Below are positions 1 to 64,000 of a stretch of 64,000 nt of DNA, piece by piece (the first letter of the stretch is position 1; each line of letters begins with the position of its first letter). The stretch spans positions 37,203,296-37,267,295 of the forward strand of contig NC_030386.2 in NCBI RefSeq assembly GCF_001625215.2, in the 5' to 3' direction. The notes under the pieces were generated by a model. It worked only from the letters and a program-made list of their open reading frames with translations. It had not been told where the DNA came from and did no database searches. A program made the position numbers and the translations under genes. Source of the DNA: Daucus carota subsp. sativus (Eukaryota; Streptophyta; Magnoliopsida; Apiales; Apiaceae).

Positions 1-595
1 GCCTGGGCTATTTTAACCTATGGACTTAGGAAATTTATGTGTACAAAAGTTTTGATTTTATAATTTAAGCCGGGGCAGCCAGATCAATCAACAAAATGAA
101 GCCTGTAAAATATTTTTACATACGAGTTAAGCAGGGGCAATGGACCCCCCAGTCTCACTGCTCCTTCCGCCACTGTTTGTAAATCAAGTTGGTCAGTAAT
201 TAGTTGTCCAATTTTTCTCTGTTCGTGTATTACCTACCTGCACTAACTGCTTTATTTCTCTATTGCCTGTTTTATCGAAATTTTTTTTTACATGTATCCT
301 TTTCTTCATTTTCTCCTTGTTTAATCAAGTACTGCAAGTTCAGTCATTGGGTTAATGAATGGGCTTTATGGTTCTCTATTATATAAGTTCAGTCATTGTG
401 TTTAATGAATGGGTTTTATGGTTCTCTATTATATATGCCAGATGACAGTTATAAGATTTATGTTGTTTGTGTCCCATTTGTTTGATGCTAAGTTTTACCT
501 TTTCCTTTGATATGATTTGCAATTCATGATTTTAGAGTTGAGGTAAGACACAATAATAGTGATAGGGTGTTTTCTCTGTTGTGCATATTTGTCAG
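1..595 (+). other. Intron of the MBD13-like gene with a dispersed-repeat terminus
   Basis: No coding exon was recognised here. Around 70-180 the sequence has GGGGCA blocks and ends near CTCCTTCCGCCACTG, which resembles the GGCGGAGC-type termini of a common plant dispersed repeat also seen near 19468, 20060 and 45836. A short direct repeat (TTCAGTCATTG...TTAATGAATGG) lies at 341-430. Confidence 0.45.
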
Positions 596-2490
596 TCGCC
601 TGCTATAGATCAAGGAAAGGAGGTACAAGACGGAGGAATTGATAAACCGGGTACTGAGAATAAAGAAGAGATACTTACTCCTACCATCACAGAAGATCAC
701 ATATGCCTCCAGTATCCAAATTCTGATCAGAGTAAGCTTATATATGTAGCCTCATAATATGCTACTACTGCACTTCTGTTCCAGTTTCGCTGTACCTTGA
801 ATAGTTGTCATCTTCTGTTTATGTTTCAATTCTCTTCTTAACATGCATCTTTTTGGCTTTTGTTTCGTCTCCAGTTTTAGTTTCCATTTTCCTCTGTATG
901 TAAAGCCTCTGAGAGTCTAAAACATTAGTCAGATACATTAGTTTGCCTTCTCTTTTAGTATTTTACTGTAATTAATAATAAGATAGAAAACCCATCATTA
1001 CTAGTACTGGAATTTCATGCTGTGGAAATAAGATATCTTTTGGAAGTGAACCATGTCATATGGACACACGGGTTGGTTTTGTTAATTTACTGGATTGCAT
1101 CTATCCCTTTGCATTTGTTTAATGTTTATTGCATATGGCAGGTAGAAGTGACGTAACAGAGAGTGATTTGAACTCGCAAAGTACCCAAAGTTTGGAGCAA
1201 GTAGAAGGGAAATCGGATTCCAATATAAATACACTTGTTTCATCTCCAGTGGTTGAAGATTATCCTAAGAACTTATTGGAAAATGGGGCGGAAATCCATG
1301 ACACTGACAAGTTTGAGAACAGTAAAAACAAATCAAATTCCAAGAGGTCTTCTTCCTTTCCTCGCCGGGCTTCAAAGCGCCTCGCTGGCATTGAATTAGA
1401 CCCAGTGCCTATAGAGTTAGTGGAAAATGGGGCAGTACATGAGACTGACAGGATCCAGACCAGAATAAACAAATCAAATGACAAGAGTTCATCTGACTTT
1501 CCTCGTCGGTCTTCAAAGCGCCTTGCTGGTGTTGAATTAGACCCAGTATTGGAGCTAAAAACTAATGATCGAACTCGTCGACCCGCAGCTCAACTGTCAG
1601 GAGAAGCAACAACTAGTTTTAGTGGGAAAACTCATGACTTGCCTACTACAGAAGAGCTTCCTGGAAAATTTGTATTGGGAACTATGACTAGTGAGCATCA
1701 AAGACTGTCTCTTGGCTTGCCCCCGGCAAACTTAGCAAATTATGAGGAGCCAGGTGTACAGGAGAAACAGTTACAATTCTCTGAAGAGCAGGCTGGGGAG
1801 AAGGAACCTTCACCTATTTTAAAAGAACAAGCGGCAGAGGAGAAACCTTTAAATGCATCTGGAGAGCAATATGAAGCTGAGGATTTAATAATGCTTTCTA
1901 AAGAAAATCAAGGCAAAAAGGAAAAACTTCTGTTTGTTTCGAAGGAGGAAACTGCAGAGAAAGAACATGCTAATGTTATTGATTCATTACTTGAATCATC
2001 TACAAACTTCTCTATGGCAGATATATGGCAAGACCCATGCATTGAGTTTGCCATTAAAACTTTAACCGGTGTAATTCCGATTGGGGAAGAAAACCAGGCT
2101 GATAAGCAGGCTGATAAGAATTCTGGGTCATCAGCAGAAATGTCTTTCTCGGATATATGGTCGGATCCTTGTATTGAATTTGCAGTAAAGACTCTTACTG
2201 GTGATTTACCCCTGGATGAGGATTTAAGTATGCAGAATCTTTTGCAGCAGCAAGTCAGCTCATCAGACACTCAAGGAGTCAGTAGTACTATGCCTCCAAA
2301 CATAAATAGTTTCTGCCCAACTGATTACATATCACAACGTTGTAGTGCTGCTGAGAAGCCTCAAAATAGGGAGCAACAAGTTACGGCAGCATCTAGAATA
2401 CCGCAAAGCAGCAGTAGAAGCTTGCAGACATCAGGCAGCACTGTCCTTCACCAAAGTATACAGGACAGAACCTCCAGTCAACATCCATAA
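596..2490 (+). CDS. MBD13: Methyl-CpG-binding domain protein 13-like, C-terminal part (5' end outside window)
   Basis: Two coding exons are visible: 596-731 (after a TTGTCAG acceptor, donor AGTAAG) and 1142-2490 (acceptor GGCAG); the codon AGT is split across the junction and the frame stays open to TAA at 2488. The protein part is about 495 residues, hydrophilic and probably disordered. It holds two copies of a block ending in FPRR(A/S)SKRLAG(I/V)ELDP and two copies of a DIWxDPCIEFA(I/V)KTLTG block. Such SKRLAG and DPCIEF(A)KTLTG motifs occur in plant MBD13-type proteins, nuclear readers of methylated DNA. The MBD domain itself is not in the window and must lie upstream of base 1, so the assignment rests on the tail. 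The first ATG inside the large exon (1129) lies in the intron and is not the start. Confidence 0.6.
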
Positions 2491-3328
2491 TTTACAGTAT
2501 AATTCTTAGCTTATAGGTTTGGCAGAATTATTTAAGTTATATTAGGCGTTTTTCATCTTTGATGTTTGCAACTTGTAACTGGATCCAGGTCCTCATGTTT
2601 TAGCATTGATGGTAGGCTTTAGTTGCTTATCGTTGATTTGTTCAAAGACAAAACACTGAACATATAATTCAAGTTGGTCATTTGGTTTGATGAAAGGATG
2701 ATAATATTCAAGCAACCTGCTTTAGTTCTTTTTTATCTTTTCTACTTGGGCTTTCTTTATTGGATGGATGGAATGAAGGGAATTGGAATGAAATTTGTAT
2801 CCAAAATTGGGGGTAACTGAAGAAGTATATAAAATTTTCATTCTTTCATTCATTTCAGGAATGCATTATGGTGTACGGTTGCAAATATTATGGTGTCCCG
2901 GACAGATACACAGTGTCGCCGTCTGGTTCTGGCTGTATAACAGTGAAACTGAAGGAACATATAAATCACGCAATTCATGCATATTATGGATTTGGAACTG
3001 AAGTAATCATGAAATGTTTTACAAGGTATTGGCAAAAGCAGAAGGCATTATAGTAACTTACACAACTTCACCATGACCATCAAAGCATGAAGCCTTTACA
3101 ATTTATAAATCTTTTATAAACTAAGCTCTACTATTTTGTATAAACATCATCTTTTTTTCCTAAATACACCAAAAATCAAGATATGACATGCCAAAAGTAT
3201 GTTTTGGTGTGGCATGCTGGCAACAAGAAACTTGATGGAAAATGTAATCATTTGAACCAGTTTGATCCATTAAATCGTTAAATTAACCAAAAAGCTGGTA
3301 CATTAATACCAAGTAGATATGAACTCTT
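2491..3328 (+). other. 3' UTR of MBD13-like gene and convergent intergenic gap
   Basis: This stretch separates the stop of the + strand MBD13-like gene from the stop of the - strand ARFRP1-like gene, so the two genes converge. A good acceptor (CATTTCAG, ending 2859) is followed by a 60-codon open frame to 3053, but that frame resembles no family I know; a spliced 3' UTR or an alternative last exon is possible. Otherwise nothing is seen. Confidence 0.4.
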
Positions 3329-4469
3329 CTAACTAGACACTGAATTTGCTAGGCCTGCACGCGCTCTCAACATTTCAGTTCTTTTACTTCTCTCCATTGC
3401 CTCAACTAGCCAATCTACACTTTCTTTAATTCCCAACCTGCAGTTAAATCCATAATAGCATTATGTTGTTTCCTACTGTGTTCCATTCCAGTGGAGGAAA
3501 GAATACATAAATGCTATCCATTCCCACTAGTTACATGATTACTAAATCCATAGTGGATCTACTCACCCGTCATATGCTGAAACAGCTTCATATGAATATG
3601 CCCTTTCGTCCAACTTTTTCAGATCAAGATACCGTGCAAGTTCTTCTGCTGACAAGGCTTCACCAAGATCCTGTCGTAGAGCATCACATTTTAGTCCAGA
3701 AATGACGAATATCAATTGAAGTAACAATGAAATATAAAGAAGCATTCTACAAGAGGAACAGGAGCATGTGGTTCAAACTTTTCTGTTTTGGAGCTACAGA
3801 TAAATTTTGTAGTTTTTGAGAATGTGTGTACTCCCATTAGTAGCTATGATTGAGCATTGACATCACAGCTTAAACTTCAGTCCAGCCTATCAAGCTTGAT
3901 ATATGATAAACAAAAACTGAAAAAATGTTTACTAAATTTATATAGTAAACATGTGGGAAATTACTTCAATTTTATCATGTAAAAGAAGTTAACTAATATA
4001 TTCAAAGTAAAACACATTTTCTCTTGCTTGATAACCTATAGAAAAAGTTTATACATAAAATATTGTCCAACTTTTCCTACTTGGCTAGATGACAGAGCAA
4101 GAATTTAGCTTACACACCTGCTTGTTTGCCAATATCAAAAGAGGAGCTCCTATCAGATCTTCGTGCCGAAGTACCTTTTCTATAGACCAAGTTCAGATAA
4201 AGGGTAACACAAGGTATACCATAGATAATAAGTAGGACAATCATTATGTTCTTATACACGAGCTAAACAAGCTGAATAGTACTTACCAAGTGCAGATTTC
4301 GAATCTTCAAACCGTGATGGTAAAGAAGCATCTATAACAAAGATTACAGCATGCGCCTCTTCATAGTACTTTTCCCATATTGAGCGAAGACCAGGCTAAC
4401 AATAAAATGTTTTGCATCAATAATAGAGTTCTAACAGGTTTGAAAACTTCAAAGATGCTAGATTATTAG

Positions 4470-4546
<77 letters not shown>

Positions 4547-6848
4547 TAATGCATGTTACAATAGATTCCACAGCTCAACTGAGCAGAATGATTCTACCTG
4601 AAAGCAAATTTCTTTTTTACTTGAAGAAAAAAATGATCCCCGACTTATCATCACTTTAAAAAAAATTCCAACATTTTGTAATCAAAGTTTTTAATTAGTG
4701 GAGACATGAATGTGTATGACTTGTATGAAAGCTAAAAATAAAGTGCAACCAACCTTAAAAAATACAAGAGCAACTCCACTTCACTAAAAATAATAAAATA
4801 GATGGAATAAATAGATGAGACACATTTCACGTCAAATACGTTCAATAAACACTGATAGTGGGGATGTATATTTTGTAACAGTATTTTGCTATGACCAAAG
4901 GTGTTTCAAGGACGAAATATAACACAAAAATTCATAGCAGTTAATACCTTTATGTCCATATAAAATCTGAAATGACATTGCCTTAACAAAGATTGTGATT
5001 ATCTGTGTGGGAACCTAGTAATTCACACTCATGGGCATCAAATTAAAAAAATACTAGCAAATAAGTGCCTGGCGTTTCAAATCCCGTCTTAGATGTATAT
5101 CTCAGCACTGAATTCTCATCCTATGTTAATAATCAGCCCATGCACAAGTGATGTAATCGGTCAGTGAAATTAGTGACTCAAAATATCTCTAGCACTATTC
5201 AACGGAGAGATGGCTCTAGCAGATTTTTGGATCAGCTCTTGGACGAGTGATTTCATTGGTCAAGGTAATGGTGGCTTGAAAGGCCTTTAGCATAGTTCTA
5301 CGTGGAGACAGTTCTAGCAAATTTACAAGGGCAATCACCTTCGCTTACACTAGTGAGCAGTATCTCCAATCATCTTGCTTCTCATACACACTCACACATA
5401 CATTAATACATTATGTTTTCTTTAAAATTTTCAGATAGAACATATGATATAAAGATATATGCATATGCAACTATTAGCTAGGATATATCCAAGGTGAAAA
5501 ATAAAATTAGCATGTAAATAAACCACCAAAAGTAACATGTATATACCTGACCCCCAAGGTCCCAGAACACAAGTTTTGTGTTTGATGCTTCAATGCGACC
5601 AATATTGAGTCCTACTGTTGGAACAATTCGATCCGGAGGAAGGCCTTCCACATTTGAGTATTGAGACTTCAACTTCTCGAGTAATGTCTACAACAAATTT
5701 ATAAGACAGTCCGTATTGTCAATTCTGAAAACAGTTAAAAATCTCAATACTTGTGGAAGGTCTTCCACATCTCCACAACATTTGAGTATTGACATTTCTG
5801 TAAATGCCAGCAATGTACTATATATTTCTTGACCATAAAATATTCATACACTCTCCGTGTCAGAATGATATCCTGTATATTTTAATTATATAAACACGTG
5901 TATATAACGTTTGTTCATGCACACTTAAAATAACTTCAATTAGTGGGGGGAAATTTACAATAATATTTCAAGCTATAATTTCATTCGAAAAAGAATCACC
6001 ACCTAAGCATGTGTCCTATACAAATCATAACACAAAAGGACTCATTCCCTCCATCACTCTCTAATAAAGGTGATGTTCCAAAAAAACAAGAATTGAAGTC
6101 CCAATGGGGAAATCACCTTGACAAAACTCATGAGATGTATTATAACTAAAGACCAGATGTATATTTCTATTAACATTTACCAACAAAGAATGTTAATATC
6201 TCTTGCCACAAATGATTAACTCTGTTAATTGTCAACTGATATAATATACAGGTACACACACATCAAGGGTTGTATACAACCAGATTTACATTATTTTCGG
6301 GTTAATTGGCAAAGTCAACACTCATTGGGTCCAAATGTATCAAGTGAGTCACTCATTGTAAAGTGACTCAACTTATCCATACTAGGTGACCACGACCTTT
6401 CCATGGGAAAGTAATAATATTTATAGAGTGCAAGCTCATTACTGACTTGTTTGTGGTTTCTTGTGTTTTGATGTATGCTGTGATGGTTGAGTGTCTAGTA
6501 TTAGCTGTTGACATGAATACAACTCTTTTCTTTAGGGGAAAGGAGGGCACGTGTCTATTTTTATGATATAAAGCTTTTAAGTCTATATGCTTTGAGCATG
6601 ATTTGTTTCTAATATTATTCTTGAGAAGCTAAAAGTGTATAATTAGCATAAGCCATTGTCCACTCAGAACCACAGCATATGGATAACAGCTGAAACCATG
6701 AAATGGCCTAATACAACAATGCTGTTATCTAGAAGTAAAAAGGCAATAATTTTACCGTTTTCCCAGATTTGTCGATTCCAAGAATAAGAACATGGAACTC
6801 TGTCTTGGTAAACATGTACTTCCAGAATCCATAAAACAACGAAAACAT
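3329..6848 (-). CDS. ARFRP1: ADP-ribosylation factor-related protein 1 (ARF-like small GTPase)
   Basis: Six coding exons on the minus strand: 6756-6848, 5547-5687, 4287-4395, 4118-4179, 3567-3670 and 3329-3437. They sum to 618 nt (205 residues), the usual ARFRP1 length, and all introns are GT-AG with phases that close. Visible motifs are the P-loop GIDKSGKT (residues 24-31, cut by intron 1 just after the Thr), switch I IVPTVGLNIG, switch II WDLGGQ, NKQD (split by an intron between Q and D) and EAVSAYDG. The N-terminus is MFSLFYGF, without the Gly2 used for myristoylation; that is typical of ARFRP1/Arl3p-type GTPases, which are N-acetylated. By family knowledge it works at the trans-Golgi, recruiting ARL1 and golgins. 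The C-terminus is short and Ser-rich. The gene converges on the MBD13-like gene. Confidence 0.93.
4470..4540. repeat. (AT)n microsatellite in an ARFRP1-like intron
   Basis: About 70 bp of perfect TA dinucleotide repeat lie in the intron between coding exons 2 and 3. Confidence 0.95.
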
Positions 6849-8110
6849 TGCTGCTTCTTTATAATCTCTGTCCCCACCCTATGCTCAGAGATTTATTCTT
6901 CGGTGTAAATCTCCAGTCATATCATAAGCCTGGAATATACAAAAAATAAACAAATGAGGCCAGAATTTAAGTTATATATCTATGATAGCTAAAACAACTA
7001 TGCACACTATTAAATTATATCACTTTGTCTAGCTCTGCCAACTCAGATTAAATAGCAAGAGCCTGATTCTATGTATGTTAGATCAAGCTTATCCAGAAAT
7101 GCTTTCTTATTTGCATTCACGTCTTCTAGAAAGAGCCATGTTCTTCCAATGATGTAAATTTAATGAAAGGCATCGATTTTCACAAGATTCACAACTAAAG
7201 CTCCACTATCCCAAACATATTTCCCTGCATCTAAATACTTCATGATTCTATTTCTTATACTCAATTGTCGATGAGTAATTTAAAACAGACAAATGAATAA
7301 TGATCTAGGCTAACCAAGTTCTATGCCAGAGAAGTTGACAAACAAGTTTTCAGTACATGTACATCCAAATACATACATGTCTGCACGCTCTAGCAGCTCA
7401 GCCCATCTGAGCAGGAACGCATCATAAACTAAATATACAAGCATATACTGAATTAATTTTTTCATATTTACTATTACTTCAGCTCATTAACCTCTTTCAC
7501 ATCCCATTCTGCCAAAAATCTTACCTCGACACTGCATTTAGCTCTGATAATTAGACCCCCCCAAAAAATACTCTCATTATAGAATACTCGATAGTTTCCC
7601 ATCAAACCGTACTTCACATCAACAATCAACAACCCATTTTACTTCACACTACAACACATTAATTAATCAAAACAACCTGCCATATAATCATCAATTGATC
7701 ACTATCCAAAATCTATCAAAACCAAAGAAAAATGATCCCAAAAGTACACAACAAAATTAAAATCCAGATCTCAATCAAATTAAATCAAACAAAAGGCAAC
7801 CCACGATCAAAGAAACATTGGATCACCCATATGAAAACTAATATCATTGTTATAGCATCTGGGTTCAATATAATTCAACACCCAGATCAAGAAAATCTGT
7901 AAAAAAAATTGAAAAATTAAAGTAAATAAGGGTGGGATATCTCACAGTTGTGAGTGCAGTGAAGCATCAAAATTGATGGTTTGAATCAGCAAAGGGAGAG
8001 GCTTCCCCGAGTTGTGAATCAGTGTTGCCGTCTTCCTTTTACGAATTCTCACCGTTGAAATTTCTTAAAATTCCTTCGTAGTTCAAGCGTGTATATATAT
8101 ACGTGGACAG
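6849..8110 (-). promoter_or_regulatory. 5' leader, leader intron and TATA region of the ARFRP1-like gene
   Basis: A plausible leader exon joins the ATG exon at an acceptor near 6929 (TATTCCAG on the minus strand). A first leader exon probably spans about 7951-8070, with a donor reading AACTGTGAGA. A TATA-like tract lies at 8089-8105. All of this is inferred from signals; no coding sequence is seen in the intron. Confidence 0.45.
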
Positions 8111-8558
8111 CAAATACATAAACAAATCACGAAATTTAATTAATAAATTTATCTGATTTAATTTATCAATTTTGAACTTTTATTTAGTTAAAATTTTCTA
8201 ATTTTTGTAACTTGCAATCCATAATTTTCTAGTTGAATAATTATTTATCTATTCAATTTACTAAATTAAATGATCTAATTTTGATATAATTAAAGTTTGG
8301 TACTTAATAAAATTATTTAATATATTTATACAACTATATATTTATTTATTTCATAAATTAATCTTATATTTGAATACGTTAATATATAATATATAAATTT
8401 TGGTATTTGATTTATTCTTTGAAACTAAAATATATATTATTTGATGTCTATTAATTTTTATAATTTTGTTCTATAAAAAATAGTATTATGTTTTATTGGT
8501 GGTATCCATTAAATTTTATGATATTTTTTTATTTTCACAAATAATAATCAATCAATCA
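8111..8558. other. AT-rich intergenic DNA
   Basis: This is low-complexity AT-rich sequence upstream of the ARFRP1-like promoter and before the Helitron array. No gene or clear repeat family is recognised. Confidence 0.5.
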
Positions 8559-8568
8559 TCAATATATA

Positions 8569-9202
8569 TCAATATATATATATATATATAAAGGAGAATG
8601 CGAGCGTCTCTAGGATCGTTCGATTCAGTCTTCTAAATTTTCTTGAATTTCGGAGAGAAAATATAATTATAATTCAAAAAATCAGGTCCAAGAATTCTAA
8701 AAGTAATACAATTCTTTTTTTATTTAATTCTAAAGATGATACAGTTCTTTTCTTATTTGGTATTTCTTATTAAATTCTAAAGATGATACAATAGTATTTC
8801 TTATAGAATTCTAATGATGATACAATTCTTTTCTTATTAGTAATCCTAAAAGAAATATGATTATATTTATTCAAACTAATAATAATAGATAAAATACAAT
8901 TTATATTTAAGTTATGTAAAGTAATATATAAAATTCTTATTTTCGATAATATATAATATATTGAAGATATGTTTAACGGGAACACGACTGAAAATAACTT
9001 TTATGGAATTATAATATTATTTCGTATCAAAATTTATAAAAAAGATTATTTATTAGTATTGTGTTTAAGGGGAGGACGGCCCAAATTAATTTTTACCTAA
9101 ATAATAATATTTTTTTATCAGTATTATGTTTGACGGGAAAGTAGCTAAAACAATATTTTATCTAAATTTATAAAAAATTCATAACGCCGCCGCGAAGCGC
9201 GG
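8569..9202 (+). mobile_element. Helitron-like element H1 (short subfamily, 3' tail deleted)
   Basis: The element starts with TCAATATATA followed by an AT tract and the conserved AAAGGAG block, preceded by A as expected for insertion between A and T. It is nearly identical by eye to H3 and to the minus-strand copy M3. It ends exactly at the hairpin CCGCG-AAG-CGCGG. The expected CTTTTTTCACTAG tail is missing, and the sequence jumps into the interior of a second element (AGTCTTCTGATTTTTC). There is no ORF, so it is non-autonomous. Confidence 0.75.
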
Positions 9203-11155
9203 AGTCTTCTGATTTTTCTTAAATTTCGGATAGAAACTATATAACTATAATTCAAAAAAAAAAATCAGGTTCAAGGATTCTAAAAATAATACAATTATTT
9301 TCTGATTAAATTCTAAAGAAGATAGAATTCTTTTCTTATTTGATTTCCACCTTCAATAACACTATTTAAACACAAAATAGTTAATAGTTATTGAATCTGC
9401 TCATATTTTTTATCATTGTTTTTTATTAAGCTACTCATATTTTGAGTAACAAAAAACCGAGCTTTAACTGAAAACACGACGTCGCATCCAACATCCAACA
9501 CAAGGCACAATCTTATCCGAGTCCGAGCTTTAACTGAAATCAGGTTCAAAAATTCTAAAAATAATACAATTCTTTTCTTATTAAATTCTAAAAATAATAC
9601 AATTCTTTTTTTATTTAGTATTTCTTATTGAATTCTAAAGATGATACAATTTTTTTCTTATTTAGTAATCCTAAAAGAAATAGGATTATATTTATTCAAA
9701 CTAACAATAATAAATAAAATACAATTTATATTTAAGATTTGTAAGGTAATATGCACAATTCTTATTTTCGATAAGATACATAGAAGATGTACGTAGTTGA
9801 ATTTTATATTATAAAATTTTATTTTCGATAATATATATTGAAGAATAATCTAATACTAGGTCCGTAATCAAAACTGTGTTTAAGAGTCTAAATAGTAGTT
9901 CGAATCATAAAATTTATTAACTCAGCGTGTCTAGAATTACTGAATTTAGTCTTATAATTTTTTTAATTATATTTCAAATTGAAAATAAAATTTTAACCTA
10001 ATCATATATTGATTTTATGATAATCAAAATGATTCTTGATTAGTATTGTGTTTGACGGGCACGGGAGGCGGCCCAAACTAATTTTTATCTAAGTAATAAT
10101 AATTTTTCTATTAGTATTATGTTTGACAGAAAAGTGGCTAAAATAATTTTTTATCTATGTTATAATATATTTTTTGTTAAAACAGGACCACAGTTCAAAA
10201 TAATCTTTGTCCAATTATAATCCTCTCAACAACAACTTTCACGTCTTCTCGAACTTAGAGGGTGGTATTGTATCATCATTTTTAATGACCTTTAAAATCT
10301 AGGTGTATTCAATTAAGATTTTTAAATACTCTTTAAAAGTAAGTAGGTATTGTATGAGGATTTTTAAAAAGTCTTTCAAAATTTGAGGTATTGAATTACA
10401 ACTTTTAAAGAGTTATTAAAATTCAGTTATTATTCAATATATCAATGATTTTGGTGGAAAAATATAATTGATAGACTTTTAATGACTTTTTATGAAAAAT
10501 TGTATATATTTTTTCATGAAATTGTGAGGCCATTATTGAAAAGATTTGACATGACTTTGTATTCTCCCAATTAACCAGTTGCTAGAGCTACAGCTTATCA
10601 CTTCCGGTTCCTCTCTGCCACAAGTTTTCTATCAGTATTATGTTCGACGGGAAAGTGGCTAAAATAATTTTTTATCTATGTTAAAATATATTTTTTTTGT
10701 TAAAACGTGTACACGGTTTTAAATAATTTTTATCCAATTATAATCTTTAATTTTATCATAATTAAAATAATTTTTATTAGTATTGTTTTTGACAGTAAGG
10801 GGACTCAAACTAATATTTAAATTATAATGTTCTGTTATTAGTATTGTGTTTGACAAGAGAGCGGTTCAAACTAATTTTGATCTAAATTATAATATTTAAT
10901 TTTATCATAAAAATAATAATTATGGATTAATATTGTCTTTGACGGGAGGGCGGTTCGAACTAATTTTATTATTAGTATTGTGTTTGACAGGATGACCACC
11001 TAAACAAATTTTATACTAATTATAATACTTTTTATTAGTGATATGTTTAACCGGAAGATGACTCAAAATAATTTTTATGTTATCGTAATATTAATTTGTA
11101 TCAAAATTTATACAAAATTTATAACGCCGCCGCGAAGCGCGGCTTTTTTCACTAG
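9203..11155 (+). mobile_element. Helitron-like element H2 (long subfamily, 5' truncated, with foreign inserts)
   Basis: It lacks the 5' terminus but has the internal 60-70 bp repeats with GTGTTTGAC cores, the hairpin at 11126-11143 and a complete CACTAG end at 11150-11155 followed by T. Two segments do not match the family: about 9350-9530, and about 10223-10629, which holds MITE-like GTATTCAATT motifs. The second insert is flanked by near-duplicate family sequence. Confidence 0.7.
10223..10629. mobile_element. MITE-like insertion inside Helitron H2
   Basis: The segment interrupts the Helitron repeat series and is unlike the rest of the family. It contains GGTGTATTCAATT and GAGGTATTGAATT motifs and many AATTTTTAAA-type runs, features shared with Tourist/Harbinger-like MITEs and with the segment at 43068-43323. 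I could not define terminal repeats or a target duplication. Confidence 0.4.
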
Positions 11156-11790
11156 TATATATATAAAGGAGGATGCGAGCGTCTCTAGGATTGTTCGATT
11201 CAGTCTTCTAAATTTTCTTGAATTTCGGAGAGAAAATATAATTATAATTCAAAAAATCAGGTCCAAGAATTCTAAAAGTAATACAATTCTTTTCTTATTT
11301 AATTCTAAAGATGATACAGTTCTTTTCTTATTTGGTATTTCTTATTAAATTCTAAAGATGATACAATAGTATTTCTTATAAAATTCTAACGATGATACAA
11401 TTCTTTTCTTATTTAGTAATCCTAAAAGAAATAGGATTATATTTATTCAAACTAATAATAATAGATAAAATACAATTTATATTTAAGTTATGTAAAGTAA
11501 TATATACAATTCTTATTTTCGATAATATATAATATATTGAAGATATGTTTAACGGGAACACGACTGAAAATAACTTTTATGGAATTATAATATTATTTCG
11601 TATCAAAATTTACAAAAAAGATTATTTATTAGTATTGCGTTTAAGGGGAGGACGGCCCAAATTAATTTTTACCTAAATAATAATATTTTTTTATTAGTAT
11701 TATGTTTGACGGGAAAGTAGCTGAAACAATATTTTGTCTAAATTTATAAAAAATTCATAACGCCGCCGCGAAGCGCGGTTTTTTCACTAG
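11156..11790 (+). mobile_element. Helitron-like element H3 (short subfamily, 635 bp)
   Basis: It begins with the TATATATA...AAAGGAGGATGCGAGCGTCT block directly after the CTAG of H2 and lacks the first TCAA. It ends with the hairpin at 11764-11778 and CACTAG at 11785-11790. It is almost identical by eye to H1 over its whole length, which suggests recent amplification. Confidence 0.8.
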
Positions 11791-13237
11791 TATATATATA
11801 TAAAGGAGGATGCGAGCGTCTCTAGAGTCGCTCGATTCAGTCTTCTGATTTTCTTAAATTTCAGATAAAAAATATAATTATAATTCAAAAAATATGTTTA
11901 AAGGATTCTAAAGTCAATATAATTCTTTTCTTATCAGATTCTAAAATATATAAAAGATATTTGAGTTTAAAGAGAAGAAGAATCTTCCCTTAGTCTGCAC
12001 TCTGCTATGCTTGAACTCATGGAGAATGGAGGTGGTGGGCATAAGTTATGAACGCCTCTTTTGGTTAACCGTTAGTTTTTAAAGTTTGGCACATCTTTTG
12101 TTCTAATATTTTCAGAGCTCTATCGAATCAATTTTTTTATAATCCCGCGGGATTGGAAAAGAGTGCTAACAGGAAGATTGGGATTTGGGACACAGTTGTA
12201 ACAGTCACACTTCATACAAATGCTCTTACCTTCAAAATTGTTGTAAAACCTTGCAGATTAATATTCTTGAGTTTATATATACAGAGGCAATCCAACAACG
12301 GAGGGCACAAGGACTTACGTAAGGTAACTGTATAATTGCAATTATTTATAATGAAATATTGCTAATAATTTTTGTGTGTTTTATTATGAAATATTTACTC
12401 ATATTTTGTGCAATTTTATTGTCTTCACTACAATATCTTTTTCCTCTGATTATGAGCCACTTGGTCATTATAAGTTTATAAATCTTTGTAATTAATTATA
12501 GATTATAATTTTTAACTAATAAATATGACTCATAGAATAAAAATAATTAACAAATAAAATAGGATATATAAAATAGGAATCATATATTGATTTTATGATA
12601 ATGTAAATGATTCTTGATTAGTATTATGTTTGACGGGTACGGGAGGCGGCCCAAACCAATTTTTATCTAAATAATATAAATTTTCTATTAGTATCATGTT
12701 TGACGGGAAAATGGCTAATATAATTTTATATCTATGTTATAATATAATTTTTTGTTAAAACGGGACCACAGTTCAAAATAATTTTTATACAATTATAGTC
12801 TTTAATTTTATCATAATTAGGATAATTTTTATTAGTATTGTGTTTCAGTAAGGCGACTCAAACTAATATATAAACTATAATATTTTTTTATTAGTATTGT
12901 GTTTGACAAGAGAGCGGCTCAAACTAATTTTGATCTAAATTATAATATTTAATTTTATCATAAAAATAATAATTATGGATTAATATTATCTTTGACGCGA
13001 GAGAGGTTCGAACTAATTTTATTATTAGTATTGTGTTTGACAAGATTTCCACTTAAACAAATTTTTACACCAATCATAATTTTTTTTATTTGTGATATGT
13101 TTAACGGGAAGATAACTCAAAATAATCTTTATGCTATTATAATATTGATTAAGATGACTCAAAATAATTTTTATGCTATTATAATTTCAATTCGTAGCAA
13201 AATTAACGCCGCCGCGAAGCGCGGCTTTTTTCACTAG
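11791..13237 (+). mobile_element. Helitron-like element H4 (long subfamily) carrying a foreign segment
   Basis: The 5' block follows the CTAG of H3; the hairpin is at 13211-13224 and CACTAG at 13232-13237. The interior at about 11945-12345 is less AT-rich and unrelated to the family, with exon-like and splice-like features (TTTTCAG at about 12115, AAGGTAACT at about 12321). It may be captured host sequence. After it, the usual GTGTTTGAC repeat series resumes. Confidence 0.75.
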
Positions 13238-14423
13238 TATATATATATATATAAAGGAGGATGCGGGCGTCTCTAGAATTGTTCGATTCAGTCTTCTCAT
13301 TTTTCTTAAATTTCTGAGAGAAAATATAATTATAATTCAAAAAATAAGGTTCAAGAATTCTGAAAGTAATACAACTCTTTTCTTATTGAATTCTAAAGAT
13401 GATACAACTCTTTTACTTTTTATTTAGTATTTCTTATTGAATTCTAAAGATGATACAATTTTTTTCTTATTTAGTAATCCTAAAAGAAATAGAATTATAT
13501 TTAAAAAATCAGGTTTTAATCAATAAATAGGAATCATAAAATAAAAATAATTAACAAAAAAATAGGATATATAAAATAAGAATCATATATTGATTTTATA
13601 ATAATGTAAATGATTCTTGAGTAGTATTGTGTTTTGACGGGCACGGGAGGCGGCCCAAACTAATTTTTATCTAAATAATAATAATTTTTCTATTAGTATT
13701 ATGTTTGATAGGAGAGTGGCTAATATAATTTTTATCTATGTTATAATGTTTTTTTTGTTAAAACGGCGGTTCAGAATAATTACAAAATAAATTAGGATAT
13801 ATACAAATAGGAATCATATATTGATCTTATAATAATGTAAATGATTCTTGATTAGTATTGTGTTTGACGGGCACGGGAGGCGGCCCAAACAAATTTTTAT
13901 CTATATAATAATAAATTTTCTATTAGTATTATGTTTGACGGGAAAATGGCTAAAATAATTTTTTGTCCATGTTATAATATATTTTTTTTTTGTTAGAATG
14001 GTACCGCGGTTCAAATTATTTTTTATCCAGTTATAATCTTTAATTTTATCATAATTAGAATAATTTTATTAGTATTGTGTTTGACAGAGCGACTCAAACT
14101 AATATCTAAATTATAATGTTTTGTTATTAGTATTGTGTTTGACAAGAGAGCGGCTCAAACTAATTTTGATCTAAATTATAATATTTAATTTTATCATAAA
14201 AATAATAATTATGGATTAATATTATCTTTGACGGGAGAGAAGTTCGAACTAATTTTATTATTAGTATTGTGTTTGACATGATGGCCACTTATACAAATTT
14301 TTATATTAATTATAATATTTTTTTATTAGTGATATGTTTAACGGGAAGATGATTCAAAATAATTTTTATGTTATTCATATCAAAATTTATAACGCCGTCG
14401 CGAAGCGCGGCTTTTTTCACTAG
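13238..14423 (+). mobile_element. Helitron-like element H5 (long subfamily, 1.19 kb)
   Basis: The element has the 5' TATATA-AAAGGAGG block, an internal series of (G/A)TGTTTGAC repeats at about 13862, 13929, 14077, 14137, 14270 and 14333, a hairpin near 14395-14410 with one substitution (GCCGTCGCG), and CACTAG at 14418-14423. Part of the GACGGGCACGGGAGGCGGC repeat unit is duplicated inside it. No protein is encoded. Confidence 0.8.
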
Positions 14424-14424
14424 T

Positions 14425-14498
<74 letters not shown>

Positions 14499-16104
14499 GA
14501 GGATACGGGCGTCTCTAGAATCGTTCGATTCAGTCTTCTGATTTTTCTTAAATTTCGGATAAAAATTATAGTTATAACTCAAAAAATCAAGTTCAAAAAT
14601 TCTAAAAGTAATACAATTCTTTTTTTTTATTGGATTCTCAGGATAGTGCTCTAGAATCTAAAAAAAGGATTCTAAAAATCCGGTTCAAATATTATAAAGA
14701 CAAAAGGACTGTGAAAATAGTATAATTCTTAAAAAAAATAATTATTTAAAAGACACATAATCTTAAATCTTTCGTTATATTCACTATTTATTTTTATTTA
14801 AGTGCCAACTGCAAGCACGAGGAATTTCCTTACTACCTTGTGGCTATTTCGCACATTGGCATGCACCGAGGAAGTAAAAATTTGAGTTTCATCCCAATTG
14901 ATGATCGCATAAAATTCTCATGATAAGCTCCGGTTTCAACTGCAACACCATAATTAATTATATTCATGTTTGCATTCTTCTTCTATCCAACAGAATCATT
15001 CGAATAGAATGGTTGGATTCAATTCTACAATTTTCTAAAATTTCGGATAAAAATAAAATTATAATCTAAAACCAGGTTCAAGTACAATTCTCTTATTTAT
15101 TTAGGAATCATAAACGAGTAAAATTTTCCAAAAATAATTTTTATCTAATTATAATCATTAATTTTAATATAATTAGAATAATTTTTATATTTATTTAAAC
15201 TAACAATCATAGATAAAATATAGTTTATATTTAAAATTTGTAAGATAATTATGTACAATTATTATTTTTGATTCAATGTTATAATTTTTTTAAATTTCGA
15301 GTAGAAAATTAAGGATTGTAAAGATAATAATAATAAAATAAGGATAATTTTTAACTAATAAACAGGAATCATAAAATGAAAATAATTAATAAAATAAAAC
15401 AGAATATATAAAATAGGAATCATATATTGATTTTATGATAATGTAAATAATTCTTGATTAGTATTGTGTTTGACGGGCACGGGAGGCGGCCCAAATTAAT
15501 TTTTATCTAAATAACAATAATTTTTCTATTAGTATTATGTTTGACGGGAAAGTGGCTTAAATAATTTTTTATCTATGCTATAATATATATTTTTTGAAAC
15601 AGGACCACGGTTCAAATTAATTTTTATCCAATTATAATCTTTAAGTTTATCATAATTAGAATAATTTTTATTAGTATTGTGATTGAGAGTAAGGAGACTC
15701 AAACTGATATCTAAATTATAATGTTTTATTATTAGCATCGTGTTTGACAAGTGAGCGGCTCAAACTAATTTTTATCTATATTATTATATTTAATTTTATT
15801 ATAATTATAATAATTATTAATTAATATTGTCTTTGATAGAAGGGCGGTCAAACAATTTTTTTATTAGTGTTGTGCTTGACAAGAGGGCCACTTAAACAAA
15901 CTTTTATATTAATTATAATATTTTTTCGTATCAAAATTTATAAAAAGATTCTTTATTAATATTGTGTTTGAGGGGAGGGCGGCCCAAATTAATTTTTATC
16001 TAAATAATAATAAATTTTCTATTAGTATTATGTTTGAAGAAAAAGTAGCTAAAACAATTTTTTGTCTCAATTTATGAAAATTCATAACGCCGCCGGAAGC
16101 GCGG
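14424..16104 (+). mobile_element. Helitron-like element H6 (long subfamily) with foreign segment and damaged 3' hairpin
   Basis: It starts TCAATATATA immediately after the CTAG of H5, with a very long (AT)n tract to about 14495. The interior at about 14745-15010 is foreign and contains a 40-codon open stretch. The 3' hairpin is damaged (GCCGGAAGCGCGG, two bases lost in the left arm) and no CTAG tail follows, so the element is probably dead. The putative 5' leader of the inhibitor-2 gene begins directly after it. Confidence 0.75.
14427..14495. repeat. (AT)n tract at the 5' end of Helitron H6
   Basis: About 68 bp of uninterrupted TA repeat sit where sibling elements have only 10-20 bp. Confidence 0.95.
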
Positions 16105-17213
16105 CGAGATTGTGATTTAATCGCTTAGAATTAGTTTTTTATTTATTTAGGTTTTCTAATTTTCAATTATCCACTACATATTGTTTGATCGTTTACGAAT
16201 CCAGTTTTCAGCCCGATATTTGTAAAAAGAAATCTTTTTACCCGGTGTCAGCATAAATCGGTTGGTCTCGCAAATCAACGTCGTATGATGTACCGGCGAG
16301 GCAATTTCCCCGTTTCGTATGTATAATGTATGTATGTATAAGCTTTATCATCTATATTTTCACCACAATTTTCGAATTTCAAAGGTTTTGTAATGATACG
16401 TTGCGATGAATTGATGTTGAATATCATTATAATTTGTTTCAATTCTTACAAGACTTGGTACCCCTGTCAGCTTGATCCGCATTTAGCTATCTTGTTATTA
16501 CAATGTGATTGTATTGCATTTAAAACATCTGCACTTTAGAGCACGATTGGATAGCCTAGCTATGGGTATCCTCTGTTGTCCCGGGACATCCGATATCCAT
16601 GTTTGTTAATTTCCACTTTTCGGCCTGTAACCTGTTGTGCAGCTTTACCTTTCAATGTCATAAAATTTGTAATACATTTATATCTCATGCGAACACAAGG
16701 CTCATCAGCAAACATGTGACCTGTTGTTTTTCATTTTAATGCTGTGCTTGCTTAAAAGGAGCTAATTTTGCACTTCTTAGCGGAAATGTAAAAGAACAGA
16801 TATGTTACGTCTACTGGCCTTTATGTGTGCAATGTGGATTTTGAGTTACTTGTTTTTTATAAATAAACTTAAATGCTAATGGTGCTGAGCGCATAGTACA
16901 ACCAAAGCAGACTTTTGAGCTTCATTTTAGTTATGATCTTTTTGCATCGTGTAAGCGTTATGCTGTGTTAACTCGAGATGTTTTTTTATGTAATTTTGAA
17001 TTGTCATATATTACTGCTTAATCTACCTTTCCTTTTTATGATATGACCTTTTACCTTGAATTAGACCTGTTCTTTTCATATTTGAGTTAAAATACCTGAT
17101 TTTCACAGTTATCTAGAAAACATTAGTAAATCTGTTTTTTTGTACTTCAGCAATCAGTCTGTTCTCAACCACTTTCTGATGCTTGAGATATAAAAGACCG
17201 GAACAAATCAGAA
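16105..17213 (+). promoter_or_regulatory. Putative 5' leader and leader intron of the inhibitor-2 gene
   Basis: The region between the damaged Helitron H6 and the first coding ATG has a less AT-rich block (about 16200-16320) ending in a possible donor (TTTCGTATGT). A leader intron could run from there to an acceptor near 17150 (TACTTCAG). This is inference from signals only. Confidence 0.35.
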
Positions 17214-20200
17214 ATGAGGTAATTTTTGTGCATCAGAATTCGTAACTTGGGTCCCGTCTTCATGTATATTGCTTAAACTTTTTGTTTTTCTTTCATAAAA
17301 CTACAATTGATGCGGTTTCTATTTTTAACTGATGGATGGTATTTCTGATTCTACACTTTTTGTGTTAGATATCAATTTCAAATTACCAATTTAAGCTCCC
17401 ATTTTTTGCATCAGGTTCCAATATTTTTTTTTTGAAATAATGGAACACTTGGAAATAGGCATACAAGCATTCCTCATAGCTAGCTTTGCTTTGCTTTCTA
17501 CTTACAAAAAATTTTACTTCAGATTTTGTACATAATTATCACTTGAAACACTAGTTTAGATATATTAATGGTGCTTCATTCTCAAAAATGTATGCATAAC
17601 AGTTAAATGAAGGTTGATGCAGTATCTTTGTTGTTGCAGTAGCGGCAAGGTGAGGTGGAATGAAGCGAATCTGTGTGAAATTGAAGCAAACAAACCTGTG
17701 AGGCAGAAAATAGCAGAACCAAAGACTCCATATCACCAAATGATTGATGATGATGGTACTTTGAACTAATATAATTTATAAGATCTGATCATCTTTACAA
17801 TATTTAGGCTGTTGTTACCGTCCTGATTAAAACTATGCCAAACTAAATATATAACTTTATATTGGCATTCTACTATTAATTATGAAATTTGTTTATAAAC
17901 ACATGCTGTATATTGAAAATAATCAAAAATTCGGAACTGGGTTGAGGAGGTTGTACACTTCACGACACATGCTGTATATTGAAAATAATCAAAAATTCGG
18001 AACTGGGTTGAGGAGGTTGTACACTTCACGGCTTCTGCAATCCTCATCAGTAAGAGAGTACTTATTGATGGCAATTAGTGATAGTAGTCCCAATATAATT
18101 GATAGCGATGGGTGCATAAAATAGTACTTTTGCTCTCTAGTTTAAACAGTACTTCCATAGTCCCAACTTGTGTTACTTTTTTTGTGGTCATACTTATTCA
18201 AACTTTAGCTAGCATTTCAAATATATTCTTATACAGTTTTACTATGAAAAAAGTTAAGGCAGTTTGTTGGTGAGTTGGGAATCTAGAGAAGAGAGGTGGA
18301 TTTAAACTGGTTAAATTGTGAAAATATGTTTCTTTAATTTGAAATGTCATGTATTCTACTTGAGCAGACATACTGTCACACTCACATATAATATGTCCTT
18401 GCCATCAATATCTGATGTAGGGATTTTGAATGAAGTAGGTTGTATAAGATTGAGTTTCTTCGTTCCATTTGAAAATTAAAACAAGTGCCGAAGTGATATA
18501 GTGTAGTATGCAAGATTTGGAAAGTTTTTCAAAATAATGTTGGTCATGAAGCAACTTTCTTTCCCTTAGGAATGTGTAAAACAGAAATTTCAACTTAAAG
18601 TTAGACCCATGTAGCAAACCATTTTGTTTTTGGAGGCAAACCTACAGGCCTGTTTAGCGCATTTGTAAAGTAAACCTCCTGTTACCTTTGTCAACACTCA
18701 GAAATTTTAAAGGTGATAATGTGAAGATGTTCTTGGACTCTTTTCACTTCACGTTGATATTCTTTTGAAAAATATAAGAAGACTTGAAGTCCATAGATTT
18801 GGGCCGATTTAAGATGGATTGATAGATCATATGCTAGTTCGTCAGTTCTTATGCTTCGTGCACCCACTTCTGTTCTACGGCTAGACTTCAAATGTATAGA
18901 CCGCTAATAATATACTATTTTATACTGGATACTTAATATGTTATTGAGCTCTTGCTAGCAGTAATATTAATAAGAGATTCCCCTGTCATTAGTACCACCT
19001 GAAAGTCGTCGACTGTTGCAGGATCATTGTCTCCTACTTGTAGTTTTGAAGAAGGTACTGCCAATTCTGTGCATGGAGATGAAAAAGGTTCTGCGTTGAG
19101 TGATGTGGCATCTTCCAGAAGATATAATTCTCATCGGTCTGGATGGACATCTTCTGAAGATGAGGCAGACGCCATGGATGAAGATGGTGAGTGTTTATTT
19201 TTGCATTTAATCTAAATTTATCTGTTTCTGTTGTACATCTGTTGGCACGTTTATACTACCATGCACGGATATCTTATTTTGTCTTTCTTATCTCCTTCTG
19301 ATCCTGTGGTCCGGTCGCGCATGTGGGGGTTGTGATATTAGCTTTTGGCGAGTAACTAATTGCGCAACATAATATACTCATAATTCAATAATGATTTGGT
19401 TCTAATTAGGGAGAAATTTGATGGTTCATGGAGTACTGTTTGTTGAACTAGCCACTAATGTAGTCAGTAGTGGAGCTAAAATCGAATATTAGGATGGGCC
19501 AAAAAAATTTCTTTGACAAATTCTTTTCACGGGAGTTTTCGGTGTCCTTAAGATATGATAGATGTTAACTACATCAGTTTATATAATTGTTTTTTTGGTA
19601 TTATAAAATGTTAATAAATAACATGGTATAGTAATTTGGTAAACTATGTGAAATCTGATTTTCAAGATTTTTTTTTATAAATATAGTCATACACTTTAAC
19701 CAAATTATTTTATATGTTATAAGTCATCCTCTTTTAAGTTTAATGAACTAGCCATATATTTAGCCAATAGAGTCACATTTCATATAGTATTATCTAAAAT
19801 TCTATGATTCAAATTTAGCTTTTTACATGATAATTTAATCTTCTTTTAGTGAACAAAAAATAATATATTTTTTAATGGGTCCAAAATCCAAATTAGTAAG
19901 CATATTAATAATTTTCAATTCATTTTAATGACATGGTCTTTTTTTAGCTTGCTTCACTTGTACAGAGAGAGATCTGAGAGACTGAGACCTTAATTAAAAA
20001 GAAAAGAAAATTTATAAAGTGATTTGTCAGGGTAGGCTATGACGTCTGCTGGCTATTACATGGCTCCGCCCCTGAGTGTACTTTAAACATTATTACAGGT
20101 TTTTGCTGTTCTTGGATTTATAATTGTGATGCTGTCTGGAATGAGACACCTCTTGTTTTCCCATTTTTTTGGTCAGGTTCCAGTTCAGAAAAGAGGGATA

Positions 20201-20391
20201 GCTTTGGGGAACATCGTCGAGCTCACTATGATGAATTTCGGAAGGTGAAAGAACTCAGGCAAAAGGGTTCTTTACATGAACAAGAATCTGATGAGGATGA
20301 AAATTGCCAGCTCAAGAACAGGAAATGCGATGTGTCTTCCTCCGTAAAAGAATCAAATATTGCAGGTTGCAAAGATATGCCACCAACTTAG
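17214..20391 (+). CDS. I-2: Protein phosphatase 1 regulatory inhibitor-2
   Basis: Four coding exons: 17214-17218 (only ATGAG), 17640-17755, 19022-19186 and 20177-20391, giving 166 residues. The start codon lies in a five-base coding micro-segment; joining it to exon 2 gives [13 protein letters not shown], the expected N-terminus of plant inhibitor-2. Visible motifs are the RVxF-like PP1 docking site KVRW (residues 5-8), PKTPYH with the Thr31 that is the GSK3-type site in this family, and [12 protein letters not shown] (112-123), the HYNE-type motif that inserts into the PP1 active site. The SILK motif of animal I-2 is absent, as in plant members. The family inhibits type-one protein phosphatase in nucleus and cytoplasm. 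The tail is acidic and Cys-containing and ends in ...DMPPT. Confidence 0.92.
17900..18031 (+). repeat. 66-bp tandem duplication in inhibitor-2 intron 2
   Basis: Two copies of a 66-bp unit (starting CACATGCTGTATATTG) lie head to tail and differ at most at the last bases. They create repeated open frames on both strands that are not genes. Confidence 0.9.
19468..20072. mobile_element. Probable non-autonomous DNA transposon in inhibitor-2 intron 3
   Basis: The left end reads GTAGTGGAGCTAAAAT and the right end, on the opposite strand, CAGGGGCGGAGCCATG; these are imperfect inverted termini of the widespread GGCGGAGCC type. The interior of about 600 bp is AT-rich and non-coding. A target duplication was not established. 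Confidence 0.5.
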
Positions 20392-22686
20392 CAGTCTAGT
20401 GAAGAGTAATGCATATCGTTCTTAATTATCTTCAATTTCCCCCCCGCTGTCATTTTACTTTCTAATTATTCTGGCACAAGGAATGCAATTGATTTGAGTA
20501 ACCTTCTTTTCTTGTAAATTTGCGTTTCTGCGACAATCTTCTTTGAGATGGATCTTTACTTGCCGTTTTGCGTCTTGGAAATGGATATGGCTTAGCTTAA
20601 ATTAGCTTAACAAAGACCACGGTCCAGGGTATTGAGAATGCAGATGACTCTGTACAGCCAACAAATATTAACAAAACAAACCGAGTACCCGGTGCCCATA
20701 AAACTTGAGGCCAAGGTTCTTTTAAAATATAAGAAAATAAAAATATGAAGGTTAAGTTTTGAAGCAACAAAAGAACATAAATTTAAATATCAAAAGTAGA
20801 AGATTCGCTAATGCTTCTATTATGCTTTTCAGGTTAGGTATAACTTATACTTACGTGTAGTAATTTCTTTAAGAGATTCTGCCGGTGTACGGCTGAAACA
20901 AAAGTAGGATACACCAACCAACTTTCAACTTTCTACTGCAAAATAAATAAATTATACTTCCAACTTTCTACAATGAAAGAAGTTAAAGATAAAATTGAAT
21001 GTTTACACATTCATAATATTTTGCGGTAAATTTTACATTTTTTTTATAAGAAAAGAAGATGAGTATAGAATATAAATTAGTTAAAAAGAAAAAGAAGAAG
21101 AGTATAAGATTAAACAGTGCTAATAGAAAGTTTCATAAATCAAGTATTTGTTTGGATCATAAAATTTAAATCTTATTGATGGAGGAAATGAGATCTCATT
21201 GCGAAATTGTGCACAAAATGATAAAATCTTATTTTTATTTTCCGATATCAAAATTTCATGAGAAAAAATGACGCACAATAGCAGTAATCTATATTTCTTA
21301 TAATTTCTTTTAATAAATTTAATATATATTACATTGATCGATTCAAACATGGATAAATCTTTGTTTAGTTATAAGATTCAAATTTCAAATTTGATTAATG
21401 AAAATGAAATTTTACAACAAAATGTATTATTGATAAAAACTCATTTCTATTCTCCTCAAACTCAATTGAGGTTGGAATCTTATGATATAAAGAACACGTA
21501 GTAGCGATTTCAGTGAAAGAGAAGATAGCCAGGGAGGGAGCTTAAAAGCGGCAAGAATTTTACTTTGACAGAAGATGTGTGATACATGTACCAATATTAG
21601 TGGAGGAGCCCTAGCTATCAAGAAAAGATCAAATGGGAATATGGGGAAAAGTTCAATTTGAATATGACTCAACTTTGAGATTTAAAAAACGTGTCGACCT
21701 TCCAGGGAATTCAACATATGATTCGGTGTTGCCTCATTATTTATAGTGGATCAATTATCATAAAGTTCGTAATTCTTTCAAGTGTTCGGTCAGTGTCATG
21801 TATTGGGTTGTTACTATTCCACTACCATGCCGTCTTCGTTATACACACTAATAGGCGATAGTTTGAGATACTTTTATGATGATTATATTACATTTTAAAC
21901 AGGAATATGTACAAGTTTTTATATGAAACTTTATTATACAATTTTTCTAATCACAACGAGCATTTAATTTAATAATTTTGAAATAGTTGTCATTAAATGA
22001 AACATTTTTTTAATTTTCCGAAAATTTGCTTAACAGGATTCGAATGTCACGTCTGCCCCTGTGCCGCTATGTACAAGGAAAGTCTTTACTGGTTACATAA
22101 AAACCACATGGACCAATGAGGAAAGTTGCATGGTCATGCCTACTCAAAGTCTTAAACTATTTAACTAATTGAACCGCTGGGGAGCATCTTCCAGTTCCAG
22201 ATAAACAATTAACTCTGCACTCTCTGTCTCTCCACAACTGCTTGAAGATAACTTAACTTTTTTCCTGTTTCTGCAATACCAGTCTATAATATAGAGCTTG
22301 ATAAAACCACTTTGATGGCTAAAATGCCCAATTGCCTAAAGATATTGTATTCTATACACTACCACAAACTTATATTCCTCATTCTCTTGAGGCCAATCAC
22401 CCACAGACAAGCGAGGATCTCAACATGTCGACAAGCTCCAGCAAGATTATTGATTTTTAATTTATGCGATGGAATATAAATTTGCAGTGCGTATATAATG
22501 TAGAGTATCGTAATGCATAAAACAATTCTGGAAATGGAAATTAATTAGGTGTTCAGAATATATTTCCTTAACAGGAAATTGTCTAAGGTTCAAGTAAAGC
22601 GAGAGTCGGCAGAGGCCTTCTCAGTTTGGAAACACTACTCATTGTAAAGGGCTTTTTTTATTCATGTTAGTTCCCATTTGTCTGTC
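20392..22686. other. Intergenic region between inhibitor-2 and the TFL1/CEN-like gene
   Basis: It contains the inhibitor-2 3' UTR (to about 20560) and AT-rich DNA. No coding region is supported; the short open frames at 21120-21672 on the minus strand show no family features. Confidence 0.5.
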
Positions 22687-22694
22687 TATATAAA
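22687..22694 (+). promoter_or_regulatory. TATA box of the TFL1/CEN-like gene
   Basis: TATATAAA lies 58 bp upstream of the ATG at 22752, a good distance for a short leader starting near 22720. Confidence 0.6.
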
Positions 22695-22751
22695 GCTATT
22701 GCATACCAGAAGTTTTAATTAAAGTTCTATCTGATTTTTGATTAGGAGATC

Positions 22752-23694
22752 ATGTCTAGAATGATAGAGCCACTTGCAGCAGGGAGAGTTGTGGGAGAAG
22801 TGGTGGATATTTTCAGTCCTAGTGTGAAGATGAAGGTTACATATAACAGTAATAAGCTGGTTTGCAATGGTCATGAGCTTATGCCTAGTGTCATTACGTG
22901 GAGACCTCGCGTTGAGATCGGTGGTCAGGACTTGAGGGAAGCTTATACACTTGTAAGTTATAAGTAGTTAGTTTCTCCCCTCCTGTTCTATCTTGTTATT
23001 TGAATAAATTCGTGCGTTTTGTTACAAGATTTGAACTCTCGACCTCCAGTCTGATAGAAAAGAGCTCTGCATGGTTCAGACACTGGTTTGTTTTACATTT
23101 TGTCGAATGTATCTTATGATTTAGATCTAAAAGTGTGTGCATTTTTGAAGATAATGACAGACCCGGATGCTCCGAGCCCCAGCGATCCATATTTGAAGGA
23201 ACATATCCACTGGTTTGTAATTGTATACTAAAACACTCACTATTTGTACACACATGCACCAACATAAACAGATTAATCATCGCAATTAGTTGTCTCTATC
23301 TGATACGTGAATTTCAGGATTGTGACTGATATTCCGGGTACAACAGACGTTTCCTTCGGTTAGAATCTCCACTCAACACTGATCTATGAGGACACGCATT
23401 ATGCACAAACCCTCTTGATAGTACTCATAGATAATAGTTTTGCAAGTGTATAACTAAATTATTTTACCAGGAAGAGAAGTACTGAGCTACGAGACGCCAA
23501 AGCCGGTGATAGGGATCCACCGCTACGTTTTTGTTCTGTTTAAGCAGAGAGGAAGGCATGCAGTGAACGGAGCACCGTCATCGCGAGACAATTTCAGCAC
23601 CAGATGCTTCTCTGAGGAGTATGGTTTGGGTCTCCCCGTGGCTGCTGTCTACTTCAATGCTCAAAGAGAAACTGCTGCAAGAAGAAGATCCTGA
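22752..23694 (+). CDS. TFL1: TERMINAL FLOWER 1/CENTRORADIALIS-like PEBP protein
   Basis: Four exons, 22752-22952, 23151-23212, 23318-23358 and 23471-23694, with lengths 201, 62, 41 and 224 nt; the first three match the conserved CETS gene layout exactly. The protein has 175 residues, full family length. The PEBP motifs [11 protein letters not shown] and [12 protein letters not shown] are present, and the C-terminus is [12 protein letters not shown]. The residues separating repressors from florigen are of repressor type: His85 in the EHIHW context (TFL1 His88; FT has Tyr) and Asp141 in SRDNF (TFL1 Asp144; FT has Gln). Family role: binds 14-3-3 and the bZIP FD in shoot meristems and opposes FT, keeping inflorescences indeterminate. 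Trp50 in VITWRPRVE replaces the usual small residue. CEN versus BFT within the TFL1 clade is unsettled. Introns are unusually short (198, 105 and 112 bp). Confidence 0.93.
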
Positions 23695-25374
23695 TGAGTA
23701 CTACTGTGTAACATTTGTTCTAAAGTACCATACATATGCTTGGCAGTACCATGATTCATGTATATGTACGTGATTGTTGTGTGTGAGATGTTTTTAGGGT
23801 TTTGCATGTGTAACTCTTTTATTAATAACTCCATTTTCTTCAAGGCTTTAGTCATCATTCTTGTATTGGAGATACCTTGTACTAGCTTAATCAATTAGGT
23901 GCACAATTCTACTAAATGTTTACTCTTCGAGTGGTAAAGGTTTATTCTCTGTCCGTCTCAAATCTAGACAAATGGATTCGAGAAAATAATATTTGGCTAT
24001 CAAACATTTGTCATTGGGACATGGAAAGTTACTTTTCATTCTACTGGTTAATGTTAGGATCTGATATCTTAATTTCGTAGGATTCCGATTCACTGTGGTT
24101 TGATATACTTATATTACGATTGTGCGTCGAATGAGTGATCAACACCTAGCTTTTTTATAACAAAAGTTGTAAAGCACCAAGTTATAGTGGCTTGTAAATC
24201 AATTGTTGTTGGATATGTATCTGCAAGGATACTGCCATAGGATACGGATCATACCTAATTTTTATAGCAGTGATTTTCATTATATTCCTCTCTCAAATAA
24301 TAATGTGCACGGCGCACGGGTTCTGAATTCGATTATTATACGTCAATTACTAGTAATCTTGCTCACAGAAAAAAAATAGTGGGTATAAATACATTGGCAG
24401 AATACATATGCAACTTAAATAAGAGTGTAAATTTAAGTAAATCTTACGGTGTATAGTAGATTTAAGGTAATAGAAATGAGAAGTAAATTAAGACTTATGA
24501 ATGATTAAACTGTTTGGCAAAGAAGCAGAAATCCTTAAACAAAAACGAGCATTTTCAGTTTTTTATAAGTATTTTTGACTTTCTACACAAACGGAACAAG
24601 AAAAGCAGAAGCCGACATGTTTTATCGGAAAAAGCCTGTAAAAAAATAAATGTCTGCAAAATAATTGTTTTACAATTTTAGAAAAGTTCATAAAGAAATA
24701 CCCTCACTGTTCGTATATACAAACGGTTGTCACTTGAATCATGGACTTGTTCATTTTCTAATTTATGACACCTGCATATTAAATTAGTTTCATCCTACAT
24801 CAAATGAATGTACTCCTGCCCCAGTAAGTACTGCTTACATATAATTTTTATTTATTTAATTTAAAAACTATGATTATTCAAGTATAGTAGTAAATTTAGA
24901 AGTGTATTCTCTCACAGCAAACGAGCAATCATAACTATTAACACAAAATTCCCAATAATACATATACACCACAGAGATTCTTGGCGCCAGAATTGGTCAG
25001 AATGACCATAATCAAGAAGACTCGGTTAAAATTACTCAGTCATCTACCCGCTTCTAATACTGGGCTTCAATACGATACAAGTTACAACTGTTATAGGAAC
25101 TACTACGTCGTCAGCAATGTGATAACATTATATTTTCAATCCTTCAATAACTTACCTGCAGTAGAAGTTTTGGAAACCCTTGCTCAAATATGCTATGAGG
25201 GGACCAGGCAAACCCAAAGCTGGATCTCTAAACTTTTTCCCATGCAAAGTGTTCGCCAGAAAGCTGAGCCGAGAAAACAAGAGCTCATCAAACATAGAAA
25301 CACTTGCTCTGCCTCTTCAAATAATGTAATCAGTTAGGCTAGAAAAACAATTGGAAGGTGTTGTGCTATGATAG
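23695..25374. other. Intergenic region: 3' ends of the TFL1-like (+) and XBAT35-like (-) genes
   Basis: The region holds the TFL1-like 3' UTR (to about 23900) and, at the right, probably the 3' UTR of the convergent XBAT35-like gene. A 118-codon + strand frame at 24981-25337 lacks family similarity. Around 24510-24620 there is a stretch with GAAGCAGAA motifs like those of the hAT-type MITE at 46876. Confidence 0.4.
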
Positions 25375-28300
25375 TCAAGAGTTTATTTCAGAATTGCATT
25401 GTTGCTCCCTGCTACAGCTTCTTCTGCTCCAAAACATTTTTGAGCAACTAGTTCTCTCTGGTCTCACTGTTAACATCTTATCTTCGTCTACAGATGGAGA
25501 TTGTGAGCGAGAAGATTCATCTTCGGTTGCACCTTCTCTAGGTTCAAAAGATGGGCATGATCCATCATTGCAGGTGCACATAGGAATTGCAACCGAAGGA
25601 AACGGGCTACAGGTAACTGGACAAAATATATCTGAAGATACCGAAGCTACACGATTCTTTCGAATTTCAGGGGTGCAAGCTGGTGTCAAATGATTTGATT
25701 CTCGGGTGTGTATCATGCACGGGGTACATAGGCCGAGAGACATGTTTAGTTTAATTTCTTTTGCTTGAGAACCCGGCAATTTAGTAAAAGAGATGATACC
25801 GTGTCGACAAAGAGGACATGGGATGGAGCCAGGAGGACCTAATAGTTCAGAACCAATATTGCTTGTGGAGCAAAGATAAAGTGCACATCTTACACAAAGT
25901 TCATGCCTGCAGCCTGTAAAATTTAGAACAGTAACATTTAAAAAATGCTACATATCAGTTATATACTATAGGCTGTGAACAGTATTCCTTCCTATGAGGG
26001 ACTTCTTTATTTTATTTTTTTTATTGTTCATTCTTTTTAAAAAGAATAGATTGGTCCGTGGCTCCATAATTTGAAGAATGTTGCAATAAAATCACTATGA
26101 TATGTGTACAAGCTTGGGTATGCTATATATTCCTAATTGTTAGTTCATTCTTCATTGTTTGGTACAATACCACAAGCTCTACCAGAACTTGTTAGAGCTG
26201 AAAGACCTGAACAAGTTCATATCATAAGTTCAGATGCCCAACGATGAACAAGAGATTGGTCCGTCTGATACTCGATATAAAACTGAAGCTACCATGGGGT
26301 AATAGCTACCAGATATAAAACTGAAGCTACCATGGGTTAATACTTAATAGCTACCACATGTAGACATGTGATATGAATTCATCTTTATTTTCTTTTTAGG
26401 AAGTTCACAACTTCAGGAACATCTGCTTTACTAATAGATACGAAGACCGTTTTTGTAACAAATTGCACAAACTTTTCTTTAAAAACGTTACAAAAATATA
26501 TTAACTCTCGATCTATTTATATCTGAAAGCAATGTTTGCTGTTTATTTAAGATTTCATGTTTAACATTCAATAAATACGTCACCAAATGATGTTTGGCAT
26601 TTTAACTCAAAATGATCTCTTAGTTTAATTTTCAGAAGAGTAAAAAATGCACGAAGGGTTCTTTGGAAGATGGAGGGAATATTAACTAAGTTCAAGAATT
26701 TAAGAAGGCAGCTGAATCCTAAGTAGCATCGGGTTTTTTAACTTAAAAGCCTGATTTGGATCCTTCCCCAGCCTTGCTTAAGATGTTTTAGAAATATCAA
26801 GGTTGACAAGTCAGTTTTAAATTAAACACAACCTAAAGATGAAGACAAAAATATGATGGACTTCAAGGTCATGTGATTTAAGGACAGATAGAACTTTCCT
26901 AAAAGAATATGATAATAACAAAAAGAATTAGTATACCTTCAGCAGCTACAGTACATGGCCTCTCCAAGCAAACAGCACAATTGTCAGTATCATCAGTAGT
27001 TGCTGAAGACTGCAGACCAAACTCTCTGATAACACCATATATATATTCAGTGATCCCCCTTATCATTTTGATAAGATAAACAAGGTATATATGCAATCAA
27101 GAATGCCATATTTTTCATAAAGAAACATCATATGCTCAAAGAAAATGCAAATACAGCTTCATGACCATTCGATATAATAAAAGGATAACTGAAAAATAAA
27201 TGACGGAGCAAGTGTATGCACCAGACAAATAGACACCCTCAATGAAAGAGGAATTTTGAAGAACCAAACAAGCTGAGACTGACAGCCTGCGTGAGATATT
27301 TGACTGGAATACAATGAACTCATACTCATTTTTTCTACTCAGTTGATCAAAGTTCATAACTCAGAACTACAAGGAAGAAGGGATTGTTAAAATTATTGAT
27401 TGGAAAAAAAAACAAAAAACAAAAAAACTTTAGCATCTTCACTTCGAATTAATTTATATTTTATAGTACCCTAGCACATATATCTAGACACACCGACCAT
27501 TATAAAACTTTATGGTTACTGTTCCAAACCTTGGCCCCCATTTCGTATTAAAGTGGTACTCTGCCACCTTAATTTGTTTATGCACCTGGGCTTGTCTAAG
27601 TGCAATCAAACTTCTAGTTTATTGTATTTAACAATATGATAAATTTTTATAGCGCTAGAAATTAAATATTGTTCCTTTAAATCAAAATCACCATCTGATA
27701 TATCTATATATTGCATACACACACACACACACACACACATGCAAAATATAAATATAATATTATATACAATACAAAATCAACATATGAGACTGTGAAAAAA
27801 CCCTCCTTCAAGATTTCCCCATCGCTCTACAAACTTCACCACCCGGGGCCACCTAACGATTAATCAGCTATTTAGGCCGGTTATCCGCACATCCGCCAAA
27901 TGGACATGGTGGAGATGAACAGTATGAATAACTGTAAGATGAGATCCTTTGGAATGGGCGAAGACAAAGACCTAGAATTCTTACACTATTTATATTGATG
28001 TAACAATTGGAAAACAAAACAGCACGTACTCAAATTGAATAAAAGCCCAAAGCTGAGGCAGTGAGGCTGGTTCAGTTCATTCTAAGTTATTAAAATGATT
28101 CTACCATAGGTTTCATTGTTTTAGACTTTTAGTCTTTTAGATCATATGATTACAAGTATTTCCACCCATTAGAAACCAGTTTCCATGCTTAATTATTTTG
28201 AAAGTGTAGCAAATAATCCATAGCCCCCCAGCCATAATTCAATATATTGCTGTAAAAGGTCCTGGCATGAGACAAGCAATGGATTCACAGCAAAATAAAT

Positions 28301-30692
28301 CAAAATTACATTTCTAGGTTGCAGAGTCTATCCTATGGGCACATATGGATAATACTAACCCAAATTACCTTGCTATGTTAAGAATACTCATGAGTGGCAA
28401 TGACAAATAATTTGAAGGGGTGAACACTGGAACTGTCAACTCAGAATTAGGCGTTAACAGTGGTTCGAGCCAATGACGTCCCCATGTCTTAGCAACATCA
28501 AGTGGGAGGCACCTGAAATGGCGTATGAAATCTCATTAAGCTAATAACATTCAGAAACAAGAACTAGTACAACAGCAATGAGAATGCAAGAGGAGCCAGC
28601 AGAGATCAATTACCCGTGGCAATTTAGCATTGAACGACTAGCACCATTTGCAAGGAGGATCTGCAGAGTAGATTGGCATGTCAATACTTAAAGAAAACGC
28701 AAACATCAAGAAGTCTATAATTATATTAGAATATTATATTCTTTATACTCTTGCCTGACAACATTTCAAGTTTCCCCCACAAGCCGCATAATGCAAGGGG
28801 GTGCTCCCTGCTCCTGTAAATTTATATGTTAGTAAGTTGTAACAACTAGAAATTAAAAGCAAACAACGAGTATAGATTTTATTTGAGAATAACAATGTAC
28901 CTATCATATCCATTGACGTTCCATAATCAAATGTGACGGCTGAAACATTCGCCTGGAAATTTAACAGTAGCTGAACACAATCGAAATAGCCATTCAGTGC
29001 AGCCATGTGAAGAGCAGTGATACCACCATCAGCAGCCTTATTTACAAACTTTGTCAAGGCGCTGAAATATGAAAATTAGATTCATACAGGATCATGAGAT
29101 GATTACTGGAAACATATTGATTAATATAAAATTTCAGCAACACTTAACACGGCTATGATAATGGGTTAAGAAACCATTAGCCTAATACAGCAATAAAGAA
29201 CTGAACCTTCCTTTATACCTTAACTTTATAGAGTTAATTTCTAAGTTAAATTGTTTTGGTTTTAAAAATTAAAATATTTAATTATAGTAGGATAGAATTC
29301 TATATCATGAGTACTCGTTATGTAAAATGTCCTGACCAATATATATGTCTTATAACTTTTAATAGGAGTATAATACTTTTAATAGGAGTATAATAATGAT
29401 AAATAATAATAATAATTAAATATATTATATGATGACCAAATTTTGGTACTTTGGTACCGATGTTCCACTGAAACGGGTTTCGGTTATTAATAAAGGGTAT
29501 TGATACTACTTCTGTAATGCTAAGGATTATGGTTAATTTCTTCCACTACAGATCAGTTCATTAAGGTATAAGCTAAGTGAAGATATATTAGCACACATAT
29601 ACACTCTTAACAGTTGCTTAACTTGGAGCAAAGCTCAATCCTCCATACATTACTGTTGCCTCTTGGCTGCGTGAACATGACTGGCATAAATTTACTGTTG
29701 CAACATTACCCACATACTTATACTACTGCTCAAATATGTCATGGTCTCTTGACTAAATTTTAAAAGGAGAGGAAAACAGAAAACAAAAACTGGCATACCT
29801 CTGATCAGGTTTGTTTCTGCAGTTGGAAGCATCACCGCCATTAGCTTGACCATTTATAGAATCATAAGGGGAACTCGGAACAAAATCAGCTACCACCAGT
29901 CTCAAACATCTAACATGCCCATTGACGGCTGCAAAATGGAGAGCAGTCCTCCCACTAAGATAGTCCCCTCTTGTAACCTGACGAAACATTTTGCGCATTG
30001 CATTAAATATATGATCAATAAAGAAAGAACCTTCGTAAAGTACTAATATATAAACAAAAACTTACTTTACATCTGAACAAAAGAAGAGTTTGAACAACTT
30101 CCCAGTGCCCATATCTACAAGCTTGCATCAATGCTGTCTATTCGCAATATAAAAGAAACATAGGACCCAAATCCATCACACCATCCACAGTCACTAGAAT
30201 ATAACCCAATACACACGCACACACAATCGAATTTATCTTACAGATGTTAAGTAAAGCAACTTTCTTTCAATGCTGTATGAAGCACTAAATCAACTTGACA
30301 CCCAATAATTGGGAAAGCTAAATTAAATCAATAACAAAAAAAGAAAAGAGACTGCACCTGGCCACAATAATTTCTTGAATTCACATCAGCACCATTCTCA
30401 ATTAACAATGCAACAATCTAAACACAATACAATACATCAAAAAAGAATATAAGTAGCTAGAAAGATCATTACACAAACATACAGATATAGACATAGAAAT
30501 GAAAAGGGGGTTGACCTCATTGTGGCCTTTAGCAGAAGCAAAGTGAAGGGGAGAGTTGAGGCCCCCAAAGGTGGAGTATTTAGCAAGACAAGGATTGCAA
30601 TCAAGAAGCATCTTGGCTTCAACAAAATCACCATCTCTAGCTGCTGAGATCAGTCTTTCTCCAGAAGCTGAGCACCCAAATGAATTACCCAT
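25375..30692 (-). CDS. XBAT35: XBAT35-like ankyrin-repeat RING E3 ubiquitin ligase
   Basis: Ten coding exons on the minus strand: 30516-30692, 30358-30417, 30066-30137, 29799-29977, 28901-29061, 28755-28813, 28614-28660, 28369-28512, 26937-27025 and 25375-25913; 508 residues. The N-terminus [14 protein letters not shown] matches XBAT34/35 and carries Gly2 and Cys7 (possible lipid anchoring). Ankyrin repeats follow (about residues 46-310: [57 protein letters not shown]). The C3HC4 RING is split between the last two exons: CAVCLERPC, then [10 protein letters not shown], then CPLC. The tail is Cys/Ser-rich, with FCPVTC and MCTCNDGSC. The family ubiquitinates targets in ethylene and cell-death signalling, and Arabidopsis XBAT35 is alternatively spliced. 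The intron after 28755 has a GC donor. Confidence 0.92.
26253..26350 (-). repeat. Short tandem duplication in the large XBAT35-like intron
   Basis: Two copies of a roughly 50-bp unit containing GATATAAAACTGAAGCTACC lie in the intron that splits the RING domain (25914-26936). Confidence 0.7.
27714..27740. repeat. (CA)n microsatellite in an XBAT35-like intron
   Basis: About 13 CA units lie in the intron between coding exons 8 and 9. Confidence 0.9.
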
Positions 30693-30819
30693 TTTCAGAA
30701 CACCCCAGAAACACACTCACTATCAATGAAATTCCCTCTCTCTCTCTCTCCCCCCTCTCTCTCCCTCTCCTCTCTCTCAAACAAACACACACTCGCAATA
30801 TGCCAATGAATGGTTTAAG

Positions 30820-30852
<33 letters not shown>

Positions 30853-32371
30853 GAATATGTAAAGAATCAATCTTGAACCAAAATCGGAAAGATATTAGGT
30901 GAAATTGAGAAGGGGAAAGAGGGGCGTACAGAAGAATAAAAAGGGGAAGAAGAAAACAGGCACCACATCTAGGAGCCTTCTTTCTCTAATGTTGAATTTT
31001 TGGATTTGGGTCATTACAAAATCTTGTTTACGACATTACAGATACTATTACATGTTGAGATGGAACCATACTAGGACCCACACCTAGTAGCCTTGTGTTC
31101 ATGTACATATAATTATAGATTACCGATTAGGCGCTTAACTTAGGAAAAAAGTCAAGCTGCTGTTTTGTTTTTGTCCTTGGGTAGCATTGAAAATACCGAC
31201 GCTGATTTATGATTCAATAAATATTTGTCTTTTTATAAACTTTTTCAATATTTTCAATGGAATCGAATTTTTAATATTCGTTTTTGCATTGTGCATTACA
31301 GCATTAGAAAAATATGCTACGAACAAATATATATTCATTTTCACCCGATTTTTTTTAATAAGACATTTTCATGCGAATAATTTAAAATTGAATTTAGCAA
31401 TATCGAAACTTGATTCCAGGAAACATGGGATACTTCGTAACGGCTCAGTTTATAAAATAAGAGCGCATAGCTGCCCCTGCTCCACTCCATTTTAATTTTC
31501 AACTACTCCATTTCAACTAACACATGCACATTTCAATTACACATGCATTGCAGAAGCTTATATCATAGAGTGTAAACGAGATGAACTCGATTAATAAAAT
31601 ATTTAAATCTCACTAAAAATTAATCAAGTCAAGCTCGAAATTGAGTTTGAAAAAATTTGAGTTTATAATTGTCCGGTCCGTGGATTCACACGCCTAATCG
31701 AATAATTTTGTGCTAATATCATTACTAAAAATATTATATATCTAATCAAGTCAAATTTTAATCGAACCTATTCTATTTAAGTTTTCTTCGATATCTATTA
31801 ATTTTGTTTCAAAATTTCAGACCAAACTCGAATATATCAAATTTTTGTTGAATCGGATTTTAAATTCAGATTTTATATTTTATCGCTTTGTTAATTTCAA
31901 TCTTACTGAGTTTCAAATTTATAATTCATAGCTCTTATAATTCCGTCAAACTAAAAGAAACGCAAAGTAATGTTTTCCATCAACTAGGAAATATGAAGTA
32001 CAAAAATTAAGAGCTATTTAAATAAATAAATAAAGAGCTATTTGATCAAACCTCACACAGCACTAATGATTAAGAAATAAAAAAATGTATCCAGACCAGA
32101 AGGAAAGAAATCAAGAGACATGGTACTAGACAGGAGAGTTTATGGAGTCCATTATTCTCTCTCAAACAAACAAATTAGATACACAATAAATAAAGTGACT
32201 GAATAGTAAGAGCTAACTCATCTCCAGTAGGTGAACTGAGTCAATACCCGAACCACCATTCCATGCATGCTTCCCTGTCAAGTTCATAATCATCCTTCGC
32301 TACTCGACGCAAGACATTGGATTTACCACGGTTCGTTCTTGACTCAGTCAGTTTACTCCAGCCCTTTCTGT
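30693..32371. other. XBAT35-like 5' leader and intergenic DNA
   Basis: The leader region of the XBAT35-like gene carries GA/CT-rich tracts at 30740-30780 and 30822-30850, common in plant core promoters. From about 31050 to 32370 the DNA is AT-rich and no gene is seen. The right end holds the 3' UTR of the HD-Zip IV gene. Confidence 0.5.
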
Positions 32372-35300
32372 TTAATTGCAATGGATTGCTTCTTTGATTC
32401 CTTGAATTGTGCGAGTAATGAGATTGTTCACGGTCTCGACTGACTCTACTGTCAGCTTAGCTGCAGGGAGATCACTTACCATTATCTGAAACCCAACGGT
32501 CAGAAGAGAACCGCCACCTTGGCAGCTACTTTCTTTTCCCACCATTTCATTAGGCCCTGTGGAGTCTGGAAAGCAATCCGGCACTATTGCAAAGCCAGAC
32601 GGAAGGATGGCTACACATGAAGAGTCTCCCCCATTCATTACCACATTCATTGATGACATGTCAACAGCTGCCGAAACTATTAGTGATCCGAATGCATCAC
32701 TGGATGTCTCTTGTAGTATTAACACGTTACTCTGATTTGAATTACCACCGGAAGCCTGCAGCATCCGTTAAACAGAAAATTCAGAAATGACCAGGGGGGG
32801 TACCATGCACTTGTATGGCTAGACAACTTGCAACAGGAATAAAATAAGATGGCTCAGTGGAGAAGAAGCCATGCCCTGTCAATTTTTTTTCCTTCTTTTA
32901 CATAAATAATTAGTCAGAATATCAAGTATTTGTATTTGACACTGCAGCCTATGCTGATACTGCTTGATTTGTATGGTAGTATATAATTGCTTAAATTTAT
33001 ACTGTAAGAGTACGTGAACTCACATTAGCACATGAAAGAGAGATTCTGTTGCCAGAATCTTGTCCCTTAGGAATGCGGATCATCTGTTGCATTTGACCAC
33101 CATGGGACAGAAGATCCCACCGACTCCTCAGTTCTTCATTCTGCAGTAATTCAAACAATTGCTGCTGTTGGACAGGAATCCAAACAGATAATGTGGCACT
33201 CAAAATTATGCCAGATGGCTCTCCAGGTCCATTAACACCTTTACGTATCATCAACCTTGCATCTTCGCCCATATTCCCGACTTGGACAACTTCCCATTTG
33301 TGCTTTGTTGCACAAACTCCAGCACAGAAGTTACGAGTCATGCGCTGCGCCAACTTTGCCATGCTTCTCTTCCCATTGGGTGTGATAACTGTTTTTCATG
33401 GATGTATATTAATATCACATGTTACAGTTATAATTAAATAATCAAGTGGGACAACGGGATGCCAACTGACCTGAATTGTCTTCACTGGGTCCAGCAGAGG
33501 ACATGATGCTTGCCAAGAAGTCGCACTGCCTTTGAAGGGTTGCAATCCACTTCTGTGCACCAAATCCCATGCCAGACCGGAGCAAAGGACGGTACAGGTG
33601 GTGGATTGAACTCTCATCATATTCTGCATGTTCTACCCAGGTAACCTGCAAGATAAAATTGCAAAATAACTATTAAATATATCAACAGTCAACATAGAAG
33701 ATTGTATTCATGCATACCAACAGAATGCAGTACTGCAACAACACTAACAGCAGAAAATACAATATTGGATTTCACTTGGTAAATTGTACATTTCAGTTTG
33801 AAAGTAAAAACAACAGAGTACAAATTGTTTACGTATAGCAGTAGTCAGTACCAAATGATTCCTCCTAAAATCTTTATATATATATTTTATTAATATCTTA
33901 ATATAATTTAATACAGACACGAAGCTTGGGATTCCCCCCAGCAGTCTGTAATATAAGTTCATTGTGAAGCAGTGAAATTACTTACAAACATGAACATGCA
34001 CATGTAGATACTTCATCATAAAGATTTGTGCATGAATCCAGAAAAAAGTGTGGATTACATATTAATGTGCCGCAAAAACAGGTTCTCGAAAGGACCAAGA
34101 GTAGTGTTACCCTTGAATCGGTTTATACTAGCAAGGTAATAAATAAGGTTTGGCAGAATTAGCTATATTTTTTCCCTTTTAGAATGAAATATTGCAGAAT
34201 TTGCTATTTATTTTTCCCTTTTAGAATGAAATATTGCAGAATTAGCTATATTTTTTTCCCTTTCAGGCAACATAATGATCAAGAAATCAATGCCATATCT
34301 TTGCATGTTTTGATAAACATGGAAACTGTATCCAGTTTGTATAACATTGTGATTAGTAAAAGAAAATACGGGAGACAAAAAAGGTCATATATATAGCTTA
34401 TAAAAAGAGGGATGGAACTTCCAAGGCTTTCTCATGTGACCCAATTATTTTATTATATTTGAGATGCATAAATATAATATAAAGTATCCACTAATCCACT
34501 GATATTAAAATATCCATTTCTTGTCTTGAAACAAGTATAGATATAAGATTAAAAGATGTAGATCATATTATAAAAACAAATCTAAGCAGCATCTCCGCAG
34601 GTAAAACACTTAAAGTACTCGTAGAAGGTTCAGATTCTGAGGTCAAAGTACTATTTATATAATTAGGACTAAACAATTTAAACTGTTTCAGAGGACGGGC
34701 CAAGTAAGCTAGACTATCAGCACTCCATTACTTTACAACAATGCGGTAAAAAAGAACATAGATCCTTGTTAAGGAACGATTGCAACAAAAGCAATCTGTG
34801 AACAATCTGAATCAACAAGGATAAATTGCAAAGAAAGAAACAAGAGAGATCAAAGATAGATACAGGAAGAAACATACTAAGCATGTATAATCGGTTACCT
34901 TAGAATAACCATTAGGCATATCTTGCACAACGCATCCAGAAGGAAGCCTTCTGTAATGCATAAATGTGTGTGGATTTGGACCTTCACAGACGGTATCAAC
35001 AGAAACATCGACGACAGCCCACACCCCATCTCCATGTTGCTTACAGAATCGAAGAAACCTCGCTTGACGAGTGGGGACCAATGGTGATATGACTTGGATC
35101 TCCGCATGCATCTACAGTGTAAATTTTCAAGCTTCATTTTGTACCCTTGGTTAGGAAATATAATAATATAGGAAACAATTCTGAAGATGTATACCAACTG
35201 CAGAGCACCATTTCTAGAGCCACCAATACCACCAGAGATTACATCAAGAGTAGAGCTACTCCCAATCATGCCAGGAAACATATCAGCCCATCGATTCTAT

Positions 35301-37027
35301 ACAAATGTGAAGTCATGAAACAGTCACCAAAACTATACAATATAGACTTTTCGAATCAAACACATAATAGATGGTCCAGAAAATATAGACGTTCATCACC
35401 AACACTATAGCTATATTAACTAGCTGGATTACAAATTAAGTTAATTCGGAAAACAATCTCTTTGTCACTCAACTTTCATGCTCATGTGTGTAATCAAATC
35501 TTATAAACAATATGTAGAATTAGAAAACTACAAGAATCAAAACCAAATATGAAATTAAACAACTTACTGCATCCATCATCATCTCAACAAAGGCCGCACT
35601 GTTGATAGTTGACATACCAATGGCTCTGGTGCCCTCAGTTCTCAGACCAGGCTTCATGTCAATAGCAGTAATTGTCCTCGTGTACTCTTCAAAATTTAGT
35701 GTTTCACAATTTCCATCCAAGCTTCTGAACCAGAGTGGATTATCAATCTGAGTTAACTTCAGTAACTCATTCATTGCATTTGAAGCAAGTTCAAGAAGCA
35801 ACGATTTCTCAAACGGTGTATCAAGCCCAGCCATGCCAGGTTTGGTTGAAGGCATAACATGCAAAGCATTTGGAACACCAGTGCCAAAATCATATCCCAT
35901 GGGCAATGATGCCTCTGCAGGACCTAAACCACCAAAGCCATTCCTTCCTACCGCTAGTTCCAAGTTGAAGTTTGACATTGCAGGAGGGAAGGGACCAGGT
36001 AATGGAGACAAAGGTCTTCCTATGAATTTGTTAGTCAGGACACACATGCGATTGAGCTCATCTTTTAATCTTGCATTCTCAATCCGAAGATGATTTTCCT
36101 CAAACGATATCTCACCGAGTATTGCAGCTCCACCGCACCCACTGCAAATCGGATTTCTCATGGCTTCCTTGATAGCAATGTTCTCTATTCGAAGCTTATC
36201 ATTCTCTTGTTTCAGAATTAAATTCTCATGGCGCTCCAATTGAGTCTATATATCACATAATTAACATCAGTTTCAATTAATTTATCGTCGTACACAGTAA
36301 AAAAGAATCTGTATTAGTACCTTCATTTGTGTTCGTCTATTCTGAAACCAAAATTTGACTTGCTTGTTTTCCAAGCTCAACCTCTTCCCAAGTTCCAACC
36401 TTTGTTTCTCATCAGGGTGAGGATTCTCCTTGAATGAACTAATGAAAAATGAAAGCAATCAAGACACGGTAATTTAATAAACAAACTTGAAACACGCCAA
36501 ATCTGCAAAATGTGTTAACACGTACGCTTCAAGCTCTTGGATTTGAAAGGGAGTGTGTCTATGGTATTTCTTTTTCTTTTGAGATCTACCCCTCGGCCTT
36601 TCTTGTTCATCACCGGAAGGAACTTCCATATTTTCGCTGCCTGACTTGCTCTCAAATTCCTCTTCTCTAGTCCTTACCATTGCACCAGGATGAAAATTAC
36701 CACCAATCAGACCCATATCATCAAGACCCTCCATCTTGGGTTTCTACACAAAATCCAATATCATTTATTTATCTACCAGATAATATACACGTTACAATTA
36801 TACTACAGCACAAACAAGGAAATTAATATTTATGGTTGAATCACAATCAAGAAAACCACTGGGAAGATCAACATGCTAACATATCTGATATAAATCCACA
36901 TGCTTTATTAATATAAGTCCACATGCTTTATTAACACACTTGCATATACACATTCATGTGTGTGAGAGAGAGGATGAGAGAGAGAGGGGGGGAGAGGGAG
37001 AGGGAGAGGGAGAGGGAGAGGGAGAGG

Positions 37028-37105
<78 letters not shown>

Positions 37106-37295
37106 ATACAAGGGCCAGAGAGAGGGCAGAAGAGTTGAAGTGAGGCTGAGCAATAGGTGGTGTAAGCAAGTGATGGTGAGGAATAGCAGAAATGGCCATA
37201 TTATTGTTAGTGTATGGACTATCAACCAACAACCTAGCATCACCACCGCCACCACCACTACCACTACCACCAGCAAAGAAACCCCCAAAACTCAT
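32372..37295 (-). CDS. ANL2: Class IV HD-Zip transcription factor, ANTHOCYANINLESS 2/HDG1 clade
   Basis: Nine coding exons on the minus strand: 37110-37295, 36526-36743, 36321-36438, 35568-36245, 35195-35296, 34899-35111, 33471-33645, 33024-33388 and 32372-32755; 812 residues (Arabidopsis ANL2 about 800). The N-terminal exon encodes [18 protein letters not shown] and ends ...SSALSLAL, as in ANL2-type proteins. The homeodomain (about 118-178) runs from [10 protein letters not shown] to [13 protein letters not shown]. The zipper-loop-zipper follows, with CSGCGG in the loop. The START domain is near residues 330-560 ([34 protein letters not shown]) and the C-terminal HD-SAD ends in [14 protein letters not shown], the ANL2/HDG1 signature. 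The factor acts in epidermal nuclei on L1-box promoters, controlling anthocyanin, cuticle and epidermal identity. A start at 36734 would lose the conserved first exon. Confidence 0.93.
34145..34266 (-). repeat. Tandem repeat of about 45 bp in an HD-Zip IV intron
   Basis: About 2.5 copies of a unit with TGCAGAATT(A/T)GCTAT followed by TTTTTCCCTTTTAGAATG are found between coding exons 6 and 7. Confidence 0.8.
36963..37104. repeat. (GA)n/(GGGAGA)n microsatellite beside the intron 1 donor of the HD-Zip IV gene
   Basis: About 140 bp of GA-rich repeat (CT-rich on the gene's sense strand) begin five to six bases after the exon 1 splice donor (GT at 37109-37108). The outer part has GGGAGA/GAGAGG hexamers, the inner part pure GA. 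Long frames through it (Glu-Arg or Ser-Leu repeats) are artefacts. Confidence 0.92.
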
Positions 37296-38010
37296 CAAAT
37301 AAATATCCAAGAAAACAAACCCTTGTTTAAATTTTTCTCACCGAAAAATCCAAACTCAAGGAAACCCACAAAAGTTAGACCAAAATGGACATATTCTAGA
37401 TGTTCTTTCTCATCTCAGTGATCAGATTCAAAGTCATAAAAATGAAAGTTATGACAAGACCTTGATTCTCACCAACCAAAACTCAGAAAATTAAAGAAGC
37501 AAAATAAAAGGGTACCAATACACAACCATAAAAAACCCTTTAATTACTATCGCTGCTCTTTATATTTTCTCCCACCACAAATAACCCAGTTAAGGTACAG
37601 GCAATATGGCTTGACAGTTTCTAGCTGTCATGAGTCAACAAGAAAATGAAAGCTAAAATGAAATTACAGATAAAAAGGTGGGATCTTTTCCAATACCTCT
37701 ACAAAGACATGTTATGAAAATGAAATTCCACAAATTATAGAAAGACCAAGTTGACTTTTTTCACCTTTTACTCTCTCTCTCTTAAATCTCTCCACACTAT
37801 TATCAAAGCCTAATCCTCTACGAAGAGACTCCTATATATATAGGCATATAGAGTACACTGGTACAGCAAAGCAGAAAGAACTGAAGTGGTAAAAGAATAG
37901 TGAAGGGTGTGATGTAATGTAAAAGGTAAAGCTAAAATACAAAGTAGGGATTTTTGTGGCCCCCACCCCTATCTCTCTCTAGAAATCTCTCTAGAAAATA
38001 CACGCACAGT
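37296..38010 (-). promoter_or_regulatory. 5' leader and promoter region of the HD-Zip IV gene
   Basis: The leader upstream of ATG 37295 contains a palindromic TATA tract (CCTATATATATAGG near 37830-37843) and a GA/CT-rich block at 37768-37785. The transcription start is probably near 37800. No clear L1 box was found by eye. Confidence 0.4.
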
Positions 38011-40530
38011 GATGTTGGGATCTGTTAGTGGTTGGAAGGCTGCCACACATTTATATAAACAATTCATTCAAAGCAAGAAAAAATAATTATATACAGCGAC
38101 CCAGCGAGAGAGAAGGAGAGAGACTGGGAGAGAGAGAGATTTATGAAGAAGTTCTTGTTCCAGGTATAGAGCTGACTTACAGAGTGTGGATAGGCACAAT
38201 AGTCAATGGACCTAGTTATTGTTACTTAATTGAATTTTCCCAGAAGCTCTTATCAAGTTTAGATTCCTTTTCTTGATTTCCAAACTCTTACAATATTTAT
38301 TTTCTGCGATCAAATGTATGTATACTGTATCTATACTTATTGATACAAGTACTACCGCTACTATTCTGCAGGACTTTTCGGACAGAGCGGTGGGAACCCA
38401 CTGATTTTGTCTTAAATAAAAATTTTAGCCCAGGCCCATAGAATGAGTATTACTATTTCCTAAATAAATCTACCTCAATAATAATACATATATTTAACTT
38501 TAAAGAACAAAATTTAATAATACTCACTTTAATTAATCTTCTATAATTTAAGTATATATTGGAATGCCGATTAGATTATTTTAGGGGTTTGTTTTCAAAA
38601 TAGACATCGTTGCACTTAATTGATGTTTACTAAATCTTCATGTTAAATTTCAAAATACAAAAATGTGTATTGAGATGAGAAATTGAAAACTAACGTCTCC
38701 TTATCGATATGAAATATATCGATGACGGGAAATCTTTTTAATTAATGAATAATCATGGTGTAAGCGCATAGATAAAGATGGAAAAATCTTTTAATTAATG
38801 ATTAATTATAATGTAAACATGCTAAACTAGTGTTTACATTCGCTAACACAACTCTAAAACGTTGATTTCGTTACACATATTTTTTTTGGATGGTTTTTTT
38901 TGCGTTGATTTCTTTAAAGTTTGGGAGGCCAAATATCACGTTTCAAAATATGAATAATTCTTCTGCAATTAAGTCAAATTTAAGAGTTATAAATTACAAT
39001 TAACTCATTATAAAAATCCAAAAACCTTCGGATTACAGAACTTGAAAGGCTAAATAATTTGCCGTCACTTTCTAACAAATTTTTAATAATTGAGTTTTGT
39101 TAAAATGTTTTATGCCATTTCTCAACTATTCAGTTTGTTGGGCCTATGGGCTTTGTCAATTACCTTCTCATTAAACAGACAAATCAGTGTCGCCATAAAT
39201 TCTTTAGTAGCATATATCGCTTGGCCCAGCCCAAATAAAGACCAAACCCAGCTGTTAATGTAAGCAGATTTAAACTTTTTTGTCAGGATTTTTTAAACCC
39301 CCCCTTTTTTTTTTGACACGTATATATATTTTCTCCTCTGCGACGCAAGAATTTATAAAATTTTCTTAATTCAGAATAGCTCAAATTAAAGAATGATCCA
39401 GTGGCTTGATAAGCTTTTGCAATAACTAATATTTCGACACTCTTGATATCAACTGCTCTTACGTCATGCATGCCAATTCAATATCTACTTCAGCTTTCAC
39501 CCTAAATCAACAGAACTCAATTGAACCGTAAAGAAATAAGAGAGACATCGTTCGACTGATTTATAAGCAGTCAGCAAATGTGGCGTTTACCCGTAGTTGC
39601 AACAAAGACAACTGCAAATGACAATATAGATCAAAAGTGCTATCCCAAACCGCGTGACATGCACAATTGCAAAATACTTTTAAACTTTTCAAAATAGAAG
39701 GTATCTTATGCAGGTAAAATCATCAAAACACCAAAACTGGAAAGACACATAATGTGACACCTAGTTCCTAACGTTTGAGTTGGTTGGATATTCACCATTT
39801 CACCTAATCATATGACCAAGAACCATGATAGCTCAGTTTCCTTCACAAGGAGGCAAAGCAAATGAATCATCTTATCTTACTTCAACACCTGTATCTCCCA
39901 AATCATCTCCTTTCCAGTTTTGGAGTTACTTAAACTTGTGCACTTCATCTATATCTGGAAAAAGTTTCAAGGCGATCATAGTTATTGTATGGCTACTTAA
40001 CCAATTGTAGGTATGATACTTAAACTAATCCATTGTCATCATGTTCTACATCCTCCGTTACCATGTTAAATTACCCGTCCTAAAACCTGTTACTGGTTCT
40101 GGTACCATGTTAAATTACCCGTCCTTCTAAAACCTGTTACTGGTTCTTCTAAAACGTTGAGGTACTAGGAGGAGGATTTAACACTGCAGACACTATACCT
40201 TTTGTTTATTTTTCTTTGAAATTAGCACTTGAAAGTACATTCTTCGAAACGAGTACTTGAAAGTAAATTGATCCATCTATTGCTACTGGGATCAACACTC
40301 TCATTGATGCCATAAACAAGGAAGAAGTAACTTGATCGAAGGAAGTATGAAATGTATATTATATGTTGCAGTATGTAGTAGTAGCCCCGTTTATTTTCTC
40401 AAGTAAATGACAGAGAAAAGAGATGCTACCAAAATTCTAAGTACAGACAATAATGGGGAATAGATACCAAACCAACAATGACAAACTAAAAAGACACACT
40501 TCAACACTCAAAACATATACTTTTCCCCAA
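38011..40530. other. Intergenic DNA between the HD-Zip IV and BAG1-like genes
   Basis: AT-rich DNA. At 38100-38140 there is a GA-rich tract and at 40059-40158 a tandem duplication. The minus-strand frame at 39283-39471 has no recognised family. The right end is the BAG1-like 3' UTR. Confidence 0.45.
40059..40158. repeat. Tandem duplication of about 50 bp
   Basis: Two copies of a unit beginning TACCATGTTAAATTACCCGT, followed by AAAACCTGTTACTGGTTCT; they differ by a short indel. Confidence 0.85.
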
Positions 40531-42124
40531 TTAGAGCAAGTCCCATGTAAATTTCGGGTGTACTGTATTATTGCCGCTTGATGCAGCAGGCTGGACAGGC
40601 GTTGGCATTGCTGGCACGGGATCAAAGGTCTCCCATTGAGTTGTTATAACAACTGGTGCTGATGGTGAGTGCCTTGCAGCGTCCTGCTGCATCTGTAACT
40701 GCGAATGGCCAGTGGTACGCCTTGATTGCGGTTGAGTTCTGAATGGTATTTTACCATTTGGATACCTCTGTTCTTCACGCTTTTCAACTACTGACTCGGG
40801 CTTATTCTCCTGCTGCTGAATAGTATCGCTAATATCACTTCCATCAATAACACTTTGGCTCGAGTTTTTGATCTTTAACAGATCAAGTGTTTCAACACAC
40901 TTTTGTACTCTTTTCACCTTTAAAATAGGGCACAGTATTAGATTTAATTCCTCATCAAGGCAAATAAACTTATAATAGTCAAGAATTTAATAAGTGTTAT
41001 TACCTGCAATCTTCTCTGCAATTTCACATCTCCATCTGCTACAATTCCATCCAACTTGAGCAATTCATTCATCAACAGTTCAGTTAAACTCAAAACTTGT
41101 TTCTCGGCAACTTTTCCACCTTTAGAAATTACAGATTCAAGTGCAGACACCTGCTCAATTTCCATAAGCCTCAACTATATTAGACTCTAGAACCATTTTA
41201 AATACATATGACAAAAGTGGAAAAACACTCAGTTCAGATAATTGAAGATGACATTACCTGTCCGGTTAGCCTATCAACCTCCAAACTAATTTCGGAAATG
41301 AATTTTGCAGCCTTCTCCATCTTTGCATTCCTTCTCATTTCAAGATACCTCTTTTCCTGGCTAATAGGATCCTCAACAAGCACAATCTTCGACTTATCTT
41401 TAACTCCCACAACATCCAAGAACACTTTGGACGCCCTCTCCTTATCTTTAAACAACAATTTCTGATCTTCATGATGCAGCCCTGTTGGCCCTGATAACAT
41501 CTTCTTCAACTCTCCTGCAACACCACAACAACTTCATTAACAAATCATCCTGTACAAGGTTCTTAAAAATTAAATCTACAAAACGAAAGCATTGCTAGAC
41601 CGCAATTCATCAATCCCCTGGTGGCAATTGACAAGACTAAAGACCTACTCTACCCATAAAAATGTAATTTAGCCTACAAAATTCCTGGACAATGCATTGA
41701 TCAATTCACTATTAACGCTCTAATACTATGTCAAGTAACTAGTCCATCAAAATCATTAAGGTATCAACATTACAAAAAATAAATAAATTAAGGTATCAAA
41801 GGAAGGCCCCGACATGATCTTATATTATTCAACAACCATAAAACTATACATAAAAACTAATCATCAATGAATATCAGAAATTTCAATGTAGAATGGTGAG
41901 TTACCAAAAGTAGCCTGAGAGCTGATATTGATCTCGTGATAAATGGAGCCAAATTTAACCCGGACTCGAATAGTAGGTGGAGGTGGAACCCTAGGGTGAT
42001 CAGAATCAGGGTCTCTCTTCTGAACAAGCATTCCTCCAGGCCTCATTTCCCACTCATTCTCTGCACCACCAGGGCCACCTTTGTTGGATGGCATTTCCGT
42101 AATTCCACTCCTCATCCTCATCAT
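40531..42124 (-). CDS. BAG1: BAG1-like molecular chaperone regulator (ubiquitin-like plus BAG domain)
   Basis: Four exons on the minus strand, 41905-42124, 41258-41514, 41004-41150 and 40531-40917, give 336 residues, the usual length of plant BAG1-4. The start is the first ATG of MMRMRSG at 42124; the open frame continues upstream only to a GTG. The conserved WEMRPGGMLVQKR precedes the ubiquitin-like domain (about residues 52-125, TIRVRVKFGSIYHEINIS to SKIVLVEDP). The helical BAG domain (about 140-225) ends in GDVKLQRRLQVKRVQKCVETLD and binds the Hsp70 ATPase domain in this family. The C-terminal third is low-complexity and ends in VVITTQWETFD...KFTWDLL, a shared plant BAG ending. Proposed role: cytosolic Hsp70 nucleotide exchange and stress tolerance. 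Confidence 0.93.
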
Positions 42125-42665
42125 CTTTCTCTCCACTTCTTAACACAAATTTCACTCAACAAATACTACTTAACACACAAAACAGTGTGTTTCTGCGTTT
42201 CAAGACTGATAAAGACTCAAGCTTTGACTTTATTTTTATTTTCCAATCTGGTGGGTAAGCATGAAATAGACCAATCATATAAAATACATTCAGACAAAGC
42301 CAGCTAATTCCAGCAAAGCAAAAACCTTGAAAACCAAGCTGATCAAACAGAGCTTCTGGCTTTAATATCAAGTGAGTTTATGTTATGAATGAAAGAGGTG
42401 AATGTTTCAAGTTGTAAGAGGGGTGAGATAAAGTCAAGGGTGTATGATATTATGAAGATGGTGATTGTGTGGCAAATGAGATTGTGGCTTGAAATAGTGC
42501 AGAGCGAGAGAGATTAGAAGCCGAGGGAGAATTCAGAGACTCTGTGGAGAGACGAGAGAAAGAGAAGCAGAGGGGAGGTAGTATAATAGAAAGAAAATGG
42601 ACAACCAGAACACATGATCACCAGATAATTATACAGCTGCTGCTGCTGCAACATTATATATGTGA
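42125..42665 (-). promoter_or_regulatory. 5' leader and TATA box of the BAG1-like gene
   Basis: On the minus strand TATATAA lies at 42660-42654, followed by CAGCAGCAGC and purine-rich leader sequence down to the ATG at 42124. The roughly 500-base leader contains no coding exon that I recognise. Confidence 0.5.
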
Positions 42666-43067
42666 ATTTTAGTAATTTGAACTAACGGGTTGATATGTTC
42701 AAATTAGAATTTTTTAATAAATCAAATCAGAATATAATCCATAAATAGATAAAATATTGTTTGAAAATTAATCAGAGATTTTTATAAAATTATTTTTACT
42801 AAATACAGCAATGTAGAATATATAATTATCTAGAGTATTCTATTTAAAATTCTTGATAAATTTTGTCTGTATTTATTTATCTAATTTCAGTCTTTTTCAA
42901 TTTTTGTTTAACAGGTATATATATAGAAGAAAATATAAAAAGAAAGTCTAATTTAATTTAATACTTATCTTTTTTGAAGGAACTTTAAATATGTACTTTT
43001 GAAGTTATCAATTGAATTTTTTTTATTATCAATCTAATCATTTTATTAGTAAATCAAAATACTAAAT

Positions 43068-43323
43068 GGGGTATATTCACCTAGGATTTTAATGGGGTTA
43101 TTTTTAGTTTATAAATTTTAATGGGATTTTATATAATTTTATGTAGTTTTTTGATAAAATGTCGTCGAGTTGATATAGATTTTTTAGAAAGGACAATTCT
43201 TCAAAATCTCATGAATTTTGGTGATATTCCAAAAACTTTAAAACACACTCAACAATCCCACAAAATTCGTCATTTTATGAAATAAAAAAAGTTCATCAAC
43301 ATTTGAATACCATTGAATACAAC
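43068..43323. mobile_element. MITE candidate with GGGTATATTCACC/GGTTGTATTCAATGG termini
   Basis: The left end GGGGTATATTCACC and the inverted right end GGTTGTATTCAATGG resemble each other and the termini of plant PIF/Harbinger (Tourist-like) MITEs. The interior of about 255 bp is AT-rich. The target duplication is not clear. Confidence 0.5.
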
Positions 43324-43592
43324 CAACTTTTATAGTATAATTTGACATCTCAATTAAATATACCAAGAATTTAATATACTCTTAATTTCATGATATTTTT
43401 TTTTTAAATCCCAATCTAATGACATGAAGTAGTATTTTGGAGTTCCATATTTATAGGATATTTTTAAAGGATGATTAGTTTCATAAAATATACATACTTT
43501 TAATTAAAAAAGAGGGTCTTTGATCAGAATTTCAACAAGGCTATATCATTAAAATTATTAAAGTATATATATACACACAAAATTTACCGGAA

Positions 43593-43672
43593 AAAATTGG
43601 AAAATATGGGACCTGCAAGGAGAAGGAGTGTTAAAATTGGAAAATATGGGACCTGCAAGGAGAAGGAGTGTT
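43593..43672. repeat. 40-bp perfect tandem duplication
   Basis: Two copies of a unit containing AAAATTGGAAAATATGGGAC and ending AGAAGGAGTGT are found head to tail. Confidence 0.9.
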
Positions 43673-44198
43673 TAAAGTTTAAACCGTGTAATAGGGGTGT
43701 AACTTGTGACTTGAGAACCCAAACTTGGTTCGTCTTTCACCGTGGTGTGTAGGGCAGGAAGTCAGAGACTGCCTCCTGCGGATTCACTTCCCAATTGTGT
43801 CGGTGCGAGATTTCAATATTTTATTGAAGAATTCATAATTCACAAAAATATTAAAAAATAACTGATACGGACTCGTCAATTATTAGTAATATATTTTAGT
43901 AATTTCTGTTCGCAGAAAGATAAATTTTTTGAAATGAGCGTCTTTCGATGTAGATAATTTAGTTAAAAAATTTAATCACAAAAACAAATGTTCTTGTGAG
44001 ATAAGTATAGCTGGAAAAAGAAGCGTAGAGCGAGATGAGAAAACGAGAGATGTCTATTATGAAACGTTGGGGTTTCAATTTCAAGTTAGGCGACCGGTAA
44101 TATCTTAATTTTATAGTCGCATGTCAGCGTCACAAATGCGTACATTTATTTTTATCTTCAGCTCAACTTCAAAGTATTTAATTATCGGTTTTTTTATG

Positions 44199-44358
44199 GT
44201 GTGCTTATAAGCACATGCTAAGCGCGGAAAATATTGTGTTTGGATCATTTTGATTGGCTCCTTTCTCTTGATAATGGTGGACTCCCGGCAAATACACCAA
44301 CCAAAATCTCTCAATTACAAAAGTTTCCCCACTTAGCATGTGCTCATGGGTACACACT
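44199..44358. mobile_element. Small MITE (about 160 bp) with GTGTG...AGCACATGCTAAG termini
   Basis: The left end GTGTGCTTATAAGCACATGC and the inverted right end GTGTGTACCCATGAGCACAT continue into a shared GCTAAG. These are imperfect 25-bp inverted repeats around an AT-rich core. The superfamily is not assigned. Confidence 0.65.
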
Positions 44359-44840
44359 AAACAAACCGTTTAATTATTTGTCGAAAAAATAACACCGACA
44401 GTGGGTTGGCTTTATTTATTAATGTCTCACGTGGTTGAATCTGGGCCCTGGATTTGTAGTGACATGAGATCTACACCACCCAATTGAGAGATGGTATTAC
44501 TTCCTTTTTAATCTTGCTTTTGCTGGTTGCTTGTCCTTTGCTTTTATTCTCTTTGTTTCAGATGACAAATACAGATATTTGTAGTACCATTTTTAATAGA
44601 TGTTAGTCCAGATTTGTTTTAATCCAAGTATATAGAAAGTACTGTGTAAATTATAAACGAAACAAAAATGAAAACACTGTATTTTGAATTATTAACGAAA
44701 AAATGTGGTAGTCAATAAATTTCCGAGATTGTTATAAAATTCTAGCTTGTCCAGGAAAATATATTAATAAATATGGACGAGAGAGAATTAACATAATTCT
44801 CGACTTTCATGACTTAGGATTTTCATTTTGTTAGAAGATA

Positions 44841-45143
44841 CTCCCTCCGTCCCCCTCAATTGTTTACATTGGAGGGGGACACGGAGACCAAGACAATGTA
44901 TGAAAAATGAGTAAAGTTAGATGAAAAGTGGGTAAAGTGGTGAGACCTATCAATATTTAATAATAGATTTGAGATAGTGGAGGAAATTAGTGGGTGTAAT
45001 AGTAGTTTTTATTGTTAAATATGAGATAGTGGGGGAAGATAGTGGGTGTAATGATGAGAAAACTTACTATTTATGGTAATGTAAAGAAATGAGAGGGACA
45101 TCCCAAAATAGTAACTGTAAACAAATGAGAGGGACAGAGGGAG
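44841..45143. mobile_element. Stowaway MITE, copy 1 (303 bp)
   Basis: Termini CTCCCTCCGTCCC and, inverted, CTCCCTCTGTCCC are flanked by a TA target duplication (44839-44840 and 45144-45145). This is the Stowaway (Tc1/mariner) signature. The interior is shared with copy 2 at 51145. Confidence 0.93.
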
Positions 45144-46875
45144 TATATGTTAATTTTTTTTTATAAGAATTTATGCATACCAAATAAAGAGGGTCGACAA
45201 AACTCTCAAATCCCATCTCTTATAACATGTATATGTATCTCGAAATTATGTATGCTGAATGTGGATTTTGAAAAATCACTACCTAAATAGGTTAATGGAT
45301 GAGTAGCATGCGAAAGCTGGGCAATGAGGTTTAGAATCCAACCACTAAAGAGTATTAATTTTATTATTAATGTTTAAACCACAATTTAAATCGATAATCA
45401 AGTCGGTTGACAAACCATGACTTATCCAAATAAATATAACAATTTTGTTTTAAAACTGTTTAGGGAAAGTATTTTGAAAAAAATATATATTTCAATTTTT
45501 ATGTAAAATGATTATAAATTTTAGTATCAAGTCTCATTACTTGGTCAAGTAGTTTGCTGTCGCAGAATATTTCTCCGATTCTTGTTTACCTTTACTTTAT
45601 TGACATATATTTATATTTAAATAAGATAAATGTTAAAAATATTATCAAACATCTCTATGAATTTTATAATCACACTAAAATTTATCGAATACTTTTTCTA
45701 GCTGGTAGCACAATTTTGAAAGACGATATTGTTAGAAACTATCAAGCCCAAATAAAGTTTTATATAGAAAATAAATGTTAGATTTGATTATAAAATGTCA
45801 GAAATGAAAGTTTTGTCGGGGGCACAGATAGGGCCGTGGCGGAGCCGGATGATAATAGAGGAGCACATTTTAGTGGAATAAATATCAAGAAAAAGTTAGG
45901 CTTCAAACAAATATTATTTTAAAAAGAGATAAAATTATATAATATCGCAACAACCCAATCTACAATTCAGTCCTCGTATTAGCAGTAAAGTTTGCTATTA
46001 GACCAGAATTTGAAAATATTTATACATTTTCATATCTTGTTCTAAATTCGGAGAAATTTTTTATAATTTTTAACTAAATTTATAATCATAGTTTGTTTTT
46101 AACTGAATTTATAATTATCATAATTTCAAAACTGTTGTGTTGTTAAAGTAATATCGATAAAATAAATATTGTTATCAAATTAAAAAATAATTTGATAATT
46201 TTTTGATACCGCAACAAGCCAACAACAGTACCGAACCAATTTCTATACAAGTCACGCTACTTTGCCATCCATCTTCTTTTGATCAAACTGGAAATTTCTA
46301 GTGCTCTTTATTCTTTTTAAAATACACACAATTATGGAATGCTTTTACACAAAGTACAGATCCAAAATGATTCTTCGAGCCTTTGCTTGTCTGTTGCTTT
46401 GACTCAAAAACATTTACCATTTTGTCATATGCAAAGCATCTCAAGTTTCGAATAATAACATGCACGTCTGTGAAAACAGTCTGCATCTTGCAGCTCAAGC
46501 CTGCAGGCTCACCCATACATACTTGCAAGCTACTATACATCAGGGCCCGGTTTGGTTCGGTTCAGTTGGTACACATGCTTGTCACAACATCTCTGCCCAT
46601 CTTGCTCCTTGGACCCAATGTTTAAGCAAACTTTCATGTGAATCCCGCAAGCATCCGAAAATCTAACCATCGCATTCATCACTACTTGCAAATTTACGCA
46701 AAATTCTAAAAACACCGATCCCTTTTTTCGATCGTTGGCAGGCGCCTATCATTTAAGTATAAGCGTTTTTTTGTAACGACGGGGATTGTTTTCTTGAAGA
46801 CCCTCGGCTCTGAGGACGTTTATTTGAAAAAATTTGGATTTTATTTAAAAGTAGTGAAATAAATGAAAATTTTAT
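45144..46875. other. Intergenic DNA with a GGCGGAGCC-type repeat terminus
   Basis: AT-rich. Near 45836 the sequence GTGGCGGAGCCGGATG marks one end of the dispersed repeat also seen in the inhibitor-2 intron. Around 46298-46715 overlapping short frames occur on both strands without family features. Confidence 0.4.
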
Positions 46876-47094
46876 GGGCTTGTTTGTACTGGAGAAGCAG
46901 AAGCTGCTTCTGGCTTCCGTTTTTTTAACCCGTAAATAAGTAGAAGCACTTTTAAGAAGCTGAGAATGCTAACTTCTCTCTTAGAGTTTCCACTTTTTTT
47001 CCAAACAATTTATTAACTTATTTACTTCTCATTTCTAATCCGCTTTTTTACTTTAAGCACAAAATCATTTTTTTAAGCTTGCCCAAACGACCCC
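46876..47094. mobile_element. hAT-type MITE candidate (about 220 bp)
   Basis: The left end GGGCTTGTTTGTACTGGAG and the inverted right end GGGGTCGTTTGGGC resemble plant hAT MITE termini, and the interior has AGAAGCAGAAGC and GAAGCACTTTT motifs common in such elements. An 8-bp target duplication is not obvious. Confidence 0.6.
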
Positions 47095-48778
47095 GTATCT
47101 TACCTAAAAGGTTACTAACATTGTGGATGAAGCCACATTTACTGGAGGAAAATGCTTAAATACAGGATTGAGCGGCCATATTAGGCAGGAGTTATGACGA
47201 ACCCTACCAGTCAGTTGTACAATTAACATTCAGAGGAATGAAAGTAGCTGCAGCAGTGTTTTCGCAGATCATACGACTGGAATTCTAGAATCGTCTTCCT
47301 GTCATTACCTCCAGTCGACACTATTACACCTACTTGCAGTAGAAACTACAGAGGAACGGAATAAGTTCAAGGGAACGACATCACGAAAATTCTCACCTAA
47401 TGCCAATCAACATTATAAAGAGGAAACTGAATTAACATTGATTTTGTTTGTATCAGGGACTCCAGTAGTCCACATGTTCTGTTCCTGAAAATTTTAGCTC
47501 ATTTTTTGTTTGGAATCAAGCAATCTTTTTACATTCGGAGAAAACAAGGCTAATCCTGACCATGTACATAATTTAGTGGTACTAATTCCTTCGAACAGCC
47601 TTTTCATCTTTAAAACGATAAATTCATCAGTCTCGTCAATGAACTCGAACGGACCCATCTCCAAGCTGGATACAGGCTGGAAATCTTCTTTTCCTAAATG
47701 AACCAGGGTGAAATGTTTATTGGCCTTGAGCAATAAGCAGGTCTTGTCTTAATCATTCAACTAGTTTATTATTTTCCCTCTATTTTCCTAAATTCCCTCG
47801 GATCTAGAATACAACAGAATAGCAATCGGCATATCAGAATGTCATCTTAAATCACTTACTCAAACTTGACTGATATTAGAATGTCATCTTATTAACATGC
47901 TGGAGAGGTTCAAGAATAGCAATCCGCGTCCTGTGAGATACTATACGTCTTGGAATTCAGGTAAATCCGGTATTTGAAATGATATCTTACATCCTAAACA
48001 CACCATAAGAAAGGATAATATAATGCACGCCTTGAACTGCTCTGGTAATAATCTACTGAAGCAGAAAAATACTTAGCAGCAGGTTCTATTACTCCAAATA
48101 AAAAAAAAATGCCCCGCTTTGTTTTGAATCAGGAACCAATGGAAAGAAAACGCTCACGCCATATTATCAATTCAGCTATAATCATTATCGTGTAATGTTA
48201 GACCCAGGCAGGTGTTATGAAACCAAGCACTTACCACATACAATGTTTGTATATTGTGCATAGAGTGCATCCCTCCCACACAATTACACGAATTCTTTCT
48301 TTACATTATTTGAAATATTTTGACATAGACTTCCTCGAGACAATCTAGGATAGATGATTATCCATTTGGAAGCACCTGGGACTTATACTTATTACGGATG
48401 ACACCGAAAGAGGTTTAACAGTGATGAGCAGGTGCCTTTGCCCAATTTTTTCAATTACTAGTTAGCAAAAGCATAATAAGTTTCTACTCAAGAATTTGAT
48501 ATCTTGGGTTAAGATAAGATAGCTCTATATTGTTATATTCGTCGCTCAAAAGTCGTTTAGTCTATCACCCCCCAGATGTAAGAAGCTCTGCAGATAAGTG
48601 TAAGCTTCAGAACCATTAGTACCTCTTGCCAAAGTTTATTACCTCTGTTCGACCACAACAGACGCATTTAAACTTGAACTGTGCTTTACCGAATGAGTCT
48701 ACTTACATTAATTGGTGAACTACCACAATCAAATTTTCTGGAGTTAGTCAGTTAGCTTCCATTCTAGTGCTATCAATT
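47095..48778. other. Intergenic DNA with one unassigned open frame
   Basis: A minus-strand open frame of 79 codons (47494-47733) contains the segment SLEMGPFEFIDETDEFIVLKM, which looks more protein-like than random AT-rich frames, but I recognise no family and see no companion exons. It may be a remnant of a gene or transposon. Confidence 0.3.
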
Positions 48779-49531
48779 GAGCATCTCAGCAGCATCTTAG
48801 CCCATTCCTTAAATATAATATAAAATATTGGATCCTAGTGACTTAAGATAATAATAGCTATTCTCACCTCCAACAATATTTCCTTATATTCATTCCTTAT
48901 ATACTATTTTATCATTAAAAGTTATCATTATTGCAATAGGTGAAGAGAGAGAACATGTTTGTATTCAAAATTTATTATAAAATAAGATTTAGGAGAGGAG
49001 AGAGGTTACCTAAAGATAAGGCATGGCTAGTGGATCTTAGTGATTTAGAGCAACTCCAGCAGATTCCCTATTTCATGTTCTAAGTCCAATTATAAGGAAT
49101 GTGACATAAATTAGTGGTCCAGCAGTATCTTAGAGGTGCCTTAAATCACTAGGATCCTCCTTCCATGCCTTATTAATAAGGCACCACTAGCCATGCCTTA
49201 TTTGATTTCTATAATAAAAAAATCATTTCTCTCTCTTATTGTAACTTATTTTTTCTCTCTTCTTTCCATCTTTTATCAATCTTTTTCCAAATTTATTATT
49301 ATAATAATAATAAGGAATGAATTATAAGGATCATTGTTGGAGTTGAAATACAAAATCTTGTCCTAAATCACTAGGATTCAATATTTTATAATATTTATAA
49401 GGAAGACACTAAGACACTGCTGGAGATGCTCTTAGGGAATCACTAAGATACTGTTGGAGTGGATTATTTTCCTATATTCCTCATATTTTGGTTTAAGACT
49501 CCAAATAGGGAAGCTGCTGGAGTTGCTCTAA
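48779..49531. mobile_element. Interleaved MITE pair with GAGCATCTC(C)AGCAG and GAGCAACTCCAGCAG termini
   Basis: Element B: TTAGAGCAACTCCAGCAG at 49046 and its inverse ending 49531, about 486 bp with near-perfect 30-bp inverted repeats. A second type of terminus, GAGCATCTCAGCAG at 48779, has its inverse (CTGCTGGAGATGCTC) ending near 49431, inside B. Both kinds belong to common plant MITE families; their termini overlap rather than nest cleanly. Confidence 0.65.
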
Positions 49532-50109
49532 GCCTCCCTCCTTAAGGGTAGATATGAAAACAGATACTAAAACTAAAAGATAATAACTCTAAATGTGTAT
49601 ATATTTGGCAAACGTAACTCTTTTTTATAGAACAAATAATAAATTTCCTAGGGGTTCACATTCCATAGCTGCAGCATCTGGTCACTCTGCAGTTGGATCA
49701 TTATGAAACCTTCACCAGTGTGAGTTATCAATAAGTGACGAACGGCACTAGTAAACTCAATTACATTTCTGTTGATATGGTTTTTTTGGAACAAACAACT
49801 TTTTTTGTCCTCAATTATGATAATTTCTTACATTAAATTATTGTCCATGAGCTTTACCAAAATGTAATGTCATTCCTGATTCCGCCACCATGCTCAAGAT
49901 TATCTATCCAATAATGCCTCATTCACAATAAACTTTCTTTCCGTATATAAGAAGCATTTGCAGAACAATTTACATGGTTAAATAAAAACAAATTAACTTT
50001 AAACGAATAATCCATATCCTGATTTAAGGCTGCAACATTCATAACTCAGTCTAGCAGGCTAATTAGGCTAATGCTGATGGAAGGAATTTGTCATTCAAAA
50101 CATGTCTGA
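49532..50109. other. Intergenic DNA and probable 3' UTR of the FCP1-like gene
   Basis: No coding sequence or recognisable repeat is visible. The right part probably contains the 3' UTR of the minus-strand FCP1-like ORF. Confidence 0.45.
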
Positions 50110-50760
50110 TCAGTGATCACTTGCTTCAACATTTTTATAGTTATCAACGACAGCAAACGGATATAAATTCTTCATAACGATTTCTAACAGGTCTCTCACA
50201 TCACAGTCTCCCGAAAGATCATCTCTACTAAAATACAGAGTATGTACCTCTTTAAGGATTTTCAATGCACAGCTCAAAGCTCCTGAACCCTCATGTTCAT
50301 CACGAAACACCCTATTAGGCGGATCAAAAAAGAAGTACCTCCTCACAACAATAAGATTCCGCAAGTACCCTGACCAAACACGCACCAAATCATCCAAAAT
50401 AACAACAAAACTCTCATCAACACCAGGCACAACATCAAGGCTCTTTTCATATTTCTCGGTAGAATCTTCTGACGCGATGATTCTTGACCCGAAGTAAACC
50501 CCATCAGGATCAAGAATCCTAGCAACTCCCAACGCGTAACCGCGTGATGCAAGAGTGTAAATATACATCTCAAACAACTTGCTGGCTTCTTTCAAGAACT
50601 CTTGAACAAAAGGTCTCAACTTAACCAAGTAAGAGAAGCTCCTAACCTCGGCATTGTAAACATATGTCGAGTGGACAAGAGTGTGATCCAAATCCAAAAT
50701 CAAACACAACTTCTTTCGGCTTATAAGTAGATTCTTGAACTTGTTGTTATCAATCCTCAT
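50110..50760 (-). CDS. Short FCP1-like (CPL4-type) phosphatase domain protein
   Basis: An uninterrupted minus-strand ORF of 216 residues starts at the first in-frame ATG (MRIDNNKFKNLL) at 50760. It carries the catalytic DxDxT motif as LILDLDHTLVHS, then KLRPFVQEFLKEASKLFEMYIYT and FVVILDDLVRVW, the core of FCP1-type phosphatases acting on the RNA polymerase II CTD. It resembles the catalytic part of plant CPL4 but lacks the N-terminal Cys-rich region and the C-terminal BRCT domain, ending after ...KNVEASDH. The frame stays open for about 55 codons upstream of the ATG without another ATG. It could be a small intronless paralogue, a retrocopy, or a 5'-truncated copy. The site II cluster just upstream favours a transcribed gene. 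Confidence 0.72.
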   Translation of the reverse strand: MRIDNNKFKNLLISRKKLCLILDLDHTLVHSTYVYNAEVRSFSYLVKLRPFVQEFLKEASKLFEMYIYTLASRGYALGVARILDPDGVYFGSRIIASEDSTEKYEKSLDVVPGVDESFVVILDDLVRVWSGYLRNLIVVRRYFFFDPPNRVFRDEHEGSGALSCALKILKEVHTLYFSRDDLSGDCDVRDLLEIVMKNLYPFAVVDNYKNVEASDH

Positions 50761-50810
50761 ACGTTGGAAAGATTTGTCTAGCACTTCATAATCTACCGCT
50801 GCTGCACGAT

Positions 50811-51055
50811 GAGCCCACGGCCCATACTTTGGTTTCTGTACGATGTAAGAGTTAATTTGTAATTGGGGAAAAGCCCACGGCCCATCTGTTATATGGTCAT
50901 CTAGTTGTGATGGTTCAAAGTTACGGCCCAGTTACAAGGATACGGCCCAATTACAAGGATACGGTTACTAACAGATGAAGATCGGACTAGTCACCGAAGC
51001 AGGAGAAAAGGATCAAAGGATACGAGTTGCTCAGAGAAAAAGGGAGGCCCAATTT
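50811..51055 (-). promoter_or_regulatory. Cluster of site II (GGCCCA/TGGGCC) elements upstream of the FCP1-like ORF
   Basis: The 14-bp direct repeat AGCCCACGGCCCAT occurs at 50812 and 50872, and further GGCCCA motifs lie at 50925, 50944 and 51046. TGGGCC/TGGGCT site II elements are targets of TCP factors in promoters of housekeeping and growth genes. The cluster lies 50-300 bp upstream of the ATG at 50760. Confidence 0.5.
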
Positions 51056-51144
51056 TTAACTAACGAATATAAACTTTTTGGGCTTGCTCGAACAAGCCCA
51101 AGCGGCCGCTTGTACAACCCGACTTCACTATTCTTCCATATGTA

Positions 51145-51411
51145 CTCCCTCCGTCCCCATTGAGATATATACATTTGTATCGGGCACGGAGACTAAGAAA
51201 AGTGTATACAGTAATGTAAAGTAATAAGAAAGAGAAAGAAAAATAGGTAAAGTAGTGGGACCCATTAATATTTAAGTGATAGATTGAGAAAAGTAGATGA
51301 AGTTAGTGGGTGAGTGGGATTTTTATATTATAAAAGTTTACTATTTTAGGAAAGTTTTGAAATGGACATCCCGAAAAAGAAAGTGTATAGAAATCAGAGG
51401 GACGGAGGGAG
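51145..51411. mobile_element. Stowaway MITE, copy 2 (267 bp)
   Basis: The left terminus CTCCCTCCGTCCCC and the inverted right terminus CTCCCTCCGTCCCT are flanked by TA (51143-51144 and 51412-51413). Its interior shares GATAGATTGAGA-like and TTAGTGGGTG motifs with copy 1. It lies between the FCP1-like gene and the TATA box at 51610. Confidence 0.93.
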
Positions 51412-51609
51412 TACTGTATCCTTTGCCCGATCAGAAGATATACCCCACAACACAAAACGCAACCTCGTCTCCTGACCGCAAGATTAATCACCGATTTTAT
51501 TACGTCACTCGATAACAACAATACGTGTCCCACATCCACCGGCCACTCCCGGTTTCAAACAAGTATTAACCGGTTCAGCCAGTCACCTTCCTCTGCAATT
51601 CCCGCTGGG

Positions 51610-51616
51610 TATATAA
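51610..51616 (+). promoter_or_regulatory. TATA box, possibly of the SEUSS-LIKE gene
   Basis: GGGTATATAAGCGC sits in non-repetitive DNA with ACGT-type motifs upstream (TACGTCAC, TACGTGTC). It is followed by 80 bp of leader-like sequence and then the Helitron array. It points towards SEUSS-LIKE, 4.9 kb downstream. Whether it drives that gene is inference. Confidence 0.4.
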
Positions 51617-51697
51617 GCGCAATCTAACTCCACAGCTCCAGTCCTCTATATACGTACACCTATACATACAGACGCGCTAACATAAATTATTACGTAA

Positions 51698-53885
51698 CTA
51701 GTGAATAAAGCCGCGCTTCGCGGCGGCGTTATAAATTTTGTATAAATTTTGATGCGAATTAATATTATAATAGCATAAAAATTATTTTGAGTCATCTTCC
51801 GGTCAAACACACTAATAAAAAAATATTATAATTAGTATAAAATTCTTTTTAAAAGGTCATCCAGTCAAACATAATACTAATAATAAAATTAGTTCGAACC
51901 GCCCTCCGGTCAAAGACAATATTAATCCATAATTTTTATTTTTATGATAAAATTAAATATTACAATATAATTTAGATCGAAATTAGTTTGAGCCGCTCTC
52001 TTGTCAAACACAATACTAATAAAAATTATTCTAATTATGATAAAATTAAAGATTATAATTGGATAAAAATTATTTTAAACCGTAGTCCCGTTTTAACGAA
52101 TAATATATTATAACATAGATAAAAAATTATTTTAGCCACTTTCACGTCCAACATAATACTAATAGAAAAATTATTATTATTTAGATAAAAATTAGTTTGG
52201 GCCGCCTCCCGTGCCCGTCAAACACAATACTAATCAAGAAAATTTACATTATCATAAAATCAATATATGATTCCTATTTTATATATCCTATTTTATTTTA
52301 TTAATTATTTTTATTTTATGATTCCTATTTATTAGTTAAAAATTATTATTCTTTTATGGTTCTAATTTTTTTGCTATTAGTTTTTTTAAGTGATTATTAT
52401 CTTTACAATACTTTATTTTATATTCGAAATTTAAGAAAATTATAAGACTAAATCAAAAATAAAAATTGTACGTATCCCCTTACACATCTTAAATATAAAT
52501 TGTATTTTATCTATGATTGTTAGTTTAAATAAATATAAAAATTATTCTAATTATGATAAAATTAAAGATTATGATTGGATAAAATTATTTTGAACCGTGG
52601 TCCCGTTTTAATAAGAAAATATATTATAACATAGATAAAAAAATTATTTTAGCCACTTTCCCGTGAAAAATAATACTAATAGAAAAATTATTATTATTTA
52701 GATAAAAATTAGTTTGGGCCGCCTCCCATGCCCGTCAAACACAATACTAATCAAGAATCATTTACATTATCATAAAATCAACATATGATTCATATTTTAT
52801 ATATCCTATTTTATTTTATTAATTAATTTTATTTTTTGTTTCCCATTTTTTAGTTAAAAATTATTATTCTTTTATGGTTCTATTTTTTTTGCTATTATTT
52901 TTTTAATGATTATTATCTTTACAATCCTTTATTTTCTACTCGAAATTTAAGAAAATTATAAGAGTAAATCGAAAATAAAAATTGTATGTATTACCTTACA
53001 AATCTTAAATATAAATTGTATTTTATCTAGGATTGTTAGTTTAAATATATATAATCCTATTCCTTTTAGGATTCCTAAATAAGAAAAGAATTGTATTACT
53101 ATTTTCAATCTGAAATTTAAGAAAATTATAAGAAAAGAGTTTTAAGATCCGTGAATTTGATTTTTTGAATTATAATTTTATTTTCTATTCGAAATTTAAG
53201 AAAATTATAAGATTGAATCCAACTATTATCGAGATCGGTTGTAAGTCAATGCATACTATTTGAATGAGGTTGTGAAAATCTTAAAGATGTTTTCATAATA
53301 GAGATGCAATCTTCTTGACCACTATGGAACGATGGGAGTTTAGCGCTACAAACCTGTTTAGACAATTTGAGATTCTGCAATATGCTGGTTTTTATTTTTT
53401 AGATATATAATTTGAAAAAAATTAATATAATAAGATTATAAATTTTATAACTTTTAAAAATAAGAATTGTATTTTTAAATTATATTTGTTCAATAATTGT
53501 TATATTGAATAAATAAAACACAGGGCCATCCTTGCTTTTTTTTTTTTGTTGCAAGCAATACAAATTAAGTTGGTGATAATCAGAATCTGACCGTTCAAGA
53601 TGGCGACGATGAGCTAATCGAAAATAAAAATTGTATTAACTTACATTACAAATTTTAAATATAAATTGTATTTTATCAATAATAGCTAGTAATCCTATTA
53701 CTTTTAAGATTTGTAAATAAGAAAAAAATTGTATCATCTTTAGAATTCGATAAGAAAATAGTTGTATTACTTTTAGAATTTTTTAACCTGATTTTTTGAA
53801 TTATAATTATATTTTCTATCTGAAATTTAAGAAAAATTAGAAGACTAAATCGAACAATTCTAGAGACGGCTGCATCCTACTTTAA
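51698..53885 (-). mobile_element. Helitron-like element M1 (long subfamily, minus orientation)
   Basis: Read on the minus strand, it ends with the hairpin (51710-51726) and CACTAG at 51703-51698, followed by T. Its 5' block (GTAGGATGCAGCCGTCTCT) lies near 53870. The TTTGACGGG-type repeat series appears twice, and a foreign segment occupies about 53225-53640. Confidence 0.7.
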
Positions 53886-55315
53886 AATAAGAAAAGAATT
53901 GTATCATCTTTATAATTCGATAAGAAAAGAGTTGTATTACTTTTAGAATTCTTGAACCTGATTTTTTGAATTATAATTATATTTTCTATCCGAAATTTAA
54001 GAAAAATCAGAAGACTGAATCGAACAATTCTAGAGATTATATTTTATAAAAAAGCCGCGCTTCGCGGCGGCGTGATAAATTTTGATATGAATTAGAATTA
54101 TAATAGGATAAAAATTATTTTGAGTCATCTTCTCATTAAACATATCACAAATGAAAAATATTATAATTGATATAAAAATTTGTTTAAGTGATCATCCTTT
54201 CAAACACAATACTAATAATAAAATTAGTTCGAACCCCCCTCCCGTCAAAGACAATATTAATTCATAATTATTATTTTTATGATAAATTAAATATTATAAT
54301 TTAGATCAAAATTAGTTTGAGCCGCTCTCTTGTCAAACACAATACTTATAACAAAACATTATAATTTAGATATTAGTTTGAGTCGTTTTACTGTCAAACA
54401 CAATACTACTAAAAATTATTCTAATTATGACAAAATTACAGATTATTTTGAATTGTGTAACAAAAAAATATATTATAACATAGATAAAAAATTATTTTAG
54501 CGACTTTACCGTCAAACATAATACTAATAGAAAAATTTATTATTATTTGGATAAAAATTAGTTTGGGCCGCCTCCCGTGCCCGTCAAACGAAATACTAAT
54601 CAAGAACCATTTACATTATCATAAAATCAATATATGATACCTATTTTTTATATATTATTTTATTTGTTAATTATTTTTATTTTTTGATTCCTATTTATTA
54701 GTTAAAAATTATTATTCTTTTATAAAAATTATTTTAGCGACTTTCCCGTCAAACATAATACTAATAGAAAATTTATTATTATTTAGATAAAAATTAGTTT
54801 GGGCCGCCTCCCGTGCTCGTCAAACACAATACTAATCAAGACCCATTTACATTATCATAAAATTAATATATGATTCCTATTTTTTATATATTATTTTATT
54901 TGTTAATTATTTTTATTTTTTGATGCCTATTTATTAGTTAAAAATTATTATTCTTTTATGGTTCTAATTTTTGTTGCTATCAGTTTTTTTAATGATTATT
55001 ATCTTTACAATCTTTTATTTTCTATTCGAAATTTAAGAAAATTATAAGACTAAATCGATAATAAAAATTGTACGTATTACCTTACAAATCTTAAATATAA
55101 ATTGTATTTTATCTATAATTTTGTTAGTTTGAATAAATATAATCCTATTTCTATTAGGATTACTAAATAGGAAAAGAATTGTCTCATCTTTCGAATTCAA
55201 TAAGAAAAACTAAATAAAAAAAGAATTGTATCATATTTAGAATTCGATAAGAAAAGAGTTGTATTACTTTTAGAATTCTTGAACCTGATTTTTTGAATTA
55301 TAACTATATTTTTTA
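53886..55315 (-). mobile_element. Helitron-like element M2 (long subfamily, minus orientation) with an adjoining 5' fragment
   Basis: The hairpin lies at 54054-54070; its tail (CTTTTTT) runs into a second family 5' fragment (53886-54048) instead of CACTAG. The interior carries two copies of the GGCGGCCCAAACTAATTTT unit with a duplicated flank near 54540 and 54720. The 5' side is cut at 55315, where GGATAAAAAATATAG joins M3. Confidence 0.7.
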
Positions 55316-55926
55316 TCCTTCGCGGCGGCGTTATTTAGATAAAATATTGTTTTAGCTACTTTGCCGTCAAACATAATACTAATAAAAACATATTATTATT
55401 TAGGTAAAAATTAATTTGGGCCGTCCTCCCCTTAAACACAATACTAATAAATAATCTTTTTTATAAATTTTGATACGAAATAATATTATAATTCCATAAA
55501 AGTTATTTTCAGTCGTGTTCCCGTTAAACATATCTTCAATATATTATATATTATCGAAAATAAGAATTGCATATATTACTTTACATAACTTAAATATAAA
55601 TTGTATTTTATCTATTATTATTAGTTTGAATAAATATAATCCTATTTCTTTTAGGATTACTAAATAAGAAAAGAATTGTATCATTGTTAGAATTCTATAA
55701 GAAATACTATTGTATCATCTTTAGAATTTAATAAGAAATACCAAATAAGAAAAGAACTGTATCATCTTTAGAATTAAAAAAGAAAAGAATTGTATTACTT
55801 TTAGAATTCTTGGACCTGATTTTTTGAATTATAATTATATTTTCTCTCCGAAATTCAAGAAAAATCAGAAGATTGAATCGAACAATTCTGGAGACGCGCG
55901 CATCCTCCTTTATATATATATATTGA
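55316..55926 (-). mobile_element. Helitron-like element M3 (short subfamily, minus orientation)
   Basis: It starts on the minus strand with TCAATATATA at 55926 and is nearly identical by eye to H1 and H3, more than 40 kb away. It is broken in the middle of the hairpin (CGCCGCCGCGAA at 55316-55327), where it joins M2. Confidence 0.78.
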
Positions 55927-56552
55927 CTCTCTCTCTCAAGGTCTCCACTGTTTCCATCGCTTTTAACTTTCTCTAGGGTTTATTATTCTTTTGTTTTTTA
56001 ATTTTTTGTTTTTTTTTATTGTTTTGTTGTATGTTGTTGTTTGTTTGTTTTGTTTTGTGATAATAATTGTTGATGATTACTTGATTTTACTGCTCATATT
56101 ATTGATGGGGGATTCTTTGATTTTGATTTTGTTTCTTGTTTTAGCAATAATTATGTAATGGCGGTGTTGATTTTTGGTGTGGAAAGTTAGGGTTTTGATT
56201 TGGGGGAGAAATTAGGGGTTGTGGGTCTGATTGTATATTGTGTTCAATTGTTGAAGTTTTGATTTTAATTTGATTTAGTTGCTAAGTTTTGCTGCTGTGG
56301 TTTTATGGATTATTATTTATCTGCTGTTAATTTTGTGGTTTACTAGTTCAAGAATGATAATCGTTTTGCTCCTTCCGTGTTGAAGGTTGAATTAGGGAGT
56401 TTGGTAAGCAGGGCTTATCTTGCACGGATCGTAGCTATCGAGATTTTAATCTATTTGGGAGATTGTGTTGGAATTGATTATTGGTTTTGAAAGAAGAAAG
56501 GGTAGGCTTGGATTGTTACTTGGATACTAGCCACCAGGGAGCGGGACATCCA
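55927..56552 (+). promoter_or_regulatory. 5' leader of the SEUSS-LIKE gene
   Basis: A CT-rich run directly abuts the Helitron, followed by a telo-box (TAGGGTTT at 55974-55981), a typical plant leader signature. A T-rich probable leader intron occupies roughly 55990-56390, and a second leader exon runs to the ATG at 56553. Confidence 0.5.
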
Positions 56553-59500
56553 ATGGTACCTTCTCGGGTGGGTGGAGGGATGGTGAATTCATCTGCCACG
56601 TCTGGTATCTTTTTCCAGGGGGATCGACAGTCTCATGGAGTGGGAAATTCGCACTTGAGCTCTTCTTTTGGAAACTCGTATGGTTCAATTCCTGGGAGTT
56701 TCCGTTCTAATATAGGGCCAAGTTCTGGAGATGTAGGTACCACGATATTAAACAGTGTACCCACCTCTGGGCCTAGTGTTGGGGCTAGCTCATTGGTGAC
56801 TGATGCAAACTCGGGACTTTCTGGGGGCCCTCATTTACAGAGAAGTGCTAGCATCAATACAGATTCATACATGCGATTACCAGCTTCGCCTATGTCATTC
56901 TCATCAAATAACATAAGCATTTCGGGATCATCAGTAATGGATGGGTCCTCTGTAGTGCAGCAGAGCTCTACTAAAGAACCTAATTGCTACCAGAGTCAAC
57001 AGCACCAAGGTGCATCTAGTGCCACATCATTTCCTGCAGCTCTAGGTGGTCAAGTTTCACTTCCGTCTGGTCCAAGAGTTACTGGATCTTTTATTCAGGA
57101 TACCACCAATACTTCTCATTTGCAGAAGAAACCTCGACTGGATATTAAGCAGGAAGACATCCAGCCACAACAGGCTATACAACAGATGCTGCAAAGACAA
57201 GATTCTATGCCAGCTTTCTTTCAGCAGCAGCAGCGACTTAGGCAGCAGCAGCAGCAACAGCAGTTGCTGCAGGCTATGCCACAAGTGCAACGAGCCCATT
57301 TGTTGCAGCAGCAGCAACAACAACAGCAGCAGCAGCAGCAGCAGCAGAAGATGAGACAGCAGCTTCAACATGGGGTACAGCCTACTTCTGGTGTAAAGCG
57401 ACCCTATGATGGCGGTGTTTGTTCCCGCCGACTAATGCAGTACCTATATCATCAGAGGCGGCCAGCTGTGAGTAAATTTTTGTTGACTTTTCTTTGGGAA
57501 AGGGGGAACATACTTCTATTTGAATTATATAAATGGATTGTGAAAAATTTTGTATTGTTCAACTTGGTAAGTTGGTATCAGCTTATGTCCTGCATCTGAT
57601 ATGAGGTCTTAACCACATCAACTTTCTAACAGGACAATGCTTTTGCCTATTGGAGGAAATTTGTGGCCGAGTACTATTCTCCACGTGCAAAGAAAAGATG
57701 GTGCTTGTCGTTGTATGATAATGTTGGGGTTCACTCTTTGGGCGTATTCCCCCAGGCAGCCATGGTTAGCTATTTGTTTATATCTCTTATTTATACAAAT
57801 GAGTCAAATATATCGCATCATATGAGTCCTTATGGTATTCACCAATTGATCCCCGGTTTGACATGATTGTTTACTTAGGATCGAGGATAATGATAAGATA
57901 TGATAACTGTATTATTTATTGTTCCAAATAATCAGCCGTGCATATCACAAACTATTTTTTTTTCATGGTATTCATTCTGGTTGGAAGGATGCTTGGCAAT
58001 GTGATATCTGTGGTTCAAAATCAGGAAGGGGATTTGGTGAGTGTTTCTCTATATTAGTGTTGTCTTTGTGCTCTTTCCAGTATGATCTCTAATATCTTCT
58101 TACAGTGAGTTTTTGCCTTGGGTACCACTGACAGTTTTTGGTTTCACTGACTGTTGTTTGACAGTTATATGTTAGATCCGAATCAGTTATATTTCTTATA
58201 CTTATTAGCTTTTATGCCCCCTCCCCTCTTTCTTTGATGACCATTGCACATCCTTTAGGCACTGAGTTTATCTCTAGTTCATTGTCCTCTTAATATTATA
58301 TAAAATGCAGACAGTGGGAACCGATCTATCTTTTGAATGAAGATATTGTTTCCTATTTTCATTGCCAGTTTCTTATGTTTAAAGTCTAAGGTTCATTATA
58401 TGACTGTCTTGAATTACTTATTAATTGTTGATTTATTAAGTAGGTCTTGCTGTGACCTTATTGGCTAGCTTTTTTTTACTTGATGTTACTACTGTGAGCT
58501 GCAATGGTCTAATGTTAGTGGACCCAATTCTAACTTTTTACCTTCGCTGCTGGTTTCTACAGAGGCAACTTATGAAGTGCTTCCTAGACTGAATGAAATT
58601 AAATTTGGCAGCGGAGTCATTGATGAGCTTTTGTATTTGGACTTACCCCGTGAGTGTAGATTTCCTTCTGGAATAATGATGCTGGAATATGGAAAAGCGG
58701 TTCAAGAAACTGTGTATGAGCAACTTCGGGTGGTTCGTGAGGGTCAGCTGCGTGTGATTTTTACTGCGGACTTGAAGGTCAATACTTACATTTCCCATAT
58801 TGAATAACATAGAGTTGTGCTTCATTTTTCCTGAACAACTCAACACATGTTTCAGATACTGTCTTGGGAATTTTGTGCACGGCGCCATGAAGAACTTCTT
58901 CCCCGTAGGTTGGTTGCACCACAGGTATGGGCCGTATGGCACTATGTTTGCGATTTTGATTCACTATTTAATATATCTGGTGAAAATTTGCATCTATTGA
59001 TTAGCAACTTCGCTATAGATAATTGGTCAGTACTCAGTAGATTACACAATAAACATGTCAACCTTATTGACGAGTTCTTAGAATTTCTGTTTCTGCTAGT
59101 TGTTCGTTTACCTTTATTAGTTAATTAAGAGGTATAGGTCCTGTGAACATTGGAACTAATAAAGAGACAGGATTTAGAGGATCAATTAATTAAGTTCTAC
59201 TTGTTATCTTACAAATACTGTTTCTCATATGAGGTGAATTAACTGTAAGAATGAACTCAGGATTTTTTAATTTTTTTTACCTTTTTTATAATATAAACCA
59301 CTATTTTTGTATCTTAAAATGTTCTCTTAGTGTATTATCTGCTCTATTCATCAATGACGAAGTCATATGACCGTTCATATGAAAGTATTGGTCATGTAAA
59401 TTTGTACAAGATGAACACTCTAAGAATCATGTAATAAAGGGAAGGTTAAGAATTTTTCTTTCCAGGTGAATCAGCTGTTACAGATTGCACAGAAATGCCA

Positions 59501-61828
59501 AAGTACAATAACAGAGAGTGGACAAGATGGGATTCCTCAGCAGGATTTGCAGAACAACAGCAATATGTGAGTTACAAATTTCTTAATCATATTTGATACA
59601 TATAAGTGACTTAATTTAAGATGAACTTTTGAGTATCCTCTTATACATTTAACCTGTCGTCTGGTTGTTTGAAGGGGTTTCATTGATATATGTAGTTAAT
59701 CCCCTATTTATCTAGCTAACTAGTTCGGTAGCTGGCTTCATATTTTATCTTAGGACCTTTTGTCAATCATTTTTCTCCTAGAAGTAGCCCACATATACTC
59801 TTGCTATATGTCAAGTTTTGTCTATGATTATTGTGACTGAGCCATAGATCATCAGTTACTTAATTCCAATCTTTTACTTACCTTCACACAATTCAGTTGG
59901 TTAAAATTTTAGTCATGGCTCGCGGTGGATCCCAATGTTCACAACTTGCTGTTTTTTTGGTCAGGGTGGTGACAGCTGGCCGGCAACTTGCAAAGAGTTT
60001 GGAGTTGCAGTCCCTAAATGATCTGGGATTTTCCAAAAGATATGTGCGGTGCTTACAGGTAGATTCTCACTTTATATTCTAATAGTATGATATAAGGTTG
60101 GTTGATTTGAAGTATCTTAACTTCAGTTGAATTACTTTGTGACAGATATCTGAGGTTTTTAACAGCATGAAAGATCTTATGGATTTCTGCAAAGACCGGA
60201 AAGATGGACCCATTGGTAATCTACTATTACCCTTTATTTAGTTTCACTGTTCAGTTAAATTGTAGTACCAAATTTGCAGTGTTAGTCACCTTTCAAATAA
60301 TTATTCCTGGGCCAGTCTAATGTCCTAGAAGGGGAACGATGTAGTACCAACTTCCCCCTGATTCTGTATGTTTTCAAACATGATCACTTCTAGTAAATTA
60401 TTATTTGACCAATAATTTAATCACCCATGTAGAGTTCCTTGTCAAGCAAATCATCAGTAAACATAGCTAGGATCTATGTTACCTGGTCTCAGCTGGAAGT
60501 GTCCAATATGGACACGTGTCCAAGTGTTGGAATAGACAATAGCTGAAAATTTGCATTTTCAGCCCATGGTGAAATGTCAAGTTTCCTGTCTGAGTGTCAA
60601 ATGTAACACTTGGGTACTCGAGGTGAAAGAATTGTCGGGGTAAAATGCTAGGGTATCTATTAAAAATTTCAGAAGTAGAGTCTATCAACGGTGAACTTTA
60701 GTATTTGATCATTTGAAATCGGGGACAAGTAATTCGCTGTTAACATCTCTTTTCTGCCTGCTTTATACTTGCAGAAGATTTTAGATTACCCTGAATATTC
60801 TACTCACATAAATGAATGTATTTGTCAACCAATGAACTGATTAATATATAATATTTTTTTTTCTTCTGAACTAGAATTCTTGAACCTGCATATGAAGTTT
60901 TAATTTCTATTTTCTATAAATCCTCTTCAGACTTTTCTAAGTTGTTATTTTACTTGCAGAGTGTCTAAAAAAGTTTCCTCGACTTACCAATCCTGCCAAG
61001 GTTCAGTTGCAAAAGATGCAGGAGTTGGAACAGCTGGCAAGTGTTCAGGGTCTTCCAACTGACCGTGGAACCCTCAACAGGCTAGTAGCACAAAATGCTG
61101 GACTAAATAATCAGATCAACAGTAGTAATCAAATGGTCGGGCGAGCAGCCTTAAGTGGGTCTCCTCGTGCTTCCCTGGCTGTTTCAAACTACCAGAATAT
61201 GTTGATGAGACAAAACTCATTTAACTCGAATTCTAATTCACTTCAACATGAGCCACCTGCTTTTAACAATTCTAACCAGAAGCCATCCTCGCCGTTTCAA
61301 GGGTCTGCTTCTCAACTGCCTGGAACCATGCAAAATTTACCAGCCGGTGGATTCTCAAGTTCTAATGTCCTGCAACCTTTGCAGCGTTCTCCTAATGTTA
61401 GTGGCATTCTGCAACAGAACCATCCGCAATCATCCCACGGCAGCCAATCTTTGCAGCAGCAAATGATCCAGAGGCTGCTACATGATATCAACAGCAACAG
61501 CAATACATGCAGTGCTGATGTTAATGAGGGCAGAGATTGTCTTGGATCGGGAAGCAAAACATATGTAGGAACAGCAGCTCAGGGCAACAGAGCAGCTTCT
61601 ATTAATGGACCCACTCCAACTAGAAGCAACAGTTTTAAGGGAATTTCCAATAGTGATTCCTCCGCAGCTGCTGGTGGCAATAATGTAAGCAGCCAAAAAG
61701 CATCTGAATTACAACAAAACCTTCAGTTGTCAGACGAATTGGCACAGGATATTGCTCGTGAATTTTCAGAACATGGTCTTTTTAGTGATCTCGACGAAAC
61801 TATGGCTTATGGTGGCTGGAAGGCATGA
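56553..61828 (+). CDS. SLK2: SEUSS-LIKE transcriptional corepressor (Ldb1/LIM-binding adaptor family)
   Basis: Nine coding exons: 56553-57467, 57633-57764, 57988-58036, 58563-58777, 58856-58924, 59466-59566, 59965-60058, 60146-60215 and 60960-61828; 837 residues. The start MVPSRVGGG is the first in-frame ATG. TSGIFFQGD, SLVTDANSGLSGGPHLQRSA and YMRLPASPMSFSSNNISI identify the SLK rather than the SEU branch. Gln-rich tracts lie around 57220-57365. The conserved Ldb1-like dimerisation core (about residues 290-560) includes YWRKFVAEYYSPRAKKRWCL, CDICGSKSGRGFEATYEVLP, LSWEFCARRHEELLPRRLV and LNDLGFSKRYVRCLQISEV. The C-terminus has a Gln/Ser/Asn-rich tail ending in YGGWKA. In this family the protein bridges LEUNIG-type corepressors and DNA-binding factors in the nucleus during organ development and stress repression. 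Confidence 0.94.
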
Positions 61829-62412
61829 TTTTAACTTGTGTAGCTCTGCTTAGACCAGCTTTCATTTCTCCTTTGTACATGTCTCAAGTTATCAAGTTAA
61901 ATAGTCTATGAATTCTGTCATTTGAACTAAAACACCTCAAGTTAAAATGTCATGAAGCTAGAAATTAGATATGTTCAATAGTTTTTAGTTTCCTATTTCT
62001 TGTTGTGTTTACTGTTTCAAAACCCTCAAGTGTAATTTTCTGAGAAAAACTAGTCTAGCTTGAAATTTATATATTATTTATTTATGCGTCTGAGATGAGC
62101 TTGTTGAGTTTAGGTTTTGCTTGTGTCTTGTCTTTGGCCAATATTTTCTACAGCTGCGATTAAGCCATCATTGGCAATTTTGTTCAAGCAAATTTGCACT
62201 GAAGTCCAACATTTGAAGTGCAAAACATTGATGATAATGTATCTGGTGATTCGTTCATTACCATACAATAAACAATATTTTCCGCTGTTGTTTTGGAGTT
62301 TAGGACTATCATCGGGAAGACCATGATATGTAGGGTTAAAACAAGTCACAACCCGTATGTAGGGAATATGTAATTGAGTAGAAATAGATTGTATGAATCT
62401 TTCTAATCATCA
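61829..62412. other. SEUSS-LIKE 3' UTR and spacer to the tRNA gene
   Basis: AT-rich sequence with no coding frame that shows family features. Confidence 0.5.
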
Positions 62413-62484
62413 TCCATTGTCGTCCAGCGGTTAGGATATCTGGCTTTCACCCAGGAGACCCGGGTTCGATTCCCGGCAATGGAA
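62413..62484 (+). tRNA. trnE-UUC: tRNA-Glu (anticodon UUC)
   Basis: 72 bases fold as a tRNA: acceptor arms TCCATTG and CAATGGA pair perfectly, with discriminator A at 62484. The anticodon loop CTTTCAC at 62444-62450 has TTC at 62446-62448 and is closed by TCTGG/CCAGG. The T arm is CCGGG-TTCGATT-CCCGG. It contains box A- and box B-like promoters (GGTTAGGAT, GGTTCGATTCC) and is followed immediately by TTTTTT, a Pol III terminator. It is a nuclear-type gene without intron. Confidence 0.96.
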
Positions 62485-62490
62485 TTTTTT
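62485..62490 (+). terminator. RNA polymerase III terminator of tRNA-Glu
   Basis: A run of T residues directly after the tRNA 3' end. Confidence 0.85.
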
Positions 62491-62991
62491 ATTTTCCCTC
62501 CAGTTTTCTTCAACTGTACAACCTATGATTTCAATCGCCTCAGTCTCCCCTATAAAAATGTCATCTCAAAATGTATAGATAGATAATTGGAGCTCCCAGG
62601 TTTTGGGTTGTATTCTTTTTATTTGAATCCTATGAATTTGCTTTCCCCTCTCCTAATGAATAATGAACAGCTGAAGAACAAATATCACAAGAGCGAGGAA
62701 TGGGGGATGAATGGTATGCTTGTGGACTGAGGGGGATAAAAGCCACTCTTGCTAAATTTATCTATTAAAGGATTTCCTCTTTTTTACTGACTAGAGATAC
62801 TTTACAGTTTACATAGCAAAGCCAATGAGATATGAGAGCACTTATAATCGAGCAGGTAAGAAACTTGTAATCTTTTACAACGATAACTTAAGCTTCGTAA
62901 TTGTACTAGATACTAACAGTCAACAACGTAACAGAATAAACATGCACTTCATGAGTTCATTTGCCTTCAGTCCTCGCATATTGTCCTCAAT
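62491..62991. other. Spacer and 3' UTR of the RING-H2 gene
   Basis: No gene is seen; this is probably the 3' UTR of the minus-strand RING-H2 gene. Confidence 0.4.
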
Positions 62992-63848
62992 TCATTCATC
63001 TTGCACCTCCGTTTGGCAGACAGGGCATTGCTACAAAGCAGGATGAAATAGAAAGAGGTGTAATTTATAGAAGATGAGAACAAGAAATAGCATTTAGTGT
63101 GAAATGCACAGTTATATTGACAAACTGTGCCAGTAAAAATCTTTAGACATTAACGGAATCATATAACACAAGTGATGCTGCTGTCAGTGAACTAAGCTAG
63201 ATTAACATTTGCGCGAGTTCTCCAGAAAAGAATATCATATAAAGGAATGAATTAATGAATTTTACTTTTTTCAGGAAATGTGGAATTAGGCTGTAGAAAT
63301 TACTTAATTTATGATCAAATCAAAGATAGAGACAAAGCTATTATCTAAAACAGGTATTCCTCTTCTAATCCAGACACAACATAGAAAGTGAAAAAACAGA
63401 CACCTTGCCTTTAAGTGTCTCATGCCATAGAGAAACTTTGAAAAACATAGGGCGGATGACTTAATGTCTCAAGAATTTGATTAAAAGTGTCAAAGGAGGA
63501 TCTGCCAAGGTGCTAATCAAAATTTTAGGATAGATAGCTAACGTAAGACAAAGTTGAGCAAGTTTCCTAGGAATAGATACAAATAATAAATTTCTCAAAA
63601 CTAAAATAAATACGGCAAGTGTCTAGGCGACCACAATTTCAAGCATAATCTAGATGTTCAAGTATTTAAGTATACTTTGAATGTAGTTTGATCCATGCAG
63701 CAAGAATAATGAGTTTATGACAATGAAAGATAAGTGTACCTTATTCACTGACAACCAACGTTTAATGCACGCAGAATGGTACTGGTGTGCACAGGGCAGG
63801 TTGATCAACCTTTCTCCAGTACTATACACCATGCAACATATCACACAC
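62992..63848 (-). CDS. RING-H2 E3 ubiquitin ligase, C-terminal part (BIG BROTHER-like; 5' end outside window)
   Basis: Two coding exons on the minus strand: 63740-63848 and 62992-63030, joined by a 709-bp intron. The first supplies CVIC...LPCAHQYHSACIKRWLSVNK, the second QCPVCQTEVQDE and the stop TGA. Together they form a complete RING-H2 finger (Cys-x2-Cys, Cys-x-His-x2-His-x2-Cys, Cys-Pro-x-Cys). The LPC..HxYHxxCIxxWLSxNK spacing is that of BIG BROTHER-type ligases, which limit organ size, although RING-H2 families overlap. Stopping 12 residues after the intron is usual for the family. Upstream exons must lie beyond base 64000; 63849-64000 looks intronic. Confidence 0.82.
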
Positions 63849-64000
63849 CTGGATTACAAGAACCATTTAATGACTTCTTCATATAATTTTAAAAATCTAA
63901 AGGTAGCAACGTTGACTTTGTCATGTTCAAGATTTTCCACAAGTTGCAGATAAAAATACAGTACTCTTATTTTATTCATTATATTACTCATCGTTCCAAA

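Follow-up and report, generated by a model that had tools for sequence, protein, structure and literature searches.

The window, a 64 kb stretch of carrot DNA, contains a head-to-tail array of non-autonomous Helitrons whose members, H1 to H5, all lie on the + strand (Table 1). Canonical Helitrons (Helitron1) start with TC, end with CTRR after a hairpin and insert between A and T without target-site duplication; non-autonomous elements are mobilised in trans by a Rep-helicase. The members are of unequal length, namely 2587 (H1), 635 (H2), 1447 (H3), 1186 (H4) and at least 1681 bp (H5), and are therefore not copies of a repeated unit. H1 is composed of two fused parts, its inner hairpin leading without a break into sequence from the interior of a second copy. 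This fusion is also present at C1:55648106 (locus L004), with 98.7% identity over the 2,136 bp covered by that locus, and fused H1 has thus probably moved as one unit. The 3' terminus of H1 is common to H2, H3 and H4 with small changes, and the CTAG end of H5 is gone.

At all four junctions CTAG is immediately followed by T. Three junctions are of the TATA type, in which the right-hand member starts within its TA tract, and one is of the precise CTAG/TC type (the slash marks the junction). Short stubs are stacked at the left border ahead of H1, in the plain reading TCAA, TCAA, TCA and TCAATATATA; with both strands searched, TCAATCAATCATCAA is found at a single place in the window. The common orientation, the four junctions and the stacked stubs all agree with a preliminary description of this DNA.

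Table 1. Features of the Helitron array (window coordinates).
Feature	Position	Strand	Basis and reading
Helitron array, non-autonomous family	8548-16104	+	all members in one orientation, head-to-tail
Stub 1, TCAA	8548..8551	+	sequence; read as 5' remnant of the earliest stub-forming resident
Stub 2, TCAA	8552..8555	+	sequence
Stub 3, TCATCAATATATA	8556..8568	+	sequence; taken as H2 5' remnant; alternatively two units, TCA (8556-8558) and TCAATATATA (8559-8568)
H1, composite Helitron, complete, TCAATATATA... to CTAG	8569..11155	+	sequence; hairpin at 9186-9202, then fusion
H1 3' terminus	11126..11155	+	sequence and fold; hairpin GCCGCGAAGCGCGGC, T run, CACTAG
Junction H1/H2	11155/11156		CTAG/(TA)5AAGG
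H2, 635-bp Helitron without its TCAA	11156..11790	+	sequence; (TA)5AAGG start, CTAG end
Junction H2/H3	11790/11791		CTAG/(TA)6AAGG
H3, Helitron without its TCAA	11791..13237	+	sequence; (TA)6AAGG start, CTAG end
Junction H3/H4	13237/13238		CTAG/(TA)8AAGG
H4, Helitron without its TCAA	13238..14423	+	sequence; (TA)8AAGG start, CTAG end
Junction H4/H5	14423/14424		CTAG/TCAA(TA)n, reading CTAG/TCAATATA
H5	14424..16104	+	sequence; TCAA and 68-bp TA tract retained, 3' hairpin present

Family termini in the carrot genome

Searches of the window's own genome (441 Mb) identified 283 exact 5' ends of the pattern TCAATATATATA..TATAAAGGAGGATGCG, which begin with the TC of canonical Helitrons, and 520 places with the 3' end pattern at no more than 2 mismatches. 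This 3' end pattern, like those behind the GCGCGGCTTTTTTCACTAGTATATATA sites and the CTAG/TATACTTA places below, allows no insertions or deletions and therefore misses 3' ends with five T's. CTAG follows the hairpin GCCGCGAAGCGCGGC, as in a CTRR terminus; the hairpin stem has 6 pairs and a folding energy not unusual for its composition (z -1.57). Individual places were taken from the first 100 of the 520 3' ends, of the 283 5' ends and of the 146 places in a further listing. The base to the left of the 5' TCAA was A in 87, G in 10 and T in 3 of 100 ends, while the base to the right of CTAG was T in 40 of 40 right flanks, and no repeated target was seen in the flanks read. Judged from these letters, the family appears to insert between A and T without target-site duplication.

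Junctions lie inside family 5' ends

Exact CTAG/TATATATA..AAAGGAG junctions number 42 genome-wide and precise CTAG/TCAATATATA..AAAGGAG junctions 7. A separate junction list, compiled from the 3' end pattern matches, covers the rows in which CTAG is followed by TATATA- or TCAATATA-like letters. The counts of 42 and 7 bear directly on rolling-circle concatemers, in which the 3' terminator is bypassed and several units are made and inserted jointly, as has been proposed for the tandem Helitron arrays of bat and silkworm (PMC4067079). Concatemers predict CTAG/TCAA junctions, and such junctions do exist (the 7 exact ones as well as 14423/14424 in the window), but the 42 TATA junctions contradict the possibility that precise joins make up most arrays. 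Concatemers also predict the absence of stubs, which are nevertheless seen, and similar neighbours, whereas array neighbours are 86-98% alike over their first 150 bp and differ in length. Moreover, TCAA is also missing at junctions with an unlike second element, both at the 8 places reading CTAG/TATACTTA and at locus L140 (CTAG/TTTACTTATATAAAGGAG), and a concatemer of one element cannot produce these. Concatemers are thus contradicted for the TATA junctions and possible for some CTAG/TCAA junctions, and as the source of the arrays we regard them as very improbable, in line with the earlier view that array growth is distinct from concatemer formation.

CTAG/ATATATATA has no exact occurrence, and none of 23 places at no more than 2 mismatches reads CTAG/A. 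The target is therefore A^T and not A^A, and insertion at TCA^A was rejected. There are also 12 places at which CACTA, or CGCTA or AACTA, is followed by TATAT with the G of CTAG missing; two of them (L014 and L234) run into a family 5' body. Simple insertion does not explain these G-less places.

All junctions of the TATA type sit in (TA)n tracts, as expected if any such tract were accepted and the family's own 5' ends were merely examples. However, CTAG/TATATATA (GCGCGGCTTTTTTCACTAGTATATATA) has 31 exact sites and the family's own 5' body follows in 30 of them, namely 29 of 30 loci read plus the 31st site, taken from the list of the 42 exact junctions; the 30 loci include two from the window and two that represent a single array present in two copies. 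The single exception, L022, is the one non-family site that would suit general AT-microsatellite targeting. Other tracts are plentiful, with 9 of (TA)4 or longer outside arrays in the window and about 76,000 by extrapolation to the genome. Right flanks chosen outside the TATATATA list begin with TT in 37 of 40 cases, again arguing against a general preference for (TA)n. (A Fisher test of TT versus TA on right flanks is circular, the 42 junctions having been chosen for TA, and was not used.) We rejected general AT-microsatellite targeting, which is extremely unlikely given the 30 of 31 family sites; the expectation that solo insertions would sit in AT microsatellites at large was likewise not borne out.

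Stubs accompany TATA junctions

A TCAA stub stands directly to the left of 31 of 100 intact 5' ends read. At A-ending positions in the same flanks, taken as the control, TCAA occurs in 66 of 3011 (2.2%), and the stubs are therefore beyond chance. They are also confined to the left side, since 0 of 40 right flanks begin with TCAA. With arrays that have a readable left border and solos grouped by hand and post hoc, stubs were present in 10 of 16 TATA arrays versus 3 of 29 solo copies (Fisher p 4e-4) and in 0 of 4 CTAG/TCAA-type arrays read; pooling the TATA arrays with 4 second-element arrays gave 13 of 20, versus 3 of 33 for the solos plus the 4 CTAG/TCAA-type arrays (p 3e-5). Left out of this grouping were L009, L010, L011, L016, L019, L020, L023, L026, L032, L034, L035, L036, L184, L187 and L188 (no upstream 5' end in the stretches examined), L017 and L029 (no sequence upstream), L186 (ladder and junction 11 kb apart), L031 (border itself a junction), L012/L068 (ladder within another copy's body) and L063 (3' end common with L064). 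C6:34441960 and C6:34708471 represent the same array in two copies and were counted once.

The correspondence is imperfect in both directions. Junctions without any TCAA stub, a pattern that would weigh against self-insertion, were found in six of the 16 readable TATA arrays (L021, L024, L030, L037, L085 and L086). Outside the window, stub counts mostly exceed junction counts, as at L061 with 7 stubs and one verified junction, and some solo copies carry ladders or stubs (L066, L071, L195/L235 and L211/L238). Of the three stub-bearing copies among the 29 paired solos, one (L102) is 4.2 kb long and might conceal a junction. Among five further ladder-bearing 5' ends traced downstream, two (L195/L235 and L211/L238) lead to a non-family 3' flank with no junction, and the other three (L236, L237 and L239) have no clear 3' end within 2.2 kb downstream of the ladder. 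Equality of stub and junction numbers, proposed earlier as a test, thus does not hold in general.

Ladders might instead arise by slippage at the 5' end, or as 5'-terminus variants carried by a moving copy, with the TATA junctions formed by another process such as a 5' nick within the tract. The ladders and stubs on solo copies fit this explanation, as do the 16 of 100 5' ends that read TCATCAA with no other stub, and in Fusarium chimeric Helitrons are reported to combine several 5' termini with a single 3' terminus (PMC5148889). It does not account for the tracking of stubs with TATA junctions or for their absence from the CTAG/TCAA-type arrays, and the variable TCAA(TA)k stub lengths together with the unlike-element junctions fit insertion. 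Slippage or carried variants, which we judge unlikely as the origin of the arrays, probably account for the surplus stubs.

Within the window, the count depends on how TCA is read. The TCA units were at first viewed as separate stubs, but 5' ends of the TCATCAA form give a better fit; TCATCAA opens 26 of the 100 family 5' ends read, so TCA plus TCAATATATA can be taken as one stub. Among H2-like solos, L005 and L007 begin with TCATCAA and L006 with TCAA. The window then has three stubs, one for each of its three TATA junctions as first described, and the plain reading gives four, which breaks the match. Under the three-stub reading we infer that stubs 1, 2 and 3 are the partners of junctions 13237/13238, 11790/11791 and 11155/11156, respectively, which pairs the longest stub, TCATCAATATATA, with the shortest remnant, (TA)5.

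Sequential self-insertion as the probable mode of array growth

We consider it highly probable that the array was built up one Helitron at a time, each arriving independently and inserting into the 5' end of the copy that was leftmost at that point. Each newcomer would join at an A^T step in the resident's TCAA(TA)n start, mostly at TCAA^TATA, so that the resident's TCAA would stay on the left as a stub and the newcomer's CTAG would abut the resident's TATATA body on the right. This arrangement, put forward earlier from the window's sequence, gains support from the wider genome sample. A newcomer joining one step earlier, at host A^TCAA, would yield CTAG/TCAA and no stub, which fits the insertion of H4 into H5. 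The order of insertion in the window would have been H5, H4, H3, H2 and H1, presumably with the Rep-helicase recognising the resident's left end. Identity to the closest relative is 98.7% for H1, 98.9% for H2 (a 99% identical copy lies at C5:2129266), 94% for H3 (over 1,263 of 1,435 query bases), 97% for H4 and 85% for H5 (closest full-length relative), making H5 the oldest member by this measure. The ages are loosely nested, as had been anticipated, but not strictly so, given the values for H3 and H4. Surplus stubs elsewhere would probably reflect array members lost by recombination or transposed copies that already bore several 5' starts.

Some junctions may have been copied rather than made in place, if whole dimers or arrays transposed as a unit. 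The fused H1 at a second locus and the six TATA arrays that are stubless at the left border point this way, and identical junction stretches of about 104-106 bases (compared by eye) recur at C1:39740775/39741367 and C2:15592358/15594707. Such transposition leaves the origin of the first TATA junctions and of the stubs unexplained. We hold it to be rather unlikely as the explanation of the arrays, and likely true for a minority of them, alongside self-insertion.

Discussion

Published accounts of Helitrons already include self-insertion, insertion next to one another and multiple 5' termini (PMC2267711, PMC3288121 and PMC5148889); the carrot array is therefore a strongly self-targeting variant and not a new kind, which narrows the novelty first claimed for it. 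Head-to-tail Helitrons with CTAG/TC junctions, like those of carrot, have been attributed to independent insertions, one proposed route using a host A and the resident's 5' T; that is one case, whose passages describe no stubs, whereas the usual site in carrot lies inside the resident 5' end (TCAA^TATA) at tens of loci. In maize, HelA inserts preferentially into or close to other Helitrons, and such nesting creates composite elements (PMC3288121, 2011); self-preference is shared with carrot, but the maize passages describe internal pseudo-3' ends and carrot has a fixed 5' target step with stub ladders. An additional 5' terminus may remain after self-insertion of Fusarium FoHeli, and copies with multiple 5' termini then move (PMC5148889, 2016). 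Self-insertion and multiple 5' termini are thus common to both families, but FoHeli is a non-canonical Helitron2-type element with 5' duplications of 31-85 bases, whereas the carrot family forms arrays, has canonical TC/CTAG termini and units of mostly 3-4 bases, and keeps its inner 3' ends intact.

Tandem Helitrons also occur in plant centromeres, where rolling-circle amplification is given as the cause (Xiong et al. 2016, via PMC12628747). Those arrays are described as consisting of truncated copies, often with many 5' ends and one 3' end; in the carrot window, by contrast, the 3' ends of H1 to H4 are full and TCAA is missing from H2 to H4. Growth by site preference rather than as concatemers is likewise reported for SaTar MULE arrays of guayule and rice (PMC5907723) and for transposable element dimers formed by double insertion (McGurk and Barbash 2018, via PMC12628747), other element types that, in these accounts, target microsatellites or a shared site, whereas the carrot family targets its own left end.

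Helitron target choice and the origin of tandem arrays are debated, and the letters expected at a junction differ between the two models. Support for rolling-circle transposition has been drawn from head-to-tail junctions and arrays (passages in PMC5876387); in carrot the exact junction counts, 42 versus 7, speak for sequential self-insertion. More tentatively, the transposase could perhaps select where to insert by binding a resident copy, of its own or a related family, at the left end and nicking at TCAA^TATA, four bases inside the terminus. Replication start and target choice would then use one recognition signal, each self-insertion would add a stub so that 5' ladders count past insertions, and the ladders themselves would be portable to new sites. 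Stub ladders provide a readable but imperfect record of insertion, and sequence from other accessions and genomes can be used to test target choice.

Structure of the array in the window

The window carries an array of one Helitron family, all members in the same orientation. The family 5' terminus is TCAA(TA)nAAGGAGGATGCG and the 3' terminus is GCCGCGAAGCGCGGC followed by a T run and CACTAG. Four intact junctions separate five elements (H1 to H5, left to right). Three of them read CTAG/TATATA, the neighbor lacking its TCAA (TATA junctions), and H4/H5 reads CTAG/TCAATATATA. H1 is a two-part fusion, and the same fusion occurs at C1:55648106 (locus L004; 98.7% across the 2,136 bp that it covers). 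In H5 the CTAG terminus is missing, and the 5' TA tract is enlarged to 68 bp, (TA)6 being the commonest among the 5' ends listed.

Features in the window and identity of array members to their closest relatives
Feature	Position	Strand	Closest-relative identity	Remark
Array	8548-16104			
H1	8569-11155		98.7% (among loci compared)	
H2	11156-11790		98.9% (among loci compared)	
H3	11791-13237		94% (part of length)	
H4	13238-14423		97%	
H5	14424-16104		85%	
H5 5' TA tract	14428-14495			
Second family member, composite	51698-55926	minus		outer ends intact
Hairpin in composite member	54055-54071			at degraded internal junction

To the left of H1 lie stubs, short TCAA-type leftovers of 5' ends. They can be read as three, equal to the TATA junctions, if TCA plus TCAATATATA is counted as a single TCATCAATATATA stub; the longest stub goes with the shortest remnant. 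H2 is the expected source of the stub adjoining H1. Solo copies that resemble H2 and keep their TC start begin with TCATCAA (L005 and L007) or TCAA (L006), and TCAA is absent from the H2-like copies L002 and L008. The nested age order to be expected under the preliminary description fits at its two ends, H5 appearing oldest and H1/H2 youngest, while H3 and H4 fall out of sequence, with closest-relative identity serving as a rough proxy. The composite member elsewhere in the window carries no stubs, and the base before its 5' TC is G, not A.

Genome-wide junctions and target preference

A pattern search of the genome (441,086,747 bases, 11 contigs, with the window at C6:37203296-37267295) returned 520 family 3' ends at up to 2 mismatches and 283 exact 5' ends; the family is large. 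The exact TATA-junction pattern occurs at 42 places, three in the window and two being copies of one array. Precise CTAG-TCAA junctions, which had been expected to prevail in most arrays if these were rolling-circle concatemers, were found in exact form (CTAG/TCAATATATA) at only 7 places genome-wide against those 42, with a pattern that misses the window's own TCAA junction because the TA tract there is too long.

Nearly all exact 27-base CTAG/TATATATA sites (30/31) run on into the family's own 5' body, rather than marking solo insertions in other AT microsatellites, a possibility raised in the preliminary description. Twenty-nine of these 30 were read among 30 loci, the sole non-family locus being L022; the 31st site is known from the TATA-junction list. 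The window contains 9 (TA)4+ tracts away from arrays, and plain AT tracts are therefore far more numerous than family 5' ends. Assuming 300-2000 family ends and extrapolating from this one window, the preference for family 5' ends is roughly thousandfold or more. In 40 right flanks picked outside the TATATATA list, T came first in 40 and TT in 37. Solo copies L064, L092 and L098 are embedded in the bodies of other members of the family; nesting thus extends beyond 5' ends.

CTAG also abuts a second repeat family, known here from its 5' start, TCAATATACTTATATAAAGGAGAAGCG, alone. CTAG/TATACTTA, the TATA-type form, occurs at 8 places genome-wide, each read for just the eight letters that follow CTAG, and CTAG/TCAATATACTTATATAAA at 7 loci read (L040, L046, L047, L050, L051, L054 and L055). 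Judging from these junction sequences, the second family is a target for the first. Concatemer formation could hardly produce equal TCAA loss against such an unlike neighbor. The self-insertion account leaves unexplained 12 junctions (at up to 2 mismatches) that lack the G of CTAG, CACTA/TATATATA, including C2:19738579, C3:13155199 and C8:1944527; two of the 12 (L014 and L234) lead into the family 5' body.

Stubs at 5' ends and in arrays

Of the 283 exact 5' ends, the first 100 (contigs C1-C3) were examined: 31 are immediately preceded on the left by one or more TCAA(TA)k stubs, 66 stubs in total, compared with a TCAA-type stub at 66 of 3011 A-ending control positions in the same flanks. With bare TCA also counted, the figures are 47/100 and 238/3011. 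A TCATCAA start is present in 26 of the 100, 16 of them without any other stub. The inserted copy itself probably carries the extra TCA, because the base preceding the whole ladder of stubs is again mostly A (42/47). No right flank starts with TCAA (0/40); stubs are therefore left-sided only.

Sixteen arrays with own-family TATA junctions had a readable left border. Stubs are present in 10 (the window, L018, L033, L038, L061, L062, L070, L083, L091 and L096) and absent from 6 (L021, L024, L030, L037, L085 and L086). Of 29 solo copies whose 5' flank was paired with a 3' flank, 3 have them (L066, L071 and L102). These pairs span up to 5 kb, so that some may conceal a junction; L064, L092 and a few more sit inside other copies' bodies. 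Where the TATA-type junction is to the second element, 3 of 4 arrays carry stubs (L181, L182 and L183, not L185), as do none of the 4 classed as CTAG/TCAA-type (L053, TCAG; L069 and L082, second element; L099, TTGA). The groups were assigned manually and post hoc; Fisher tests on them give p of 4e-4 for 10/16 versus 3/29, and 3e-5 for 13/20 versus 3/33 when second-element and CTAG/TCAA-type arrays are added, respectively. The predicted equality of stub and junction numbers fits the window under the three-stub reading; elsewhere stubs mostly outnumber junctions. Junctions without stubs, regarded beforehand as evidence against self-insertion, characterize the 6 stubless arrays and not the other 10.

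Departures from a simple self-insertion model

The stubless arrays may be dimers moved as a unit, or may descend from residents already without TCAA. Family copies starting TATATA without TCAA, and with no CTAG before them, were seen at L002 (C5:2129266), L008 and L041; such copies are possible residents of this kind. Of five ladder-bearing 5' ends traced downstream, two are solo copies (L195/L235 and L211/L238), and L236, L237 and L239 showed no clear 3' end within 2.2 kb. In a model proposed for Fusarium (PMC5148889), a self-inserted pair transposes as the segment bounded by its leftmost 5' end and the first 3' end. Such movement would yield ladder-bearing solo copies; loss of array members by recombination is an alternative source.

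At L230-L233, stretches at successive junctions (C1:39740775/39741367 and C2:15592358/15594707) match over about 104-106 identical bases, compared by eye, a likeness that suggests later tandem duplication inside arrays. One array is present at two sites 266 kb apart in opposite orientation, C6:34441960 (+) and C6:34708471 (-) (L024/L025 with L166/L167), either an inverted segmental duplication or a copy made by the assembly.

Relation to known Helitrons

Neither a fixed TCAA^TATA self-target nor ladders of 4-base stubs are described in the passages available from the literature searched, which covered few subscription papers. Already published are nested Helitrons, multiple termini, adjacent insertion (PMC2267711) and a preference for other Helitrons, stated in PMC3288121 (with its reference 14) and in PMC12477314, which cites Yang and Bennetzen 2009. 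The family in the window is a strongly self-targeting version of an already known Helitron type.
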